Of a DNA stretch of 64,000 nucleotides, positions 1 through 64,000 are shown piece by piece. Origin of the DNA: Acidaminococcus timonensis (lineage in GTDB: Bacteria > Bacillota > Negativicutes > Acidaminococcales > Acidaminococcaceae). The notes under the pieces were generated by a model that was given only the letters and a program-made list of their open reading frames with translations, did not search any database and was not told the origin of the DNA. The position numbers and the translations under genes were made by a program. Position 1 is the stretch's first letter. Each line of letters begins with the position of its first letter. The stretch covers positions 1,178,001-1,242,000 of the forward strand of contig NZ_FNWH01000006.1 of the NCBI RefSeq assembly GCF_900106585.1, in the 5' to 3' direction.

Positions 1-1
1 G

Positions 2-38
2 GAGGACCTGGCATTGAAAAATGTCCGGTCCTCTTTTT
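2..38 (+). terminator. Rho-independent terminator at the window edge
   Basis: A GAGGACC...GGTCCTC hairpin with a long, partly mismatched stem is followed directly by six T. It most likely ends a gene to the left of the window and sits only about 35 bases before the decarboxylase beta gene. Confidence 0.75.
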
Positions 39-75
39 TATGGACCTGGCAGAAATCTTTCATGAGGTGATGGAT

Positions 76-1227
76 ATGTCAAACGCAACAACTGTTTTCC
101 GGGAACTGTTCGCCGGCGTCCTGGCCATGGGCGACTGGACCATCTGGGTCATGTTCCTGATCGGCGGCCTGCTGATTTATCTGGGAGTCCGCAAAGGGTA
201 TGAGCCCGTACTGCTGTTTCCCATGGGAATCGGCTGCATCCTGGCCAACATCCCCGGTCATTTTGCCGTGGTGCCCACAGGGGGCGGGGAACCGGGATTC
301 CTTACCGTACTGTACAAAATGGGCATTGCCAATGAGCTGTTCCCGGTACTGATCTTCATCGGCATCGGCGCCATGTGCGACTTTACGCCCCTTCTGCGGA
401 AGCCCTATATGATGCTCTTTGCCGCGGCCGCTCACCTGGGCATTTTTGCAGCCACCCTCTGTGCGGCCCTGGTCGGTTTCCCCTTCAACGAAGCTGCCTC
501 CATTGGCATCATCGGAGCCGCCGACGGCCCCACCACCATCTTTGTGGCCCAGAAATTTGCCACCGAAATGCTGGCCCCGCTGACTGTAACTGCTTTCTGT
601 TACATGTCCCTGGTACCCATCATCCAGCCGCCGGTGGTAAAACTGCTGACCACCCGGGAAGAACGGCTCATCCGGATGCCCTACCAGGAAGAAAAACCTG
701 TTTCCAGGACGGCCCTGTTCCTGTTTCCCCTGATGGTCACCCTGATTGCCGGGATCATCGCTCCCATTTCCGTACCCCTGATCGGGGCCCTGATGTTCGG
801 CAATCTGCTGAAAGTATCCGGCTGTACCGACAGCCTGTCCAACTGTGCCCAAAATGAACTGACCAATCTGGTGACCCTGCTTCTGGGAATCACCGTAGGT
901 GCCACCATGACGGCCGAAAACATCCTGACCCTGCAGGTATTGAAGATCCTGTGCCTGGGTGCGGTGGCCTTCATATTCGATACGGTGGGCGGCCTGCTGT
1001 TCGCCAAACTGGCCAACCTGTTCCTGAAACAGAAAATCAATCCCATGATCGGAGCCTGCGGCATTTCCGCCTTCCCCATCAGCGGGCGGGTGATCAGCCG
1101 GATGGCCCTGCAGGAAGATCCCACCAACTTCATCCTGCAGCCGGCCATCGGTGTGAACGTGGCCGGGCAGGTGGCCAGTGTGGTGGCCGGGGGACTGGTC
1201 ATGGCCCTGATCCCGGTGCTTATGTAA
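76..1227 (+). CDS. Na+-translocating decarboxylase beta subunit (GcdB/OadB/MmdB family)
   Basis: Integral membrane subunit that couples decarboxylation of a carboxybiotin carrier to Na+ export. About 383 residues with many hydrophobic segments. The family signature GAADGPTTIFVAQ lies near residue 146 and SAFPISGRVISRM near residue 330, both in the membrane-embedded Na+ path of the family. An in-frame ATG at 40 lies on the tail of the upstream terminator; the GAGGTG at 64-69 favours ATG 76 (or 70). A 40-residue gamma-type subunit follows 16 bases later. In an Acidaminococcus-like host the likely substrate is glutaconyl-CoA, but the family also serves oxaloacetate and methylmalonyl-CoA, and the alpha and biotin subunits are not in the window. 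Confidence 0.9.
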   Translation: MSNATTVFRELFAGVLAMGDWTIWVMFLIGGLLIYLGVRKGYEPVLLFPMGIGCILANIPGHFAVVPTGGGEPGFLTVLYKMGIANELFPVLIFIGIGAMCDFTPLLRKPYMMLFAAAAHLGIFAATLCAALVGFPFNEAASIGIIGAADGPTTIFVAQKFATEMLAPLTVTAFCYMSLVPIIQPPVVKLLTTREERLIRMPYQEEKPVSRTALFLFPLMVTLIAGIIAPISVPLIGALMFGNLLKVSGCTDSLSNCAQNELTNLVTLLLGITVGATMTAENILTLQVLKILCLGAVAFIFDTVGGLLFAKLANLFLKQKINPMIGACGISAFPISGRVISRMALQEDPTNFILQPAIGVNVAGQVASVVAGGLVMALIPVLM

Positions 1228-1243
1228 GGGAGGTGCTGGAACG

Positions 1244-1366
1244 ATGGATGCAATCACATCATCCCTGGAACTGCTCGTCATCGCCTATCCTCTGGTGTTC
1301 GTGGTCATGGCCCTGTTTGCAGCCCTGACCTACGGACTGACAAAGCTGTTTCCGGCGAAAGAATAA
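1244..1366 (+). CDS. Small decarboxylase gamma-type subunit (OadG/GcdD-like), 40 aa
   Basis: A 40-residue protein with one N-terminal membrane helix (roughly residues 8-30, LLVIAYPLVFVVMALFAAL) and a short charged tail ending FPAKE. GGGAGGT at 1228-1234 precedes the ATG by 9 bases. Position straight after the beta subunit, size and topology match the gamma/delta anchoring subunits of Na+-pump decarboxylases, which hold the carboxyltransferase subunit on the membrane. Primary sequence is too short for a firm family call; assignment rests on context. Confidence 0.7.
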   Translation: MDAITSSLELLVIAYPLVFVVMALFAALTYGLTKLFPAKE

Positions 1367-1367
1367 C

Positions 1368-1433
1368 AAAAGGGGATGTGAAAAAATGCTTTTTCACACC
1401 CCGTCACTGGTTACTAGTCTCCAGTCACTAGCC
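1368..1433. repeat. Dispersed repeat family A, partial copy
   Basis: Contains the GTGAAAAA-ATGC-TTTTTCAC hairpin followed by degenerate tandem CACTAGT heptamers ending CACTAGCC. The second hairpin of the full unit is absent. Lies in the tail-to-tail gap between the decarboxylase genes and the nitroreductase. Confidence 0.8.
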
Positions 1434-1440
1434 AAATGAT

Positions 1441-1472
1441 AAAAATCGCTCCCTCAAAAGGAGCGATTTTTT
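1441..1472. terminator. Bidirectional terminator
   Basis: An 11-bp stem AAAATCGCTCC/GGAGCGATTTT with a CTCAAAA loop and T-runs on both sides. It serves the nitroreductase on the minus strand and probably the decarboxylase genes on the plus strand. Confidence 0.8.
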
Positions 1473-1479
1473 ATTATTT

Positions 1480-2082
1480 TTATTTTCTCACCCATACCCG
1501 CTCTCCGGCAGGCAGCTTTTCAATGGGTTTGGGATCTGCCACCGCTTCGCCAAAAGGCATCTGCGCCACCAGGACCCAGCTGTCCGGCACCTGGAATTCC
1601 TTTTTGATGGCATCATCGATAATGGGGTTGTAATGCTGGATATTCACGCCCAGTCCCAGATCCGTCAGGGCCGTCCACAGGGCAAACTGCAGCATCCCAT
1701 TCCCCTGGCTGGCCCAGATGGGGAAGTTGTCCGCATAGCCCGGGAACTGTTCCTGCAGCTTCTTCACCGTAGCCATCTCTTCGAAGTACAGCAGGGTCCC
1801 GTAGGCAGCGGCAAAGCCCTTCACCTTGGCTTCCGTGGGAGCGAATTTGTCTGCCGGTACAATTTTCCGCAGGGTCTCCATCACAATGTTCCACACGGCA
1901 TCATGCTTGCTGCCCAGGGCGATGATCACCCGGCCGCTCTGCATGTTAAAGGCCGAAGGGACCTCCCGTGTCACCTTCTCCACCGTTTCCACGATTTCCT
2001 TTTCCGTGACCGGGATATTCTTTCCCAGGGCATAATTGGTGCGCCGATGGGCCACCGCTTCATAAAAATTCCGTTCACGCAT
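1480..2082 (-). CDS. Nitroreductase family protein
   Basis: A 200-residue FMN-dependent oxidoreductase of the nitroreductase fold. The N-terminal HRRTNYALGK motif corresponds to the RRS/TxR FMN-phosphate segment of the family, and the QGNGMLQFALWTALTDLGLGVNIQHYNP region is the helix at the dimer interface typical of the HBN1/Frm2-like subgroup. Physiological substrate unknown. The start is set at the fourth codon of the longest frame because GGAG sits directly against the first ATG but about 9 bases from this one. It stands alone with its own terminator. Confidence 0.8.
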   Translation of the reverse strand: MRERNFYEAVAHRRTNYALGKNIPVTEKEIVETVEKVTREVPSAFNMQSGRVIIALGSKHDAVWNIVMETLRKIVPADKFAPTEAKVKGFAAAYGTLLYFEEMATVKKLQEQFPGYADNFPIWASQGNGMLQFALWTALTDLGLGVNIQHYNPIIDDAIKKEFQVPDSWVLVAQMPFGEAVADPKPIEKLPAGERVWVRK

Positions 2083-2159
2083 TTCTTCCATCTCCTATCA
2101 ACTGTTTTCATTGAAGTTACATTTAATTGGCTATAGTATAACACGGAAGTAGGGAAAAG

Positions 2160-2193
2160 AAAAGAGGGATTGCGCCGGCAATCCCTCTTTTTG
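2160..2193 (-). terminator. Terminator of the pth-galU transcript
   Basis: AGAGGGATTGC/GCAATCCCTCT hairpin with a T-rich tail on the minus strand. A family B repeat lies between galU and this terminator, so the repeat would be transcribed in the galU 3' untranslated region. Confidence 0.7.
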
Positions 2194-2195
2194 AT

Positions 2196-2313
2196 TTGTG
2201 TCCCCCTGAAAGGGGGAAAGGACCCGCTTGCGGGCAGGGGGTCTCACATCGGGTGTGTGACCCATCCACCAGCCATTCGGCTGGTTCCCCTTCCCTTTCA
2301 GGGAAGGACAAAG
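2196..2313. repeat. Dispersed repeat family B, copy 1
   Basis: About 118 bases with near-palindromic ends (TGTCCCCCTGAAAGGGGGA at one end, CCCTTTCAGGGAAGGACA at the other) and internal hairpins ACCCGCTTGCGGGC and AGCCATTCGGCT. A second copy lies in inverse orientation at 31942-32065. No coding capacity is evident. Confidence 0.75.
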
Positions 2314-2315
2314 AT

Positions 2316-3194
2316 TTACAGGGTTTTCGTCAGTTCTTTCAAATATTCCTTGAACGCCGGTCCCAGGTCCTTGCGGCGCAGGGCGAATTCCACCGTGGCC
2401 TTCAGATAGCCCAGCTTGTCCCCTGTATCATAGCGCTTGCCGGTAAAATTGTAGGCATAGACGCTTTCATTATGAGCCATCACCCGCAGGGCGTCGGTGA
2501 GCTGGATCTCTCCTCCCTTGCCCGGTTTGGTTTCGTCCAGGATATCGAACACATCCGGTGTAATCACATAGCGGCCCAGGGCAGCGAACCGGCTGGGAGC
2601 CTCTTCCACGCTGGGTTTCTCCACCATATCCTTTACCTTCAGCAGGTTATGGTCTTCTGTTTCCGCGCCATCGATGATTCCGTAGGCAGACACCTGCTCC
2701 GGCCGTACCACCTGACAGCCGATGATGGTGCCGCCGGTCTTGTCATACTGGTCAATGAGCTGCTTCAGGGCCGGTTCCCCGTTCCCGTTATACACCACGT
2801 CGTCGCCCAGGATCACACCGAAGGGTTCCCCGTCGATGAAATCTTTGGCACACAGGATGGCGTCCCCCAGTCCTCGCTGGTATTTCTGGCGCACATAGTG
2901 GATTTTGATGTCGGAAATCTTCCGGATCTGCTTCAGCAGTTCGATTTTACCCGTTTCGTACAGGTGTTCCTCCAGTTCCGGGGAAGAGTCGAAATGATCC
3001 TCGATGGCCCGCTTGGCATGGCCGGAAATGATCAGGATCTGTTCAATGCCGCTTTCCAGGATTTCTTCCACAATGTACTGGATGGTGGGTTTATCCACAA
3101 TGGGCAGCATCTCTTTCGGCATGGCCTTGGTTTCCGGCAGGAACCGGGTGCCGAACCCGGCGGCGGGGATGACGGCTTTACGGACTTTCATCAT
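2316..3194 (-). CDS. galU: UTP--glucose-1-phosphate uridylyltransferase
   Basis: Makes UDP-glucose from UTP and glucose-1-phosphate for cell envelope polysaccharides. 292 residues, the family's usual size. The N-terminal nucleotide-binding signature PAAGFGTRFLPETKAMPKEM is clear, followed by the DKPTIQYIVEE sugar-phosphate segment and a GDDVV motif around residue 130. The ATG overlaps the pth stop (ATGA), suggesting translational coupling, with AAGGAG eight bases upstream inside pth. A second ATG follows at once, so the start may be one codon later. Confidence 0.96.
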   Translation of the reverse strand: MMKVRKAVIPAAGFGTRFLPETKAMPKEMLPIVDKPTIQYIVEEILESGIEQILIISGHAKRAIEDHFDSSPELEEHLYETGKIELLKQIRKISDIKIHYVRQKYQRGLGDAILCAKDFIDGEPFGVILGDDVVYNGNGEPALKQLIDQYDKTGGTIIGCQVVRPEQVSAYGIIDGAETEDHNLLKVKDMVEKPSVEEAPSRFAALGRYVITPDVFDILDETKPGKGGEIQLTDALRVMAHNESVYAYNFTGKRYDTGDKLGYLKATVEFALRRKDLGPAFKEYLKELTKTL

Positions 3195-3817
3195 TGTGCG
3201 TTCTCCTTTTCTTCCGGCTTCACGTCCGGCACAGGTTTCTTTTTGGGAGCTTTCATATTGAAGTTCTCCATCATTTCACTGAGGGAAGCTCCTTTCAGCC
3301 AGGCTTCCACGGCATCCGCCGCTTTGGCCAGTACGTGATTGATGGTTTCCCTGTCCTTTCCCCGAAAGGGATGGAGCACATGGCTGATCACGGCCTGCTC
3401 CTCATGGACCGGATGCCCAATGCCCACCTTAATGCGGGGATAGTCCTGGCTGCCCAGAGCCCGTTCGATGGATTTCAGACCATTGTGGCCCCCGGAGGAC
3501 CCTTTGCGGCGAATCCGCAGCGTACCCACCGGCAGATCCATATCGTCCTGGATCACCAGCACCTCTTCCGGCGGGATGTGGTAGAAATTGGCAAAATCCG
3601 CCACTGCCACCCCGCTGTTGTTCATGTAGGTGGTGGGTTTGATGAGATAACATTTCTCCGGCATCCGTTTTTCCAGGTAGGTGGCATTGTCAGCCTTGCG
3701 CCAGCCGCTTTCCTCACCCCAGCGGCTGGCCAGGATGTCCGCCACCATGAATCCGATGTTGTGCCGGGTACCGGCATATTCCTTTCCAATGTTGCCCAGG
3801 GCAACGACTAATTTCAT
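3191..3817 (-). CDS. pth: Peptidyl-tRNA hydrolase
   Basis: Releases peptides from peptidyl-tRNAs that drop off the ribosome. 208 residues. Conserved GNIGKEYAGTRHNIGF contains the catalytic His and the Asn that positions it; the IQDDMDLPVG and GGHNGLKS motifs are also intact. The C-terminus is a longer Lys/Glu/Pro-rich tail than in E. coli. Start ATG 3817 is preceded by GGAGAG about 10 bases away. A TTG six codons upstream overlaps that site and is unlikely. Followed directly by galU. Confidence 0.95.
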   Translation of the reverse strand: MKLVVALGNIGKEYAGTRHNIGFMVADILASRWGEESGWRKADNATYLEKRMPEKCYLIKPTTYMNNSGVAVADFANFYHIPPEEVLVIQDDMDLPVGTLRIRRKGSSGGHNGLKSIERALGSQDYPRIKVGIGHPVHEEQAVISHVLHPFRGKDRETINHVLAKAADAVEAWLKGASLSEMMENFNMKAPKKKPVPDVKPEEKENAQ

Positions 3818-3839
3818 GGCTGTAAAACTCTCCAATCTG

Positions 3840-3866
3840 TCAGTGGTTAGTGATTGGTGGCTGGTG
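3840..3866. repeat. Degenerate CACTAGT-type heptamer tract
   Basis: A run of imperfect GGTTAGTGATTGGTGGCTGG heptamers resembling the tandem part of repeat family A in reverse orientation. No flanking hairpins of the full unit are recognisable. Confidence 0.4.
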
Positions 3867-3885
3867 CCTCTGGCAGACCTGGGAA

Positions 3886-3970
3886 CGGACGTCCCTTATG
3901 GGCCGTCCCTACAAAAACAACGTATGATACATGAAATGCGTAGGGGCTGCCCATGAGGGGAGCCCGTCCG
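3886..3970. repeat. Imperfect inverted repeat (MITE-like), single copy
   Basis: The left arm beginning CGGACGTCCC and containing GTCCCTAC pairs imperfectly with a right arm containing GTAGGGGC and ending GCCCGTCCG, around a central AT-rich spacer. It lies in the prs-pth gap. Mobility is not shown; no transposase is nearby. Confidence 0.5.
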
Positions 3971-4004
3971 TGGTCTCCCGGAGGGAATCCAGCCATTGCC
4001 AAAT

Positions 4005-4030
4005 AAGGGGCTGTCACAGGACAGCCCCTT
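4005..4030 (-). terminator. Terminator-like hairpin downstream of prs
   Basis: A perfect 11-bp stem AAGGGGCTGTC/GACAGCCCCTT just after the prs stop codon. The minus-strand tail is ATTTGG, so the T-run is short and termination may be partial. Confidence 0.6.
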
Positions 4031-4044
4031 ACACCATGTGTACT

Positions 4045-5010
4045 TTAGATTTCGAACAGTTGGCTGATGGACAGCTGGTTGTAAATCCGCAGGATGGTTT
4101 CTGCCAGGATCGGAGCCACAGACAGCTGGGTGATCTTCGGATGCTTTTTGTTGGGCGGCAGAGGAATCGTATTGGTCACGATCAGTTCCTTGATTTCGGA
4201 TTGTGCAATACGGCTCAGAGCCGGATCCGTCAGGATCGGGTGGGTTACGCAGGCGTAGATGTCTTTGGCACCGAATTTCTTCAGCGCCTTGGCGCCTTCA
4301 CACAGAGAACCGGCGGTATCTACGATATCGTCCACCATGATGCAGATTTTACCTTCCACGTTACCGATCAGGTTCATGACTTCTGCCACGCCAGGTTCAG
4401 GCCGTCTCTTGTCGATGATGGCCAGTCCGCATTCCAGACGGTTGGCAATGTTCCGGGCACGGCTTACACCGCCCAGATCCGGAGAAATGACCACCATGTC
4501 TTCCGGAGCGAAGCCTTTTTCTTTTACATAGTCGGCCAGGATCGGGCCGCCGGGCATATGATCCACAGGGATATCAAAGAAGCCCTGGATCTGGGCCGCA
4601 TGAAGATCCACGGTTACCAGACGGGTAATGCCAGAAACGGTCATCAGATCTGCCATCAGTTTGGCAGTGATGGGTTCACGGCCGCGGGCTTTTCTGTCCT
4701 GCCGGGCATAGCCATAGAAAGGAACTACCGCCGTGATATGACGTGCGCTGGCTCTCTTGAAAGCATCGCACATGATCAGCAGTTCCATGACGTTATCGTT
4801 GACTGCCGGTCCGCAGGTCGGTTGGATGACAAATACATCCTTGCCACGGACACTTTCATTGATCATGACTTGTACTTCACCGTTGTTGAAGCGGTTAATG
4901 ACCGCATCCCCTACCGTGGTACCCAGATAGGCAGCGATTTCCCGTGCCAGATCAGGATTGGCGTTACCGGAGAAAATAGCCATGTCTTCGCCTGTTTTAT
5001 CACCCAACAT
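4045..5010 (-). CDS. prs: Ribose-phosphate pyrophosphokinase
   Basis: Makes PRPP from ribose-5-phosphate and ATP for purine, pyrimidine, His and NAD synthesis. 321 residues. Visible are RFNNGEVQV, the flexible loop region YARQDRKARGREPITAKL, the catalytic VDLHAAQIQGFFD segment and the PRPP-binding VDDIVDTAGSLCEGA motif. GTGGGGGTA lies about 10 bases before the ATG. It has its own strong promoter. In many Firmicutes prs directly follows glmU; here three unrelated genes separate them. Confidence 0.96.
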   Translation of the reverse strand: MLGDKTGEDMAIFSGNANPDLAREIAAYLGTTVGDAVINRFNNGEVQVMINESVRGKDVFVIQPTCGPAVNDNVMELLIMCDAFKRASARHITAVVPFYGYARQDRKARGREPITAKLMADLMTVSGITRLVTVDLHAAQIQGFFDIPVDHMPGGPILADYVKEKGFAPEDMVVISPDLGGVSRARNIANRLECGLAIIDKRRPEPGVAEVMNLIGNVEGKICIMVDDIVDTAGSLCEGAKALKKFGAKDIYACVTHPILTDPALSRIAQSEIKELIVTNTIPLPPNKKHPKITQLSVAPILAETILRIYNQLSISQLFEI

Positions 5011-5052
5011 ACAATTAATACCCCCACTGCTTATAATTTAAATCTATTAAAA

Positions 5053-5081
5053 AGTATACAACTCATTGCCCTGTATGGCAA
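5053..5081 (-). promoter_or_regulatory. Promoter of prs
   Basis: On the minus strand, TTGCCA and TATACT are separated by exactly 17 bases. The -10 lies about 45 bases before the prs ATG. Confidence 0.7.
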
Positions 5082-5180
5082 GGAGTTATTTTTCACACTC
5101 CATCGTCTGCAAAAAATTCCACCGGCATTTCCTGCCTGTTCCAGGACTTCCTTCTGCACGCTTCTCGTTTCCCTGTCTTG

Positions 5181-6137
5181 CTAGGATACCAGCAGCATGA
5201 CCAGCGGCACCACCACCACAAACAGCAGCGTGCCAATGGTGACCAGGTTGGCAGCGTAAACCACGTCACCCTTGCCCTGTTCGGCCAGGATTGGCAGCAC
5301 AGCCAGGGTGGGCACAGCACTCTGCACGATAAAAGTCTGGCTGGCGATCACCGGCTGGGCCGATCCCAAAAGAGCCGCAAGGCCGAATATCCCAGCCGTC
5401 AGTACCGGGCTCAGGACGAATTTACCGACCATGGCAACAAGGGTATCCCTGTCGAAGCGGATGCTGGAAAGTCCGGCCACCGAAAGACTGATGCCAATAT
5501 AGATCAGTGACAATCCTGTCACCATATTGCCCAGATAGTTCAATGTGGCGAACAGAGGCTTCGGAACCTGGATGCCCAGTAAAAGGACCAGGAAAGCCGC
5601 CACACCTCCCACCAGCGGTGCCTGCAGAAGCCGTTTCGGCTGGAAGCAGGAGCCTCCCACAGCATCCGAGGAAGAACTGGAGTCATTGACCACCAGCGTG
5701 GCACCAATGGTCCAGATGGAAAACAGACTCAGCACATAAAAAACAAGAAAATAGGAGATGGCTTTATCGCCAAACAGCGCTGCATTCAAGGGCATACCGA
5801 TGAAGAGGCTGTTTGTATTGACGATGCCGTTGATGAAACTGCCCCGGCGTCCCCGGGGAATCCGGCAAACTTTCACAAGAAGGACACTGATCGCATACAA
5901 GACAACCAGCACCCCGGCGCCCAGGAGCAGCGGCTCCTTCAGTGTTCCCAACCGGGAAAGGTCCAGGGTTTTCAACACAGAAACGAAAATGGACGACGGC
6001 AGGGCGATATTCATCACCAGAAAGGCAAGATTAGCATTTAAGCCATCGTTGATGAATTTTTTCTCCCGCAGGAAATATCCCAGCGCCATCAGGAAAATAA
6101 TGGGCAGGATATCTTCAATGATTTCCAAGAGCAGCAT
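5181..6137 (-). CDS. AEC family transporter (auxin efflux carrier/malate permease type)
   Basis: A 318-residue membrane protein with about ten hydrophobic helices in two halves, as in the AEC family of organic-anion carriers. LFLREKKFIND-like residues near 22-32 and the GIVNTNSLFIGMPL segment near residue 105 are typical of the family. A Ser-rich loop (near residue 150) separates the halves. GAGGTGAGG precedes the ATG. Substrate is not decidable from sequence; malate or another small carboxylate is plausible in a fermenter of organic acids. Confidence 0.8.
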   Translation of the reverse strand: MLLLEIIEDILPIIFLMALGYFLREKKFINDGLNANLAFLVMNIALPSSIFVSVLKTLDLSRLGTLKEPLLLGAGVLVVLYAISVLLVKVCRIPRGRRGSFINGIVNTNSLFIGMPLNAALFGDKAISYFLVFYVLSLFSIWTIGATLVVNDSSSSSDAVGGSCFQPKRLLQAPLVGGVAAFLVLLLGIQVPKPLFATLNYLGNMVTGLSLIYIGISLSVAGLSSIRFDRDTLVAMVGKFVLSPVLTAGIFGLAALLGSAQPVIASQTFIVQSAVPTLAVLPILAEQGKGDVVYAANLVTIGTLLFVVVVPLVMLLVS

Positions 6138-6212
6138 TTCCTCACCTCAACTCGTTATCCTTTCCCCTCAGCTGCCTTTCAGGGAAATATCCTTCAGGAC
6201 CTGTATCATGGA

Positions 6213-7025
6213 TCATTCCAGCAGCATGATCCGGTCTACATCCGCCATGATCACGCCTGTGGTTCCGTTGAATCGATCCAGGATCTTCCGCATTTCCCGG
6301 GAATCCTGCACCGGTTTATCCAGTTTGAGGGCAGCCATGCTCAGCATGGGCATGTAATACTGCACCCTGCAGTCCATTTTTTTGGCCAGTTTTTCCACGT
6401 CTTTCCGGGTCATCCCCCAATCAAGGTGCAGCAGCACCATTTGGTCGGAATAGGCTTCACCCGTAAAACCATTGCGGATCAAATGCCCTTCATGGGTTTC
6501 CTGAAAAGGATTTCCCTGGACAGACTCCGGAGATTTCCGAGCAGAGGCTTCCTTGCTGGCGGCTGCACCCGGACGGGTGAAGCGGACACTGGTGATCTGC
6601 TTCTCCTGATTGATGGTGACATGGGCTTCCAGTTCCTCTGCTCCGGCTGCCTTGTCCTGTCTGATCCGGAATATGGCATCCCCTGCCTTCAGGGCCGTGA
6701 AATGCAGCCTGGTTACGGACAGCTTTGTCTGTTCCCCGGTGCCCTGGGTTACAGTCCGGTCATCCAGTCTCAGCAGGGCCGGATCCAGGTTCTCCACAAC
6801 CCATCCCATATTCCCCTCTGCGTTCCCTTTCAGGTTCAGCGTCAGGGTATCATCCTGTACGGCCAGGTCATAGCCGGAATAGACTTCCTTTGATGGAGTG
6901 CCGTCTGCCCGGTACTGGACGCTGGCTGCCTGCGTAAGGGATCCTTCTGCTCCCGTTACAGCCGGCAGCCCCAGGGCCAGCAGCGGCAAAATTACCATGA
7001 TGGTTTTCCAATTCAATTGATGCAT
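6213..7025 (-). CDS. Secreted protein with chagasin-like and subtilase-propeptide-like domains (putative dual protease inhibitor)
   Basis: About 270 residues. A signal peptide spans roughly residues 1-26 (hydrophobic MVILPLLALGLPAVTG, then A-E). Residues about 45-140 show the spacing of chagasin/I42 inhibitors: a G..GNMGWVVEN segment, a GTGEQ turn, then FTALKAGDAIFRIR. Residues about 185-270 resemble S8 propeptide/I9 modules: YSDQMVLLHLDWGMTR...VEKLAKKMDCRV...ALKLD...ILDRFNGTTGVIMADVDR. Both calls are by eye and tentative; no catalytic protease domain is present. The start is the ATG 10 bases after AGGAGG; a GTG three codons earlier is too close to it. Confidence 0.55.
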   Translation of the reverse strand: MHQLNWKTIMVILPLLALGLPAVTGAEGSLTQAASVQYRADGTPSKEVYSGYDLAVQDDTLTLNLKGNAEGNMGWVVENLDPALLRLDDRTVTQGTGEQTKLSVTRLHFTALKAGDAIFRIRQDKAAGAEELEAHVTINQEKQITSVRFTRPGAAASKEASARKSPESVQGNPFQETHEGHLIRNGFTGEAYSDQMVLLHLDWGMTRKDVEKLAKKMDCRVQYYMPMLSMAALKLDKPVQDSREMRKILDRFNGTTGVIMADVDRIMLLE

Positions 7026-7092
7026 TTCTGTCACGCCTCCTGTTTTCCATCTTACTTCTTTTTGGCAGTGAAGTAAATGTCAGGAAAATTCC

Positions 7093-7121
7093 TTTTCTCG
7101 TTCTCCCCCATAGGCTATAAT
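7093..7121 (+). promoter_or_regulatory. Probable promoter of the FMN reductase gene
   Basis: A perfect TATAAT at 7116-7121 with a weak TTTTCT-like -35 about 17 bases upstream. Transcription would start about 85 bases before the gene. Confidence 0.45.
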
Positions 7122-7214
7122 AGATGGACAGCCCCTCATAGGATCCAATTCCATGAGAAATACCCTCTCCGGGTCAGTGTCCCAGGGAGATGGCACAAGG
7201 AGGAAACTGCCTGC

Positions 7215-7757
7215 ATGAAACAAATTATGGTGTTAAACGGATCTTTTCGTCCCCACGGGTTCACCGATTCCCTGATCCGGTCTTTTACAGCCGGAGCGGA
7301 ATCCAGAGGCCATAAAGTTACGTTCTTCCAGTTGCGGGACATGAAGATCCATCCCTGCCTGGGATGCCTTCACGGAGGCCAGAATACGCTCCGGCCCTGT
7401 ACCCAGTCCGACGATATGGATCTGATTTACCATACCTACCGGAAGTCCCAGGTCATCGTTTTTGCTACACCGCTGTTTTTCTGGTCATACAGCGGCCTGC
7501 TGAAAATTGCCATGGACCGTCTCTGGGCATTGGCAGAGGGAGAAAAGGATGAGTTGCACGGAAACCAGAAAACCGGTGTCCTTCTGATGGCTGCAGGCGG
7601 TGCCCATCCGGAACCGCTCCTCACCCATTTCGACTATCTGATGAAACGCATGGAATGGACCAATGCAGGGAACGTTGTATTGAAACACACGGACGATCTG
7701 GATATGGACCACATCCCTCCCAATCCGGACGCCTTCCAGTTGGGGGCTTCCCTGTAA
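7215..7757 (+). CDS. NAD(P)H-dependent FMN reductase/flavodoxin-like oxidoreductase
   Basis: 180 residues with the flavodoxin-like fold of the iron-sulfur flavoprotein/NADPH-FMN-reductase group. The N-terminal strand IMVLNGSFRPHGFTDSLI holds the FMN-phosphate loop, and ATPLFFWSYSGLLKIAMDRLWAL is the second flavin loop. A CLGCLHGG...C segment resembles the compact Cys motif of iron-sulfur flavoproteins but is incomplete. Start chosen at ATG 7215 after AAGGAGG. Single-gene transcript with its own promoter and terminator. Redox partner unknown. Confidence 0.8.
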   Translation: MKQIMVLNGSFRPHGFTDSLIRSFTAGAESRGHKVTFFQLRDMKIHPCLGCLHGGQNTLRPCTQSDDMDLIYHTYRKSQVIVFATPLFFWSYSGLLKIAMDRLWALAEGEKDELHGNQKTGVLLMAAGGAHPEPLLTHFDYLMKRMEWTNAGNVVLKHTDDLDMDHIPPNPDAFQLGASL

Positions 7758-7823
7758 AGGGAACGCAGTGGCTTTCCTGCGCCAGACGCTGCCGGGAGCC
7801 ACCTGCCTGATGATTATGAAACA

Positions 7824-7864
7824 AGCCCATAGGGACAGCCGATCCGGCTGCACCCTATGGGCTC
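7824..7864. terminator. Bidirectional terminator between the FMN reductase and glmU
   Basis: A long hairpin AAGCCCATAGGG...CCCTATGGGCT with an inner CAGCCG/CGGCTG stem. It ends both converging transcripts, with T-rich tails on each side. Confidence 0.7.
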
Positions 7865-7883
7865 CTGTTTTATCTGCTTCTTT

Positions 7884-9257
7884 TTATTTTTTGTTCCGAT
7901 ATTTTTCTGCCCAGCCGGCAATGTTTACCTGACGGCTGCGCCCCACGCCCAATGCATTTTCCGGAACGTCCTTGGTAATGGTGGAACCAGCTGCAATATA
8001 ACTTCCCCTGCCGATGGTCACAGGAGCAACCAGATTGCTGTTGCATCCCACGAAAGCATCATCCTCGATGGTGGTACGGTGCTTCACTTTTCCGTCGTAG
8101 TTCACAGTAATGGTGCCGCAGCCCATGTTCACGCCGCTGCCGATATCACTGTCACCAATGTACTGCAGATGGGGCAGTTTGGTGCCCACGCCCACAGTAG
8201 AGTTCTTCACTTCCACGAAGTTGCCCATCTTTACCCTGTCGCCGATGACCGTATTGGGCCGCAGATGGTCATAGGGCCCCATATGGACGCCGCTGCCCAC
8301 CTGGCAGTCATGGGCATAGGCGAACTGGATATGGGTATCATTGCCCACCTTCACGTTGGTGAACCGCACCTGAGGACCTACTTCACAGTCCTCCCCGATC
8401 ACGGTTTCCCCTTCCAGCCAGGTGAAGGGATAGAGTACAGTGTCCCGACCCACCTTCACGCCTTTTTCCACAAAGGTGCTGTCAGGGTCCATGACGGTAA
8501 CCCCTTCGTCCATGAGCTTACCCACGATCCGGGCATTCATGACCTTCTGGGCCACGGCCAGCTGTCTCCGGCTGTTGATGCCCATGACCATGTCAAAGTC
8601 CCCGGTCTTGATACCGGCCACCCTGCGGCCCTTCTTCAGGCATTCAGCCAGGATATCCGTCAGATAGTATTCACCCTGGGCGTTATCGTTCTTCAGGTTC
8701 ACCAGCAGGTCGAACAGCAGGGGCAGTTCCACACAGTAGATGCCGGTGTTGATTTCCCGGATTTTCCGCTGCTGGGGCGTGGCATCCTTTTCTTCCACGA
8801 TACCCGTCACCTGGCCGGCATCGTCCCGCAGGATCCGGCCGTAGCCGAAGGGGTCCGGAGCTTCCGCCGTCAGCACGCTGACACCGGCACCGCTCTTCAG
8901 GTGGGTCTCATAGAACTTCTTCAGTTCCGCCCCTTCCAGGAGCGGCGTATCCCCGCACAGGATCAGCGCAGTCCCTTCCGTATCGCCCAGCAAATCCCGG
9001 GCCTGCAGCACCGCATGGCCCGTACCCAGCTGTTCATCCTGTACGGCCACCCGGACCCGGGTCCCCAGAAATTCCGTGACCTTTTCGGAGCCGAAGCCCA
9101 CGATCACGATCTTGTCGTCCGCCCCGGCCTCATCGGCTGCGTCCAGCACATGTTCCAGCATGGGTTTCCCGCTCAGTTTATGCAATACTTTGGGGAGTTT
9201 GGATTTCATCCGGGTCCCCTTCCCTGCAGCCAAAATAATGGCAGCCAATTCCGACAT
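7884..9257 (-). CDS. glmU: Bifunctional UDP-N-acetylglucosamine pyrophosphorylase/glucosamine-1-phosphate N-acetyltransferase
   Basis: Makes UDP-GlcNAc for peptidoglycan and lipid A. 457 residues, the usual length. The N-terminal uridyltransferase domain begins AAIILAAGKGTRMKSKLPKV; the C-terminal half is a left-handed beta-helix with hexapeptide repeats (VGPQVRFTNV, IGDRVKMGNF, VGCNSNLVAPVTIG) containing the acetyltransferase site. Last gene of the ispE-gntR-purR-dehydratase-glmU run, 21 bases after the dehydratase. AGGAGG is 10 bases before the ATG. Confidence 0.97.
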   Translation of the reverse strand: MSELAAIILAAGKGTRMKSKLPKVLHKLSGKPMLEHVLDAADEAGADDKIVIVGFGSEKVTEFLGTRVRVAVQDEQLGTGHAVLQARDLLGDTEGTALILCGDTPLLEGAELKKFYETHLKSGAGVSVLTAEAPDPFGYGRILRDDAGQVTGIVEEKDATPQQRKIREINTGIYCVELPLLFDLLVNLKNDNAQGEYYLTDILAECLKKGRRVAGIKTGDFDMVMGINSRRQLAVAQKVMNARIVGKLMDEGVTVMDPDSTFVEKGVKVGRDTVLYPFTWLEGETVIGEDCEVGPQVRFTNVKVGNDTHIQFAYAHDCQVGSGVHMGPYDHLRPNTVIGDRVKMGNFVEVKNSTVGVGTKLPHLQYIGDSDIGSGVNMGCGTITVNYDGKVKHRTTIEDDAFVGCNSNLVAPVTIGRGSYIAAGSTITKDVPENALGVGRSRQVNIAGWAEKYRNKK

Positions 9258-9278
9258 GGTTCTGATGCCTCCTACAAA

Positions 9279-10490
9279 TTATCTCAGTTCAATCTTATAT
9301 CCGGCTTTGCGCAGCGTATCCGCCACTTCCTTGGCGTGCTGGGCATTCCGGGTCTCCACATCCAGTTCCACCCGGGTGACGCCCAGGGGTACCGACCGGT
9401 CGGCCCGGTCGTGGTTGATATACAGGATGTTGATTTTCATCTGTTCCAGATGGCTGACGAACTTCAGCAGCTCGCCCGGCCGGTCCACCATCCAGGTGAC
9501 CATCCGTACCCGGCGGCCGGTGCGGACCAGTCCCCGTTCAATGATCTGGCTGATGGTGTTCACGTCGATGTTCCCGCCGCTGATCACGGCGGCTGCCCGG
9601 TCACTGCCGGGGACGATGCTGTGGAGCAGAGCCGCCAGGGGAGCTGCCCCGGCGCCTTCCACCACCATCTTGCCCCGTTCCAGCATGAGCAGCATGGCGG
9701 CGCAGATGTCCTCTTCGTTCACCAGCACCATATCATCCACGTATTTGTTGATCAGTTCCCAGGTGAGCTTGCCGGGCAGCCCTACGGCGATTCCGTCGGC
9801 GATGGTCTTACCCACACCGTGGCTCACCCATTTGCCCTCTTTCTTGCACAGGTACATGGCCGGAGCCTGCTCCGTCTGCACCCCGTACACCTTCACCTTG
9901 GGGTTCACCTGCTTTACTGCAGCTGCGATACCGGCCAGAAGGCCGCCGCCTCCTACAGGTACCACGATGCTCTCGATGTAGGGATTCTGTTCCAGGATTT
10001 CCAAACCGATGGTGCCCTGACCGGCGATCACCGCCGGGTCATCGTAGGGATGGACGAAGTAGGCGCCGGTTTCTTTCTGGATTTCCTGGGCCTTTTTCAG
10101 GGATTCGTCAAAGGTCTTACCGAACAGTACCACTTCTGCGCCATAGCCCTTGGTGGCTTCTGCCTTGGCCAGGGGAGCCCCTTCCGGCATCACCACGGTG
10201 GACCGGCAATGGGCCATACGGCTGCCCAAAGCCACCCCCTGGGCATGGTTGCCGGCGGAAGCCGCAATGATCCCCTTGGCTTTCTGTTCCTGGCTCAGGG
10301 TCATGATGCAGTTGGAAGCGCCCCGTACCTTGAAAGACCCTGTCCGCTGCAGGTTCTCCAGTTTCAGGTACACTTCCCTGCCGCTGATCTGGCTGAAGGT
10401 ATGGTTGCTTTCAAGAGGCGTTTTGTGGACCAGTTTCTCCAGGCGTTCCTGGGCGGCCCGAATGGTCTCCAGAGGAATCATTTCCGTCAT
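9279..10490 (-). CDS. Threonine ammonia-lyase with C-terminal ACT domain
   Basis: PLP enzyme that deaminates threonine to 2-oxobutyrate. 403 residues. The PLP lysine lies in TGSFKVRGA (near residue 53), the phosphate-binding glycine loop in VPVGGGGLLAG (near 180). A C-terminal ACT domain (about 325-403) begins RMVTWMVDRPGELLKF. The length and single ACT domain fit the catabolic/short biosynthetic type rather than the long two-ACT IlvA of E. coli. It sits 17 bases after purR, an unusual insertion into the conserved purR-glmU pair. Confidence 0.9.
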   Translation of the reverse strand: MTEMIPLETIRAAQERLEKLVHKTPLESNHTFSQISGREVYLKLENLQRTGSFKVRGASNCIMTLSQEQKAKGIIAASAGNHAQGVALGSRMAHCRSTVVMPEGAPLAKAEATKGYGAEVVLFGKTFDESLKKAQEIQKETGAYFVHPYDDPAVIAGQGTIGLEILEQNPYIESIVVPVGGGGLLAGIAAAVKQVNPKVKVYGVQTEQAPAMYLCKKEGKWVSHGVGKTIADGIAVGLPGKLTWELINKYVDDMVLVNEEDICAAMLLMLERGKMVVEGAGAAPLAALLHSIVPGSDRAAAVISGGNIDVNTISQIIERGLVRTGRRVRMVTWMVDRPGELLKFVSHLEQMKINILYINHDRADRSVPLGVTRVELDVETRNAQHAKEVADTLRKAGYKIELR

Positions 10491-10507
10491 GGGTTCTGTT
10501 CTCCTTT

Positions 10508-11320
10508 TTACAGTAATTCAGGGACGATGTCAATGGCTCTCGTAGCATCGTCCACCCCTTTCAGGGTCATGAGTGCCGCATAGTCCTTCACCACTTTCTG
10601 TTCCGGTTCCCGGCTGGCAATGAACAGGTAGGTGCCCACCACTTCGGCCCCCACTTCCTGGGCCAGTTCCTGCATGCCCTTGGCGGTTCCGCCGGCCCGC
10701 ATGAAGTCGTCCACCACCAGGACCCGTGCCTTGGGCGGCAGGGCTTTCCGGGGCAGACTCATATTCTGGATCTTCTTGCTGGACCCGCTTACGTAGCTGA
10801 TGGACACGGCAGGGCCCTCTGTGAACCGGGCTTCCTTCCGTGCCATGACCATGGGAATGTTGAAGGCCCGGGCTGTACTGAGTGCCAGGGAAATCCCCTT
10901 GGCTTCCACCGTCATGATGTAATCGGGCTTCAGTTCCAGGGTCCGCTGCATGATGATTTCTCCCAGGCGCGTGGAAATGTCCGGCGTAAACAGAAGGTCG
11001 TTCATGTAAATCATCCCGCCGGGCAGCAGCCGGGACGGATCATTGAGTTTCTTGGCCAGGGTCCACAAAAATTCGTTGTCCGCCTCCGGAGAATGGTAGG
11101 GGATGAAACGCACTCCGCCACTGGCTCCGGCCACCGTCTCGATGATCCCCAGGTCATAGGCGGCCAGCCCGTTGCGCACAGTCTGCACGTCTTCGCTGAG
11201 GGTGGATTTGGCGACGGTGAATTTCTCACAAAAATAAGAGAAAGGGAACAACTGGAACGGGTGGTCATTCAGTTCCTTGGTGAGCGCTACGATTCGTTCC
11301 AGACGCTTGATTCTTGCCAT
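10508..11320 (-). CDS. purR: Pur operon repressor
   Basis: Represses purine genes when PRPP is low. 270 residues: an N-terminal winged helix (residues 1-73, with FPFSYFCEKFTVAKSTLSED) and a C-terminal type I phosphoribosyltransferase-like domain with the PRPP loop VLVVDDFMRAGGTAKGM near residue 200. Organised as in B. subtilis PurR. Its ATG shares one base with the stop of the upstream gntR gene (TAATG), so the two are translationally coupled. Next to ispE and glmU, as in many Firmicutes. Confidence 0.95.
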   Translation of the reverse strand: MARIKRLERIVALTKELNDHPFQLFPFSYFCEKFTVAKSTLSEDVQTVRNGLAAYDLGIIETVAGASGGVRFIPYHSPEADNEFLWTLAKKLNDPSRLLPGGMIYMNDLLFTPDISTRLGEIIMQRTLELKPDYIMTVEAKGISLALSTARAFNIPMVMARKEARFTEGPAVSISYVSGSSKKIQNMSLPRKALPPKARVLVVDDFMRAGGTAKGMQELAQEVGAEVVGTYLFIASREPEQKVVKDYAALMTLKGVDDATRAIDIVPELL

Positions 11321-12036
11321 TACGCTTTCCCCTCTTTCTTCTGTTTCTCTTCGGAAGCCTTTTCCTTGGCTTCAATGACCTTCAGCAGGGTCCGTTCCGC
11401 ATTTTCCATATGGGTGCGCACGGCCTTCTGGGCCTTATCCACACTCCGCTGGGCAATGGCTTCGTAAATGTTCTCGTGTTCCTTGATCATATCATCCAGC
11501 CGACCAGGGTACGGCATGGACCGGCCACGGATGGCCGTGATCTGTTCCCGCAGGTTGCTGATGATATTCATGCACCGCTTGTTCCGGCTGGCCTTGTAAA
11601 TGACATCATGGAAGGCCGTATCGTTTTCGATGATCCGAGGATAATCCTTGGCCGCCACCAGCGGTTTATCCGCATCCAGCAGCTCCTTCATCTCCCTGAT
11701 TTCGTTATCATCGATCCGTTCCGCAGCCAGGCCGGCAGCCAATACATCCAAAGCCGTACGGATTTCATACACCTCGTTGATGTCCTTGATGGAAATATCG
11801 GCCACGTAGGCACCCCGACGGGGGATCATCACCACCAGGCCCTCCAGTTCCATCTTACGGATGGCTTCCCGCACCGGAGTCCGGCTGACCCCCATCTCTT
11901 CTGCCAGCTGCAGTTCCATCAGCCGCATACCGGCCGGAAATTGCCCGCTGACGATGGCCTGGCGAAGGTTATCCACTACCACGTCCCGTAAAGGTCTGTA
12001 ACTGTCCAACGGAATCTGTTTTAAATGCTGCACCAT
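11320..12036 (-). CDS. GntR family regulator, FadR/FCD subfamily
   Basis: 238 residues. An N-terminal winged helix (about 12-78) contains LRQAIVSGQFPAGMRLMELQLAEEMGVSRTPVREAIRKM in separate readable pieces, the GntR signature. The C-terminal all-helical FCD ligand-binding domain contains the metal-binding Asp/His pattern (NDTAFHDVIYKAS, and later HENIYEAI). Ligand unknown; FCD regulators usually sense small carboxylates. It lies 6 bases after ispE and overlaps purR by one base, so it is co-expressed with housekeeping genes rather than beside an obvious target; the dehydratase two genes downstream is a candidate. Confidence 0.9.
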   Translation of the reverse strand: MVQHLKQIPLDSYRPLRDVVVDNLRQAIVSGQFPAGMRLMELQLAEEMGVSRTPVREAIRKMELEGLVVMIPRRGAYVADISIKDINEVYEIRTALDVLAAGLAAERIDDNEIREMKELLDADKPLVAAKDYPRIIENDTAFHDVIYKASRNKRCMNIISNLREQITAIRGRSMPYPGRLDDMIKEHENIYEAIAQRSVDKAQKAVRTHMENAERTLLKVIEAKEKASEEKQKKEGKA

Positions 12037-12042
12037 GTTGCT

Positions 12043-12900
12043 CTACTCCTCCTGCACTGTATGTGCGATTTTGATCTGTGCATCTCTCTCTCTATCCCGG
12101 AGCCGATCAGCCGCCTGTCGGGCTTTTTCCCGGCTTGCAAAAATTCCAAACAGCGTGGGGCCGCTGCCGCTCATGAGCACCTTTTCGGCTCCCTGGGCTG
12201 CAATGGCTTCTTTCAGGGCCTGAAGTTCCGGATGGGCCTTCAGGGTCACCAGTTCCAGGTCGTTGGCCATGAGAGCCAGCAACCGTTTCCGATCACCCTG
12301 GCGCAGGGATTCCTCCAGTCCATCCAGGTCCACCGGCTCCCGGTCCGTGGCTTTATCGATTTCCCCATAGACCCAGGCCGTGGAAACGCCCAGTTCCCGA
12401 GGCTTTACCAGCACCAGCCACAAAAGCGGAGCCGCCGGCAGCACCGTCATCTGCTCTCCCCGGCCTCTGCCCCGCTGGGTACCTCCATAGACGCAGAAAG
12501 GAACGTCACTGCCAATGGTGGCGCCCAACCGTTCCAATCCGGCCCGGTCCAGGGGACTGCCGCAAAGATCATTGAGTCCCCGCAGCACGGCCGCTGCATC
12601 AGTGCTTCCTCCCGCCAGCCCGGCAGCCAGGAAGATCCGCTTGGTACAGGCCAGGTGATAGTCAATGGTCCGGCCGGTGGCCCGGGCAAAGGCCCGGGCC
12701 GCCTTCACCATCAGGTTGCTGTCATCACAGGGCAGATCCGGCCTGTCTGTTTCCAGACTGAACTCTGGAGCCGGGGTAAAAGTAATGGTATCTGCCAGGG
12801 AAATGGATTGCAGGATCATATCCACTTCATGGTACCCATCAGGGCGTTTGCCCAATACCCTGAGTCCCAGGTTGATCTTGCCATAGGCCGTCCGTTCCAT
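12043..12900 (-). CDS. ispE: 4-diphosphocytidyl-2-C-methyl-D-erythritol kinase
   Basis: GHMP-family kinase of the MEP isoprenoid pathway. 285 residues. Visible are the start YGKINLGLRVLGKRPDGYHEV, the GHMP ATP loop FLAAGLAGGSTDAAAVLRGL (near residue 90-110) and the C-terminal SGSGPTLFGIF. CAGGAGG lies upstream of the ATG. First gene of the ispE-gntR-purR-dehydratase-glmU transcription unit, with a clear promoter. Confidence 0.96.
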   Translation of the reverse strand: MERTAYGKINLGLRVLGKRPDGYHEVDMILQSISLADTITFTPAPEFSLETDRPDLPCDDSNLMVKAARAFARATGRTIDYHLACTKRIFLAAGLAGGSTDAAAVLRGLNDLCGSPLDRAGLERLGATIGSDVPFCVYGGTQRGRGRGEQMTVLPAAPLLWLVLVKPRELGVSTAWVYGEIDKATDREPVDLDGLEESLRQGDRKRLLALMANDLELVTLKAHPELQALKEAIAAQGAEKVLMSGSGPTLFGIFASREKARQAADRLRDRERDAQIKIAHTVQEE

Positions 12901-12963
12901 GCCTTTCCGCCTCCTGCCTTTGGAATGTTCCCCTCAAAACGAAATGTATTCTGTATCCATATT

Positions 12964-12992
12964 ATTGTATCGTGAAAACGCCTGTATCGCAA
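12964..12992 (-). promoter_or_regulatory. Promoter of the ispE operon
   Basis: TTGCGA and TACAAT separated by 17 bases on the minus strand, about 65 bases before the ispE ATG. Confidence 0.6.
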
Positions 12993-13060
12993 TAGGTTGA
13001 GGAAATCTTTATGAACATTTTTTGAAGATTTTTCATCGAACGTTCTAGTATCATAAATTT

Positions 13061-13090
13061 CTGTCAACCCTGGTAAAAAGATGTTACAAT
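13061..13090 (+). promoter_or_regulatory. Probable promoter of yitT-like gene
   Basis: CTGTCA and TACAAT with an 18-base spacer, ending 32 bases before the ATG. The -35 matches the consensus in four of six positions. Confidence 0.5.
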
Positions 13091-13122
13091 AAAGGGAACA
13101 TGCTGCTGAGGAGGTCCTGCCT

Positions 13123-14004
13123 ATGAAAAAACTCGCCATCCGTTATATCATGACGGCTCTGGGATGCCTGTTGATGGCCATCGCCATCAATGGGTTCTTT
13201 GTCCAGCACCGATTCCTGTCCGGCGGCATCTCCGGGGTCTCCATCATCCTGTATTACCTGACGGGATGGCCCCCAGGCATCACCAGTTTCATTTTCAACA
13301 TCCCGCTGTTCTATGTGGCGTGGAAATACATGAGCCATCAGTTCTTCATCGACAGCGTCATCGGCACGGTGCTGTTTTCCGCAGCGCTGGACGGCACTGC
13401 TTTCGTGCAGAACTATGTAAACATCCCTGATCAGCTGCTGTGCTGCATTGCCGGCGGGGTCCTGGGTGGCCTGGGCGGGGCCCTGGTGTACCGGTCCGAA
13501 TCCTCCACCGGAGGCGTGGACATTATCGGATTTTTAACCAAAAAATACTACAACATCTCCGTGAGCACCACCAACTTCCTGTTCGACACCTGCGTCATGC
13601 TGGCTGCTGTGGTATTCCTGGGCCTTACCCCGGTGCTGTACAGTATGGTCTTGTTTTTTATTACGTTTCAGGCCACCAACGTGTTCATGGTGGGCTTTGA
13701 CTACAAGAAGCAGGTGATCATCGTCTCTACCCATGCCGAGGAAATCGGCCAGCGGGTCATGAACGAGGTGAATCGGGGCATCACCATTCTTCACGGAGAA
13801 GGCGGATACACCCGGAAACCTCTGGAGATTTTACTGGTGGTGGTCAAGCTGACCCAGCTGGCCCACCTGGAAAAGATCATCAAAGAAGTGGATCCCATGG
13901 CCTTTGTCACCATCCAGGATGCCAACAACGTATTCGGTCGGGGATTCACCCAGCCCAACCTGGATATTGACGAAGAACGGAAGCTGAAAAAAGCGTCGCA
14001 GTGA
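13123..14004 (+). CDS. YitT family membrane protein (DUF161 + DUF2179)
   Basis: 293 residues with five to six membrane helices in the first 200 residues, including the family's FLSGGISGVSIILYY and ESSTGGVDIIGFLTKKY segments, then a soluble DUF2179 domain (about 205-285) with GITILHGEGGYTRKPLEILLVVV. Function of the family is not established; the soluble domain is thought to bind a small ligand. GAGGAGG precedes the ATG. Monocistronic, converging with gltS. Confidence 0.85.
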   Translation: MKKLAIRYIMTALGCLLMAIAINGFFVQHRFLSGGISGVSIILYYLTGWPPGITSFIFNIPLFYVAWKYMSHQFFIDSVIGTVLFSAALDGTAFVQNYVNIPDQLLCCIAGGVLGGLGGALVYRSESSTGGVDIIGFLTKKYYNISVSTTNFLFDTCVMLAAVVFLGLTPVLYSMVLFFITFQATNVFMVGFDYKKQVIIVSTHAEEIGQRVMNEVNRGITILHGEGGYTRKPLEILLVVVKLTQLAHLEKIIKEVDPMAFVTIQDANNVFGRGFTQPNLDIDEERKLKKASQ

Positions 14005-14018
14005 AGCGGCGCTTTTTT
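13987..14018 (+). terminator. Terminator overlapping the end of the yitT-like gene
   Basis: GCGTCGC/GCGGCGC stem (one G-T pair) extended by A6/T6. The stop codon lies inside the hairpin. Confidence 0.75.
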
Positions 14019-14025
14019 CCTATCG

Positions 14026-14059
14026 AAAAAGGACTGCCGCTTTGGCGACAGTCCTTTTT
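14026..14059. terminator. Terminator of gltS (bidirectional)
   Basis: AAAAAGGACTG...CAGTCCTTTTT stem with a TTTG loop, 17 bases after the gltS stop codon on the minus strand. Confidence 0.8.
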
Positions 14060-14076
14060 GAAAATCTGCAAACAGC

Positions 14077-15279
14077 TTATTTGAACATATTGATGAAGAT
14101 CATCAGGATACCGGAGTTGCAGAAGTCCACAAACATGGCCCCTACCAGCGGTACGGCGAAGAATGCCCGGGGAGCCGGACCATAGTTGGCCGTAATGGCA
14201 CTCATGTTGGCCATGGCATTGGGGGTTGCGCCCATACCGAACCCGCATACAGCAGAGACTTCAACAGCTGCATCGTAGTCCTTGCCCATGGCATTGAATA
14301 CCACAAAGGTGGTGTACAGCACCATGAAAACAACCTGTACTGCAGCAATGATGGCCAGAGGGCCGGCAATGTCGAACAGTTCCCAGATCCGCAGGCTCAT
14401 CATAGCCAGGCTCAGGAAGATGTTCAGACCCACATCCCCAACCGTACCGATTTCCTGCATGGGAACAGGCAGACCGCCCTGGGCGTGGTCAGAGACATTG
14501 CGGATGATGGCAGCGATGATCATGGAACCGATGTATCCGGGGAACGTGAGACCAACGCTGGTGAAGAACTTGCTGACGATGGTGCCGATACCCATAGCAA
14601 CCAGGATTTCGCCGGTGGCCAGCATGAAGTTTTCAGGAGTCATGGCCAGAGTGGCATTTTCTTCCATGCTCTGTGCCTTTTCGTTGGCCCCTTCCTGATC
14701 TTCCTTGGTGCTATGCAGATGGTATTTTTCCAGCAGACGGTGTGCCACCGGACCGCCCATCAGAGACCCGGAGATCAGGCCGAAGGTAGCCATGGCAATG
14801 GCCACGGTGGTGGCCCGTTCAACGCCAATGCCTTCCAGCATAGGACCAAAGGCGCCGGAGGTACCGTGCCCCCCTACCAGAGGAATGGAACCGGCGCACA
14901 GGCCCAGCAGCGGTTGCAGACCCGTAACCTTGGCCAGGGCTACACCGATGATATCCTGGCAGGTAATCAGGATGGCACAGATGATGGTCAGGATCAGGAC
15001 GTCACGGCCGCCCTTTTTCAGCAGTGCATAGCTGGCACTGAACCCAACACTGGTGAAGAACATATTCATGAAGAAGCTCTGCTGTACCGTATCCAGTTTG
15101 ATGGCACCGGTACCTGCCTCGAACAGGGCCAGGTTGATCAGTGCGAACAGCACACCGCCGATAACCGGGTTAGGGATACAGTAGGTCTGGAAAAATTTGA
15201 TTTTCGATTTGAGCCATTTGCCCAGGTAGTACAGTAAGATACCAACAGCCAAGGTTTGGTAAGAGTTTAATGCAAACAT
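14077..15279 (-). CDS. gltS: Sodium/glutamate symporter
   Basis: Na+-coupled glutamate uptake. 400 residues with about ten membrane helices in two inverted halves. The two reentrant-loop regions are readable: PLVGGHGTSGAFGPML (first half, near residue 132) and CGFGMGATPNAMANMSA (second half, near residue 343), matching the GltS duplicated pore motifs. Directly follows holA by 15 bases with no promoter of its own visible, so it is probably transcribed with comEA-comEC-holA. In a glutamate-fermenting anaerobe this would be a central nutrient importer. Confidence 0.96.
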   Translation of the reverse strand: MFALNSYQTLAVGILLYYLGKWLKSKIKFFQTYCIPNPVIGGVLFALINLALFEAGTGAIKLDTVQQSFFMNMFFTSVGFSASYALLKKGGRDVLILTIICAILITCQDIIGVALAKVTGLQPLLGLCAGSIPLVGGHGTSGAFGPMLEGIGVERATTVAIAMATFGLISGSLMGGPVAHRLLEKYHLHSTKEDQEGANEKAQSMEENATLAMTPENFMLATGEILVAMGIGTIVSKFFTSVGLTFPGYIGSMIIAAIIRNVSDHAQGGLPVPMQEIGTVGDVGLNIFLSLAMMSLRIWELFDIAGPLAIIAAVQVVFMVLYTTFVVFNAMGKDYDAAVEVSAVCGFGMGATPNAMANMSAITANYGPAPRAFFAVPLVGAMFVDFCNSGILMIFINMFK

Positions 15280-15294
15280 TCCCTTAATCCTCCT

Positions 15295-16383
15295 TCAAAT
15301 ACCATATGGAATTTTTTCCCTTTCAGAGACCAGTTTGACCAAAATTTCTTCCAGGCGGGACCAGGTACGTCCGCTCTTTCGGGATTCAGCTGTCATCCGA
15401 GCCAGTTCTACCATGCATGTTTGTAAGGATTCACGTGAAAAATGATTGCTGTGCTGCATGGCCATCTTAACCGCATAAGGATGCATTTTCAGAGTCGACG
15501 CAATGGTCTCCTGTCGAGCACCTTTTTCCATCAGTTCCTTTACTTGGAGCATCCGCCGCAGAGAGGAGACCAGCCGCAGGGTCAGGTTGTAAAAGCCATC
15601 GCTGCCACTGTTCTTTTTCTCTTCTGCCAATAAAAGGAGAACTTTTCCCAATTTTCTCTCTTCTACTGCGTTCCCAAGAGCAAAACCCGAAATCTCTGGC
15701 AATTGAGAAAACATCTGTCCAACATCCTGCGCCTGCCAGAGCTTCCGCTCTCCTGCATACAGGGCGATCTTGCTGATTTCCTGCTGCAGGAACAGCAGCG
15801 GCGCTGTATCCGTCGCCGATACGTACTCCATGATCAGGCTCATAGCCTCCGGTGTAAAACGGGCACCATACCGATCTGCCTGCTGCCGCAGCCAGGGCTG
15901 CAGCTGGTAGGGACGCAAAGGACTGCATTCCACGATCGGAACTTTTTGGCTCATGATCTTATAAAAGCTTTGCCTTTTATCTAACTTACTGCAAAGACAG
16001 ATCAAAAAAGAATACTCTGGCATATCCGTCAGCAGTGTAATGAACTGCTGGATGGGAGCCGTTTTCTTCTTTTTCCCTTTTGCACCCGTTTTTTGGCTGC
16101 CAGCCTTTTCCTTATCGGTCAGGAGCCTGGGATCTTCGATGACGATCCAGTTCCCTCCGCCAAAAAAAGGCATGCTGTTGGTGGCTTCCTCCAGAGCATT
16201 CAGCGCAAAGTCCCCCTGAAAGTCCCATTCCGTGGGCTCTTCTCCGGAAGCGAACGCTTTCTGGCGAAAGGCCTTCTGAATGGTCTTCTTGTAATATTCC
16301 TCCTCTCCCCAGGCAATGACAACATGAGGACACGCTGGATTTTTCCGCAGATTTTCCAGAAATACATCTGCCGTATAGTTCAC
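15295..16383 (-). CDS. holA: DNA polymerase III subunit delta
   Basis: Clamp-loader subunit that opens the beta clamp. With a GTG start at 16383 the protein has 362 residues. AGGAG lies 10 bases before it, and this start avoids overlap with comEC. The family's Walker-like region is degenerate, as usual. FFGGGNWIVIEDPRL, YSFLICLCSKLDKRQSFYK and the C-terminal helical VELARMTAESRKSGRTWSRLEE region match HolA. Lies 13 bases downstream of comEC, the common comEC-holA order. Confidence 0.9.
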   Translation of the reverse strand: MNYTADVFLENLRKNPACPHVVIAWGEEEYYKKTIQKAFRQKAFASGEEPTEWDFQGDFALNALEEATNSMPFFGGGNWIVIEDPRLLTDKEKAGSQKTGAKGKKKKTAPIQQFITLLTDMPEYSFLICLCSKLDKRQSFYKIMSQKVPIVECSPLRPYQLQPWLRQQADRYGARFTPEAMSLIMEYVSATDTAPLLFLQQEISKIALYAGERKLWQAQDVGQMFSQLPEISGFALGNAVEERKLGKVLLLLAEEKKNSGSDGFYNLTLRLVSSLRRMLQVKELMEKGARQETIASTLKMHPYAVKMAMQHSNHFSRESLQTCMVELARMTAESRKSGRTWSRLEEILVKLVSEREKIPYGI

Positions 16384-16396
16384 AATAGACCCACTC

Positions 16397-18715
16397 CTAG
16401 AAAGAATCTCGTTGCCAACGATAACTATACCATATTGGGGTAGCTCCGTCAAAAACGATTTTCACTGCGCCCACCTGATCCGTTCGGACCAGGGGAATCT
16501 TATGAGTCTCCAGTTTCTCAATTGTCTCCCTATGGGGATGACCGAAGGAATTCCGCCTGCCGGCGGATACCACGGCCAGACGCGGCCGTACAGTCTTCAG
16601 GAAGACTTCCGACGAAGAAGTCCTGGAACCGTGATGGGATACCTTGAGCACATCACTCTGGATGGGCTTTTGGGCCGCCAGTTCCTCCACTTCCGCCGGA
16701 GCATCCCCGGTAAAGAGAAAACTGTGGCCATCACAGCTCATACGTACGATGGCAGAGTTCTCGTTCCCTGTTCCTCCTTTCTCTTCCAACTTCGGTGCTT
16801 CTACGATTTTTATTATACTCTTTTTTTTGCCTATTTTCTGGTTTGTTTGCATTTTGTATACAATTTTGCTGGTGTTCTTTCTTTGTACCAGATGTAACGC
16901 TTTTTCTACGTCTTTACTAGGATTTTCCAGAGGCAGATAGATGGCCGCAACCGGCATCCAGCGCAGGAGTCCCGCCAGTCCTCCTGCATGGTCATGGTGC
17001 CCGTGGCTGAGGAAAACAGCATCTACCTGATCCGTCCCCAGGTAGCGCAAAAACGGCACCAAAATTTTTTCTCCGGGATCAAAATGCCCGCTGAGTCCCC
17101 CTGTATCGAACACAAAGACCTGCCGCTCCGGGGTGACCACCACAGCACAATCCCCCTGTCCCACGTCCAGGAAATAGGCCGAGAAAGTCCGGGGCCGGAA
17201 ATGGTGGGCAACCAGCAGGAGACAAAGGGCCAACCCTGAGGCCAGGATTCCGGCCCGCCGCAGCCGGGGCCGCTCCGGTCTGAACCAGCCCTGTTCCAGC
17301 AGCGCCAGCACCAGGAGCAGGTACAGGGGCCACACCCACAGGGGCACCTGGCCCGAAACCCAGTGGGTCCCGGGCAATCGGGCGAGCCACTCTCCACCCC
17401 AAAGCGAAATCCCCAGCAGCTGCCCTGCCCCCACCAGCAGCAGCCGCCCCGGAAAGGAAAGCCCCAGGGCACTCAGCATGGCACCTGCCGCACCAAAGGC
17501 CAGGCAGAGAGAAAGCAGAGGCACCAGCAGCACATTGGCCAGCAGCGACACCAGGGACAGCATGTGGAAATGGTGGATCAGAAAAGGAAGCCCCAGGATC
17601 TGGGCCCCCAGAGGTACAGAAAGGCCCCGGGCCAGAGGCTGAGGCAGCCATACCGCCAGTTTCTCTTCAACAGGACGGCGCAGCAGCAGCAGCCCCCCGG
17701 CGGCCGCAAAAGAAAGCTGGAATCCCGGATCCCACACCCACCAGGGATGCCAGGCAGGGAGCAGCAGCAATCCCAGACCCAGGAAGGCCGTACTGCTGGC
17801 CCGTTTCCGGTGCACCCGGCCCCACAGGGCACCCAGCCCCAAAAGCAGGGCCCGGCACACAGAGGCCCGCAGGCCGCACAGGATGCCATAGGAGACCAGC
17901 AGAAGGGCCACCAGCAGAGCGCCCATCTTCCGGGGCAGCGGCAGGAAAGCCGCTCCTCCGGCAAAAAGGCCCAAAAGCAGGGCTACATGGCTGCCGGAAA
18001 CAGAAAGCAGATGGCTGAGCCCGCAGCGGGTAAAAAGCCGTAACCGTTCCGCCGGTATGCCCCTGCTGCCTCCCAGCAGCATCCCTTCCAGAAGGGCGCT
18101 GTCCTCAGGACCCAGGGCCTGGCGCAACTGGCTGCGCAGGATTTCTCCCAGCGCAAAGACCCGATCCTGCCAGACGGGCGCCCTGTCCACCACCCGGCAG
18201 TCCCCTCCCACCGTCTCCAGACTGCCTCCTTCCCCGGCAATGGCCGCCCTGGTTTCCGGGGCCGGCGTGCCCGGATTGTAGAAACCGTCTGGAGCCTGGA
18301 ATGTCCCCTGCACTTCCACTGTTCCCTGCTTTGGCCGGAACTTCCCTGCCTTACGGACAAAGACCCGCACCCTTCCCCGTTTTTCCTCCAACAGGAAAGA
18401 AAGAGAACCAGTCCGCTCCTCCCGGACTGAACCGGGCACCACCCGGCCAGTCAGAAGGACCTTCCGCTCCACCAGCAGAGCCATCCGCTCCTGGGCCGTC
18501 GTAGTCACGGAAGACCGCAGTCCTCCCAGACAGAAGATCAGCAGGAAACAGCCGATCTGCCAGCTGTTCCTGCCCTTCTGGCTTCTGTAGAGCCAGAGCA
18601 GCATTCCCCCGCAGATTCCCGAGGCCAGGCCCCACGCCCACCAGGGGACCGGCTGCCTCAGACCGGCAGCAATCCCCACGGCAAAAGCCACTCCTGCCTC
18701 CAGTACAGGTGACAT
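16397..18715 (-). CDS. comEC: DNA internalization competence protein ComEC/Rec2
   Basis: Membrane channel for transforming DNA. 772 residues: an N-terminal DUF4131-like region, a central competence domain with about ten hydrophobic helices (LSHLLSVSGSHVALLLG is the family signature near residue 230), and a C-terminal metallo-beta-lactamase domain with SHGHHDHAGGL near residue 570. The full three-domain layout suggests it is functional. Its ATG lies one base after the comEA stop, and its GGAGG is inside comEA. Confidence 0.95.
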   Translation of the reverse strand: MSPVLEAGVAFAVGIAAGLRQPVPWWAWGLASGICGGMLLWLYRSQKGRNSWQIGCFLLIFCLGGLRSSVTTTAQERMALLVERKVLLTGRVVPGSVREERTGSLSFLLEEKRGRVRVFVRKAGKFRPKQGTVEVQGTFQAPDGFYNPGTPAPETRAAIAGEGGSLETVGGDCRVVDRAPVWQDRVFALGEILRSQLRQALGPEDSALLEGMLLGGSRGIPAERLRLFTRCGLSHLLSVSGSHVALLLGLFAGGAAFLPLPRKMGALLVALLLVSYGILCGLRASVCRALLLGLGALWGRVHRKRASSTAFLGLGLLLLPAWHPWWVWDPGFQLSFAAAGGLLLLRRPVEEKLAVWLPQPLARGLSVPLGAQILGLPFLIHHFHMLSLVSLLANVLLVPLLSLCLAFGAAGAMLSALGLSFPGRLLLVGAGQLLGISLWGGEWLARLPGTHWVSGQVPLWVWPLYLLLVLALLEQGWFRPERPRLRRAGILASGLALCLLLVAHHFRPRTFSAYFLDVGQGDCAVVVTPERQVFVFDTGGLSGHFDPGEKILVPFLRYLGTDQVDAVFLSHGHHDHAGGLAGLLRWMPVAAIYLPLENPSKDVEKALHLVQRKNTSKIVYKMQTNQKIGKKKSIIKIVEAPKLEEKGGTGNENSAIVRMSCDGHSFLFTGDAPAEVEELAAQKPIQSDVLKVSHHGSRTSSSEVFLKTVRPRLAVVSAGRRNSFGHPHRETIEKLETHKIPLVRTDQVGAVKIVFDGATPIWYSYRWQRDSF

Positions 18716-18716
18716 G

Positions 18717-19361
18717 CTACACCTCCACCTGGTCTGCCAGGCGCCGGAATTTGGCCGGTCCGATTCCCGATACCTGCTGCAGGTCCTCCACTTTCTGGAA
18801 GGGTTTCTGCTGTCTGTACTGGATGATCCGCCGGGCCAGGGCAGGCCCGATCCCGGGAATCGTGGTCAATTGGACTTCGTCCGCCGTGTTCAGGTTCACT
18901 TTTCCCCCAGGGACAGGGCCTGGAGAAGCCTTCTCAAAGGTTTCGTCTCCCGCTGACCCGCCTCCGCTGCCACCTGAAACAGGTGTCGTTCCGCTGTTTC
19001 CACGGGTCCGTCGGCTGCCCTTCTTCAAAAACGGTACGTTCACCTGGCTGCCGTCCTTACACTTTTTGGCCAGATTCACCCGGGTGAGGTCCGCTTCTTC
19101 CGTGGCGCCTCCCGCCACCTCCAGGGCCTCCTGGTACCGGATGCCCGGCTCCACCTGGTACAGACCCGGACTCTGCACCGCTCCGCTGATGTAGATGGTG
19201 GCTCTGGCTTTTTTCTCCGGATGGGGCACTGCTACCTGTGCCTCCGCCTGTCCGGCAGTGGTTTCAGGGACCCTGCTCTGGCTCTGCCACAGGCCGCCTG
19301 CAGCACAGCAGAGCACGATACCCAGTACCACCAGCCACTTTTTTCTCTCCCAGGGATCCAT
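18717..19361 (-). CDS. comEA: Competence DNA-binding protein ComEA
   Basis: Binds incoming DNA outside the membrane. About 214 residues: one membrane helix near residues 8-25 (WLVVLGIVLCCAAGGLW), a SLBB domain (about 55-115, with IYISGAVQSPGLYQV), a Gly/Ser/Pro linker and a C-terminal helix-hairpin-helix pair (VNLNTADEVQLTTIPGIG, then ISGIGPAKFRRL-like). AAGGAGG precedes two adjacent ATGs (19364 and 19361); the second has better spacing. Leads a comEA-comEC-holA-gltS run. Confidence 0.93.
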   Translation of the reverse strand: MDPWERKKWLVVLGIVLCCAAGGLWQSQSRVPETTAGQAEAQVAVPHPEKKARATIYISGAVQSPGLYQVEPGIRYQEALEVAGGATEEADLTRVNLAKKCKDGSQVNVPFLKKGSRRTRGNSGTTPVSGGSGGGSAGDETFEKASPGPVPGGKVNLNTADEVQLTTIPGIGPALARRIIQYRQQKPFQKVEDLQQVSGIGPAKFRRLADQVEV

Positions 19362-19480
19362 CATAAAACCTCCTTTTTGCAGAAACAGTCTACCCACCCC
19401 ATTCGACACGGAATAGCGGATTCCTTCCTCCCTGCAAAAAGAAGGTCATTAAGTGCAAAAAAACCGTCAAGTTTGAAAAA

Positions 19481-19597
19481 AGGGGGTGTGAAAAAATGCT
19501 TTTTCACACCCCGTCACTAGTCTCTAGTCACTAGCCGATGGAAGCCAGCTGACGCTAGCGAAATAAAGGCGCTGTGAATGATTTTTCACAGCGCCTT
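19481..19597. repeat. Dispersed repeat family A, full copy, doubling as leuS terminator
   Basis: Complete unit in order: GGGGTGTGAAAAA hairpin with ATGC loop, four CACTAGT-like heptamers, GATGGAAGCCAGCTGACGCT, then the GGCGCTGTGAA/TTCACAGCGCC hairpin. On the minus strand the last hairpin follows leuS and is trailed by TTTATTTC, so it can serve as the leuS terminator. Confidence 0.85.
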
Positions 19598-19627
19598 TGG
19601 GTCCTCAGGCCCTAAGTCTCGAATTTC

Positions 19628-22117
19628 TTATTTTGCTACGATATTCACCAGACGTCCCGGTACGGCAATGACCTTCAGGACTTTCCTATCTCCGATGGCA
19701 GCCTTCACTTCCGGCTGTTCCAGGGCCAGTTTGCCCAGTTCATCCCGGCTGATATCCGGAGCGGTCATGATCCGGTCCTTGCCCTTGCCGTTCACCTGGA
19801 TCAACACTTCCACCTCGTCCACCTTGATGGCTTCCGGATCGTAGGTGGGCCAGGCTTCCTTGTGGATGCTGGTCTCACTGCCCATGGCGTCATGCCACAG
19901 TTCTTCCGTGATGTGCGGCGTGAACGGAGCCAGCATCAGCAGCAGCTTGGAGATGGCTTCGTAGATCAGCCCGTCGTTCACAGTTTCGGCCTTGTCCTTG
20001 TAGGCGTACAGGGCATTCACCAGTTCCATGAGCGTGGAAATGGCCGTGTTGAAGTTGAACCGGTTGTCGATGTCCTCGGTCACCTTCTTCACGCTGGTAT
20101 GGAGGATATGACGCAGTTCCTTGTCCTGTTCGTTCAGGTTCTTCGTGTCGTAGCTGGTCACCTTTTTGGCCAGTACATCCTTGAAGTGGTACACCAGGCG
20201 CCATACCCGATTCAGGAACCGGAAGGATCCTTCCACACCCTTGTCGCTCCATTCCAGTTCCCGTTCCACAGGAGCGGCGAACATAATGAACAGACGGGCG
20301 GTATCGGCCCCGAACTTGCCCACGATTTCTTCCGGAGACACCACGTTGCCCAGAGATTTACTCATCTTGGCCCCGTCCTTGATCACCATGCCCTGGGTCA
20401 GCAGGTTGGTGAAGGGTTCGTCAGCATCTACCAGACCGGCGTCATGCAGCACCTTCATGAAGAACCGGGAATACAGCAGATGCAGGATGGCGTGTTCGAT
20501 GCCGCCGATGTACTGATCTACCGGCATCCAGTGGTTCACAGCCTCTTCGCTGAACGGTGCCTTGTCGTTATGGGGATCGGTATAACGCAGATAGTACCAG
20601 GAAGAGCACAGGAAGGTATCCATGGTGTCCAGTTCCCGTTTGGCCGGGCCGCCGCATTTCGGGCAGGTGCAGTTTACGAAGCTTTCGCTGGTGGCCAGCG
20701 GGGAGCTGGCGCCTGCATCGAATTTCACGTCCGTGGGCAGCTTCACCGGCAGGTCTTTTTCCGGTACCAGCACTTCGCCGCAGTGAGGGCAGTACACCAC
20801 AGGGATCGGGCAGCCCCAGTACCGCTGCCGGCTGATCAGCCAGTCACGCAGACGGTAGTTCACCCGGCGTTTGCCCAGGCCCTTTTCTTCCATGTAGTCG
20901 ATGATGGCTTTCATGGCCTTGTGCATTTCCATGCCCGTGAACTGACCGGCGTTGACCAGTACGCCGTCCTTGTCTTCGTAGGCGTCGGTCATTTCCTCCA
21001 GCTTCAGTTCATGGTCCTTGGGCTGCAGGGTCAGGATCTTCCTGATGCCATATTTGGTTGCGAACATCCAGTCACGATGGTCGCCGGTGGGCACGCCCAT
21101 GACGGCGCCGGTCCCGTAGTCCACCAGTACATAGTTGGTGATCCAGATCTGCACCTTTTCGCCGGTCAGGGGATGGATGCAGTCTACCCCGGTGTACATG
21201 CCCAGTTTTTCCGATTCACTGGAGGTCCGTTCGATATCGGAGGTATTCTTCACTTTGTTGCAGAAGGCTTCCAGTTCTACTTTCTTCGGGTTGTCCTTCA
21301 GCAATTCCTCCACCATGGGATGTTCCGGCGGAATAACCACGAAGGTGACGCCATAGATGGTATCCGGACGGGTGGTGTACACCATCAGTTTCTTGTGCAG
21401 GCTGGGTACGTCGAAGCCGAATTCCAGGCCTTCGCTGCGGCCGATCCAGTTGCGCTGCATGGTCTTGACCCGATCAGGCCAGCCCTTCAGCTTGTCCAGG
21501 TCATCCAGCAACTGTTCGGCATAGTCGGTGATCTTGAAGAACCACTGGCTCAGCTGTTTTTTCTCTACAGGCTGATGGCAGCGCCAGCATTTGCCGTCTT
21601 CCACCTGTTCGTTGGCCAGTACAGTCCCGCAGGTATTGCACCAGTTCACGGAAGCTTCCTTCTTCACGGCCAGGCCCCGTTTGTACATCAGTTCAAAGAA
21701 CCACTGGGTCCATTTGTAGTATTCTTCCTTGCAGGTGGTCACCTGACGGTCCCAATCGTAGGAAAGCCCCAGTTCCTTCAGCTGCCGGGTCATGTTGGCG
21801 ATATTTTCCATGGTCCATTTGGCAGGCGGGATATGGTGCTTGATGGCCGCATTTTCAGCCGGCATCCCGAAGGAGTCGAAGCCGATGGGGTGCAGCACGT
21901 TGAAGCCCCGCATGGTGCGGAAGCGGGCCACTACATCCCCGATGGAGTAGTTCCGCACATGCCCCATGTGCAGATTACCGGACGGATAGGGGAACATTTC
22001 CAGCACATAGGATTTGGGCCGGGGATCATCGTTCTCCACCTTGTAGGTCTTGTGGTCTGCCCAGTACTTCTGCCACCGGGCTTCGATCTCATGCGGTTCA
22101 TACTTTTCCTCGAACAT
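19628..22117 (-). CDS. leuS: Leucyl-tRNA synthetase
   Basis: Charges tRNA-Leu. About 829 residues, standard bacterial length. The class I signature [17 protein letters not shown] (HIGH-type HMGH) is near residue 42, the editing domain includes [14 protein letters not shown], and [10 protein letters not shown] (KMSKS) is near residue 580. AGGAGG sits one base from the first ATG but seven from the third codon, which is taken as the start. Its leader is short (about 100 bases), too short for a T-box. Confidence 0.97.
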
Positions 22118-22223
22118 GAACATACCTCCTATTGAGAAAACCCACCTGAAACACCTTGCATAAGTTGCCGGGATTCAGTAACATATGTGTATTACAGTGG
22201 TTTTTATCATGTGTAATAGAATC

Positions 22224-22252
22224 ATTATATATTTCACAACTTATAAAGTCAA
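22224..22252 (-). promoter_or_regulatory. Promoter of leuS
   Basis: TTGACT and TATAAT with exactly 17 bases between them on the minus strand, about 107 bases before the leuS start. Confidence 0.75.
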
Positions 22253-22272
22253 CGCAGGAAGGAGTGGGAACT

Positions 22273-22974
22273 ATGGCAATCTATGCCATGGGAGACTTGC
22301 ATTTTTCCGGAGAACCTCCCACGAAACCCATGGAAGTATTCGGAGAACAATGGCTGAATCATCGGGAGAAGGTACTGGAATACTGGAAACAGACGGTGAA
22401 GGACGGCGACACAGTGCTGCTGGTAGGCGACACCTCCTGGTCCATGGAGCTGCCCGACGCCGTGGCAAAAGACCTGGGGGTCCTGCAGGACCTGCCGGGA
22501 GAACTGGTGATCCTGAAAGGGAACCACGACTACTGGTGGACCTCTTTGAAAAAAATGGAGGAGGCCCTGCCCCGGGTCCATTTCCTCCACAATACGTTCT
22601 ACCAGACCGGGGATGTGGCCCTGTGCGGCACCCGGGGCTGGAACCTGCCCAGCATGAAGGGTTTCAGCGAGCACGACCAGCTGATCTACGACCGGGAATG
22701 CCAGCGGCTGGGACGCAGCCTGGAGGGGGCCAGAGCAACCGGAGCGAAACACCTCATCGCCGCCCTCCACTATCCCCCGCTGTACCATCCGGACGAAGTC
22801 ACGGGCTTCACAGAGCTGTGCAAGGAATACGGCGTGGAGCAGTGCATCTACGGCCATGTGCACGGGGATGCGGCCCACTTCCTGAACCTGTTCCAGGGCG
22901 TACGGGACGGTACCCAATACCGCCTGGTGGCCGCCGATTACGTGGATTTCAGGCTGGTGAAGATCAGGGATTGA
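22273..22974 (+). CDS. Metallophosphoesterase family protein
   Basis: 233 residues of the calcineurin-like phosphoesterase fold. The metal-ligand blocks are present in order: GDLHF (D-x-H), VGDTSW (GD), KGNHDYWW (GNHD), AALHYPPLY (H) and YGHVHG (GHxH). The substrate is unknown; the length and lack of extra domains fit the small intracellular hydrolases of this group. AGGAAGGAG precedes the ATG. Divergent from leuS, single gene, ending in a perfect palindromic hairpin. Confidence 0.88.
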   Translation: MAIYAMGDLHFSGEPPTKPMEVFGEQWLNHREKVLEYWKQTVKDGDTVLLVGDTSWSMELPDAVAKDLGVLQDLPGELVILKGNHDYWWTSLKKMEEALPRVHFLHNTFYQTGDVALCGTRGWNLPSMKGFSEHDQLIYDRECQRLGRSLEGARATGAKHLIAALHYPPLYHPDEVTGFTELCKEYGVEQCIYGHVHGDAAHFLNLFQGVRDGTQYRLVAADYVDFRLVKIRD

Positions 22975-22991
22975 CGAGTCAATCCCTGATC
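22962..22991 (+). terminator. Palindromic hairpin overlapping the phosphoesterase stop codon
   Basis: A perfect 14-bp inverted repeat GATCAGGGATTGAC/GTCAATCCCTGATC with a two-base spacer. There is no T-run, so it may block processing or act as a weak terminator. Confidence 0.5.
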
Positions 22992-23116
22992 AGTCACTAG
23001 TCATTCGTCCACAGTCACCAGCCAAAGGAAGCCAGCTATAGCTGGCAGGTTGGAAATCCTTTACAATTTGCTTCAGCAAATTTTCTCCTTTGGCTGTCGA
23101 CTAGTGACTAGTGACT
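22992..23116. repeat. Repeat family A relative with inverted ends
   Basis: Heptamers GTCACTAGTCA...CAGTCACCAGCCAAAGGA at the left are mirrored by TCCTTTGGCTGTCGACTAGTGACTAGTGAC at the right in readable pieces, enclosing two small hairpins (GCCAGCTATAGCTGGC and AATTTGCTTCAGCAAATT). The whole 125 bases can fold back on itself. Confidence 0.65.
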
Positions 23117-23143
23117 CTTATAAGTGTAAGAAAGGACTTTACT

Positions 23144-23923
23144 GTGCATCAATATCTGTTTTTCATCGGGGACTTCCCCATCCGTATGTATGGGCTCATG
23201 CTGTGCATGGCTATTTTCATGGCTACTTCTGTAGCCTACTTCCTGGCCTGGCGGGATGGCCGGGGCTGGGAAAAGCTGCTGCCCGACATCGGCATCTATG
23301 GCGGATTCGCCGGCCTGGTAGGAGCCCGTCTGTGGGATGTATTCTTCTTCGACTGGGGTTACTACAGCGATCACCTGCTGGAAATCCCTTTCGTGTGGCA
23401 GGGAGGTATGGCCATCCAGGGGGGCATCCTGGGGGGTGTCGCTGCCGGTGCCTTCTATTGCTGGCGACATAAGGTAAACTGGATCGAGATGCTGGACGTG
23501 ATCTGCCCGGCCCTTTTCATCGGCCAGAGCATCGGCCGCATGGCCAACCTGCTGAACGGAGACGCTTTTGGGGCGCCCACCGGCGGAGACTTCGGCATTT
23601 TATACCCGGCAGGCACCCTGGCCCGCAGCACTTATGGGACCCAGCCCCTGTGGCCGGCAGAAGTCTGGGAAGGACAGATCGATGTGATTCTGTTTGCTGT
23701 CCTGCTGCTGTTCCAGACCACCCGGCCCAAAAAAGGGCAGCCCTGCTGCCTGTACGTCATGCTCTACAGCGTGCTCCGGTTCTTCCTGGAATTTCTCCGG
23801 GGAGACTATGTACAGCCCATGCTGTGGGGATTGAAAAGTGCCCAGGTGACGGCTCTGGTGTCGTTCTGTGCGGCTCTGGTGCTGTTTGTATTGGCGGGAA
23901 TGAAGAAAAAGCCAGTTGCGTAA
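23144..23923 (+). CDS. lgt: Prolipoprotein diacylglyceryl transferase
   Basis: Membrane enzyme that adds the diacylglyceryl group to lipoprotein precursors. About 259 residues with seven hydrophobic segments. Family features: IRMYGLMLCMAIF at the start, GLVGARLWDVFF, QGGMAIQGGILGG and the signature GRMANLLNGDAFGAPT near residue 135. GTG 23144 with AAAGGA nine bases upstream is preferred over a GTG at 23111, which lies within a repeat. Monocistronic. Confidence 0.94.
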   Translation: MHQYLFFIGDFPIRMYGLMLCMAIFMATSVAYFLAWRDGRGWEKLLPDIGIYGGFAGLVGARLWDVFFFDWGYYSDHLLEIPFVWQGGMAIQGGILGGVAAGAFYCWRHKVNWIEMLDVICPALFIGQSIGRMANLLNGDAFGAPTGGDFGILYPAGTLARSTYGTQPLWPAEVWEGQIDVILFAVLLLFQTTRPKKGQPCCLYVMLYSVLRFFLEFLRGDYVQPMLWGLKSAQVTALVSFCAALVLFVLAGMKKKPVA

Positions 23924-23937
23924 CACAGCTGGCTTTT
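23907..23937 (+). terminator. Terminator of lgt
   Basis: AAAAGCCAG/CTGGCTTTT stem that overlaps the last lgt codons. Confidence 0.6.
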
Positions 23938-23941
23938 GAAT

Positions 23942-23987
23942 AATAAGACGACAGGCCGGACCAAATGGTCCGGCCTGTCGTCTTATT
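23942..23987. terminator. Strong bidirectional hairpin between lgt and the aconitase gene
   Basis: A perfect 21-bp stem starting AATAAGACGACAGGCCGG with an AAAT loop, placed five bases from the aconitase stop codon. It would end the aconitate operon on the minus strand. Confidence 0.8.
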
Positions 23988-23992
23988 TCCCT

Positions 23993-26269
23993 TCATCGTT
24001 TCTTCCGGTTGTAATTAATCAGGCACCCGTCCAGGATGATATTCTTTTCCTCCTCCGTCAGGGGCTTGCAGTACAGGTCAATGGCCACAGGGCCTACTTT
24101 TTTCACCACATAGCCCCGGATATTTTCCAGGTCCCCTTCCAGGGCCTTCCGGATTTCCGGCAGATAGATCCAGTCTCCCACCTCAAAATCCACAGGATCC
24201 CCTTTCAGGTGCAGTGGCAGCATACCCCAGTTGATTACATTGCTCCGATACCGCTTGGTAGCGTAATCCTGGGTGATGTTGGCCAGACCTCCGATCACCC
24301 GCTGGCAGCTGGCAGCTTGTTCTCGGGCAGATCCATCCCCGGGCCGGGTGGCGTACACCAGGGATCCGATTTCCGTATTGGCCAGGGTAGGGCTGCCAGG
24401 CAGCACCTGGATCCGTTCCAATACCTCTGCCAGTTCCGGCAGATCCTTTCCTGCTTCCCGGGCCAGTTCCAGCTCCTTTACCGCCTTGGTCCGTTCCACA
24501 TACTCCGGATCCCGGCGGCTCAGGGTGAATTCAGCCAGCCCCAAGGGATTGGATCGGTAGGACGAAGTCTCCCCGGACGGGATCAGTTCGTCAGTGGTGG
24601 TCACCGGATCCAGGATCTTGGAACACACCTGGAGCAGCACGTTGTCTCCCAAGGCAGGCATTTCCGGCCAGTCTTTGATGTTGGGGCCGTAGAACAGTTT
24701 TTCTTCCGGTTCTGGCTTCCCGAACCCGTCGTATACCCGAGCCTTGTAGGCGCTGTCATCAAAGTGATAGGCAGGCACCTTCCCGAACACGTCAGCGAAT
24801 TCTTCCGCGGAGGTAAGGATACCTCCGTTGGCGGCGGTAGCGGCAATGCTCCGGGCATCCATGAGCGCCACGGCGGCCATCTGTCCCTGGCCCAGCTTGG
24901 ACCCCTCCCGGTTGGGAAAGTTCCGGGTATTGTGCCGGATGGACAGTCCGTTGTTCCCCGGAGTATCCCCTGCACCGAAGCAGGGTCCGCAGAAGGCTGT
25001 CTTCACCACAGCCCCGGCAGCCATCAGGTCACCCAGCATCCCTTTCTTCATTAAATCCATATACACCGGCAGGGAAGAAGGATACACGTTCAGAGCGAAT
25101 TCCCCGCTGCCCATGGACCGGCCCCGGAGCAGGGCGGCCGCTTCCGCCACATTGGAATAGTTGCCGCCGGAGCAGCCTCCGATGACCCCCTGCTGGACCT
25201 GGAGCTTCCCATCCCGGATTTTGTCGGTAAGAGTGTAGGACGCCCGGCCCCGGGCCACTTCTGCCGCTTTCTTTTCCGTCTCCCGGAGGATGTCTTCCAG
25301 GTTGGCGTTCAATTCATCGATGGTATAGGCGTTGGAGGGATGGAAGGGCAGGGCAATCATGGGCTTCACCGTGGACAGATCCAGCGTGATGCACCCATCA
25401 TAATAGGCCACGGGCCCCGGGTTCAGTTCTCTGTACTCCTCTTCCCGGCCATGTTCCTGCAAAAAGATCCGGGTGTCCTCATCCGTCCGCCAGATAGAGG
25501 ACAGACAGGTGGTTTCCGTGGTCATCACATCCACCGCATTCCGGTAATCGGTGGTCATGGAGGAAACCCCCGGACCCACGAATTCCATCACCTTGTTCTT
25601 CACATAGCCATTCTGGAATACGGCCCGGCACAGAGCCAGGGCGATATCCTGGGGGCCTACCCAGGGCTGGGGACGGCCGGTAAGGTACACAGCCACCACC
25701 TCCGGATAATCCGTATCCCAGGTATCCCCCAGGATCTGCTTGTCCAATTCTCCGCCCCCTTCTCCCACGGCCATGGTGCCCAGGGCCCCATAGCGGGTGT
25801 GGGAATCGGATCCCAGGATCATCTTCCCGCAGCCGGCGTGTCTTTCCCGCATATACTGGTGAATCACTGCCACATGAGGCGGTACGTAAATGCCCCCGTA
25901 CTTTTTGGCTGCGGTGAGCCCGAAGAGATGGTCGTCTTCGTTGATTGTGCCTCCTACTGCACACAGGGAATTGTGGCAGCAGGTGAGCACATAGGGCATG
26001 GGAAAATGATCCATGCCAGAGGCTCGAGCCGTCTGGATGATCCCCACATAGGTCAGATCATGGGAAGTCAGGGCATCGTAGCGGATCTTCAGCTTCTTCG
26101 GATTCCCACTGGTGTTGTGGCTCTGGAGGATGTTCCAGGCGATAGTCCCCTGCCGGGCGGATTCCCGGTCCAGAGGCCGCCCGATCCCAGCCTGGGCGAT
26201 GGCTTTATTTTCTTCCGGAAACAGTTCCCGGCCGTTGAGCAGATAGGCTCCGTTTTTGTACAATTCCAT
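23993..26269 (-). CDS. Aconitase-superfamily hydratase (YbhJ-like)
   Basis: About 758 residues. [4Fe-4S] ligand motifs of the aconitase fold are present: [12 protein letters not shown] near residue 388 and [16 protein letters not shown] near residue 440; substrate-pocket motifs GSDSHTRYG (near 172) and a C-terminal swivel domain with [15 protein letters not shown] (near 675) are readable. Length and order resemble the YbhJ-type hydratases rather than AcnA/AcnB. Likely hydrates aconitate to citrate/isocitrate. ATG 26269 has GAGGTG six bases upstream; three codons earlier a GTG overlaps that site. Third gene of prpF-permease-hydratase. Confidence 0.85.
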
Positions 26270-26290
26270 TTCATTCACCTCATTGACAGA

Positions 26291-27556
26291 TTACTGGAAC
26301 AGGCCTCCCAGACCAAATACATGGAGGGTTGCAAGGATCACGTTAACCCCTACATTGGCCACGCTGAGCAGGAACAGGGTCTTGAACATTTTATTCATTT
26401 CATACGTAGTGGTTTCCCGGGCCGCCGAATAGGAGGACATGATGATGGCGCCGCCGGTGGACAAAGGACTGATGGCCGCTGCAAAAGAAGTAGCCGTAAT
26501 GGCGGATATCAGTTCCACATAGCTGACGCTGCCACCGAAATTCCCGGTGATCTGATGAGCAATGGGATACAGGGCGGGCATCACCACCCCTGTGGTGGAG
26601 CTGACCCACGACAGGATCCCGCTGGTAGCAGCCATAATGGGGACTGCCGTGGCAGAGGTCATCAGGGAGGCCAGAAAGTCAGACACTAGTTTCACGCCCC
26701 CCAGTTTGGTGATGACGCTGACCAGTACCCCTACCCCGCAGATCATCATCAGAGTGCCCCAGGGAATCTGGCGGATGGCCTGTTTTTCGTCCGCACATTT
26801 CAAGAGGATCAGAACCGCTGCGGCCACAAAGGCAAACAGGCCGGTATCCATCTTGAAGCCGATGCAGAAGATGACCATCACGGCGATGGCGGCCATGGTG
26901 ATTTTCTGTTCCCGGTTGAAGACGGGTATGTCGGACAGTTTCAGAGGGTTGTCCCCGCTGACCTTGTACCCTTTGTACAGCAAGTAGACGATGAGGGTGA
27001 ACACGAACCCGGACAGGAGGGTGGTGAGGAACAGGTGGAGGCCGAAACCGCTGATTCCATAGGGTTCCGACAGGTTCCGGGCCAGGATCCCGGTAAGGGA
27101 CAAGGGGGATGCGCAGCCAGCGTTAGCTCCCAACTTGGCGTACAAGGCGGTGGCCATGGGATTAATTTTCAGTTCAAAGGCCAGGTACACCGCAAAGGTA
27201 GTCATCAGGATGCCAGCAGCGATGTGCCCGGGCCCGATGGCGGAAATAAAGGCACTGAGCACGAACATCAGGATGGGGATCAGATAGGTCCGTTTCCCCA
27301 CCAGGGCTACCACCTTTTTGGAAAACAGGTCCAGCGTGCCGTTGGCAGAGGCCATGCCGAACAGGAAGGTGACCCCCACCAGGGTGACGAACATGGAGCT
27401 GGAAAAGCCCCCCACAATGGCCTTTACCGGTACGCCTCCGGCCATGCCCAAGAGGAACGCGGCTCCGATGGAAAAGAAGCCGATATTGATTTTTTTAATG
27501 AAGCCGATGGCGACCACCAGGGCCAGCACCAGTAGCGAGATGATACGGAAATCCAT
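26291..27556 (-). CDS. SLC13/MatC-type carboxylate permease (predicted aconitate/tricarboxylate importer)
   Basis: 421 residues with about eleven membrane helices. The N-terminal half shows the MatC-type layout (INIGFFSIGAAFLLGMAGG, SMFVTLVGVTFLFGMASANGT), and the C-terminal half contains SSTTGVVMPALYPIAHQ, like the paired SNT/SxT substrate motifs of the ion-transporter superfamily. The family carries di- and tricarboxylates. Position between an aconitate isomerase-like gene and an aconitase gene (gaps of 24 and 21 bases) suggests trans-aconitate or citrate as substrate; this is inference. Confidence 0.75.
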   Translation of the reverse strand: MDFRIISLLVLALVVAIGFIKKINIGFFSIGAAFLLGMAGGVPVKAIVGGFSSSMFVTLVGVTFLFGMASANGTLDLFSKKVVALVGKRTYLIPILMFVLSAFISAIGPGHIAAGILMTTFAVYLAFELKINPMATALYAKLGANAGCASPLSLTGILARNLSEPYGISGFGLHLFLTTLLSGFVFTLIVYLLYKGYKVSGDNPLKLSDIPVFNREQKITMAAIAVMVIFCIGFKMDTGLFAFVAAAVLILLKCADEKQAIRQIPWGTLMMICGVGVLVSVITKLGGVKLVSDFLASLMTSATAVPIMAATSGILSWVSSTTGVVMPALYPIAHQITGNFGGSVSYVELISAITATSFAAAISPLSTGGAIIMSSYSAARETTTYEMNKMFKTLFLLSVANVGVNVILATLHVFGLGGLFQ

Positions 27557-27580
27557 AGTACGTTCTCCTTTCCTCAGGGC

Positions 27581-28723
27581 TCAGACCCGTACCCGAGCCA
27601 GGCCTTCCAGCAGCAGATTGGCAGTGCGATAGCCGAAGGTGTCCCGGATGCTGGGCACCGGTCCCTCCCCTTCCGGATCCACCCCACAGGGCAGGATGCC
27701 TCCCGGGTGGCCGATCCGGATGTTCTGGAGATTACAGCCGGGACGGAGCACCTGCTGGACCAGGGTACCAGGAACCGCCGCAGCCGCCGCGGTGCACATG
27801 GCACCTGTCATGGCATAGCTGGGATGGGTCTTCTGCATGGACATCATCCGGGCCACCAGGTCCACCTGATCACCCTTTACAGCTTCTCCAGAGGAAGTCG
27901 TATAGTCTGCCGGCGGGGCCACCAGTGTCATTTTAGGCAACCCCGGGGTAACCCAGGCTGCTTCTTCCGGTGTACTGCACAGCCCCAGCTTCATGGCCGC
28001 CAGTCCCCGGATGGTTTCCAGCAGTCGGAGCAGCTCCGGATCCCCGTTGATGGCTTCCGGGAGTTCCGTTCCCGTAAGCCCCAGATCCGACGCTTTCACG
28101 AACACCAGGGGATTGGCCGCATCCACCAGGGAAACTTTCGTCGAGCCATGACCGGGTACTTCCAGCAAATCCACAGCATTGCCAGTGGGCAGCAGCCCTT
28201 TCCCCAGAGTCCCTGCCGGATCCACGAATTTCAGCTTGAGCGGTGCCGCCGTTCCGGGCACCCCGGCAATCCCGAAATCTCCGTCGTAGAGGACCTGGCC
28301 GTTTGCAGTAGGAACCTCTTCCTGGATCACCTTACCGGTGTTGGTGTTGTAGATCCGCACCAGGGTGCTCCCTTCCAGGGCGGGCACCAGTTTCTTTTCG
28401 ATGGCGAAGGGGCCCACCCCGGAGGAGATATTCCCACAGTTGCCTCCATAGCTGACCACAGCCTTATCCACGGACACCTGAGCGAAGGTATAGTCCACAT
28501 CCGCATCAGGCCGGTCCGACTTCCGCAAGATGGCCACTTTGCTGGTCACCGACTGGCTGCCCCCCAGCCCATCAATCTGTTTTTTGTCCGGGCTGCCCAT
28601 AAGCCGCAGCAGCAGCCCGTCCCATTCCTTCCGGTTGGCTGGCAGATCTTTTTCCAGCAGATAGACCCCCTTGCTGGTACCTCCCCGCAGCAGCGTGACC
28701 GGTAATTTGTATACTTTTTCCAT
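27581..28723 (-). CDS. PrpF family isomerase (aconitate cis-trans or delta isomerase)
   Basis: 380 residues of the PrpF/diaminopimelate-epimerase-like fold. The N-terminal LLRGGTSKGVYL and LGGSQSVTSKVAIL and the YGGNCGNISSGVGPFAIE segment (Cys near residue 95) are characteristic; the C-terminal GHPGGILPCGV is also typical. Known members isomerise 2-methylaconitate, trans-aconitate or oxalomesaconate. Beside an aconitase and a carboxylate permease the best guess is trans- to cis-aconitate conversion. AAGGAGG precedes the ATG. First gene of the operon, divergent from a LysR gene. Confidence 0.85.
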   Translation of the reverse strand: MEKVYKLPVTLLRGGTSKGVYLLEKDLPANRKEWDGLLLRLMGSPDKKQIDGLGGSQSVTSKVAILRKSDRPDADVDYTFAQVSVDKAVVSYGGNCGNISSGVGPFAIEKKLVPALEGSTLVRIYNTNTGKVIQEEVPTANGQVLYDGDFGIAGVPGTAAPLKLKFVDPAGTLGKGLLPTGNAVDLLEVPGHGSTKVSLVDAANPLVFVKASDLGLTGTELPEAINGDPELLRLLETIRGLAAMKLGLCSTPEEAAWVTPGLPKMTLVAPPADYTTSSGEAVKGDQVDLVARMMSMQKTHPSYAMTGAMCTAAAAAVPGTLVQQVLRPGCNLQNIRIGHPGGILPCGVDPEGEGPVPSIRDTFGYRTANLLLEGLARVRV

Positions 28724-29062
28724 GGTGTAACCCTCCTTGGCTTCTTTCCGAACCTTAGATTCTTTTCATGGATTTATGGTACCAGAATTATCAGAATAGG
28801 TTAAATTCATCTTTTACTGTTTTATCATAAATTAAATTCATGGTTTGGGGCGAAAAAAGACGGACATTCTGGAAATGAGGAAACAGTTTCCAGACTGTCC
28901 GTTGTTTGATTTCCATGGATTGTAAAACAGTTCCGGCCACGATCCGGCAGAAGCTGTACTTTTTCATTTTCCGTAAAATAGATGCAATTCATAGAATCCA
29001 TGTTTACCATAGATTTTTACCATAATTTACGGTATAATCAAAGAAAAACTCAGGAGCATGCC
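28724..29062. promoter_or_regulatory. Divergent prpF/lysR regulatory region
   Basis: A 339-base AT-rich gap. On the minus strand TTAACC-17-TACCAT lies about 65 bases before prpF. On the plus strand TATAAT (29033-29038) precedes lysR by 24 bases, within short repeats TTTACCATA and TACCATAATTTACGGTA that could be the LysR operator. A terminator lies in the middle. Confidence 0.55.
28853..28901 (-). terminator. Intrinsic terminator inside the prpF leader region
   Basis: A 15-bp stem with one mismatch (CGGACAGTCTGGAAA against TTTCCAGAATGTCCG) followed by TCTTTTTTC on the minus strand. No gene on that strand precedes it, so it would end a leader or small RNA starting near the lysR promoter. Confidence 0.6.
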
Positions 29063-29971
29063 ATGGACTTCAAAGAACTCACCTATGTGCTGGCCATTGC
29101 CCGGCACCAGAACATCACCCGGGCCGCCGAGGCCCTCCATCTCACCCAGCCCACCCTGTCCAAATTCCTCAAGGCCCTGGAAACGGAGCTCCACCAGCCC
29201 CTGTTCCAGCGCCTGGGAAACCGGTACCAGCCCACCTACGCCGGAGAGCGATACCTCCAGCGGGCCCGGGAGATCCTGGAAGCCAAACGGGCCCTGGATC
29301 AGGAAATGGGCGACATCATCAAGAACAACGAAGGGTACCTGAAGATCGGGTTCCCCACCATGCGGGGCACCTACATGCTGCCGGTGACCCTGCCCATTTT
29401 CCACGACCGGTATCCCAATGTGCGGATCGATGTCCACGAGGCCAATTCCGAGCATCTGGTAAAGCTGTTGCTAGAAGGGGACATTGACCTGGCCTTTTTC
29501 AACTACCTGGACCCGGAACCCGGGCTGGCCACCACGGTAATCAGCCGAGAGGAAGTGGTGCTGGTGATGAACAAAGACAGCGAATTCACCCGTTTCGGCC
29601 GGAAAAAGAAAGACTGCCGGTATCCCCACATGGACCTGAAGCTGCTGAAAGACCAGGGGTTCATCCTCCAGAATCCCAGCCAGCGGACCCGGCAGGTGGT
29701 AGACCGGCTGTTCCGGCAGCAGCACCTGGAGCCCCGGATCATCCTGGAAACCAAGAATATCCAGGCCGAGGCGGAGCTGGCCGCTCGGGGGTATGGGTTC
29801 ACCTTCATCACCGAGACCCATCTGAAATACATCCCCGACCGGAGCCAGCTGGCTCTGTTCTCCGTAGGCGATCCCAGCACCACCGTGACTTTCGTAGCTG
29901 CCTACCGGAAAAACGGCTATCTCCCCTTCCACGCCCAGGAATATATTAAGATTGTAAAGGAATTCACGTAA
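29063..29971 (+). CDS. LysR family transcriptional regulator
   Basis: 302 residues: N-terminal winged helix (residues 1-60) with ITRAAEALHLTQPTLSKFLKALE, and a C-terminal two-lobed ligand-binding domain starting near residue 90 (LKIGFPTMRGTYMLPVTLPIF). ATG 29063 is 6 bases after CAGGAG. Divergent from prpF, the usual place for a LysR activator of the adjoining operon, so it probably responds to an aconitate-type acid. The stop is followed by a family A repeat. Confidence 0.9.
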   Translation: MDFKELTYVLAIARHQNITRAAEALHLTQPTLSKFLKALETELHQPLFQRLGNRYQPTYAGERYLQRAREILEAKRALDQEMGDIIKNNEGYLKIGFPTMRGTYMLPVTLPIFHDRYPNVRIDVHEANSEHLVKLLLEGDIDLAFFNYLDPEPGLATTVISREEVVLVMNKDSEFTRFGRKKKDCRYPHMDLKLLKDQGFILQNPSQRTRQVVDRLFRQQHLEPRIILETKNIQAEAELAARGYGFTFITETHLKYIPDRSQLALFSVGDPSTTVTFVAAYRKNGYLPFHAQEYIKIVKEFT

Positions 29972-29975
29972 GAAA

Positions 29976-30128
29976 AAGGGGGTGTGAAAAAATCACAGCC
30001 TCCTTTTTCGGTGGCTGGGGGATAGTGAGTAGTGCTTGGTAAAGAACAAAAAAGGAGCTGTTAAGAAATGAAGATTCATTTCTTAACAGCTCCTTTTTGG
30101 TGGTTAGTGGTTAGTGGCTAGTGCCTGG
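29976..30128. repeat. Dispersed repeat family A, rearranged copy
   Basis: GGGGGTGTGAAAAAATCACAG at the left and reversed heptamers GGTTAGTGGTTAGTGGCTAGTG at the right, with an embedded terminator in place of the usual central part. Confidence 0.65.
30049..30098. terminator. Bidirectional terminator between lysR and the ADP-ribosylglycohydrolase gene
   Basis: A perfect stem AAAAAGGAGCTGTTAAGAAA with its complement ending TTTTT, over 20 bp with a four-base loop. Confidence 0.8.
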
Positions 30129-30179
30129 TGATACTGTACCCATAAGTATGGACACTTTATAAGAGCAGCACCTGCTCAC

Positions 30180-30962
30180 TCATTCTTTATCCACAGCATT
30201 CTTCATTTCCGGCAGATAGAATTTCCGTCCCTCTTCCAAAATTTCTTCCGGAATCCCATAAAACGGTTCAGCGATGCTGCCGGCAATGGCCGCCAGGGTA
30301 TCGCTGTCCCCTCCCAGAGAAACAGCATTGCGCAGGGCATCTTCAAAACTGCTGCTGTCCAGGAAGCTCACCAGGGCCTGGGGTACGGAGTTCTGGCAGG
30401 TGGCATCCCCCTGGTAGGTATCCCGGATCCCTTCGACGGTGAAGGAAAGATCATAAAAAGGTTTCAGATACTCCCGAATCTCTTCTTTGCTTTTTTTCTG
30501 CCGGGCCAGGAAAATGGCCCCGGCCACAGCCTGGGCCGCCCGATAGCTTTCGGGATGGTTGTGGCTCACTTCACAGGTCAAAATGGCCAGCTGCCGGGCT
30601 TCCGCCAGAGTCCGTCCGTACCAGCCAGCCGGGGACACCCGCATGGCGGCTCCGTTTCCGAAGCTTCCGTAGGCCCCCATTTCGGGGTGGAACAGCCAGT
30701 AACGGAATTTGCCGCCGAACCCGGCATCCGGATACTTCTGCCCCAAAGCCCGCATTTCCCTGGCCAAAAGCGGCAGGACTGTATGGCGCTCCAGCAGCTT
30801 GCCCTGGGCTTTGGCGGCAGCAAAGGCCCGGGCCACGGCCAGGGTCATAAGGGAATCGTCCGTGGCCCGGCACCCCTGGGAAAACAGAGGAAACGCCTTA
30901 TGCCTATAATTCCGCCATTCATATTTGGAACCCACAATATCGCCAATGAATGCACCTTCCAT
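30180..30962 (-). CDS. ADP-ribosylglycohydrolase family protein
   Basis: 260 residues, all-helical DraG-like fold. The dinuclear metal-site motifs are present: GDIVGSKYEW at the N-terminus, ATDDSLMTLA near residue 34 and GGDSDTLAAIAG near residue 222. Removes ADP-ribose from proteins or small molecules; the target is not evident, since no DraT-like transferase is near. GGAGG lies about nine bases before the ATG. Gap to the exonuclease gene is 164 bases with an imperfect inverted repeat. Confidence 0.88.
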   Translation of the reverse strand: MEGAFIGDIVGSKYEWRNYRHKAFPLFSQGCRATDDSLMTLAVARAFAAAKAQGKLLERHTVLPLLAREMRALGQKYPDAGFGGKFRYWLFHPEMGAYGSFGNGAAMRVSPAGWYGRTLAEARQLAILTCEVSHNHPESYRAAQAVAGAIFLARQKKSKEEIREYLKPFYDLSFTVEGIRDTYQGDATCQNSVPQALVSFLDSSSFEDALRNAVSLGGDSDTLAAIAGSIAEPFYGIPEEILEEGRKFYLPEMKNAVDKE

Positions 30963-30982
30963 GATGAGAGACCTCCTTGCTA

Positions 30983-31122
30983 AGATGTCAGAGCGCCCTG
31001 ACGGGCTTCAAGATGCCAGATATCAGCTTGTTCGAGCTGAAACTCACGACAGTACGGCTTTATCGCCAGGCAAGCTGACGTCTCAAAGCGAGCGTCAGCG
31101 AGCGCTCTAACTTCTGACATCT
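30983..31122. repeat. Imperfect inverted repeat
   Basis: AGATGTCAGAGCGC at the left is mirrored by GCGCTCT, five extra bases, then CTGACATCT at the right. Between them are further GCTGACG/CGTCAGC arms. May be a mobile remnant or an mRNA structure. Confidence 0.45.
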
Positions 31123-31126
31123 CGTT

Positions 31127-31882
31127 TCATTCCTTCCAGTCCAGCTCCACCGGGCAGTGGTCGCTGCCGAAGATTTCGTTGTGGATGACCACGTCCTGGA
31201 TGTGTTCCTTTCCGTTTGCACTGACCAGGAAGTAGTCGATGCGCCATCCGGCATTCCGTTCCCGTGCCTTGAACATATAGGACCACCAGGTGTAGGCCCC
31301 TTCCCGATCCGGATACAGGCTGCGGAAGGAATCCACAAACCCGTGCTGCAGGAACTGTTGGAACTTGGCCCGTTCCTGATCGCTGAACCCGGCGTTCTTG
31401 TGATTGCTGTCCGGGTTCTTCAGGTCGATGGGCTGTGCGGCCACGTTCAGGTCCCCGCACACGATCACCGGCTTCTTCTCCGCCAGCCGGCTCACATAGT
31501 CCTGGAAGGCATCCTCCCATTTTTCCCGATAATCCAGGCGTACCAGCCCCCGCTGGGAGTTGGGGGTATACACGTTCACCAGGATGAAGCCCGGGTATTC
31601 GGCCGTAATGACCCGGCCTTCCTGGTCGTGTTCCTCGATGCCCAGGCCATAGGTGACGTTTTCCGGTTCTTCCTTCGTGAAGATAGCAGTCCCGGAATAG
31701 CCCTTTTTCACCGCACTGTTCCAGTATTCATGGTAGCCGGGAAATTCAAAGGTGGACTGCTCCCGCTGCATCTTCGTTTCCTGGATGCAGAAGATATCCG
31801 CATCCGCCTGTTGCATGAAATCAGCAAAGCCCTTGTTCATGCAGGCCCGCAGGCCGTTAACATTCCAGGTAATCAGTTTCAT
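31127..31882 (-). CDS. xth: Exodeoxyribonuclease III
   Basis: AP endonuclease/3'-5' exonuclease of base excision repair. 251 residues. Catalytic blocks: WNVNGLRA at the start, IQETKMQ (Glu metal ligand, near residue 36), GDLNVAAQPID (near 148), and the C-terminal GSDHCPVELDW with the catalytic Asp-His. GAGAGGGG precedes the ATG. Confidence 0.95.
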   Translation of the reverse strand: MKLITWNVNGLRACMNKGFADFMQQADADIFCIQETKMQREQSTFEFPGYHEYWNSAVKKGYSGTAIFTKEEPENVTYGLGIEEHDQEGRVITAEYPGFILVNVYTPNSQRGLVRLDYREKWEDAFQDYVSRLAEKKPVIVCGDLNVAAQPIDLKNPDSNHKNAGFSDQERAKFQQFLQHGFVDSFRSLYPDREGAYTWWSYMFKARERNAGWRIDYFLVSANGKEHIQDVVIHNEIFGSDHCPVELDWKE

Positions 31883-31941
31883 AGGGTTCCCCTCTCTGTT
31901 TATATGTTCACAGTTCCTAGTTCATCGTTTGTCGCTCATAG

Positions 31942-32065
31942 TTATCCTCCCCTAAAAGGGGAGGGGGACCGTTGCGCTTCAGCGCAATGGTGATGGGGTC
32001 TCACACTGAGCGTTGGACCCCCTACCCGCAAGCGGGTCCTTTCCCCCTTTCAGGGGGACACAAAT
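31942..32065. repeat. Dispersed repeat family B, copy 2 (inverse of the copy at 2196)
   Basis: On the minus strand it begins TGTGTCCCCCTGAAAGGGGG and runs through AAGGACCCGCTTGCGGG and AGGGGGTC, matching the copy at 2196-2313 almost base for base. The two diverge in the second hairpin (TTGCGCTTCAGCGCAA here) and share a CCCCTTTTAGGGGAGG-type end. Confidence 0.75.
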
Positions 32066-32761
32066 CTATTTCCCCAGCTGGGGAAAGATCCACTCCAGCA
32101 CCGCGCAGGCCACCCCCCACAAAATGGGATAGATGGGTTCCGGCAGGATCCACACAAAGGTGTTCAGCGCCATCCAGAAGCCGGCACTGACCAACAGCAG
32201 ACCCCCGGTAAACAGCAGCCGATGCTGGTAATGGACACCACAGCGGAGGTACTCGAACCCCAGGGCCCCGTAGAAAAGCTGCTGCAGAAAGGATGCTCCC
32301 AGGGCCCCGAAATCAGGATCCAGCACAGCCCACGACGCCCCTGCCAGCAGCAACACTGGCCACAGGGTCCACAAAATCCCCCGGGCCTGGCGCATTTTCT
32401 GCCAACCGAAGAAATTCCACAGGCTGTACCAGGCAAAAGGCACCGCCGCCCAGAACCACAGTTCCAGACCCGGATATTCCACCCGCAGGGGCCAGGACGC
32501 CGGCAGCAGGGTCACCAGACCCAGCACCAGGGCTATAATGGCCAGTTTCCAGGCAAAGGTCCGTTTCTGGTACCGTCCCAGTACGGGGATGGTGAGCCAC
32601 ACCCCGCTGGCCAGCCAGAACAGCAGCACCAGCTTCAGCGGCATATACCAGTCCACCGCCGGGGTGGCAAGGCTGGTCACGATATTGAAGAACAAAAACC
32701 AGCCGAACAGCAGGTCCTTCCGCTGCCGCCAGATCAATTTTCCCAGTTGCACCTTATCCAT
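32066..32761 (-). CDS. Hypothetical integral membrane protein
   Basis: 231 residues with about six to seven hydrophobic segments, rich in Trp (for example LELWFWAAVPFAWYSLWNFFGW). No family recognised. A basic N-terminus (KLIWRQRKD) suggests the N-terminus faces the cytoplasm. It overlaps the end of recO by eight bases (ATGGATAA), so it is translated from the same message, the last gene of the phoH-to-recO cluster. Confidence 0.65.
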   Translation of the reverse strand: MDKVQLGKLIWRQRKDLLFGWFLFFNIVTSLATPAVDWYMPLKLVLLFWLASGVWLTIPVLGRYQKRTFAWKLAIIALVLGLVTLLPASWPLRVEYPGLELWFWAAVPFAWYSLWNFFGWQKMRQARGILWTLWPVLLLAGASWAVLDPDFGALGASFLQQLFYGALGFEYLRCGVHYQHRLLFTGGLLLVSAGFWMALNTFVWILPEPIYPILWGVACAVLEWIFPQLGK

Positions 32762-33500
32762 GGGCTGTCTTCTCCATCTGCGCCAGAAACTCCAGGCTCC
32801 GGATGGGCCGGTCCGTCTGGTACAGGATAAATTGATACAAAATTTTTTCCAGGCTCATAAGCTCCCGGCCCCGCACCGTAAAATCAGGCGGTTCGTTCAG
32901 ATCCAGGTGCAGCAGCTGCTCCATCAGGTCCCGGGTGGGCAGGGTAAAAGGCAGTTCATCCCCCATGGCGCATTTTCTGCACAGGAAGCCCCCCTGCACC
33001 AGACTGAAATATCCGTCTTCCGTCACTGGCTCGTTGCAGCTGGTGCATACATCCAGGATGGGATTCAACCCGCACAGGGACAGCAGCTTCAGCAAGGTGC
33101 TGTCCGTCACCAGGCGCTTGTTCCGTTTGCCCAGCAGCCGAAAAGCTTCCAGCAGCAGCTGGAACACCTCCTCCTGGGGTTCCTCTTCTCCCAGCAGGTT
33201 CTCCGCCACTTCCCCGATAATGGCCCCGTAGGCCAGATTTTCCCAATCGGGGGGCTGGGGCATTTCCAGGCTTTCACAGCTGCGCAGGGTGGCCACCTTG
33301 CGGCCTGGAGCCAGCGTCACCTGCAGGTGGGCAAAAGGTTGCACCAGCCGGCCGCTCTGGCTGCGGGGATAGGCTGCCCCATAGGCCACAAAGGGGATTT
33401 TTCCGTGTTCACGACAAAAGCAGACTGCGTATTTATCCGCAGTCTGCCAATTTCTAACCCGGAGGATGATTGCTTCGTCTTGAAACATTTCACTGCTCAT
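32754..33500 (-). CDS. recO: DNA repair protein RecO
   Basis: Loads RecA with RecR at gaps. 248 residues: N-terminal OB fold (about 1-80, EAIILRVRNWQTADKYAVCF), then a helical domain containing a zinc-finger-like CTSC...CRKC (near residues 152-180). It overlaps the preceding corC-like gene by 11 bases; the first ATG is used, with AAGGAAG about 10 bases upstream, although an ATG four codons later is possible. Confidence 0.92.
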   Translation of the reverse strand: MSSEMFQDEAIILRVRNWQTADKYAVCFCREHGKIPFVAYGAAYPRSQSGRLVQPFAHLQVTLAPGRKVATLRSCESLEMPQPPDWENLAYGAIIGEVAENLLGEEEPQEEVFQLLLEAFRLLGKRNKRLVTDSTLLKLLSLCGLNPILDVCTSCNEPVTEDGYFSLVQGGFLCRKCAMGDELPFTLPTRDLMEQLLHLDLNEPPDFTVRGRELMSLEKILYQFILYQTDRPIRSLEFLAQMEKTAHG

Positions 33501-34377
33501 GGACAGCCGCTTCCTTCTTGTTGTCTTTTTTCAAAGGGATGACCCGCACCCGCAGCACCCGAAAACCAGTGGAATCCAGCACTTCAAACTTGTAGCCGTT
33601 TTCCACCACACTGTCGCCCACCACAGGCTGCCGGCCGATCAGACCGAACACATAGCCCCCGATGGTATCCTCTTCCGGATCATCGAACTGGATGCCCATG
33701 ATTTCTGATACTTCGTCCAGCAGCACAAGGCCATCAAACACATAGGAACCGTCGGGCATCTTATTGATTTCCGGCATATCCGTGTCATGCTCGTCCTGGA
33801 TGTCGCCCACGATTTCCTCCAGCAGGTCCTCCATGGTCACCAGGCCGGCTGTACCCCCGTACTCATCGGCCACTGCCGCCATCTGCACATGTTTGTGCTG
33901 CATCAGCTGCAGGATTTTAGCAATGGACATGCTTTCGGGCACCACGTCGATTTCCCGCATGATGCTCCTCAGGTCGAAGCCGGGGGCCTTATAATCCGCA
34001 TTCATGAATTCCCGGATGTGGATCATGCCCAAAATGTGATCCCGGTCCTCCTCACACAGGGGATACCGGGTATGCCCCGATTCCCGGATGACTTTCATGT
34101 TTTCTTCGATGGAATCATCCACGAACAGACAGACCATATCCTGCCGGGGGACCATCACTTCCCGGGCCACCCGGTCAGCAAAGTCGAACACATTGTCGAT
34201 GAGCCTGCTTTCCACCGGGTCGATGCTGCCGCCTTTTTCACTGGCACTGACCATCTTCCGGAGATCATCCTCAGAATGGCCGGTTCCTTTATGCACCGGT
34301 TCCATGCCCATGAAATGGTACAGGGCTTCCCCCACATGCCAGAACAAGAAGGCAAAAGGATATACAATTGGTTTCAA
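33490..34377 (-). CDS. CorC/HlyC-type CBS-pair protein lacking the CNNM membrane domain
   Basis: Two CBS domains (about residues 65-190, with VMVPRQDMVCLFVDD and ADEYGGTAGLVTMEDLLEEIVG) and a C-terminal CorC_HlyC domain (about 205-280). The first 25 residues (KPIVYPFAFLFWHVGEALYHFMG) look like the last helix of a CNNM/DUF21 domain whose remainder is missing. The frame has no good start: AAAGGAG lies 40 bases upstream beside an ATG in another frame, and the family-like reading continues upstream as LIDAGPALGRLL without ATG/GTG. The TTG at 34377 is therefore a placeholder. Possible regulator of ion transport or a decayed gene. Confidence 0.7.
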   Translation of the reverse strand: MKPIVYPFAFLFWHVGEALYHFMGMEPVHKGTGHSEDDLRKMVSASEKGGSIDPVESRLIDNVFDFADRVAREVMVPRQDMVCLFVDDSIEENMKVIRESGHTRYPLCEEDRDHILGMIHIREFMNADYKAPGFDLRSIMREIDVVPESMSIAKILQLMQHKHVQMAAVADEYGGTAGLVTMEDLLEEIVGDIQDEHDTDMPEINKMPDGSYVFDGLVLLDEVSEIMGIQFDDPEEDTIGGYVFGLIGRQPVVGDSVVENGYKFEVLDSTGFRVLRVRVIPLKKDNKKEAAVHEQ

Positions 34378-34464
34378 TAAGCGGCCAAGGGCCGGTCCTG
34401 CGTCTATAAGTCATCTCTCCTTTGGATTGTTCCACACAAAATCATAAAATAGATACACTTTTTT

Positions 34465-34494
34465 ATTATACACGCTGGCATGCTTTCCGGTCAA
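34465..34494 (-). promoter_or_regulatory. Promoter of the corC-like gene
   Basis: TTGACC and TATAAT separated by 18 bases on the minus strand. The -35 overlaps the era stop codon. Confidence 0.65.
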
Positions 34495-35417
34495 TATTGA
34501 GGCCGGTCGTTGGCCAGGCCCAGGCGCTTCAGGTCGCCCTCTTTTTCCCGCCATTTGGGCCGTACCTTCACCCACAGTTCCAGGTATACCCGGTTGCCGA
34601 TCAGATTCTCGATATCCTTCCGGGCCCGCTGGCTGATTTCCTTGAGCATCTTCCCTTTAGCCCCGATCAGGATGGCCTTCTGGGAATCCCGTTCCACGTA
34701 GATATCCGCCCGTACATACACCATGTCGTTGGGCCGGGTCTTCATTTCCTGGACCTGCACTGCCACCGCATGGGGCACTTCATCCCGGGTCAGCTGCAGG
34801 ATCTTCTCCCGGATGATTTCTGCCGCCATGACCCGTTCCGGCTGGTCCGTATACATGTCCTCCGGATAGAAGCTGGGGCCCACCGGCAGGCAGGCTTCGA
34901 TTTCCTGCAAAAGCGGTGTAAAGTCCTCATCGGCCAGGGCGGACAGGGTCAGGATGCTGCGGAAGGGGTATTCTTTCTGGAAATGGGCGATGATGGGCAG
35001 CAGGCTCTCCTTGTTGGAGATCTGGTCGATTTTGTTCAGCACCAGGATCACCGGAGCCTTACATTCTTCCTTCAGCCGCTCCAGGATGACCTGTTCTCCC
35101 TTGCCCCGCTTTTCCGAGGCATCCACCACGAACAGTACCACATCCACTTCCTTGATGGCATTCACCGCTGCCTGGACCATGTGTTCCCCCAGTTTATCCT
35201 GGGGTTTGTGCAGACCCGGGGTATCCAGGAAGACCATCTGGGCCGCATCCGTGCTCAAGATGCTCAGGATCCGGTTCCGGGTGGTCTGAGGCCGGTCGGA
35301 AATGATGGCCACCTTTTCCCCCACCAACTGGTTCACCAGGGTGCTCTTGCCCGCATTGGGGCGTCCCACAACGGCCACAAAGCCGGAGCGGTGCTGTTTC
35401 TGTTCTTGCTGTTCCAT
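34491..35417 (-). CDS. era: GTPase Era
   Basis: Ribosome-assembly GTPase for the 30S subunit. 308 residues: G1 GRPNAGKST (18-26), G3 DTPGLHKPQ, G4 NKID, G5 SALAD, and a C-terminal KH domain with ERDSQKAILIGAKGKMLKEIS binding the 3' end of 16S rRNA. It lies 15 bases after cdd, in the common ybeY-cdd-era order. Confidence 0.96.
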   Translation of the reverse strand: MEQQEQKQHRSGFVAVVGRPNAGKSTLVNQLVGEKVAIISDRPQTTRNRILSILSTDAAQMVFLDTPGLHKPQDKLGEHMVQAAVNAIKEVDVVLFVVDASEKRGKGEQVILERLKEECKAPVILVLNKIDQISNKESLLPIIAHFQKEYPFRSILTLSALADEDFTPLLQEIEACLPVGPSFYPEDMYTDQPERVMAAEIIREKILQLTRDEVPHAVAVQVQEMKTRPNDMVYVRADIYVERDSQKAILIGAKGKMLKEISQRARKDIENLIGNRVYLELWVKVRPKWREKEGDLKRLGLANDRPQY

Positions 35418-35432
35418 GCAGATTCCTTTCTT

Positions 35433-35807
35433 TTATAACACAAAACTGTACGGCAGCAGTTCCGCCACCGTGGTTTCCTTCCATTCGCCTTTCAGATTCG
35501 TCAGATATACTTTCGGGATGGCAAATTCTGCCATCACCTGCCGGCAGGCTCCACAGGGAGACACCGGCTGCGAGGTATCCGCTGTGACACAAAGGGCCGA
35601 AAACTCCTGCACCCCTTCCTTCACCGCCGCAAAGATGGCACACCGTTCGGCGCAGATACACAGGCCATAGGAAGCGTTCTCAATGTTACAGCCGGTGAAG
35701 ATTCTTCCGTCGCCAGCCCGCACCGCCGCCCCTACCGCAAAGTGGGAATAGGGGCTGTAGCTGTGCTGCCGGGCCTTCACCGCCGCTTCGAACAGTTCCC
35801 GGTCCAT
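35433..35807 (-). CDS. cdd: Cytidine deaminase
   Basis: Deaminates cytidine/deoxycytidine for pyrimidine salvage. 124 residues, the homotetrameric type. Zinc ligands and catalytic Glu are C52-A-E54 (CICAERCA) and C85/C88 (SPCGACRQV). NIENASYG is the nucleoside-binding segment. The ATG lies one base after the ybeY stop, with GGAGG upstream. Confidence 0.95.
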   Translation of the reverse strand: MDRELFEAAVKARQHSYSPYSHFAVGAAVRAGDGRIFTGCNIENASYGLCICAERCAIFAAVKEGVQEFSALCVTADTSQPVSPCGACRQVMAEFAIPKVYLTNLKGEWKETTVAELLPYSFVL

Positions 35808-35808
35808 G

Positions 35809-36291
35809 TCAGCCTCCGTATTTTTCTTCCGCCAGGTCCAGTTCCCGCAGGATTTCTTCTTCCCGGGCTCGCATGACTCTCTTGTCTGCTTCCACCATAT
35901 GGTCATAGCCCAGCAAGTGCAGCATGCCGTGCACGGCCAGATACGTCATTTCCCGGGTAAGTCCGTGGCCGAATTCCTCCCCCTGCTCTACAGCCCGGGG
36001 AGCGGAAATGATCACATCTCCCAGCAGGTGCTCTGCTGCCCCGTCGTCCACTTCCGGTTCCTCGTCCCCCTCGTCCAGGGCAAAGCTCAGTACGTCCGTG
36101 GGACGGTCGATGCCCCGGTACTCCCGGTTCAGGGTATGGATTTCCTCATTGTTTACAATGGTGATATCCACTTCCGTGTTGTCCGTCAAATTTTCCTTCC
36201 GGGCCACAATGTCCATGGCCTTTTTCAGAGTCGCTTCCAGTTCTTCCGGAATGGCGATCTCTTCCTGGTTGTTTTCCAGTGTAACAATCAT
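35809..36291 (-). CDS. ybeY: Endoribonuclease YbeY
   Basis: Metal-dependent RNase for 16S rRNA maturation and ribosome quality control. 160 residues. The zinc motif HGMLHLLGYDH gives H121, H125 and H131. The RPTDVLSF motif precedes it. Its ATG overlaps the phoH stop (ATGA). Confidence 0.95.
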   Translation of the reverse strand: MIVTLENNQEEIAIPEELEATLKKAMDIVARKENLTDNTEVDITIVNNEEIHTLNREYRGIDRPTDVLSFALDEGDEEPEVDDGAAEHLLGDVIISAPRAVEQGEEFGHGLTREMTYLAVHGMLHLLGYDHMVEADKRVMRAREEEILRELDLAEEKYGG

Positions 36292-37295
36292 TGTTCTTCT
36301 CCTTTAGGCTCTGCTGCCCGTTTCCGTTCCTTCCGGGCTTTGTCATATTTTTCATATGCCTTGATGATGGCCCCTACGATTTCGTGACGGACCACATCGT
36401 GCTCGCTGAAATGCACAATCCCGATGCCCGGCACATTGCGCAGCACATAGGCCGCGTTCACCAGTCCCGACTGCCGTCCACTGGGCAGGTCCACCTGGGT
36501 GGCATCCCCGGTGACCACCAGCTTGGAGCCGAAGCCGAACCGGGTGAGTGCCATGCGCATCTGTTCTGCCGTGGTGTTCTGGGCTTCGTCCAGGATGATG
36601 AAAGCGTCATTCAACGTACGTCCCCGCATGTAGGCCAATGGCGCCACTTCGATGATGCCCCGCTGCAGGTTCTTCTGGAAAGCCTCCATCCCCAGCATCT
36701 CATAGAGAGCATCGTACAGGGGCCGCAGATACGGGTCCACCTTTTCCTGCAGGTCGCCCGGCAGGAACCCCAGCTTTTCGCCGGCTTCCACCGCAGGCCG
36801 GGTCAGGATGATCCGTTCCACATCCTTGTTCTTCAACGCCTTGACGGCCATGGCCACGGCCAGGTAGGTCTTGCCCGTGCCAGCCGGTCCGATGGCAATG
36901 GTGATATCGTTCTGGGCAATGGTCTTCAGATACTGGAGCTGACCCAGGGTCTTGGCCTTTACCTGGCGACCCCGCACTGTGGTCAGTACCGTATCGGTAA
37001 ACAGCTTGTGCAGCTGTTCTTCCTGCCCGTCCAGGACCAGTTTCAGACTGTACTTCACGTCATGTTCGGTGATGGGCAGCCCCTGCCGATACAGGTATAG
37101 CAGTTCTCCCACCAGTTTTTCCGCCAGTTCCGTATCCTGGCTGCTTCCCTGGGCAATGAGCTCGTTGCCCCGGGGAATCAGCTGGCAGCCCAGTACCTGC
37201 TGCATCTGCCGCAGATATTCATCATTTTCTCCCAGGACCGCCACCATTTCCCGCGCATCCCGGAAGGCAAACCGTTTTTCCGTCACTTCAGGCAA
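36288..37295 (-). CDS. PhoH family ATPase
   Basis: 335 residues: an N-terminal KH-like region and a C-terminal P-loop domain with Walker A GPAGTGKTYLA (136-146) and Walker B DAFIILDEAQNTT near residue 222. Often paired with ybeY and thought to act in RNA metabolism. The start is a TTG eight bases after AGGAGG; the only ATG nearby is out of frame and stops within five codons. First gene of the ybeY-cdd-era cluster. Confidence 0.93.
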   Translation of the reverse strand: MPEVTEKRFAFRDAREMVAVLGENDEYLRQMQQVLGCQLIPRGNELIAQGSSQDTELAEKLVGELLYLYRQGLPITEHDVKYSLKLVLDGQEEQLHKLFTDTVLTTVRGRQVKAKTLGQLQYLKTIAQNDITIAIGPAGTGKTYLAVAMAVKALKNKDVERIILTRPAVEAGEKLGFLPGDLQEKVDPYLRPLYDALYEMLGMEAFQKNLQRGIIEVAPLAYMRGRTLNDAFIILDEAQNTTAEQMRMALTRFGFGSKLVVTGDATQVDLPSGRQSGLVNAAYVLRNVPGIGIVHFSEHDVVRHEIVGAIIKAYEKYDKARKERKRAAEPKGEEQ

Positions 37296-37380
37296 ACTCC
37301 ATTCCTCCTACCTGTTTCCATAAGTTGTCCAATATATTCATTATATCGTTTCCCCGGTAAAAAAGAAACAGGAAACCCTA

Positions 37381-37410
37381 TTGACAACAGGACCCTGTTT
37401 CGAGTAGAAT
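37381..37410 (+). promoter_or_regulatory. Promoter of tRNA-Val
   Basis: Consensus TTGACA and TAGAAT with an 18-base spacer, ending 15 bases before the tRNA. Confidence 0.75.
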
Positions 37411-37425
37411 AATGATGTTGCTTAT

Positions 37426-37502
37426 GGAACTATAGCTCAGATGGTTAGAGTATCACGTTGACATCGTGGGGGTCACTGGTTCGAGTCCAGTTAGTTCCAC
37501 CA
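37426..37502 (+). tRNA. tRNA-Val (GAC)
   Basis: Complete cloverleaf: acceptor GGAACTA/TAGTTCC, D-arm GCTC/GAGT, anticodon stem TCACG/CGTGG with loop TTGACAT giving anticodon GAC at 37460-37462, T-arm ACTGG/CCAGT with TTCGAGT loop. The 3' CCA is encoded. It resembles other bacterial tRNA-Val(GAC). Single gene with its own promoter and terminator. Confidence 0.95.
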
Positions 37503-37512
37503 ATTAAAAAGT

Positions 37513-37545
37513 AGAAACGCTGTCCTGCGGGGGCAGCGTTTTTTG
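37513..37545 (+). terminator. Terminator of tRNA-Val
   Basis: AACGCTG...CAGCGTT stem followed by TTTTT, 11 bases after the tRNA. Confidence 0.8.
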
Positions 37546-37555
37546 TTACATAAAA

Positions 37556-37612
37556 GAAATCGCCGATGGCGATTTCTCACCATCGGCTGTAGACTAGTGA
37601 CTAGAGACTAGC
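37556..37612. repeat. Repeat family A relative, short
   Basis: A hairpin GAAATCGCCGATGGCGATTTC, then CATCGGCTGTAGACTAGTGA and reversed heptamers ending ACTAGCG. Confidence 0.6.
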
Positions 37613-37617
37613 GATTA

Positions 37618-38478
37618 TCATTTCACCACATTCCGCAGCGTCCCGATTCCTTCGATGCTGCATTCCACCACATCCCCGTTTTTCAGGAACTGGGGCGGGT
37701 TCATACCGATACCCGTACCGGAAGGCGTACCGGTAGCGATAATGGTCCCTGCCCGCAGCGTCATGCCCTTGGACAATTCGCTGATGATATACGGAATCCC
37801 ATGCACCAGGTATTTGGTATTGCTGTCCTGGCGCAGCTGGCCGTTCACCTTGCAGGTCAGATGCAGCGCCGGCGGGAACGGGAATTCATCCGCGGTCACG
37901 ATGCAGGGTCCCATGGGGGCAAAGGTATCCAGGCTCTTCCCGAAATACCATTGTTTATGGGCCACCTGCACATCACGGGCCGTTACATCGTTGATGATGG
38001 TATAGCCGAATACGTAATCGGCAGCATCTTTTTCTTCCACGTTTCTGGCTTCTTTGCCGATGATCACAGCCAGTTCACATTCGTAGTCCAGTTCCTTGAC
38101 TACATTGAAATGGCCGTCAATGATGCCGTCCGGATCCGTGGCCCGGTCCACCCGTTTGGAGAAATACACAGGGACCTGGCGCTGTACGATTTTTTCCGGA
38201 ACATAGGCATCGGGCAGTTCCTCGTCATGGGATTTGTAGTTGATGCCCAGGCAGATGATATCGTTCCGGGGGTGGGTCAGAGGAGCCAGGATCTTCACCT
38301 GATCCAGAGGTACGCCGCCCAGAGCCATCCGATTGATGCTCAGCAGTTCTTCAAAGTCGCTTTCCTGGATCAGTTCATACATATTGGCATATTTATTGGC
38401 CGGGTAGACATACTTACCGTCATCAGAAATTACGCCTACCTGTACATCCTGATCGTATTCATACGTTACGATTTTCAT
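37618..38478 (-). CDS. Fumarylacetoacetate hydrolase family protein
   Basis: 286 residues. The C-terminal FAH catalytic domain spans about residues 70-285 with the metal-binding glutamates in the E-x-E motif DYECELAVIIG (near residue 128) and the Asp in YTIINDVTARDVQ; the GTIIATGTPSGTG loop is typical. Members hydrolyse or decarboxylate 2-oxo-dioic acids or act as oxaloacetate decarboxylases; the substrate here is open. ATG 38478 is eight bases after AGGGGAG. Monocistronic. Confidence 0.88.
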   Translation of the reverse strand: MKIVTYEYDQDVQVGVISDDGKYVYPANKYANMYELIQESDFEELLSINRMALGGVPLDQVKILAPLTHPRNDIICLGINYKSHDEELPDAYVPEKIVQRQVPVYFSKRVDRATDPDGIIDGHFNVVKELDYECELAVIIGKEARNVEEKDAADYVFGYTIINDVTARDVQVAHKQWYFGKSLDTFAPMGPCIVTADEFPFPPALHLTCKVNGQLRQDSNTKYLVHGIPYIISELSKGMTLRAGTIIATGTPSGTGIGMNPPQFLKNGDVVECSIEGIGTLRNVVK

Positions 38479-38518
38479 GGCATCCACTCCCCTAATTCTG
38501 TATCACTGCAACAACGTA

Positions 38519-38546
38519 TTGACTTATTCTGTATTTATTGTACACT
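38519..38546 (+). promoter_or_regulatory. Promoter ahead of a small acidic ORF
   Basis: TTGACT and TACACT with a 16-base spacer, about 90 bases upstream of the ORF at 38636. It supports transcription of this gap on the plus strand. Confidence 0.5.
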
Positions 38547-38635
38547 GTTTATCAGGAAATTACCAGCAAAAGAACCAAGCCCACCTGTTTGCAGGGGGCT
38601 GTCCTGTTGATTGCAAAAGAAAGGAAATGCAGGGA

Positions 38636-38821
38636 ATGGAAAGCATCTGGCAGCTTGACGATGGACACGGCGATTACAACCGCAGCTACGAACGGGATCA
38701 CGATTTCGATTATGCCGATTATTCCACGGATCACAAGGAAAACAACTTCAGCAACTACGAATGGAAAATTCCCAGGTCAAAAAAAGAACGGGTACGGAAC
38801 ATCCTGAATCATTATGAATAA
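38636..38821 (+). CDS. Putative small acidic protein, 61 aa
   Basis: Unrecognised. The protein is dense in Asp, Tyr, Asn and Glu (LDDGHGDYNRSYERDHDF, then DYADYSTDHKEN) and ends with a basic stretch (KIPRSKKERVRNIL). No membrane segment or signal peptide. AAAGGA lies 10 bases upstream of this ATG; another in-frame ATG three codons earlier is too close. Supported by a promoter upstream and a repeat/terminator downstream; no homologue known to me. Confidence 0.45.
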   Translation: MESIWQLDDGHGDYNRSYERDHDFDYADYSTDHKENNFSNYEWKIPRSKKERVRNILNHYE

Positions 38822-38955
38822 AAGGGGATGTGAAAAATGCTTTTTCACGTCCCCCGTCACTAGTCACTAGTCTCTAGCTACTAGCCGATGGAAGCCAGCT
38901 TCCGCTGGCAAAATTCAGAAGCTGTGAATGATTTTTTTCACAGCTTCTTTTTTTA
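38822..38955. repeat. Dispersed repeat family A, full copy
   Basis: GGGGATGTGAAAAATGC hairpin, four CACTAGT-like heptamers, GATGGAAGCCAGC, then GAAGCTGTGAA/TTCACAGCTTC followed by seven or more T, so the last hairpin is a good plus-strand terminator. Confidence 0.85.
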
Positions 38956-38984
38956 TTCATGCCAAATCAATTTCCTACTATATA

Positions 38985-39193
38985 TTACAGGAAAAGTTTT
39001 GTATAAATTCCCAGATAGGAAACCACAAAAGCAGACAGGCTGAACAGGATGGCTGTAAGCAGCAGATTCTTATACAGTCTGTTCACGTCCACGCCTTCCG
39101 GTGCACACTCGCAGGCCAGAATGGCCACTTTCTGGTGATCATGCCCATGAAAATCACAAAAAACAACAACAGCAGTGAACCGATCTGCATCAT
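38985..39193 (-). pseudogene. Small two-helix membrane protein, apparently frameshifted
   Basis: GGAGG at 39202-39206 is eight bases before ATG 39193, which opens MMQIGSLLLLFFVIFMGMITRK, a convincing membrane helix when read in two pieces (MMQIGSLLLLFF, VIFMGMI). That frame soon stops. Another frame continues from the same point with LACECAPEGVDVNRLYKN and a second helix, LLLTAILFSLSAFVVSYLG, to a stop at 38985. One indel near 39130 would join them into a protein of about 68 residues. Family unknown. Confidence 0.4.
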
Positions 39194-39391
39194 AAAAAAT
39201 ACCTCCGATCAAAATAAAAGCCCTTTCCAGGAAACCGCTCCGTTTTAAAAAAGTTCATTTCCAGAGGACATATAATTGTTCATATTTCAAGAAAGTTTTT
39301 ATTATGAGGACAATTTTTCTGTATATTCCATTTGCTGTCTTTAGATCACTAACACTTTAAAAAAATTTTGTATGGGGTATACAAAAAACTG

Positions 39392-39420
39392 TTGACAATC
39401 TGTGACAAGAGTGATAAATT
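39392..39420 (+). promoter_or_regulatory. Promoter of cstA
   Basis: Consensus TTGACA and TAAATT with 17 bases between. It gives a leader of about 75 bases. The stretch 39213-39391 before it is AT-rich with no gene seen. Confidence 0.8.
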
Positions 39421-39452
39421 ACGGAACTATAAACAAGCATCCGATTTGATGA

Positions 39453-39485
39453 CGACACTTGTCCATGCGAGTGTCGGATTTTTTT
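39453..39485 (+). terminator. Leader terminator (attenuator candidate) of cstA
   Basis: CGACACT/AGTGTCG stem with a 10-base loop followed by GA and seven T, lying between the cstA promoter and its AAAGGAG. An upstream ATCCGA could pair with TCGGAT of the same hairpin. Confidence 0.7.
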
Positions 39486-39501
39486 CAAAGGAGTGATATT
39501 G

Positions 39502-41175
39502 ATGAACGGATTAACGCTTGTGTGTTTAGCTATTGTCATCTTCATCTGTGCGTACATGTTTTATGGTCGCTGGCTGGTGAAGACCTGGGGAATCGAACCG
39601 GATGCGAAGACTCCTGCCTATCGCTTCAGAGACGATAAGGACTTTGCTCCTGCTTCCCGGTTTACGGTATTTGCCCATCAGTTTTCTTCCATTACGGGTG
39701 CCGGCCCTGTAACCGGTCCGATTATCGCCGCCATGTTCGGTTGGGTTCCTGCTTTCTTATGGATTTTGGTCGGTGGCGTATTCTTCGGTGCTGTACAGGA
39801 CTTCACCGCCCTGTATGCTTCTGTGAAGAACGACGGCAAGGGCATGGGCGCCCTGATCGAACAGTATGTAGGCCATACGGGCTGCAAGATGTTCCTGATG
39901 TTCGGCTGGCTGTTCTCCCTGCTGGTTATCGCAGCCTTCTCCGACATCATGGCCAGCACCTTCAACGGGTTCTCCAAGACCGGCGAACTGATGGGGCCTA
40001 ACGCCTCTGCTGCTTCCATTTCCATGATCTACATCGCCGTGGCTGTGGTGTTCGGTATCGTCACCCGCCGCTTCCACATCACCGGTGCCAAGGAACTGGT
40101 TCTGGGCATTGTGTGCATGATCGCCATGGTGAGCCTGGGCATTGCCCATCCCATGTACGCTTCCCGTACCACCTGGCTGTATGTAACCTATGCTTATTGC
40201 TTTGCTGCTTCCATCATGCCCATGTGGCTGCTGATCCAACCCCGTGACTACCTGAGCGTATTCCTGCTGCTGGGTATGATCCTGGCCGGTGTTGTTGGAA
40301 TCATCGTTGGGAATCCTTCCATCAACATGCCTGCCTTCACTTCTTTCGAAGTGGCCGGCAAGCCCATGTTCCCGATTCTGTTCGTAACCATCGCCTGCGG
40401 GGCTGTATCCGGGTTCCATTCTCTGGTATCCTCCGGTACTTCCTCCAAGACCATTTCCAATGAAAAAGACATGCTGCCTGTTGGGTACGGCTCCATGCTG
40501 ATCGAATCCACCCTGGGTGTTGTTTCTCTGGTTATCGCCTGCTCCGTGGCTGTGAACGGCCATCTGCCCAAAGCCACTCCGTTCGCCATTTTCGGCAGCG
40601 CCATCGGCGGTTACTTCACCATGTTCGGGATTCCCAAATACTACAGCACCTGCATCGTAACCATGTGCGTATCCGCTCTGGCCATGACCACCATCGACGC
40701 TGTAACCCGTATCGGCCGGATGATGCTCCAGGAAATCCTGGCTCCGGAAGAAGGCCATGAACAAGGCTCCGTTGCCAAGTTCCTGAGCAACACTTACGTT
40801 GCCACCATCGTAACCCTGATTCCCAGCTACCTGCTGTGCCTGGGCGGTTACATGAACATCTGGCCGCTGTTCGGTGCTGCCAACCAGCTGCTCAGTGCTC
40901 TGGTTCTGGTTGCCCTGGCCGTATTCCTGAAGGTGACCGGCCGGAAGAGCTGGATGCTCTACGTACCCATGACCTTCATGTTCCTGGTTACCATGAGTGC
41001 CCTGTGCCTGTCCATCTATGGCATTTACAAAAAAGCCATGGCTGGCGTGTTCTTCCCCATGGTGGAAGGCCTGCAGCTGGTAGTTGCCCTGTGCCTGATG
41101 TTCCTGGCCATTAACGTGGTTCGGAGCTGCACCAAGGAACTGTTCACCGGCAAGGTTGAAACTGCAGAAAAATGA
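39502..41175 (+). CDS. cstA: Carbon starvation protein CstA family transporter
   Basis: 557 residues with about 15-16 membrane helices. N-terminal CstA hallmarks are clear: TWGIEPDAKTPAYRFRDD, DFAPASRFTVFAHQFSSITGAGP and VGGVFFGAVQDFTALYASV, followed by FHSLVSSGTSSKTISNEKD. The family imports peptides or pyruvate, driven by H+ or Na+. At 557 residues it is the shorter form. ATG 39502 has AAAGGAG eight bases upstream. Its codon use is less GC-biased than neighbours, with many GTT/GCT codons, as expected of a highly expressed gene. Confidence 0.93.
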   Translation: MNGLTLVCLAIVIFICAYMFYGRWLVKTWGIEPDAKTPAYRFRDDKDFAPASRFTVFAHQFSSITGAGPVTGPIIAAMFGWVPAFLWILVGGVFFGAVQDFTALYASVKNDGKGMGALIEQYVGHTGCKMFLMFGWLFSLLVIAAFSDIMASTFNGFSKTGELMGPNASAASISMIYIAVAVVFGIVTRRFHITGAKELVLGIVCMIAMVSLGIAHPMYASRTTWLYVTYAYCFAASIMPMWLLIQPRDYLSVFLLLGMILAGVVGIIVGNPSINMPAFTSFEVAGKPMFPILFVTIACGAVSGFHSLVSSGTSSKTISNEKDMLPVGYGSMLIESTLGVVSLVIACSVAVNGHLPKATPFAIFGSAIGGYFTMFGIPKYYSTCIVTMCVSALAMTTIDAVTRIGRMMLQEILAPEEGHEQGSVAKFLSNTYVATIVTLIPSYLLCLGGYMNIWPLFGAANQLLSALVLVALAVFLKVTGRKSWMLYVPMTFMFLVTMSALCLSIYGIYKKAMAGVFFPMVEGLQLVVALCLMFLAINVVRSCTKELFTGKVETAEK

Positions 41176-41177
41176 TC

Positions 41178-41214
41178 AAAAATCCCACCGCCCAGCCGGG
41201 TGGCGGGATTTTTT
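41178..41214 (+). terminator. Terminator of cstA
   Basis: AAAATCCCACC...GGTGGCGGGATTTT-type hairpin ending in six T, directly after the stop codon. Confidence 0.75.
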
Positions 41215-41240
41215 CCGTTCATCAATTTCATTCCAATCAA

Positions 41241-41278
41241 AAAGGACCTGTTCCCCATCGAAGGGAACAGGTCCTTTC
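41241..41278 (-). terminator. Terminator of the pcrA-ligA transcript
   Basis: AAAGGACCTGTTCCC/GGGAACAGGTCCTTT stem; on the minus strand it is followed by TTGATT. Confidence 0.75.
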
Positions 41279-41280
41279 CT

Positions 41281-41311
41281 TCACTAGTCACTAACCACTA
41301 GCCACCAATCA
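41281..41311. repeat. Repeat family A heptamer tract
   Basis: TCACTAGTCACTAACCACTA followed by GCCACCAATCA. Only the tandem heptamer part is present, next to the ligA terminator. Confidence 0.65.
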
Positions 41312-41312
41312 C

Positions 41313-43349
<2,037 letters not shown>

Positions 43350-43358
43350 TCAAACTCC

Positions 43359-45608
43359 TCAGATTTTCTGCAAGATCTTATACTTGGTGGCCAGCTGCTT
43401 GATGCCGCAGCCCGGGAAGGCCACCATCACCAGCTGGCCCTCGCTGCCGTCCGGTTTGGCTTCAATGATGGTACCCACCCCGAACTTTTTGTGCCGGCAT
43501 TTATCCCCGGCGTGGAATTCCGGCACGGCGGCTCCTTCCGGCACAAAACCCTTCTGCTTCGGTTTCGGCGTATCCAGGATGCTGCCTCCCCGGTGCCGGG
43601 CAATGGTCCGCAGCCCAGAATGCTGCTGGCTCTGCTGGGCCCTGTAACCGCCATAGCCTCCCATGCTGGCCCTGCGCAGGGACACGTTCTGGATCAGGTT
43701 CCGGGGAATTTCCTCCAGGAACCGGGAAGGCGGATACATGACCACCCGGCCGTACACCATCCGGCTGCGGCAGCTGGTCAGGTACAGCTGCTTCTTGGCC
43801 CGGGTGATGCCCACATAGCAAAGCCGTCGTTCCTCCTCCAGTTTGTCCTCATCTTCCAGGGACCGCTGGCTGGGGAACAGGCCGTCCTCCATGCCCCCGA
43901 TGAACACCACCGGGAATTCCAGTCCCTTGGCCGAATGAAGGGTCATGAGGGTCACGGAATCCTTGGTCAGCTTGGCATCGTCAATGTCCGCCACCAGGGC
44001 CACATGGTTCAAAAAGTCCTCCAGGGTCTGGTTGTTCTCCTCTCCCGGATCCTTGGCGAATTCATCGGCGATCCGCAGGAATTCGTTCAGGTTGTCGATA
44101 CGGCTTTTTGCCTGGTCGGATCCGTCCAGCCGCAGGGCTTCCAGGTACCCGCTCTTTTCCAGCACCCGTTCCATCAGCTCTTTCACCGGCAGGGTATCCT
44201 TCACCCCATCCAGTTCACTGATCATATCACTGAAGGCCTGGATCTTGCCCAGAGACCGGCCCAGCACCTCTTTGGCCTGCACCGTCTGCAGCACTTCGTC
44301 AAGCGGCATCCCGCTTTCTTCCAGCAGGGACCGGATTTTGGTCACTGTGGCCGCCCCGATGCCCCGCTTGGGTTCGTTGATGATCCGTTCCAGCCCCTGG
44401 ATGTCCCGATGGTTGGACAGGAACCGCAGATAGCTCAAAAGGTCCTTTACTTCTTTCCGGTCGTAGAACTTCAGGCTCCCCACCATCACATAGGGCACAC
44501 CGTTGTTGATCAGATTTTCTTCGAACATCCGGCTCTGGGCATTGGTCCGATACAAAATGGCCATATCCCCCAGTCTGATGCCTTCCCGCTGCAGCTTCCG
44601 GATCTGGCCCACCACGAATTCAGCTTCCTCCCGGTCATCCCGGGCCTGGAAGTAGGCAATGGGCTGTCCGCTGCCGTTTTCCGTCCACAGGTTCTTGGGT
44701 CTCCGGGCTGCATTGTGCTTGATCACCTCGTTGGCTGCGTCCAAAATCACCTGGGTGCTGCGGTAGTTCTGTTCCAGTTTATAGATTTTGGCCTGGGGGT
44801 AATCCTTTTCGAAATCCAGGATGTTGCTGATATCGGCGCCCCGCCAGCCATAGATGCTCTGGTCGATATCCCCCACGGCACACAGGTTGTTCTCCGGCGC
44901 AGACAGGAGTTTGGCCAGCAGATACTGCACATGGTTGGTGTCCTGGTACTCGTCGATGAGTACATAGTGGAACTTGTTCTGGTATTTTTCCCGGACATCC
45001 GGGAACTGCTGCAGCAGCTTGACCGTTAAAAGCAGCAGGTCGTCGAAATCCAGGGCATTGCTCTGGTGCAGGTGATTCTGGTATTCCTTATAGATTTCCG
45101 CCACCTTTTTGGCATGAAAATCGTCAGCCTGGCGGGCGAACTCACTGGCGTCCACCTGGGCGTTCTTGGCGTTGCTGATGGTGGAAAGGAGCGCCGGCAG
45201 CGGATAGAACTTCTCGTCCAGGTTCAGCTTCTTCAGGGCTTCCTTCAGCACATTCTTACAATCCGTGGGATCATAGATGGAAAAAGAGGTGGTGTAGCCG
45301 GGGAGATGGTTGATGTCCCGGCGCAACAGCTGGTTGCAGAAACCGTGGAAGGTATACAGCCACACGTCCTTGGCCGAAGGCCCCACCAGCGCATCCACCC
45401 GCTGGCGCATTTCCTTGGCCGCCTTGTTGGTGAAAGTGATGGCCAGGATGTTCCAGGGTTTCACCCCTTTTTCCAGCAGATAGGCAATTTTGGTGGTCAG
45501 TGCTTTCGTCTTGCCGGATCCGGCTCCGGCCAAAATTAAAATAGGCCCGGCAATCTGGCGGACTGCCTCAGCCTGTTGTTCGTTCAGCGATGCTAAGAGA
45601 TCTGTCAT
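43359..45608 (-). CDS. pcrA: ATP-dependent DNA helicase PcrA/UvrD
   Basis: SF1A helicase of repair and plasmid replication. 749 residues. Walker A GAGSGKT (28-34), AITFTNKAAKEM (motif Ia), DEYQDTN (motif II), GDIDQSIYGWRGA (motif III), LEQNYRS (motif IV) and TLHSAKGLEFPVVF (motif V) are all intact. The C-terminal tail has a Tudor-like region (AGDKCRHKKFGVGTI) typical of PcrA. Confidence 0.97.
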   Translation of the reverse strand: MTDLLASLNEQQAEAVRQIAGPILILAGAGSGKTKALTTKIAYLLEKGVKPWNILAITFTNKAAKEMRQRVDALVGPSAKDVWLYTFHGFCNQLLRRDINHLPGYTTSFSIYDPTDCKNVLKEALKKLNLDEKFYPLPALLSTISNAKNAQVDASEFARQADDFHAKKVAEIYKEYQNHLHQSNALDFDDLLLLTVKLLQQFPDVREKYQNKFHYVLIDEYQDTNHVQYLLAKLLSAPENNLCAVGDIDQSIYGWRGADISNILDFEKDYPQAKIYKLEQNYRSTQVILDAANEVIKHNAARRPKNLWTENGSGQPIAYFQARDDREEAEFVVGQIRKLQREGIRLGDMAILYRTNAQSRMFEENLINNGVPYVMVGSLKFYDRKEVKDLLSYLRFLSNHRDIQGLERIINEPKRGIGAATVTKIRSLLEESGMPLDEVLQTVQAKEVLGRSLGKIQAFSDMISELDGVKDTLPVKELMERVLEKSGYLEALRLDGSDQAKSRIDNLNEFLRIADEFAKDPGEENNQTLEDFLNHVALVADIDDAKLTKDSVTLMTLHSAKGLEFPVVFIGGMEDGLFPSQRSLEDEDKLEEERRLCYVGITRAKKQLYLTSCRSRMVYGRVVMYPPSRFLEEIPRNLIQNVSLRRASMGGYGGYRAQQSQQHSGLRTIARHRGGSILDTPKPKQKGFVPEGAAVPEFHAGDKCRHKKFGVGTIIEAKPDGSEGQLVMVAFPGCGIKQLATKYKILQKI

Positions 45609-45645
45609 TTTTTCCTCGATTCCTTCATTTTATTCTCTCCTATTC

Positions 45646-45765
45646 TAACAGATTCCCGTTTTTTTTGCTATAATAGAAGAATCCTTCAAGAGAAGGCCCG
45701 CTACAGGTGGGGCCCTGGCAGCCCCTGCTCACAGACCTTGCGGAACAAAAGAAAGGAAGTTGATT
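45646..45765 (+). promoter_or_regulatory. Promoter and structured leader of the purine permease
   Basis: TATAAT at 45669-45674 with a weak -35 near 45646. The leader of about 85 bases can form GGCCC/GGGCC and GCAG/CTGC hairpins before AAAGGAAG. It does not match the purine riboswitch core. Confidence 0.45.
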
Positions 45766-47151
45766 ATGGAAGAATTTTGCGAAAAGATTTTCCATCTGAA
45801 GGAGAACCACACCTCCATGCGGACGGAAATCGTATCAGGCATCACCACGTTCATGACCATGGCCTACATCCTGATCGTGAACCCGTCGATTCTGAGTGCC
45901 ACCGGCATGGATAAGGGAGCCCTGCTGACCGTGACCGCCATCGCCTCCGCCCTGGGCACCTTTTTCATGGCAGCTTTTGCCAACTATCCCTTTGCTCTGG
46001 GACCGGGCATGGGACTGAACGCCTACTTTGCCTACACCGTCTGCCTGCAGATGGGTAACAGCTGGGAAATGGCCCTGTCGGCCGTATTCATTGAAGGCGT
46101 CATCTTCATCATCCTGTCCCTGACCTCCATCCGGGAAGCCATTTTCAATGCCATCCCCATGACACTGAAGCAGGCCATTTCCGTGGGCATCGGGCTTTTC
46201 ATCGCTTTTATCGGGCTCCTGAATGCCCGGATCATTGTAGCCAACAAGGCGACCAAGGTCTCCCTGTATTCCTTTACCAAGGCCATGAGCGACGGAACCT
46301 TCCACAGTGTGGGCATCACGGTCCTGCTGGCCATGCTGGGCATTCTCTTCACTGCCTACCTGATCATCAAAAACGTCCGGGGCAACATCCTGTTCGGGAT
46401 CCTGGGCACCTGGGTATTGGGAATGATTTGCGAAGCCACCGGTCTGTATGTGCCCAATCCGGAACTGGGCACCTTCAGTGTGTTCCCCAACCTGTCCGGC
46501 GGTCTGGCCTCCTTTGCGCCCATCAGTCCGACCTCCCTGTTCCTGCAGTTGGACTTTTCCCATGTGATGAGCCTGAACTTTTTTGCCGTAATCTTCGCCT
46601 TCCTGTTTGTGGATACCTTTGATACCCTGGGAACCCTGATCGGGGTGGCCGCCAAAAGCGACATGCTGGATGAAGAAGGCCACCTGCCCCACATCAAAGG
46701 CGCCCTGATGGCAGATGCCTGCGCCACCTGCACCGGGGCACTGCTGGGTACCAGTACCGTCACCACCTTCGTGGAAAGTGCCGCCGGCGTTTCCGAAGGG
46801 GGGCGCACGGGGCTGACTTCCATCACCGTAGCCATCCTGTTCCTGCTGAGCCTGTTCCTGAGCCCGTTCTTCATGGCCATCCCGTCCTTTGCTACGGCAC
46901 CGGCCCTGGTAATCGTGGGCTTTTTGATGTTCTCCTCTGTGACGAAGATCAAGATGGACGACCTGAGCGAAGCCATCCCGGCTTACATCGCCATCATCGC
47001 CATGCCTTTTGCCTACAGCATCTCCGAAGGGATCTCCTTCGGTGTCATCACCTACGTGATATTGAACCTGCTGACGGGCAGATCCCAGAAGATCAGCGGC
47101 CTGATGTATGTACTGGCAGTGCTGTTCATCCTGAAATACGTTCTCCTGTAA
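45766..47151 (+). CDS. NCS2 family purine permease (AzgA-type)
   Basis: 461 residues, 14-helix NCS2 fold. The N-terminal TEIVSGITTFMTMAYILIVNP and the ALGPGMGLNAYFAYTVC motif, together with DTFDTLGTLIGVA in the second half, are typical of the AzgA-like hypoxanthine/adenine/guanine:H+ symporters rather than the xanthine/uracil branch. ATG 45766 follows AAAGGAAG. Own promoter; ended by a family A repeat. Confidence 0.92.
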   Translation: MEEFCEKIFHLKENHTSMRTEIVSGITTFMTMAYILIVNPSILSATGMDKGALLTVTAIASALGTFFMAAFANYPFALGPGMGLNAYFAYTVCLQMGNSWEMALSAVFIEGVIFIILSLTSIREAIFNAIPMTLKQAISVGIGLFIAFIGLLNARIIVANKATKVSLYSFTKAMSDGTFHSVGITVLLAMLGILFTAYLIIKNVRGNILFGILGTWVLGMICEATGLYVPNPELGTFSVFPNLSGGLASFAPISPTSLFLQLDFSHVMSLNFFAVIFAFLFVDTFDTLGTLIGVAAKSDMLDEEGHLPHIKGALMADACATCTGALLGTSTVTTFVESAAGVSEGGRTGLTSITVAILFLLSLFLSPFFMAIPSFATAPALVIVGFLMFSSVTKIKMDDLSEAIPAYIAIIAMPFAYSISEGISFGVITYVILNLLTGRSQKISGLMYVLAVLFILKYVLL

Positions 47152-47160
47152 AACAAAAAA

Positions 47161-47275
47161 AGGGGGTGTGAAAAAATGCTTTTTCACACCCCGTCACTAG
47201 TCACTAGCCGATGGAAGCCAGCTGACGCTAGCGAAATAAAGGCGCTGTGGATGATTTTTCACAGCGTCTTTTTTC
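47161..47275. repeat. Dispersed repeat family A, full copy
   Basis: Nearly identical to the copy at 19481 with fewer heptamers. Its terminal hairpin GACGCTGTGAA/GGCGCTGTGG with a T-run lies at the shared end of the NCS2 permease and nitroreductase genes. Confidence 0.85.
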
Positions 47276-47791
47276 TTACAGTACCTTCACCAGTTCGTCG
47301 TTGCTTCTCCGTTCGTTGTGGAGATGGGCAGCGTGCACCCCTTCCGCAGCATAGCCCATGGGCATCAGCAGCAGGGGCACTTCGTTCAGTTCCAGGCCGA
47401 AGGCATCGGCGGTCTTCGTCACTGGGAAGTAGTTCACCCAGCAGGATCCGATGCCCTGTTCCCAGGCTTCCAGCATCATATGGGTGGCCACGATGCTGGC
47501 ATCCTGCTCACCGGCCCGAATGCTGTGTTCGAACGGGTTCACCCATTCCTCGTCTTTGCGCACCGTCACCATCAGCACCACGGGAGCGTTGAAGGCGCAG
47601 CGGGTCAGGCTGCGGATCTTTTCCAGGGCTTCCGGGCTCTGCAGCACGTACACCCGGTACGGCTGGTAGTTATGACCGGTGGGAGCAATGCGCCCCGCTT
47701 CCAGGATGGCATCCATTTTTTCCTTTTCAATGGGTTTGTCACTGAATTTCCGGACCGAATATCTGGCTTTGGCCAGTTCCATAAACGTCAT
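47276..47791 (-). CDS. Nitroreductase family protein
   Basis: 171 residues, the short nitroreductase type. ARYSVRKFSDKPIE is the FMN-binding N-terminal motif, and APTGHNYQPYRVYVL and GIGSCWVNYF are typical. Unlike the protein at 1480-2082 it resembles the compact NADH/NAD(P)H flavin oxidoreductases. The start is ATG 47791 (eight bases from AGAAAGGA); an ATG three codons earlier abuts the site. Follows map by 15 bases on the same strand. Confidence 0.85.
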   Translation of the reverse strand: MTFMELAKARYSVRKFSDKPIEKEKMDAILEAGRIAPTGHNYQPYRVYVLQSPEALEKIRSLTRCAFNAPVVLMVTVRKDEEWVNPFEHSIRAGEQDASIVATHMMLEAWEQGIGSCWVNYFPVTKTADAFGLELNEVPLLLMPMGYAAEGVHAAHLHNERRSNDELVKVL

Positions 47792-47806
47792 TGCAATCAT
47801 CCTTTC

Positions 47807-48625
47807 TTACCAACTCAGTACTTCCGGTTCCCCGTCGGTGATCAGCAGGGTGTGTTCCCACTGGGCACTGTCCCTGCCATCAGCGGTATGCACCGTCCAG
47901 CCGTTCATTTCATCGATCCACAGGTCCGCCGTGCCTTCGTTGATCATGGGCTCGATGGTGATCACCATGCCCGGCACCAGCAGCATCCCGGTCTTCCGTT
48001 TGCCGAAATGGGCCACGAAGGGATCTTCATGCATTTCCAGACCTACGCCATGGCCGCCGAAGTCCCGCACCACACTGTAGCCGTGTTTCTGGGCGAACTG
48101 CTGGATGGCAGCCCCTACATCTCCCAGGGTGTTCTTCCAGCCCACGGCGTTTTCCATGCCCCGTTTCAGGCATTCTTTCGTGATGCCCACCAGATTCTTC
48201 CGGCTGGCCGGCACCCGGCCCAGCATGAACATCCGGGAGGCATCCCCCACATACCCATTGTAAATGGTGGTGGCGTCCACATTGACGATATCCCCGCTTT
48301 TCAGCACCTGATGGGGATCCGGGATCCCGTGGCAGATCACATCGTTCACGGACGTGCACACGGATTTGGGAAACCCTTCATAGTTCAGGCAGGCCGGGAT
48401 GGCCTTCAGTTTCATGGTGGTATCATACACAATGGTATTGATGTCGTCGGTGGTCATCCCCACCTTGATGTTCTTTTCCACGGCATCCAGTACTTCCGCG
48501 TTCACCTTGCCGGCCACACGGATGCCTTCGATCTGTTCCGGAGTCTTGATCATGTCCATGCGGGGCACTTCGTACCCCTTGGCCGCATACTCCATCAGTT
48601 TCAGTTTCAGTTCGCCTCTATCCAA
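47807..48625 (-). CDS. map: Methionine aminopeptidase type I
   Basis: Removes the initiator methionine. Metal ligands of the pita-bread fold are recognisable: NVDATTIYNGYVGDASRMF (two Asp), GHGVGLEMHEDP (His), ITIEPMI (Glu) and QWEHTLLI (Glu). A TTG start seven bases after AAGGAGG gives 272 residues with about 23 residues before MDMIKTPEQIEGIRVAG, where shorter family members begin; an internal start there is possible. Confidence 0.94.
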   Translation of the reverse strand: MDRGELKLKLMEYAAKGYEVPRMDMIKTPEQIEGIRVAGKVNAEVLDAVEKNIKVGMTTDDINTIVYDTTMKLKAIPACLNYEGFPKSVCTSVNDVICHGIPDPHQVLKSGDIVNVDATTIYNGYVGDASRMFMLGRVPASRKNLVGITKECLKRGMENAVGWKNTLGDVGAAIQQFAQKHGYSVVRDFGGHGVGLEMHEDPFVAHFGKRKTGMLLVPGMVITIEPMINEGTADLWIDEMNGWTVHTADGRDSAQWEHTLLITDGEPEVLSW

Positions 48626-48673
48626 CCTGCATCCTCCTTAGACCGGGAAATCCGGTTGATTTCCCTTTTTCTA

Positions 48674-48702
48674 TTCAAATTTACGCCAAAATACGATATA
48701 AT
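48674..48702 (+). promoter_or_regulatory. Probable promoter of popT with long leader
   Basis: TTCAAA and TATAAT with 17 bases between. The leader of about 160 bases holds a hairpin CGGACTCCTGG/CCAGCAGTCCG at 48716-48740 and a CACAA/TTGTG hairpin. A second TATACT at 48814 may be a closer start. Confidence 0.45.
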
Positions 48703-48867
48703 ATGGCTTTGTCCCGGACTCCTGGAAACCAGCAGTCCGATGTTTCATTATAACACAATTTTTTGTGGAATGTTTTTGATTTTGTTTTCAAATTGTTTAT
48801 GGCCCTTTCCTATACTATAGGAAAAGACCGTTTCTGACAAGAGGCGTCACAAAGGAAGGTAAATGAT

Positions 48868-49764
48868 ATGGATCTGTTCTTGAATATGGTACGGGGCTTC
48901 TGCATGGCCCTGGCCGACAGTGTCCCCGGAGTTTCCGGCGGGACCATTGCGTTTGTCCTGGGATTCTATGATGAATTCATCGGCTCCCTGTATGTACTCA
49001 CCCACGGCAACCTGGAGCTGAAGAAGGAAGCCGTCCGGTTCCTTGGCAAACTGGGCCTGGGCTGGATCATCGGTATGGGATCATCGGTACTGGTCATCGC
49101 CAGCCTGTTCACCACCCACATCTACGAACTCAGTTCCCTGTTCCTGGGCTTTTCCATCTTTTCCCTTCCTCTTATTATAAAGGAAGAAAAAGAATGCCTG
49201 CGACGGACCAGCCGGATCCTGTTCATGATCCTGGGCATCATCCTGGTGCTGGTCATTGCAGCATTCAACCCAACAGGCGGCCAGGGCACCAACGTGGAGA
49301 TCGGGTCTCTGTCCCCGCTCCTGGCCGGCTACATCTTCGTGTGCGCCATGATCGCCATCTGTGCCATGGTGCTGCCGGGCATCAGCGGTTCCACCATGCT
49401 GCTGATCTTCGGGCTGTACGTACCCATCGTCAACGCCATCAAGGAATTCCTGCACCTGAACCTGTCCTACTTCCCGGTGCTGTGCATCTTTGGCTGCGGC
49501 ATCCTGGCCGGAATCATCGGCATCATCAAACTGGTGAAGAATGCCCTGGATCATCACCGGTCCGCCACAGTCTACTTCATCCTGGGGCTGATGGTAGGTT
49601 CCCTGTACGCCATTGCCATGGGCCCCACCACCCTCAAGGTCCCCCAGCCCGCCCTTTCCTGGGATACTTTCCACATATTCTGGTTCCTGATGGGCGGCGT
49701 CTTCCTGGCTGCCCTGAACGGGCTGAAAGCCTTTACAGAACGGAAATTGCACCCGGAAGAATAA
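48868..49764 (+). CDS. DUF368 membrane protein (PopT-type undecaprenyl-phosphate translocase)
   Basis: 298 residues with about eight to ten hydrophobic segments. The family signature GFCMALADSVPGVSGGTIAFVLG is at residues 10-32 and is repeated in the second half as MVLPGISGSTMLLIFG. Proteins of this family have been reported to return undecaprenyl phosphate to the inner leaflet for cell wall synthesis, working alongside DedA proteins. AAAGGAAGG precedes the ATG. Monocistronic with a strong terminator. Confidence 0.85.
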   Translation: MDLFLNMVRGFCMALADSVPGVSGGTIAFVLGFYDEFIGSLYVLTHGNLELKKEAVRFLGKLGLGWIIGMGSSVLVIASLFTTHIYELSSLFLGFSIFSLPLIIKEEKECLRRTSRILFMILGIILVLVIAAFNPTGGQGTNVEIGSLSPLLAGYIFVCAMIAICAMVLPGISGSTMLLIFGLYVPIVNAIKEFLHLNLSYFPVLCIFGCGILAGIIGIIKLVKNALDHHRSATVYFILGLMVGSLYAIAMGPTTLKVPQPALSWDTFHIFWFLMGGVFLAALNGLKAFTERKLHPEE

Positions 49765-49776
49765 AAATAAAAAGTC

Positions 49777-49811
49777 AAAAGGAACTGTCCCGACGGGCAG
49801 TTCCTTTTTTT
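49777..49811 (+). terminator. Terminator of popT
   Basis: AAAAGGAACTG/CAGTTCCTTTT stem followed by more T. Confidence 0.85.
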
Positions 49812-49821
49812 GTCACAGCCA

Positions 49822-49851
49822 TTGACTCTTATGTTAGTATGTGCTAACATA
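49822..49851 (+). promoter_or_regulatory. Promoter of feo operon with overlapping operator palindrome
   Basis: TTGACT-17-TAACAT promoter. The palindrome TATGTTAG-N6-CTAACATA (49830-49851) covers the spacer and the -10, so a bound repressor would block polymerase. The same TTAG-N6-CTAA core recurs before feoB. Confidence 0.7.
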
Positions 49852-49902
49852 CTCTGTATGGAAGTTTTATTCCATGAATTCAGTGAGAAAAGAGGTAGCA
49901 TC

Positions 49903-50115
49903 ATGCCCTTGACATTTGCGGATGAAGGCGTGTCTCTGACAGTCCTGCGCGTAGGCGGTTCTCCCAAGGTTCGGACCCACCTGGAAAACCTGGGCATCAC
50001 CCAGGGTGCTGTAATTTCCATTGTGCAGCATACCCCCAGCGGACTCATCCTGAACATCCGGGAATCCCGGGTAGCCATCAGTATGGAAATGGCTGCAAAG
50101 ATTACAGTTCAATAA
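49903..50115 (+). CDS. feoA: FeoA family protein (first copy)
   Basis: 70-residue SH3-like protein that assists FeoB in ferrous iron uptake. LRVGGSPKVRTHLENLGITQGAVISIVQ carries the family's LxxLGI.xG pattern. GAGGT lies about seven bases before the ATG. Followed 21 bases later by a second feoA. Confidence 0.88.
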   Translation: MPLTFADEGVSLTVLRVGGSPKVRTHLENLGITQGAVISIVQHTPSGLILNIRESRVAISMEMAAKITVQ

Positions 50116-50136
50116 CATTGTAGGAGGGGAAATTCA

Positions 50137-50364
50137 ATGACTACATTGAAAGATGCCCAGACGGGCAAAGATTACGAAGTCGTGAAACTGCACGGCACAG
50201 GTGCCATCAAGCGCCGGATCATGGACATGGGAATCACCAAGGGTACGCCCATCCACATCCGTAAAGTGGCTCCTCTGGGAGATCCCGTGGAAATGACAGT
50301 ACGCGGTTATGAACTTTCCCTGCGGAAAGCCGATGCTGAAATGGTCGAAGTGAAAGAGCTGTAA
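50137..50364 (+). CDS. feoA: FeoA family protein (second copy)
   Basis: 75 residues, SH3-like. KLHGTGAIKRRIMDMGITKGTPIHIRKVAPLGDPVEM is a typical FeoA core. It differs clearly from the first copy, so it is an older duplication rather than a recent one. GTAGGAGG lies upstream of the ATG. Confidence 0.92.
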   Translation: MTTLKDAQTGKDYEVVKLHGTGAIKRRIMDMGITKGTPIHIRKVAPLGDPVEMTVRGYELSLRKADAEMVEVKEL

Positions 50365-50379
50365 CATTTTTATCATGTT

Positions 50380-50395
50380 GTTAGCTTTTTCTAAC
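50380..50395 (+). promoter_or_regulatory. Second TTAG-N6-CTAA palindrome, between feoA and feoB
   Basis: GTTAG-CTTTTT-CTAAC, with the same arms and 6-base spacing as the site over the feo promoter. It may be an internal operator or a weak AU-rich hairpin. Confidence 0.5.
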
Positions 50396-50438
50396 TTATT
50401 TTTGTTAAAGTGAGATTTGGGAAAGAAGGTAATTATAC

Positions 50439-52604
50439 ATGGAATTCAAGATTGCCCTTGCCGGCAACCCCAATACCGGTAAAACCACCCTGTTCAATGC
50501 CCTGACGGGTTCCAACCAATTCGTCGGCAACTGGCCCGGTGTTACCGTAGAAAAAAAGGAAGGGAAACTGACTGGCCATCCGGATGTGATCATCCAGGAC
50601 CTGCCCGGCATCTACTCTCTTTCCCCGTACACCCTGGAAGAAGTGGTATCCCGTACGTACCTGGTGAAGGAACGGCCGGATGCCATCCTGAACATCGTGG
50701 ATGGTACCAACCTGGAACGGAACCTGTATCTGTCCACCCAGCTGGCTGAACTGGGCATTCCCATGGTCATGGCTGTCAATATGATGGATATGGTCCGGGC
50801 AAACGGAGACATCATCAACATCGACAAACTGTCCCAGCGGATGGGCTGCCCGGTGATCGAAATTTCCGCCCGTACCGGGGAAGGCATCAAGGAAGCCGCA
50901 GACCTGGCTGCCAAAACTGCCAAGCACCAGCAGGTGATGGTGGCCAGGCACTCCTTTGATGGCCCTGTGGAACACGCTCTGGCCCATATTGAAGAAGCCA
51001 CCCAGGGAATGCTGCCTGCCCATCAGGAACGGTGGTATGTGATCAAACTGTTCGAACGGGATGCCAAGGTCCAGGAAGCCCTGAAGCTGCCCCAATCCGT
51101 CCTGGATCACATCGACGGCGATATCGAAGCCGTGGAACAGGAACTGGATGACGATGCAGAATCCATCATTACCAACGAACGGTATAAATACATCAGTTCC
51201 ATCATTGGCGAATGCAACATCAAAAAGAGCAAAGGCAAGCTGACCACCTCCGACAAGATCGACAAGATTGTCACCAACCGGTGGCTGGCCCTCCCCATCT
51301 TCGCTGCCATTATGTTCCTGGTCTATTATGTTTCTGTAACCACCATCGGCGGCGATGCCACGGACTGGGTGAACGATACCCTGTTCGGCGATATGCTGAT
51401 TCCTGCAGCCGATGACCTGATGGACAGCCTTGGTGTTGCGGACTGGCTGCATGGCCTGATCGTGGACGGCATCATTTCCGGTGTGGGCGCTGTGTTGGGG
51501 TTTGTGCCCCAAATGGTGGTCCTGTTCATTTTCCTGGCTTTCCTGGAAGCCTGCGGCTATATGGCCCGTATCGCCTTCATCCTGGACCGTGCCTTCCGGA
51601 AATTCGGCCTGTCCGGTAAATCCTTCATCCCCATGCTGATCGGTTCTGGCTGCGGCGTGCCCGGCATCATGGCTTCCCGTACCATTGAAAACCAGTCCGA
51701 CCGGCGGATGACCATCATGACCACCACCATGATTCCCTGCTCTGCCAAAATGCCCATCATCGCTCTGATTGCCGGTGCATACTTCGACGGGGAATGGTGG
51801 GTAGCGCCCTCCGCTTATTTCGTGGGGATTTTCTCCATCATCATTTCCGGCATCATCCTGAAAAAAACCAAACTGTTTGCCGGAGATCCTGCTCCCTTCG
51901 TCATGGAACTGCCTCCCTACCATATGCCCACGCTGGGCAACATCGGCCGCAGCGTATGGGAACGGAGTTCCTCCTTCATCAAGAAGGCCGGTACGGTCAT
52001 CCTGCTGTCCACCATCCTGGTCTGGTTCCTGTCCAGCTTCGGCTGGGATGACGGAGCTCTCACCATGCTGGATGATGATGCGCTGAACGACAGCATCCTG
52101 GCCTTCATCGGAAATAAAGTGGCATGGATCTTCTCCCCTCTGGGCTGGGGCGACTGGAAAGCCGCTGTAGCTGCTTTCACCGGCCTGATTGCCAAAGAAA
52201 ACCTGGTAGGTACCTTCGGGATCCTGTACGGGCTGGCTGACGCTGCAGAAGACGGCGAAGAATTCTGGGGTACCTTTGCCCAGGACTTCTCCGTACTGAG
52301 TGCTTATTCCTTCCTGGTATTCAACCTGCTGTGTGCTCCCTGCGTGGCAGCCATGGGCGCCATCCGGAGAGAAATGAACAGCGGCAAATGGACCCTGATT
52401 GCCATTGGGTATCAGTGCGGTTTCGCATACTGCATGGCCCTGATGTTCTACCAGTTTGGCAGCTTCATCTCCACCGGTGCTTTCACCCTGGGTACGGCGG
52501 TTGCCTGTGTGGTCCTGGCTGTGATGGTTTACCTGCTGTTGCGCCCGGCTCCCAAGTATAATGGAGAAATCAAGATCAAAGATGCGGCAGATGCTGTAGA
52601 CTGA
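50439..52604 (+). CDS. feoB: Ferrous iron transport protein B
   Basis: Main ferrous iron importer. 721 residues: N-terminal G domain with GNPNTGKTTLFNALTG (G1), GVTVEKKEG (G2), QDLPGIYSLSP (G3) and NMMD (G4); a helical GDI-like spacer (about 170-270); then a membrane domain with two gate motifs, including IGSGCGVPGIMASRTI. No FeoC gene follows; a small Cys-rich membrane protein takes that position. Confidence 0.97.
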   Translation: MEFKIALAGNPNTGKTTLFNALTGSNQFVGNWPGVTVEKKEGKLTGHPDVIIQDLPGIYSLSPYTLEEVVSRTYLVKERPDAILNIVDGTNLERNLYLSTQLAELGIPMVMAVNMMDMVRANGDIINIDKLSQRMGCPVIEISARTGEGIKEAADLAAKTAKHQQVMVARHSFDGPVEHALAHIEEATQGMLPAHQERWYVIKLFERDAKVQEALKLPQSVLDHIDGDIEAVEQELDDDAESIITNERYKYISSIIGECNIKKSKGKLTTSDKIDKIVTNRWLALPIFAAIMFLVYYVSVTTIGGDATDWVNDTLFGDMLIPAADDLMDSLGVADWLHGLIVDGIISGVGAVLGFVPQMVVLFIFLAFLEACGYMARIAFILDRAFRKFGLSGKSFIPMLIGSGCGVPGIMASRTIENQSDRRMTIMTTTMIPCSAKMPIIALIAGAYFDGEWWVAPSAYFVGIFSIIISGIILKKTKLFAGDPAPFVMELPPYHMPTLGNIGRSVWERSSSFIKKAGTVILLSTILVWFLSSFGWDDGALTMLDDDALNDSILAFIGNKVAWIFSPLGWGDWKAAVAAFTGLIAKENLVGTFGILYGLADAAEDGEEFWGTFAQDFSVLSAYSFLVFNLLCAPCVAAMGAIRREMNSGKWTLIAIGYQCGFAYCMALMFYQFGSFISTGAFTLGTAVACVVLAVMVYLLLRPAPKYNGEIKIKDAADAVD

Positions 52605-52610
52605 TGGTAT

Positions 52611-52644
52611 AATGGGGATGTGACAGAAGCCACATCCCCATTGT
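52611..52644 (+). other. Perfect hairpin between feoB and the Cys-rich gene
   Basis: AATGGGGATGTG/CACATCCCCATT, 12 bp, with no T-run. It could protect the upstream mRNA or lower expression of the small gene. A TATAAT at 52608 overlaps its left arm. Confidence 0.55.
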
Positions 52645-52678
52645 TCTATACAGGAAACAAAGAAAGTGAGAGATCATT

Positions 52679-52819
52679 ATGGGTACATTCATTGTTGGAA
52701 TGGTCCTGTTTCTCATTGTGGCAGCGGTGATCCGCTCCATGATCCGGGATCATAAAAACGGAAAAAGTTCCTGCGGAGGAAACTGCGGAAGCTGTGGACT
52801 CTGCCGGGGAAAGAAATAA
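52679..52819 (+). CDS. FeoB-associated Cys-rich membrane protein, 46 aa
   Basis: One membrane helix (residues 2-20, TFIVGMVLFLIVAAVI), a short charged linker, then a Cys cluster SCGGNCGSCGLCRGKK with four cysteines. This matches the small Cys-rich proteins that follow feoB in many Firmicutes, presumed to bind iron or signal redox state at FeoB. GAAAGTGAGAG precedes the ATG. Too short for automatic calling in many pipelines. Confidence 0.88.
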   Translation: MGTFIVGMVLFLIVAAVIRSMIRDHKNGKSSCGGNCGSCGLCRGKK

Positions 52820-52852
52820 AAAAACGGGATGCCGGTGCGCATCCCGTTTTTT
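52820..52852 (+). terminator. Terminator of the feo operon
   Basis: AAAACGGGATG/CATCCCGTTTT stem with T6, right after the stop codon. Confidence 0.85.
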
Positions 52853-52855
52853 ATT

Positions 52856-52982
52856 ACACTCCCAAACCCTTCACCCACTCCTTCACCTGGCTTTCCTGGA
52901 TGGAGCCGGTGAAACAGCAGAGGAAATCCTGGCCCTGGTGGACCAGACCGAAGAAGAGATCATTGAAACAGAAACTTTCTGA
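52856..52982 (+). other. Possible 3' gene remnant
   Basis: An open stretch reads FLDGAGETAEEILALVDQ and then TEEEIIETETF before a stop, with codon use like real genes, but no start, ribosome site or upstream body remains, since a terminator abuts it. It may be the tail of a deleted gene. Otherwise 52820-53135 holds only the next promoter and leader. Confidence 0.3.
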
Positions 52983-52991
52983 TTTTTCCCA

Positions 52992-53020
52992 TTGACAAAC
53001 GTATATGAAAAGTGTACTAT
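52992..53020 (+). promoter_or_regulatory. Promoter of the acyl-CoA dehydrogenase fusion operon
   Basis: Consensus TTGACA and TACTAT separated by exactly 17 bases, giving a leader of about 110 bases. Confidence 0.8.
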
Positions 53021-53036
53021 TAAGTCATAAAAAGAT

Positions 53037-53064
53037 AGAATTATTATTAAAATAATTTTATTCT
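53037..53064 (+). promoter_or_regulatory. AT-rich palindrome, PerR/Fur-box-like
   Basis: Arms ATTATT and AATAAT (53040-53056) spaced by five bases, inside a longer imperfect AGAAT...ATTCT palindrome, about 20 bases after the -10. It resembles a 7-1-7 Fur/PerR-type site, by eye only. Confidence 0.4.
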
Positions 53065-53135
53065 TAAATCATGATATTGTATTTGATTTGAAGGTATCTG
53101 ACAAGCTGATTTTCCATGACAGAGGAGGTACGCGT

Positions 53136-55043
53136 ATGTTATTCACCACCACACAGGAACACGAGGAATTTCGTGCCAAGGTCCGCGGATTTGCGGAAGC
53201 CAAGATCAAACCCATTGCGTTCATGCTGGACAAGGAAAACAAATTCCCTGACGAACAGGTTAAGGAAATGGGAGAACTGGGATGGATGGGCATCCCCTTC
53301 CCCAAAGAATATGGCGGTGCCGGGCTGGATTATATCAGCTACGCCATTGCCGTGGAAGAACTGGCCCGGGTGGACGGGGGCGCCGGGGTCATCCTGTCTG
53401 CCCACGTATCCCTGGGGTCCTACCCCATCTTTGCTTTCGGGACGGAAGAACAGAAACGGAAATACCTGGTGCCCCTGGCCTCCGGGAAAAAGATCGGCGC
53501 CTTCGGCCTGACGGAACCCAATGCCGGTTCTGATGCCGGGGAAACGGAAACCACCGCTGAATTCGACGGCACCCACTGGATCCTGAACGGGAACAAGATC
53601 TTCATCACCAATGCAGGCAAAGCCGATACCTATGTGGTATTTGCCGTCACCGAACCGGGCAAAGGCACCCGGGGCATCAGCGCTTTCATCGTGGAAAAAG
53701 GCATGCCCGGGTTCACCTTCGGGGACCACTACGACAAACTGGGCATCCGCTCCTCTGCCACAGCAGAACTGATCTTCAACAATGTGAAACTGCCCAAAGA
53801 GAACCTGCTGGGCAAACGGGGCCAGGGCTTCAAGATTGCCATGGCGACCCTGGACGGAGGCCGGATCGGCATTGCCGCCCAGGCACTGGGGATTGCTCAG
53901 GGAGCCTATGAAGCCGCTCTGAACTATTCCAAGGAACGGATCCAGTTCAACGCCCCCATCTGCCAGAACCAGGGTGTATCCTTCAAACTGGCAGATATGG
54001 CCACCAAACTCCGGGCAGCCCGGTTCCTGGTATACAGTGCTGCGGAACTGAAACAGGAACACCAGGACTACGGCATGGAAAGCGCCATGGCCAAGATGTA
54101 CGCTTCCGATGCAGCCGTCTCCATCACCAACGATGCCCTGCAGATCTTTGGTGGCACCGGCTACCTGAAGGGCATGGATGTGGAACGGTTCTATCGGGAT
54201 GCCAAGATCACCACCATCTACGAAGGCACCAACGAAATCCAGCGGGTGGTCATCGCCTCCCACATTACCGACAAGATGTCCGTGGCCAAGCACGGAGGCG
54301 CTCCCAAACAGAATGTGGCCATCACCGGTGCCCGGAAGAAACAGATCTTCAAAGATGGCACGCCGGAAGAACAGGTTGCTGCCCTGGTGGAAGCCCTGAA
54401 GAACGACGGCTATGACTTCACCGTAGGCATCCCTCTGGATACCCCCATCTCTGATGCGGAACGGGTGGTCAGTGCCGGTAAGGGCATCGGCGAAAAAGCC
54501 AATATGAAACTGATTGAAGATCTGGCCCGCCAGGCCGGTGCTGCGGTAGGCTCCTCCCGTCCTGTAGCAGAAACCCTGCAATATGTTCCCATCGACCGGT
54601 ATGTGGGCATGAGCGGCCAGAAATTCAACGGCAACCTGTACATTGCCTGCGGTATCTCCGGAGCCGTCCAGCACCTGAAGGGCATCAAGAACGCCACCAC
54701 CATCGTGGCCATCAACATCAATGCCGGTGCCCCCATCTTCAAGAACTGCGACTATGGGATCGTAGGCGACGTGAAGGTAATCCTGCCGCTCCTGGCCAAA
54801 GCCCTGAACAACGGCCAGCCCAAGAAACCTGCTCCTCCGATGGTGAAGATGAAGAGACCGCTGATCCTGAAAGACATGCCGGAAGGCCGGTACGTCTGCA
54901 AGGGATGCGGGTATGAATACAACCCGGATCTGGGCGACCCGGATGCGGATGTAAAGCCGGGAACCAAATTCCAGGATCTGCCGGAAGACTGGGTCTGCCC
55001 GCTGTGCAACTCCGCCAAGACTGAATTCGTACCCGTAAAGTGA
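53136..55043 (+). CDS. Acyl-CoA dehydrogenase/ETF-alpha FAD domain/rubredoxin fusion protein
   Basis: 635 residues in three parts. Residues 1-380: acyl-CoA dehydrogenase with the FAD/acyl-CoA signatures [14 protein letters not shown] and [15 protein letters not shown] and the catalytic Glu in [10 protein letters not shown]. Residues about 405-570: the C-terminal FAD domain of ETF alpha ([34 protein letters not shown]), without the rest of an ETF. Residues about 585-635: rubredoxin with CKGCGY and CPLC. Electrons could pass from acyl-CoA through two FADs to the iron. ATG 53136 has GAGGAGG upstream. The flavodiiron gene follows 16 bases later. Confidence 0.93.
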
Positions 55044-55059
55044 GAAAAGGAGCATAACT

Positions 55060-56271
55060 ATGGAATGTGTAAGAAAATTAACCAATGACTTATACTGGGT
55101 CGGGGCGGATGACCGCCGGCTGGCATTGTTTGAAAACATCCACCCCATTCCCCGGGGCGTTTCCTACAACTCCTATCTGCTGCTGGACGAAAAGACCGTG
55201 CTGTTCGACACTGCGGACTGGTCCGTATGCAAGCAGTTCCTGGAAAACGTGGAAGGGGTCCTGGATGGCCGGAAGCTGGACTACCTGATCATCAACCATG
55301 TGGAACCGGACCATGCCGCTTCCATTGAAGAAGTGCTGCTCCGCCATCCGGAAACCACCGTCATCAGCAATGAACAGGCCTTCACCCTGATGGATCAGTT
55401 CGGTTACCGGGTGGAAGGGGAAAAACAGATCGTGGTGAAAGAAGGCGACACCCGGAAATTCGGGAAGCACACCATTGCTTTCGTAGCCGCGCCCATGGTC
55501 CACTGGCCGGAAGCCATGGTCTCCTTCGATCTGACCACGGGCACCCTGTTCTCCGCCGATGCCTTCGGTTCCTTCGGGGCCCTGGGCGGCCGGATCTTCA
55601 ATGATGAAGTGAACTTCGACCGGGACTGGCTGGATGATGCCCGCCGGTACTACACCAACATCGTGGGCAAATACGGGCCTTTCGTGATGGATCTTCTGGG
55701 CAAGGCCAGCCAGCTGGACATCAAGATGATCTGTCCCCTCCACGGACCGGTGTGGCGGAACAACATCAAATACATTGTGGACAAATACATCCACTGGGCC
55801 ACTTATGAACCGGAAGAAAAAGGCGTACTGCTGGTCTATGCCTCCATGTACGGCAACACAGAAAGCACCGCTTCCGTACTGGCGGCCAAGCTGGCGGAAA
55901 AGGGCATGACCAACATCGCCATGTACGATGTATCCAAAACGGACGTTTCCTATCTGATTTCCGATGCTTTCAAGTACAGTCACCTGGTGCTGGCTTCGGT
56001 GACCTACAACCTGGGCATCTATCCCAAGATGCTGAACTTCCTGGAAGACATGAAGGCCCTGAATCTGCAGAAGCGGATCGTGGGCATCATCGAAAACGGG
56101 TCCTGGGCCTGCACCGTAGGCGGCCTGATGACCGACTTCCTGGAAAACAACATGAAGGCCATGACCGTCCTCCAGGATGGCGTGACCATCAACTCCCGGA
56201 TGACAGGAGGCCAGGAACGGAGCATGAACGACCTGGTGGATGGAATCCTGAATTCCATGAAAGAGGCATAA
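55060..56271 (+). CDS. Flavodiiron protein (A-type flavoprotein, O2/NO reductase)
   Basis: 403 residues. The metallo-beta-lactamase-like domain holds the diiron ligands in order: H80-x-E82-x-D84-H85 (NHVEPDH), H148 (MVHWPE), D167 (FSADAFG) and H228 (PLHGPVW). From about residue 255 a flavodoxin domain binds FMN (VYASMYGNTEST). No C-terminal rubredoxin, so it needs an external one; the upstream fusion supplies a rubredoxin domain. Reduces O2 to water, or NO to N2O. Second gene of a two-gene operon. Confidence 0.95.
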   Translation: MECVRKLTNDLYWVGADDRRLALFENIHPIPRGVSYNSYLLLDEKTVLFDTADWSVCKQFLENVEGVLDGRKLDYLIINHVEPDHAASIEEVLLRHPETTVISNEQAFTLMDQFGYRVEGEKQIVVKEGDTRKFGKHTIAFVAAPMVHWPEAMVSFDLTTGTLFSADAFGSFGALGGRIFNDEVNFDRDWLDDARRYYTNIVGKYGPFVMDLLGKASQLDIKMICPLHGPVWRNNIKYIVDKYIHWATYEPEEKGVLLVYASMYGNTESTASVLAAKLAEKGMTNIAMYDVSKTDVSYLISDAFKYSHLVLASVTYNLGIYPKMLNFLEDMKALNLQKRIVGIIENGSWACTVGGLMTDFLENNMKAMTVLQDGVTINSRMTGGQERSMNDLVDGILNSMKEA

Positions 56272-56275
56272 AAAC

Positions 56276-56308
56276 AAGGCGCTGTGGAAAAATCATCCAC
56301 AGCGCCTT
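56276..56308 (+). terminator. Terminator of the flavodiiron operon (half of a split family A repeat)
   Basis: AAGGCGCTGTGGA/TCCACAGCGCCTT stem followed by TATTTC. The rest of the repeat continues beyond the ISL3 insertion at 60126. Confidence 0.75.
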
Positions 56309-56363
56309 TATTTCGGTTCTTTGTCAAATGTTGGGGTAAGCTCCAATTCATCTACCACACACG

Positions 56364-56399
56364 GACGTGAGCGATTTTTGCTCACGTCTGTTTTTATTT
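56364..56399 (+). terminator. Inward-facing terminator at the ISL3 end
   Basis: GACGTGAGC/GCTCACGTC stem followed by TGTTTTT on the plus strand, just past the end of the transposase gene. It would stop host transcripts entering antisense to the transposase. Confidence 0.6.
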
Positions 56400-56543
56400 T
56401 AATTTCACCATCGAAAGCAGTAAAATCCGAGAACGGAATCGTTCAAAGTTGCGAAAACCAAATGCTACTCTCTTTAACACCTTAATCTTATTGTTCATTC
56501 CTTCCGTAAAACCATTCGAATACGCTTGATGTGAATGTCAACC

Positions 56544-56629
56544 AAAAAGTGAGCCACTTGCTCACGAATTTTTGAGCCACTCATGCTCATGAAAAAGTGA
56601 GCCACCTGCTCACGAATTTTTGAGCCACT
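56544..56629. repeat. IS21 multiple terminal repeats
   Basis: Two 38-base direct repeats (56544-56581 and 56592-56629), each starting AAAAAGTGAGCCAC and ending TTTTTGAGCCACT. Related AGTGGCTCACTTTT sequences lie at the other end near 58863 and 58905. These are probable transposase-binding sites. Confidence 0.8.
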
Positions 56630-57384
56630 TAAGCATTCGTCATCTTCTGTTTGCTGCTGTGCAAACGGTAAGACTGTCCATTCATATTTAAAACACTGGA
56701 GTGGTAGGTGAGCCGGTCGACCAATGCGGCAACCAGCGTCTCGCTGGCAAACATCTCCGTCCATTTGGAAAACTCCAGGTTTGTCGTAATCACTGTACTG
56801 GCTCTTTCACTCCTTTCGGCAATCACTTTGAACAACATTTCAGATTCTTCCTGGTTGAATCTTGCATAACTTAATTCATCTATGAGCAGCAGGTCTGCTC
56901 CGCTCAAAGTTTTTTCCATCTTGCGCAACTGGTAATCATCATGGGCTTCACATAGCTCAGTTGCCAGCGTTGTGGCATTGCAGAAAATGACCTTCCAGCC
57001 CAGCAGACAGGCTTTCACTCCAAGGGCTGTCATCAGATGTGTTTTCCCCGTCCCCGGATTACCGATCATCACCAGGTTCTCATGCCTCTTTATGAAATCG
57101 CAGCTTGCCAGCTGCTTCACATATTCAGGCCGAACATGTTCCAGCCTTGTGAGATCAAACTCTTCCAGGGTCTTGAGCATGGGAAAGTGCGCTCTCTTCA
57201 GCCTGCGTTGCTGCTGTTTTTCCTGACGGGATGCATATTCCCGCTTCATCAACCCGAGCACGAATTCTTCCAGGCTTTGTCCGGGGCGGAATTTTTCCGC
57301 TGGTTCACCGACGTCTTTGAAAGTGGGAAGTTTAAGCTGTTTCGCATAGAAACGGAGTGCTTCCTTTACACCTGCGTCCTGCAC
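56629..57384 (-). CDS. istB: IS21 helper ATPase IstB
   Basis: 251 residues, AAA+ DnaC-like. Walker A GNPGTGKTHL near residue 108, Walker B ADLLLIDELSYARF near 168 and sensor TTNLEFSKW. Works with IstA to choose and capture target DNA. GTG start six bases after GGAGG, overlapping the end of istA by 19 bases. Confidence 0.93.
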   Translation of the reverse strand: MQDAGVKEALRFYAKQLKLPTFKDVGEPAEKFRPGQSLEEFVLGLMKREYASRQEKQQQRRLKRAHFPMLKTLEEFDLTRLEHVRPEYVKQLASCDFIKRHENLVMIGNPGTGKTHLMTALGVKACLLGWKVIFCNATTLATELCEAHDDYQLRKMEKTLSGADLLLIDELSYARFNQEESEMLFKVIAERSERASTVITTNLEFSKWTEMFASETLVAALVDRLTYHSSVLNMNGQSYRLHSSKQKMTNA

Positions 57385-58808
57385 ATAGTGCCTCCTTCCT
57401 GTAAAAGCTGGTCATACATTGAAAGATCTGTCTGCTGCACTTTTACCGGGTCGGTAAGGATATGCGCTTTCCTGTCGGAAACCATAAATTGCTCTTTGTG
57501 CTCCCAAAAAGCGTTCTCTCCGTCGGCAGCACATAGCCGCAGAATCTCAACCAGCTGTTCGCTGCTGAATGCATTGGTCTCCAGGAACTGTAGCAGGGCA
57601 GCACTGAGGTTCTGCCGTACCGGTTTTGCTTCCAGGATGCTGCGCGGCTTGTATTCCAGCAACGGCAGATAATGCGCAAGTTTCAGAATCTGCTGGTTTT
57701 GCCCATAGTTTCTGGCGTGTTCAGCAATCAGTTCCCCCTTGGCAAAGATCCGAATCTGTTCAGCATAGGCTCGCACCGTGACCTCCTGTCCCACATATTT
57801 CACGGGCACAGAATAATCGTTAGCGACGAATCGGACAACAGAAAAGGGTGTTACTCGGCAGACTGCTGCTCTGCTTGCATCAAAAGGGCTGCCCGGCAGT
57901 GGGCAGAGACGTTTCTGGTCTTCCAGGAGCAGATCCTTTACAGGGTTCTCCCGTCCAGGGATTTTATGCGTATTCGCATACACCTTGCATTTATCCAGCA
58001 GGAGTCTGTTCAATTCGTCCAGCGCATCTACTCTGGGTACAGGGACAAAGACATTCCGGCGGACCCAGCCTACGAGATTCTCCACCAGTCCTTTTTCATT
58101 TCCACTCCGGACATTGCAGAAAACGGTATGGAAGCAATAATGGGCTGCAAATGCTTCATACTTTTCCTGGGCAATGGCTTCTTTGCCACCTTTTTCCTTA
58201 ACGGCTACCCGGTCATTGTCAAAAATGACCTTAGCAGGGACGCCCCCAAAGAATTCCAGAGCTTTTCTCAATGCTTCAAGTAAAGCTTCCGTATTCTTCC
58301 TGCGGAAACAGACCACGAAAGGAGCACAGCTGTAGCAAAGGCGGGCACAAAAGAAATTGACTTTAGTACGCACTCCTTTGAGGTAAACCACAGCTTCACC
58401 CCAATCAATCTGCATCGCATCACCTGGAAGGTGAGCCAAAGGGACGAAGGCTTCCTGAAGATTGCCACGTAACAGATGAACGCAGCGCCGGACTGTGCTT
58501 GCACCTCCTGTAAATCCAGTTTCTTCTACCAGGCGGTCATAAATCCGCTTGGCTGTGTGGTGCTGCTTCTTATTGGGTTCTTTCGCATCTTCATCCAGAC
58601 AGCTCTGGATGAATCGAGTCACCTCCTCTGTAATCACTGCAGATGTCCGATGATATTCGCAGCGGATGCCCGGGAGTGCATTTCCTTTGCAATACTTGGC
58701 CACAGTATTACGGGAGATATGCATTTCTCTGGCAATCTGGCGGATAGATTTTCCATCGCGAATGTACATCTGGCGAATTTGACCATAATCTTTCATAGTG
58801 ATGACCAT
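57366..58808 (-). CDS. istA: IS21 transposase IstA
   Basis: 480 residues. N-terminal helix-turn-helix (GKSIRQIAREMHISRNTVAKYCKG), then an rve/DDE core with LPGDAMQIDWGEAVV (first Asp), VIFDNDRVAV (second Asp) and a Glu in NEKGLVENLVGWVRRN. The beta-barrel C-terminal domain includes VRFVANDYSVPVKYVGQEV. The first ATG abuts TTAGG; a second four codons later (58796) is an alternative. Confidence 0.93.
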   Translation of the reverse strand: MVITMKDYGQIRQMYIRDGKSIRQIAREMHISRNTVAKYCKGNALPGIRCEYHRTSAVITEEVTRFIQSCLDEDAKEPNKKQHHTAKRIYDRLVEETGFTGGASTVRRCVHLLRGNLQEAFVPLAHLPGDAMQIDWGEAVVYLKGVRTKVNFFCARLCYSCAPFVVCFRRKNTEALLEALRKALEFFGGVPAKVIFDNDRVAVKEKGGKEAIAQEKYEAFAAHYCFHTVFCNVRSGNEKGLVENLVGWVRRNVFVPVPRVDALDELNRLLLDKCKVYANTHKIPGRENPVKDLLLEDQKRLCPLPGSPFDASRAAVCRVTPFSVVRFVANDYSVPVKYVGQEVTVRAYAEQIRIFAKGELIAEHARNYGQNQQILKLAHYLPLLEYKPRSILEAKPVRQNLSAALLQFLETNAFSSEQLVEILRLCAADGENAFWEHKEQFMVSDRKAHILTDPVKVQQTDLSMYDQLLQEGGTMCRTQV

Positions 58809-60125
58809 CCTAACATCAATCCCCTTAGAATCAAATTACTGACTCTAGTATAGGGGAACTTGTTTCAGAGTGGCTCACTTTTTCATGAGCATTTAGATCT
58901 TAAATGGCTCACTTTTATATTAGCATTCACAGCTTGACTCAATCCTTCCAAAATCTCTGTCTTCCAATCAGTGAACGTCTTTATAACACTCTTGAATTCT
59001 TCAACCCCACTTTCTTCGACTAATGATAACCAACGAGATAAGAATGAAGCAACAGCAGACCGTTCTTTCATAGAAAACACCTTAAAGAATGCCTCTTTTA
59101 AGGCATAGGCTCTCTGTAATTCTGAAGACTGCTTCAAGATTTCCCGAAGGCTGGCCAGTTCTTCTTCTGTCAGACGATCACCCCTCTTGTTCAAGATATG
59201 TTTGTTTCTCTTGAAATAAATTCTTTTTTCGTCGAATAACTTTTGTACATTTTTCCTAACCCGTTCAAGCGCCCAAATGACCAGTCTCTGTATGTGGAAT
59301 CGGTCACCAATAATTGTTGCACCAGGAAACATCGCTCTGATGACCTTGCGGAAAAGTGACGAAAGGTCCATTACGACAAATTTTACTTTCAATCGCTCTG
59401 CTCTTGAAAATTGGCTAAAATAACGAATCAATTCCAGCGCTGTCCTCTTTGGCAAAATATCGAGAGTTTCATGACGCTGAGGGTCATTCACAGCGACCTG
59501 GTATCTTTGCCCATGAGCGTTCCCACGAAATTCGTCTAAAGAAAGAACTTCAGGCAGATGGAGAGGCCTTTTAAAAGTAAGTCCATCAAAATACCGGATT
59601 ACGGTGGAAACAGAGACACCATGGCTTCTGGCAATAGCTTTAAAGCTCGCCAGTTCAGAACAGGCTTGGATGATGCTGTTCTTTACATCGTTAGAACGCC
59701 GCTGGTAATGCTCGACGCCAGGAATTTTTTCATAAAATGTCTTATGGCAGCAAGGGCAAAAAAATCTTCTTTTATGAACAATAGCAGAAACAGGATGGGT
59801 GTTCCAGTGCCCTAAGAGGACTTTTTGGTCCCGATAGTCCTTAATATGAAGAATTTTATGATGACAGTAGGGGCAACGAGAAGCTGTAGAAGTGAATTCC
59901 ACGTAAAGGAGGAGGCTGGATCCCAATTTTTCAAATTCTTTTATGGAACCCTCTTCCCAATGGAAGCTTTTTTCGATAAAATGAAAGAAAGACATATCTA
60001 TTCTCCTTTCAGTTCTTCGTGGTGGTTGAGGTGAAATGTAGCTTAGATATGTCTTTATTTTATCGTAAGACAAGGGGTCTTGTGAACAGGAGTGTCCACA
60101 AGACCCCAACATTTATTATAGAACC

Positions 60126-60220
60126 TTTATTTCGCTAGCGTCAGCTGGCTTCCATCGGCTAGTGACTAGTGACTAGTGACTGGTGACGGGGTGTGAAAAA
60201 GCATTTTTTCACACCCCCTT
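60126..60220. repeat. Dispersed repeat family A, right part of a copy split by ISL3
   Basis: TTTATTTCGCTAGCGTCAGC, CATCGGC, four CTAGTGA heptamers and the GGGGTGTGAAAAA hairpin, in reverse orientation. Joined to 56276-56314 it rebuilds a full unit. Confidence 0.85.
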
Positions 60221-60228
60221 GTCTCTTT

Positions 60229-61248
60229 TTACTCACCCAGTTTCAAACTGGGATCTGCATTCAAATCCAGACTGGCAAAATCATGATTCAAATATTGGTA
60301 ATATCCCCGCACCCCGATCATCACGGCGTTATCCGTGCACAAAATGGGCGTGGGATGGACCAGTTCCGCTCCTACAGCCTTCGCACCTCTGGCCAGGGCT
60401 TCCTGCAGGTGTTTATTGGCAGAAACCCCGCCGGCCAGCACGATTTTCTTCAGGCCCGTAGCCTTCAGGGCCTCCTGGGCTTTCTTCACCAGCACATCCA
60501 CAATGGCCTGCTGGAAAGACGCCGCCACGTCTTCCCGGCGGAAATCGCTTTTGCGCATCTCCTCCGTATGCACATAGTTGATCACGGCGCTCTTCAGCCC
60601 GCTGAAACTGAAATCGTAGCAGCCGGGCAATAGAGGCCGGGGAAAATCGATGGCACCGGCATCTCCATTTTTGGCCAGCCGTTCGATTTCAGGGCCCCCA
60701 GGGTACGGCAGCCCCATGAACCGGGCAATCTTGTCAAAGGCTTCCCCGGCTGCATCATCCCGGGTCTGCCCCAGCAGCCGGAAGGTATTGTAATCTTCCA
60801 CCACCAGGAGGGAGGTATGTCCTCCACTGACCACCAGGGCCAGAAACGGCGGTTTCAGGTCCGGATCCGCCAGGAAATTGGCAAATACATGGCCTTCCAG
60901 GTGATTCACCCCAATCAGGGGCTTCCCGCTGCCCAGAGCCAGTCCTTTGGCCGCACTGAGGCCCACCAGCAGTGCCCCCACCAGACCCGGTCCATAGGTT
61001 ACGGCAATGGCGTCCACGTCCTGTAAGGTCATTTTCGCATCTGTCAGGGCCTTATGGATCACCGGCATCACATGTTCGATATGTTTCCGGGAAGCGATTT
61101 CCGGTACCACCCCGCCGAATTTCCGGTGGACCAGGATCTGGGTGGATACCACATTGGACAGGACCTCCCTGCCATTGCGTACCACCGAAGCTGCCGTCTC
61201 ATCACAGCTACTTTCGATTCCCAGGATGTTGATAGTCTTGTTTTCCAT
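60229..61248 (-). CDS. tsaD: tRNA N6-adenosine threonylcarbamoyltransferase
   Basis: Transfers threonylcarbamoyl to A37 of ANN-decoding tRNAs. 339 residues, ASKHA fold. GIESSCDETAAS at the N-terminus, metal motif NHLEGH near residue 113, VVSGGHTSLL and the C-terminal GGVSANKHLQEAL. Last gene of tsaE-tsaB-rimI-tsaD. Confidence 0.97.
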   Translation of the reverse strand: MENKTINILGIESSCDETAASVVRNGREVLSNVVSTQILVHRKFGGVVPEIASRKHIEHVMPVIHKALTDAKMTLQDVDAIAVTYGPGLVGALLVGLSAAKGLALGSGKPLIGVNHLEGHVFANFLADPDLKPPFLALVVSGGHTSLLVVEDYNTFRLLGQTRDDAAGEAFDKIARFMGLPYPGGPEIERLAKNGDAGAIDFPRPLLPGCYDFSFSGLKSAVINYVHTEEMRKSDFRREDVAASFQQAIVDVLVKKAQEALKATGLKKIVLAGGVSANKHLQEALARGAKAVGAELVHPTPILCTDNAVMIGVRGYYQYLNHDFASLDLNADPSLKLGE

Positions 61249-61261
61249 GTTCTCCTCTGTC

Positions 61262-61717
61262 TCAAAGGTCGCAGCGCATCAAAATGGCTGCTTCCCCGTT
61301 GTCTCCGTAATAGCCTTCCCGCCGGCCGCATTCCGCAAATCCCACATGGTCGTAGGTGCGCCGGGCAGGGATGTTGCTCTCCCGCACTTCCAGGGTCATC
61401 TCAAAGGCGTCCAGGCGCCGGGCTTCCTCCTGCATGGCTTCCAGAAGGCGCAGCCCAAGCTTCTCTCCCCGCCGCCCGGGATCCACGGCCAGCCGCATGA
61501 CCTGGGCTTCTCCGGCAACCAGCCAAAATCCGCCAAAGGCCACCGGCACTCCGTCCTGCTCCAGGGCGATGTAATGGCCCAGCCGGCTTCCCAGTTCATT
61601 GCGCCAGGCAGCTTCCTCCCAGGCTTCTGCAAAGGAACCGGCATCCATGGGCATCAGCCAGTCCAGATCGCCTTCCACCAGGGCTCTCACCGTCCCTGGG
61701 GATGTCTCTTTTCCCAT
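61262..61717 (-). CDS. rimI: Ribosomal protein S18 alanine N-acetyltransferase
   Basis: 151-residue GNAT acetyltransferase. The acetyl-CoA site VMRLAVDPGRRGEKLGLRLLE and the following EVRESNIPARRTYDHVGFAECG are typical RimI motifs. It overlaps tsaB by 31 bases. In Firmicutes it sits between tsaB and tsaD as here. Confidence 0.92.
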   Translation of the reverse strand: MGKETSPGTVRALVEGDLDWLMPMDAGSFAEAWEEAAWRNELGSRLGHYIALEQDGVPVAFGGFWLVAGEAQVMRLAVDPGRRGEKLGLRLLEAMQEEARRLDAFEMTLEVRESNIPARRTYDHVGFAECGRREGYYGDNGEAAILMRCDL

Positions 61718-62388
61718 AATTCCTCCGCTTCTGACCGCTGGATATAGAAGGGATCCATGCCGAAATAGGCATGTCTGTCCGCTTCCGGATCGAACTGTCC
61801 GGCTCCCAGGATGGCCACGGAAGACCCCCGGGGCAGCCGAGCGCTTTCCGGCGCCGCGAATACCTTCGTTTCAGTCCCGGCCAGAGGCACCCGATGGCAT
61901 TCCCCCATAAGGATGGCCGGAACATCCCCTGCTTCCAGTCTGGCAGCCAGTTCCTTGCCTGCCAAGATCTCCACAGGCGCCAGTTCCACCAGTTCTCCAT
62001 GCTTCCAGGCATAGCTGCCCACATACAGGTTACCCTTCTGGGCGTCCAGAACAGGTGTCAGGCGCACCCCGGACACCGGCAGGTTATAGGCGATGGCCTT
62101 CAGGGTATCCACTGCCACCAGGGGTTTATCCAGTGCATAGGCCATGGCTTCCGCAGTGGCCATGCCAATGCGCAGACCGGTGAAAGAACCGGGCCCCCGG
62201 CTCACGGCAATCAGATCCAGTTCCTCTTTCGTCACCCGGGCCAGCTTCAGCAGGGTCTCCAGCTGGGGAACCAGTCCCTCGGAGTGGGTCAGCCCCACAT
62301 TGATATCCAGGCTGCCCAGGATTTTTTCATCCTTGCAGACGGCCACCGAGCACACCCGGGTTGCCGTATCCATTCCTAATGTCAGCAC
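61687..62388 (-). CDS. tsaB: tRNA threonylcarbamoyladenosine biosynthesis protein TsaB
   Basis: Partner that organises TsaD and TsaE. 233 residues: MDTATRVCSVAV at the start and VSRGPGSFTGLRIGMATAEAMAYAL near residue 63. GTG start six bases after GGAAGGA, three bases past the tsaE stop. Confidence 0.94.
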   Translation of the reverse strand: MLTLGMDTATRVCSVAVCKDEKILGSLDINVGLTHSEGLVPQLETLLKLARVTKEELDLIAVSRGPGSFTGLRIGMATAEAMAYALDKPLVAVDTLKAIAYNLPVSGVRLTPVLDAQKGNLYVGSYAWKHGELVELAPVEILAGKELAARLEAGDVPAILMGECHRVPLAGTETKVFAAPESARLPRGSSVAILGAGQFDPEADRHAYFGMDPFYIQRSEAEELWEKRHPQGR

Positions 62389-62391
62389 GTT

Positions 62392-62868
62392 TTATCCTTC
62401 CTGGCCGGACTCCTTCAGGAGAGCCGCAGCCAACGCTTCATAGCGTTTTCCGTGGGGCAGGAATTCCACTTCCCGTCCCTCCCCCTTGCGGGAGAATTTC
62501 AGTTCCAGATTCTCTTCCGGCATGGTATCGGGAAAGAGCTCCGCCCATTCGATGAATGTGACTCCCTCCCCGCCGGCATATTCAGAAAAACCGATGTCTT
62601 CCAGTTCTTCCGGCCAGTTGATCCGATACAGATCAAAATGTTTGATGTTCAGCTCTTTCCCGTGATATACATTCATCAGGGAAAACGTCGGCGAAGTGAC
62701 CTCTTTGGGATCCACGCCCATGGCCGTAGCGGCCGCCGTCACCAGGCAGGTCTTTCCGGTACCCAGGTCCCCGTTCAGAAGGAATACATCCCCATCCCGG
62801 CAAAGCCGGCCCAGACGCCGTCCCAGCGCCTCAGTGGCCGCTTCATCCGGACAATATACAACTGCCAT
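62392..62868 (-). CDS. tsaE: tRNA threonylcarbamoyladenosine biosynthesis ATPase TsaE
   Basis: 158-residue P-loop ATPase. Walker A GDLGTGKTCLV near residue 32, PTFSLMNVYHG and HFDLYRI are family motifs. ATG 62868 lies after GAGGGGTG. A TATAAT on the minus strand at 62905-62910 probably drives this four-gene operon. Confidence 0.95.
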   Translation of the reverse strand: MAVVYCPDEAATEALGRRLGRLCRDGDVFLLNGDLGTGKTCLVTAAATAMGVDPKEVTSPTFSLMNVYHGKELNIKHFDLYRINWPEELEDIGFSEYAGGEGVTFIEWAELFPDTMPEENLELKFSRKGEGREVEFLPHGKRYEALAAALLKESGQEG

Positions 62869-62914
62869 TGTTACACCCCTCTCGCTCATCATTCGCAATA
62901 TCTTATTATAGCAT

Positions 62915-62948
62915 AAAAACGGGACTGCCGCACCGGACAGTCCCGTTT
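62915..62948 (-). terminator. Terminator of pckA
   Basis: AAACGGGACTG/CAGTCCCGTTT stem with a T5 tail on the minus strand. Confidence 0.8.
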
Positions 62949-62962
62949 CGTTTCTGATTCTG

Positions 62963-64000
62963 TTAGTCCACAACCGGGCCGGCGGAAGCGATGTCTTCCG
63001 TGACCTTCCCCTGGAATTTCTTGAAGTTTTCCTGGAACAGCCGGGCCAGTTTGCGAGCCGTTTCATCATAGGCTGCCTTGTCTTCCCAGGTGCTTCTGGG
63101 ATTCAGCACATTGCTGGGGACATTGGGGCAGGATTTGGGGATGGAAACCCCGAACAGAGGCATGGTGGTCCACCCTTCCTTGCCCAGTTCTCCGTCCAGT
63201 GCCGCATGGATCATGGCACGGGTATAAGCCAGTTTCATCCGGCTGCCCACACCGTAGGGGCCGCCGCTCCACCCGGTGTTCACCAGGTATACATTGGTCT
63301 CATGCTTGGCAATCCGTTCGCCCAGCAGCTTGGCATAGGTCAGGGGCTGCAGGGGCAGGAACGGTGCCCCGAAAGCCGTGGAGAACGTGGCCTGGGGTTC
63401 CGTAATGCCCCGTTCCGTACCGGCCACCTTGCTGGTATACCCGGTCAGGTAATGGTACATGGCCTGTTCCTTGGTCAGTTTGGAGATGGGAGGCAGCACA
63501 CCGAACGCATCGGCGGTCAGGAAGATAATGTTCTTCGGATGGCCGGCAATGCTGGGCAGTTTGGCATTGGGAATATAGTTCAGCGGATAGGCCACACGGG
63601 TGTTTTCCGTAATGCTGCTGTCGGAGAAATCGGGAACTCCATTCTTGGGGTCCACCACCACGTTTTCCATGACGGCACCGAATTTCACGGCATTGTAAAT
63701 TTCCGGCTGGCTGTCTTCCGTCAGGTCGATGCACTTGGCATAGCAACCCCCTTCGATGTTGAACACACCATTGTCGCCCCAGCCGTGTTCATCGTCTCCG
63801 ATCAGGCTCCGGTGGGGATCCGCAGACAGGGTGGTCTTGCCGGTACCGGACAGGCCAAAGAACAGGGCCACGTCCCCTCTGGGGCCTTCGTTGCAGGAGC
63901 AGTGCATGGTCAGGATGTCCTGCAGCGGCAGCAGATAGTTCATCACGGAGAAAATGGATTTCTTCAATTCGCCGGCGTACAGGCCGCCGCCGATCAGGAC
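62963..64000 (-). CDS. pckA: Phosphoenolpyruvate carboxykinase (ATP), 5' part outside window
   Basis: Interconverts oxaloacetate and PEP with ATP/ADP. The 345 C-terminal residues are present; the frame is open to the window edge ([16 protein letters not shown] at the start). P-loop [16 protein letters not shown], metal site [18 protein letters not shown], adenine region and [17 protein letters not shown] are all typical of the ATP form. In glutamate/acid fermenters it may run toward ATP or PEP formation. Confidence 0.97.

Follow-up and report, generated by a model that had tools for sequence, protein, structure and literature searches.

Two genes on the forward strand are the subject of this analysis of the window, the whole stretch of 64,000 nucleotides of Acidaminococcus DNA. 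The first (53136..55043, + strand; ATG at 53136, stop ending at 55043) encodes a fusion protein of 635 aa, a homologue of BCR, and the second (55060..56271, + strand; ATG at 55060, stop ending at 56271) encodes a flavodiiron protein (FDP) of 403 aa on the same strand after a gap of 16 bases. A candidate sigma-70-like promoter (TTGACA and TACTAT separated by 17 bases) was found by scan at 52992..53020 on the + strand as the single such site 5' of the fusion gene, and a terminator-like stem-loop of 13 pairs at 56276..56308 (+) is predicted to end the two-gene unit. Between the two genes the scan detected no + strand terminator-like site; it did find a small one within the coding region of the fusion, at 53413-53427. 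A first-pass annotation of this DNA had likewise placed both genes under one promoter; the 4 promoter matches of the scan are not above those of shuffled sequences (mean 2.8, sd 1.8). The hexamers of the 52992-53020 site, with at most one change in the second, are kept in five of six Acidaminococcus upstream regions, namely in the window and L003-L006 and with L007 as the exception; the window, L003 and L004 represent near-identical strains.

The first-pass annotation had described the upstream protein as a fusion of an acyl-CoA dehydrogenase (ACD) retaining its catalytic glutamate, an ETF-alpha domain and a rubredoxin, and the one downstream, after 16 bases, as an FDP without a rubredoxin of its own. 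Both descriptions proved correct. In a single frame of the fusion gene Pfam identified Acyl-CoA_dh_N (6-118), Acyl-CoA_dh_M (122-217), Acyl-CoA_dh_1 (229-377), ETF_alpha (438-518) and Rubredoxin (585-631), which translates into approximate extents of residues 1-380 for the ACD domain, 400-560 for the ETF-alpha FAD domain and 585-631 for the rubredoxin. Residue E363 (codon 54222..54224, + strand), which we take to be the catalytic base of the ACD domain, is Glu in 84/84 aligned rows and lines up with the YEGT motif in PDB chains 5ol2_C and 4l1f_A. The ETF-alpha FAD-binding core found by Pfam (aa 438-518) is encoded at 54447..54689 (+), and S474, R475, Q495, H513, N527 and D539, presumably FAD contacts as in other ETFs, are likewise kept in all 84 rows. 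The rubredoxin domain (54888..55028, + strand, from Pfam) contributes C588, C591, C621 and C624; these four cysteines occur in 82 of the 84 rows, and the other two (genomes G150 and G389) are without the whole domain. Alignments of the fusion to ETF-alpha chains mostly start at chain residue ~189-215 (171-273 over the 14 chains listed) and Pfam gave no ETF-beta match, so that ETF-alpha domain I and ETF-beta, as present in canonical or bifurcating ETFs, are absent from the fusion and a bifurcating flavin would not be expected. Acidaminococcus massiliensis and a strain carrying the label A. fermentans have copies that are 100% identical (rounded) to the fusion over its 635 residues. AlphaFold2 modeling (38 rows) yielded a mean pLDDT of 82.6 and a pTM of 0.70 with good individual domains, and the linkers 381-394 and 578-584 as well as two loops of the ACD domain stayed under pLDDT 50. 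Because of these poor linkers and the lack of a reliable inter-domain geometry, we claim no cofactor distances. Foldseek retrieved A. fermentans 4l1f as the best match of the model, and the best 50 of 746 matches all aligned over ~370-390 columns, which is the length of the ACD domain.

In the FDP, Pfam recognized the metallo-beta-lactamase-like diiron domain ODP (34-229) and Flavodoxin_1 (258-344) and returned no match to a rubredoxin domain. By its predicted domains the protein is a class A flavodiiron protein. Residues H80, E82, D84, H148, D167 and H228, which we take to be the diiron ligands on the basis of aligned flavorubredoxin chains, are kept in 75/75 rows. The FDP alignment covers the window and 73 of 80 related loci and omits two loci at contig ends without FDP as well as L016, L032, L043, L046 and L081, where the gene is partial or interrupted.

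The iron-uptake genes feoA and feoB (49810-52604) are found upstream of the fusion gene and precede an operon for an enzyme predicted to be rich in iron; a terminator-like stem on the - strand (52819-52852, scan) lies between the feo genes and the operon. Directly downstream, an IS21-type istB and a Mu-type transposase gene occupy 56629-58808 on the - strand, followed by an ISL3-type transposase gene (58883-60112), and short repeated GTGAGCCACT-type motifs occur near 56540-56630. In other organisms an Rrf2-like gene is often the upstream neighbor: one query at E 1e-5 placed it immediately 5' of the fusion gene in 38 of the 74 loci with at least 600 upstream bases, the 6 of 80 loci with fewer being omitted. 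A preprint from 2026 (PMC13404960) describes the same arrangement for gut Clostridia. Control by an adjacent Rrf2-type regulator was considered for Acidaminococcus and rejected, since the same query found such a gene in 0/4 Acidaminococcus loci, and in the own genome none is close to the operon, the nearest being ~65 kb away. We also do not claim a PerR/Fur-like box in front of the fusion gene (start at 53136). The site closest to a PerR-type consensus is weak, with three mismatches in the window, and L003-L005 have theirs at the equivalent AT-rich element. Shuffles of the same composition score as well in 17% of cases for the window and in 9%, 12% and 5% for L003-L005; in L007 the site is found in a different place and is matched by 8% of shuffles.

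Among the best 80 of 579 matches to the fusion, a selection that biases the linkage count to close relatives, an FDP gene follows downstream on the same strand in 78 loci. The gap is at most 100 bases in 71 of these 78 and 568 bases at its widest, and in the remaining two loci the contig stops 2 and 86 bases past the end of the fusion gene. Clostridia names are common among these 80 relatives, and the fusions from outside Acidaminococcus are 74-78% identical to that of the window. A survey of the Negativicutes for the three-domain order and its FDP link, which the first-pass annotation had suggested, detected the full-length fusion in 22 of 300 genomes of the class (9/9 within the sample for the own genus). 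In all 22 the FDP gene adjoins it, cut by a contig end in G008 and G243. A sample of 398 genomes of the phylum gave six matches at the strict limit, comprising the own genome, two genomes already counted, G325 and G606, which carry the full-length fusion with FDP next door, and G389, whose fusion is without rubredoxin. Taken together, FDP is adjacent in 24/24 whole genomes with a full fusion from the class and phylum samples, a count that omits G238, in which frame changes interrupt both genes; the 80-locus and whole-genome samples share species and are not independent. The pairing of BCR and FDP is not confined to Negativicutes, and since full-length homologues in other genera share both the order of domains and the neighboring gene, it is not a matter of chance. 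In G238 (L106, G238:C13:55500-61000) an Rrf2-like gene, BCR and FDP stand in a row, and the frame changes could reflect an assembly error or decay. A plasmid copy exists on the 142 kb pMM35_02 of Vescimonas fastidiosa (L104, NZ_AP023417.1), where Rrf2 regulator, BCR and FDP are consecutive at 3545-7144, with a nitroreductase and an MBL-fold gene coming after them; this plasmid has been typed as non-mobilizable.

Two relatives have the fusion without its rubredoxin. That of G150 (L105:974-2647; G150:C38:7473-9146), a genome of the same taxonomic order, comprises 557 aa with 70% identity to the window protein, that of G389 (L115:4886-6571; G389:C5), a genome of the same phylum, 561 aa with 61% identity, and both end after the ETF domain and retain the catalytic and the ETF FAD residues. 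Neither G150 nor G389 has a flavodiiron gene beside the short fusion, and the flavodiiron proteins encoded elsewhere in these genomes are just 29-32% identical to the FDP of the window. Thus all 24 full fusions with a rubredoxin domain have an adjacent FDP and both short ones are without it, an association that by simple counting would arise in 1 of 325 cases and is only a hint because the genomes are few and related. In a tree of 30 rows, with long branches, many weak forks and a root placed for drawing only, both short fusions are placed among the BCR proteins, suggesting that each lost its rubredoxin separately. In G210, of the same genus as G150, there was no match to the fusion at the limit used in a genome that is only 75% complete. 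It is conceivable, if rather doubtful, that the ACD-EtfA part is an exchangeable electron source drawing on acyl-CoA and that the proteins of G150 and G389 feed an acceptor other than the partner FDP. The short fusions also lend themselves to a natural experiment on the domain that communicates with the flavodiiron protein.

The own genome (2,297,059 bases in 6 contigs) was searched for the metabolic setting of the pair. Four genes on the same strand form a cluster: a thiolase (Pfam Thiolase_N/C, above the TIGR01930 cut-off), a Bcd-like acyl-CoA dehydrogenase with 57% identity to the ACD domain of the fusion, a 3-hydroxybutyryl-CoA dehydrogenase (above the NF004474 cut-off) and an enoyl-CoA hydratase family protein whose best name, short-chain enoyl-CoA hydratase, scores below its cut-off. 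Two EtfB-EtfA pairs and two adjacent genes of the Rnf-Nqr family, with Rnf and Nqr not separated, are also encoded. On the basis of this gene set butyryl-CoA is likely available in the cell and crotonyl-CoA could be reduced again, an arrangement that has been proposed likewise for Fusobacterium in PMC12288474. The bifurcating Bcd-Etf is reported in a JBC article as first described in Acidaminococcus, and together with BOOR (see below) it would make a cycle between crotonyl-CoA and butyryl-CoA in this genus. One stand-alone rubredoxin and two other flavodiiron proteins are present in the genome as well, so that BCR and FDP need not be exclusive partners. A further acyl-CoA dehydrogenase gene with 46% identity to the ACD domain of the fusion is found ~650 bases beyond the window end (L107:1166-2299, - strand).

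The primary paper on the butyryl-CoA oxygen oxidoreductase (BOOR) is that of Bystrom and Wolthers (2024, Biochemistry 63:2352). In a review from the discoverers' group (PMC12288474), FN1423 of F. nucleatum is a flavodiiron protein encoded in a bicistron with a fusion of butyryl-CoA dehydrogenase, EtfA C-terminus and rubredoxin, and in this review and a JBC article of 2025 from the same group the FN1423-FN1424 pair carries the name BOOR. The review describes F. nucleatum BCR and FDP as an alpha4beta4 complex coupling the oxidation of butyryl-CoA to the reduction of O2 to H2O, and BOOR as encoded by many Firmicutes. The sequence features by which BOOR is recognized are found in the window: a Bcd-type ACD, the C-terminal part of EtfA and a rubredoxin in one protein, an adjacent class A flavodiiron gene on the same strand in a predicted bicistron, and the catalytic Glu, the ETF FAD contacts, the four rubredoxin Cys and the six diiron ligands. 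Over its full length the fusion is identical to the homologue of Fusobacterium vincentii (L103) at 467 of 636 positions (73%) and the FDP at 250 of 402 (62%); the F. vincentii pair is located on NZ_CP084075.1, a replicon of 2.1 Mb that was submitted as a plasmid, and its FDP starts 24 bases after BCR. We are therefore highly confident that the window pair is the Acidaminococcus version of BOOR, which would drive the reduction of O2 to water with butyryl-CoA. The wire from acyl-CoA via the flavodiiron protein to O2 that the first-pass annotation had drawn is the one reported for the F. nucleatum homologue in PMC12288474 and the JBC article of 2025.

By analogy to the described BOOR, we infer the same complex, activity and electron path for the window copy. 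The N-terminal FAD of BCR would oxidize butyryl-CoA to crotonyl-CoA and pass the electrons to the second FAD in the ETF-alpha domain, from where they would reach the rubredoxin iron one per step and then the FMN and the diiron site of the adjacent FDP, at which O2 would be reduced to water. The separate acyl-CoA dehydrogenase and Etf of the cell could turn crotonyl-CoA back into butyryl-CoA, so that O2 would provide an additional electron sink that does not draw directly on NADH. BCR and FDP most likely constitute a soluble enzyme with which an obligate anaerobe of the gut can convert O2 to water.

The first-pass annotation had named a butyryl- or glutaryl-type substrate and oxygen as the acceptor, noting that flavodiiron proteins reduce O2 or NO. 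With regard to the acceptor, O2 rather than NO is likely used by the window pair if the analogy to Fusobacterium is valid. A reduction of NO instead of, or besides, O2, by which the anaerobe would be shielded from NO of host or microbial origin, appears very improbable. The best PDB matches of the FDP are indeed named anaerobic nitric oxide reductase flavorubredoxin, and the Rrf2-type regulator that adjoins about half of the related loci belongs to a family with NO-sensing members according to PMC13404960. However, PMC12288474 describes the F. nucleatum complex as devoid of NO reductase activity. Furthermore, the FDP does not belong to the NorV flavorubredoxin NO reductases, as it has no rubredoxin and its 221.6 bits are far under the NCBIfam flavorubredoxin cut-off of 635, and no Rrf2 gene was found adjoining the four Acidaminococcus loci searched.

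As to the substrate, the butyryl part of the earlier proposal is favored over the glutaryl part. The ACD domain shares 56% identity with A. fermentans 4l1f and 58% with 5ol2, a C. difficile butyryl-CoA dehydrogenase, and PDB bit scores are higher for 5ol2 (471), 4l1f (448) and the butyryl-CoA dehydrogenase of M. elsdenii 1buc (403) than for the glutaryl-CoA dehydrogenases 3mpi (284) and 3d6b (210). The chain 6cxt, also named butyryl-CoA dehydrogenase, reaches only 214 bits, so the name of an enzyme alone cannot fix the substrate. Judged by its sequence, the ACD site seems nearer to butyryl and short-chain enzymes than to glutaryl ones, and butyryl-CoA is the likely substrate. There is little chance that its place is taken by glutaryl-CoA or by some other acyl-CoA formed in the degradation of glutamate or lysine. 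Acidaminococcus is an amino acid fermenter and the domain matches the NCBIfam glutaryl-CoA dehydrogenase model, but below the cut-off (318.5 vs 470 bits), and the PDB scores point the other way. That the fusion instead reduces crotonyl-CoA or another enoyl-CoA with electrons from rubredoxin or ETF, while the free-standing rubredoxin encoded in the genome serves the FDP, is extremely unlikely given the Bcd-like enzyme and two EtfBA pairs already present for enoyl-CoA reduction, the adjacency of FDP to all 24 full fusions and to neither of the two without the rubredoxin domain, and the direction from butyryl-CoA to O2 reported for Fusobacterium (PMC12288474), and the best NCBIfam match of the ACD domain, acryloyl-CoA reductase AcrC (484 vs a cut-off of 640), says little because the cell's own Bcd-like protein scores higher on this model (529.6 bits). 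Butyryl-CoA-driven reduction of O2 accordingly remains our reading of the pair.

BOOR has been published from Fusobacterium, with the statement that many Firmicutes have it, and the window pair is a further member of this known system. Its recovery indicates that a recently published enzyme logic can be found by reading raw sequence. Of the papers that name BOOR, two have no match to Acidaminococcus, Negativicutes, Megasphaera or Veillonella, and the 11 matches listed from a third are on Bcd/ETF or are references. Judging by titles and abstract openings, neither of the two papers listed as combining acyl-CoA dehydrogenase, rubredoxin and Acidaminococcus is apparently on a BOOR-type system.

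In comparison with known systems, the pair shares with the bifurcating butyryl-CoA dehydrogenase-Etf of A. fermentans (4l1f) the ACD domain at 56% identity and a homologous ETF-alpha FAD domain, whereas the fusion is without ETF-alpha domain I and ETF-beta and ends in a rubredoxin. We take PDB 4kpu to be the Etf of this A. fermentans complex. BOOR of F. nucleatum has the same three-domain fusion and adjacent class A flavodiiron protein, and all residue columns tested are conserved between the window and the F. vincentii pair. It differs in coming from another phylum, and the window has feoA and feoB upstream with no adjacent Rrf2 gene found. The BOOR pairs of gut Clostridia (PMC13404960) have both structural genes arranged as in the window but with the Rrf2-type regulator adjacent, unlike the four Acidaminococcus loci searched for it. 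Multidomain flavodiiron proteins such as that of C. difficile also feed O2 reduction through rubredoxin; there the electrons come from NADH, whereas in the window pair they are predicted to come from acyl-CoA, and this already described NADH-free disposal of oxygen would now extend to Acidaminococcus.
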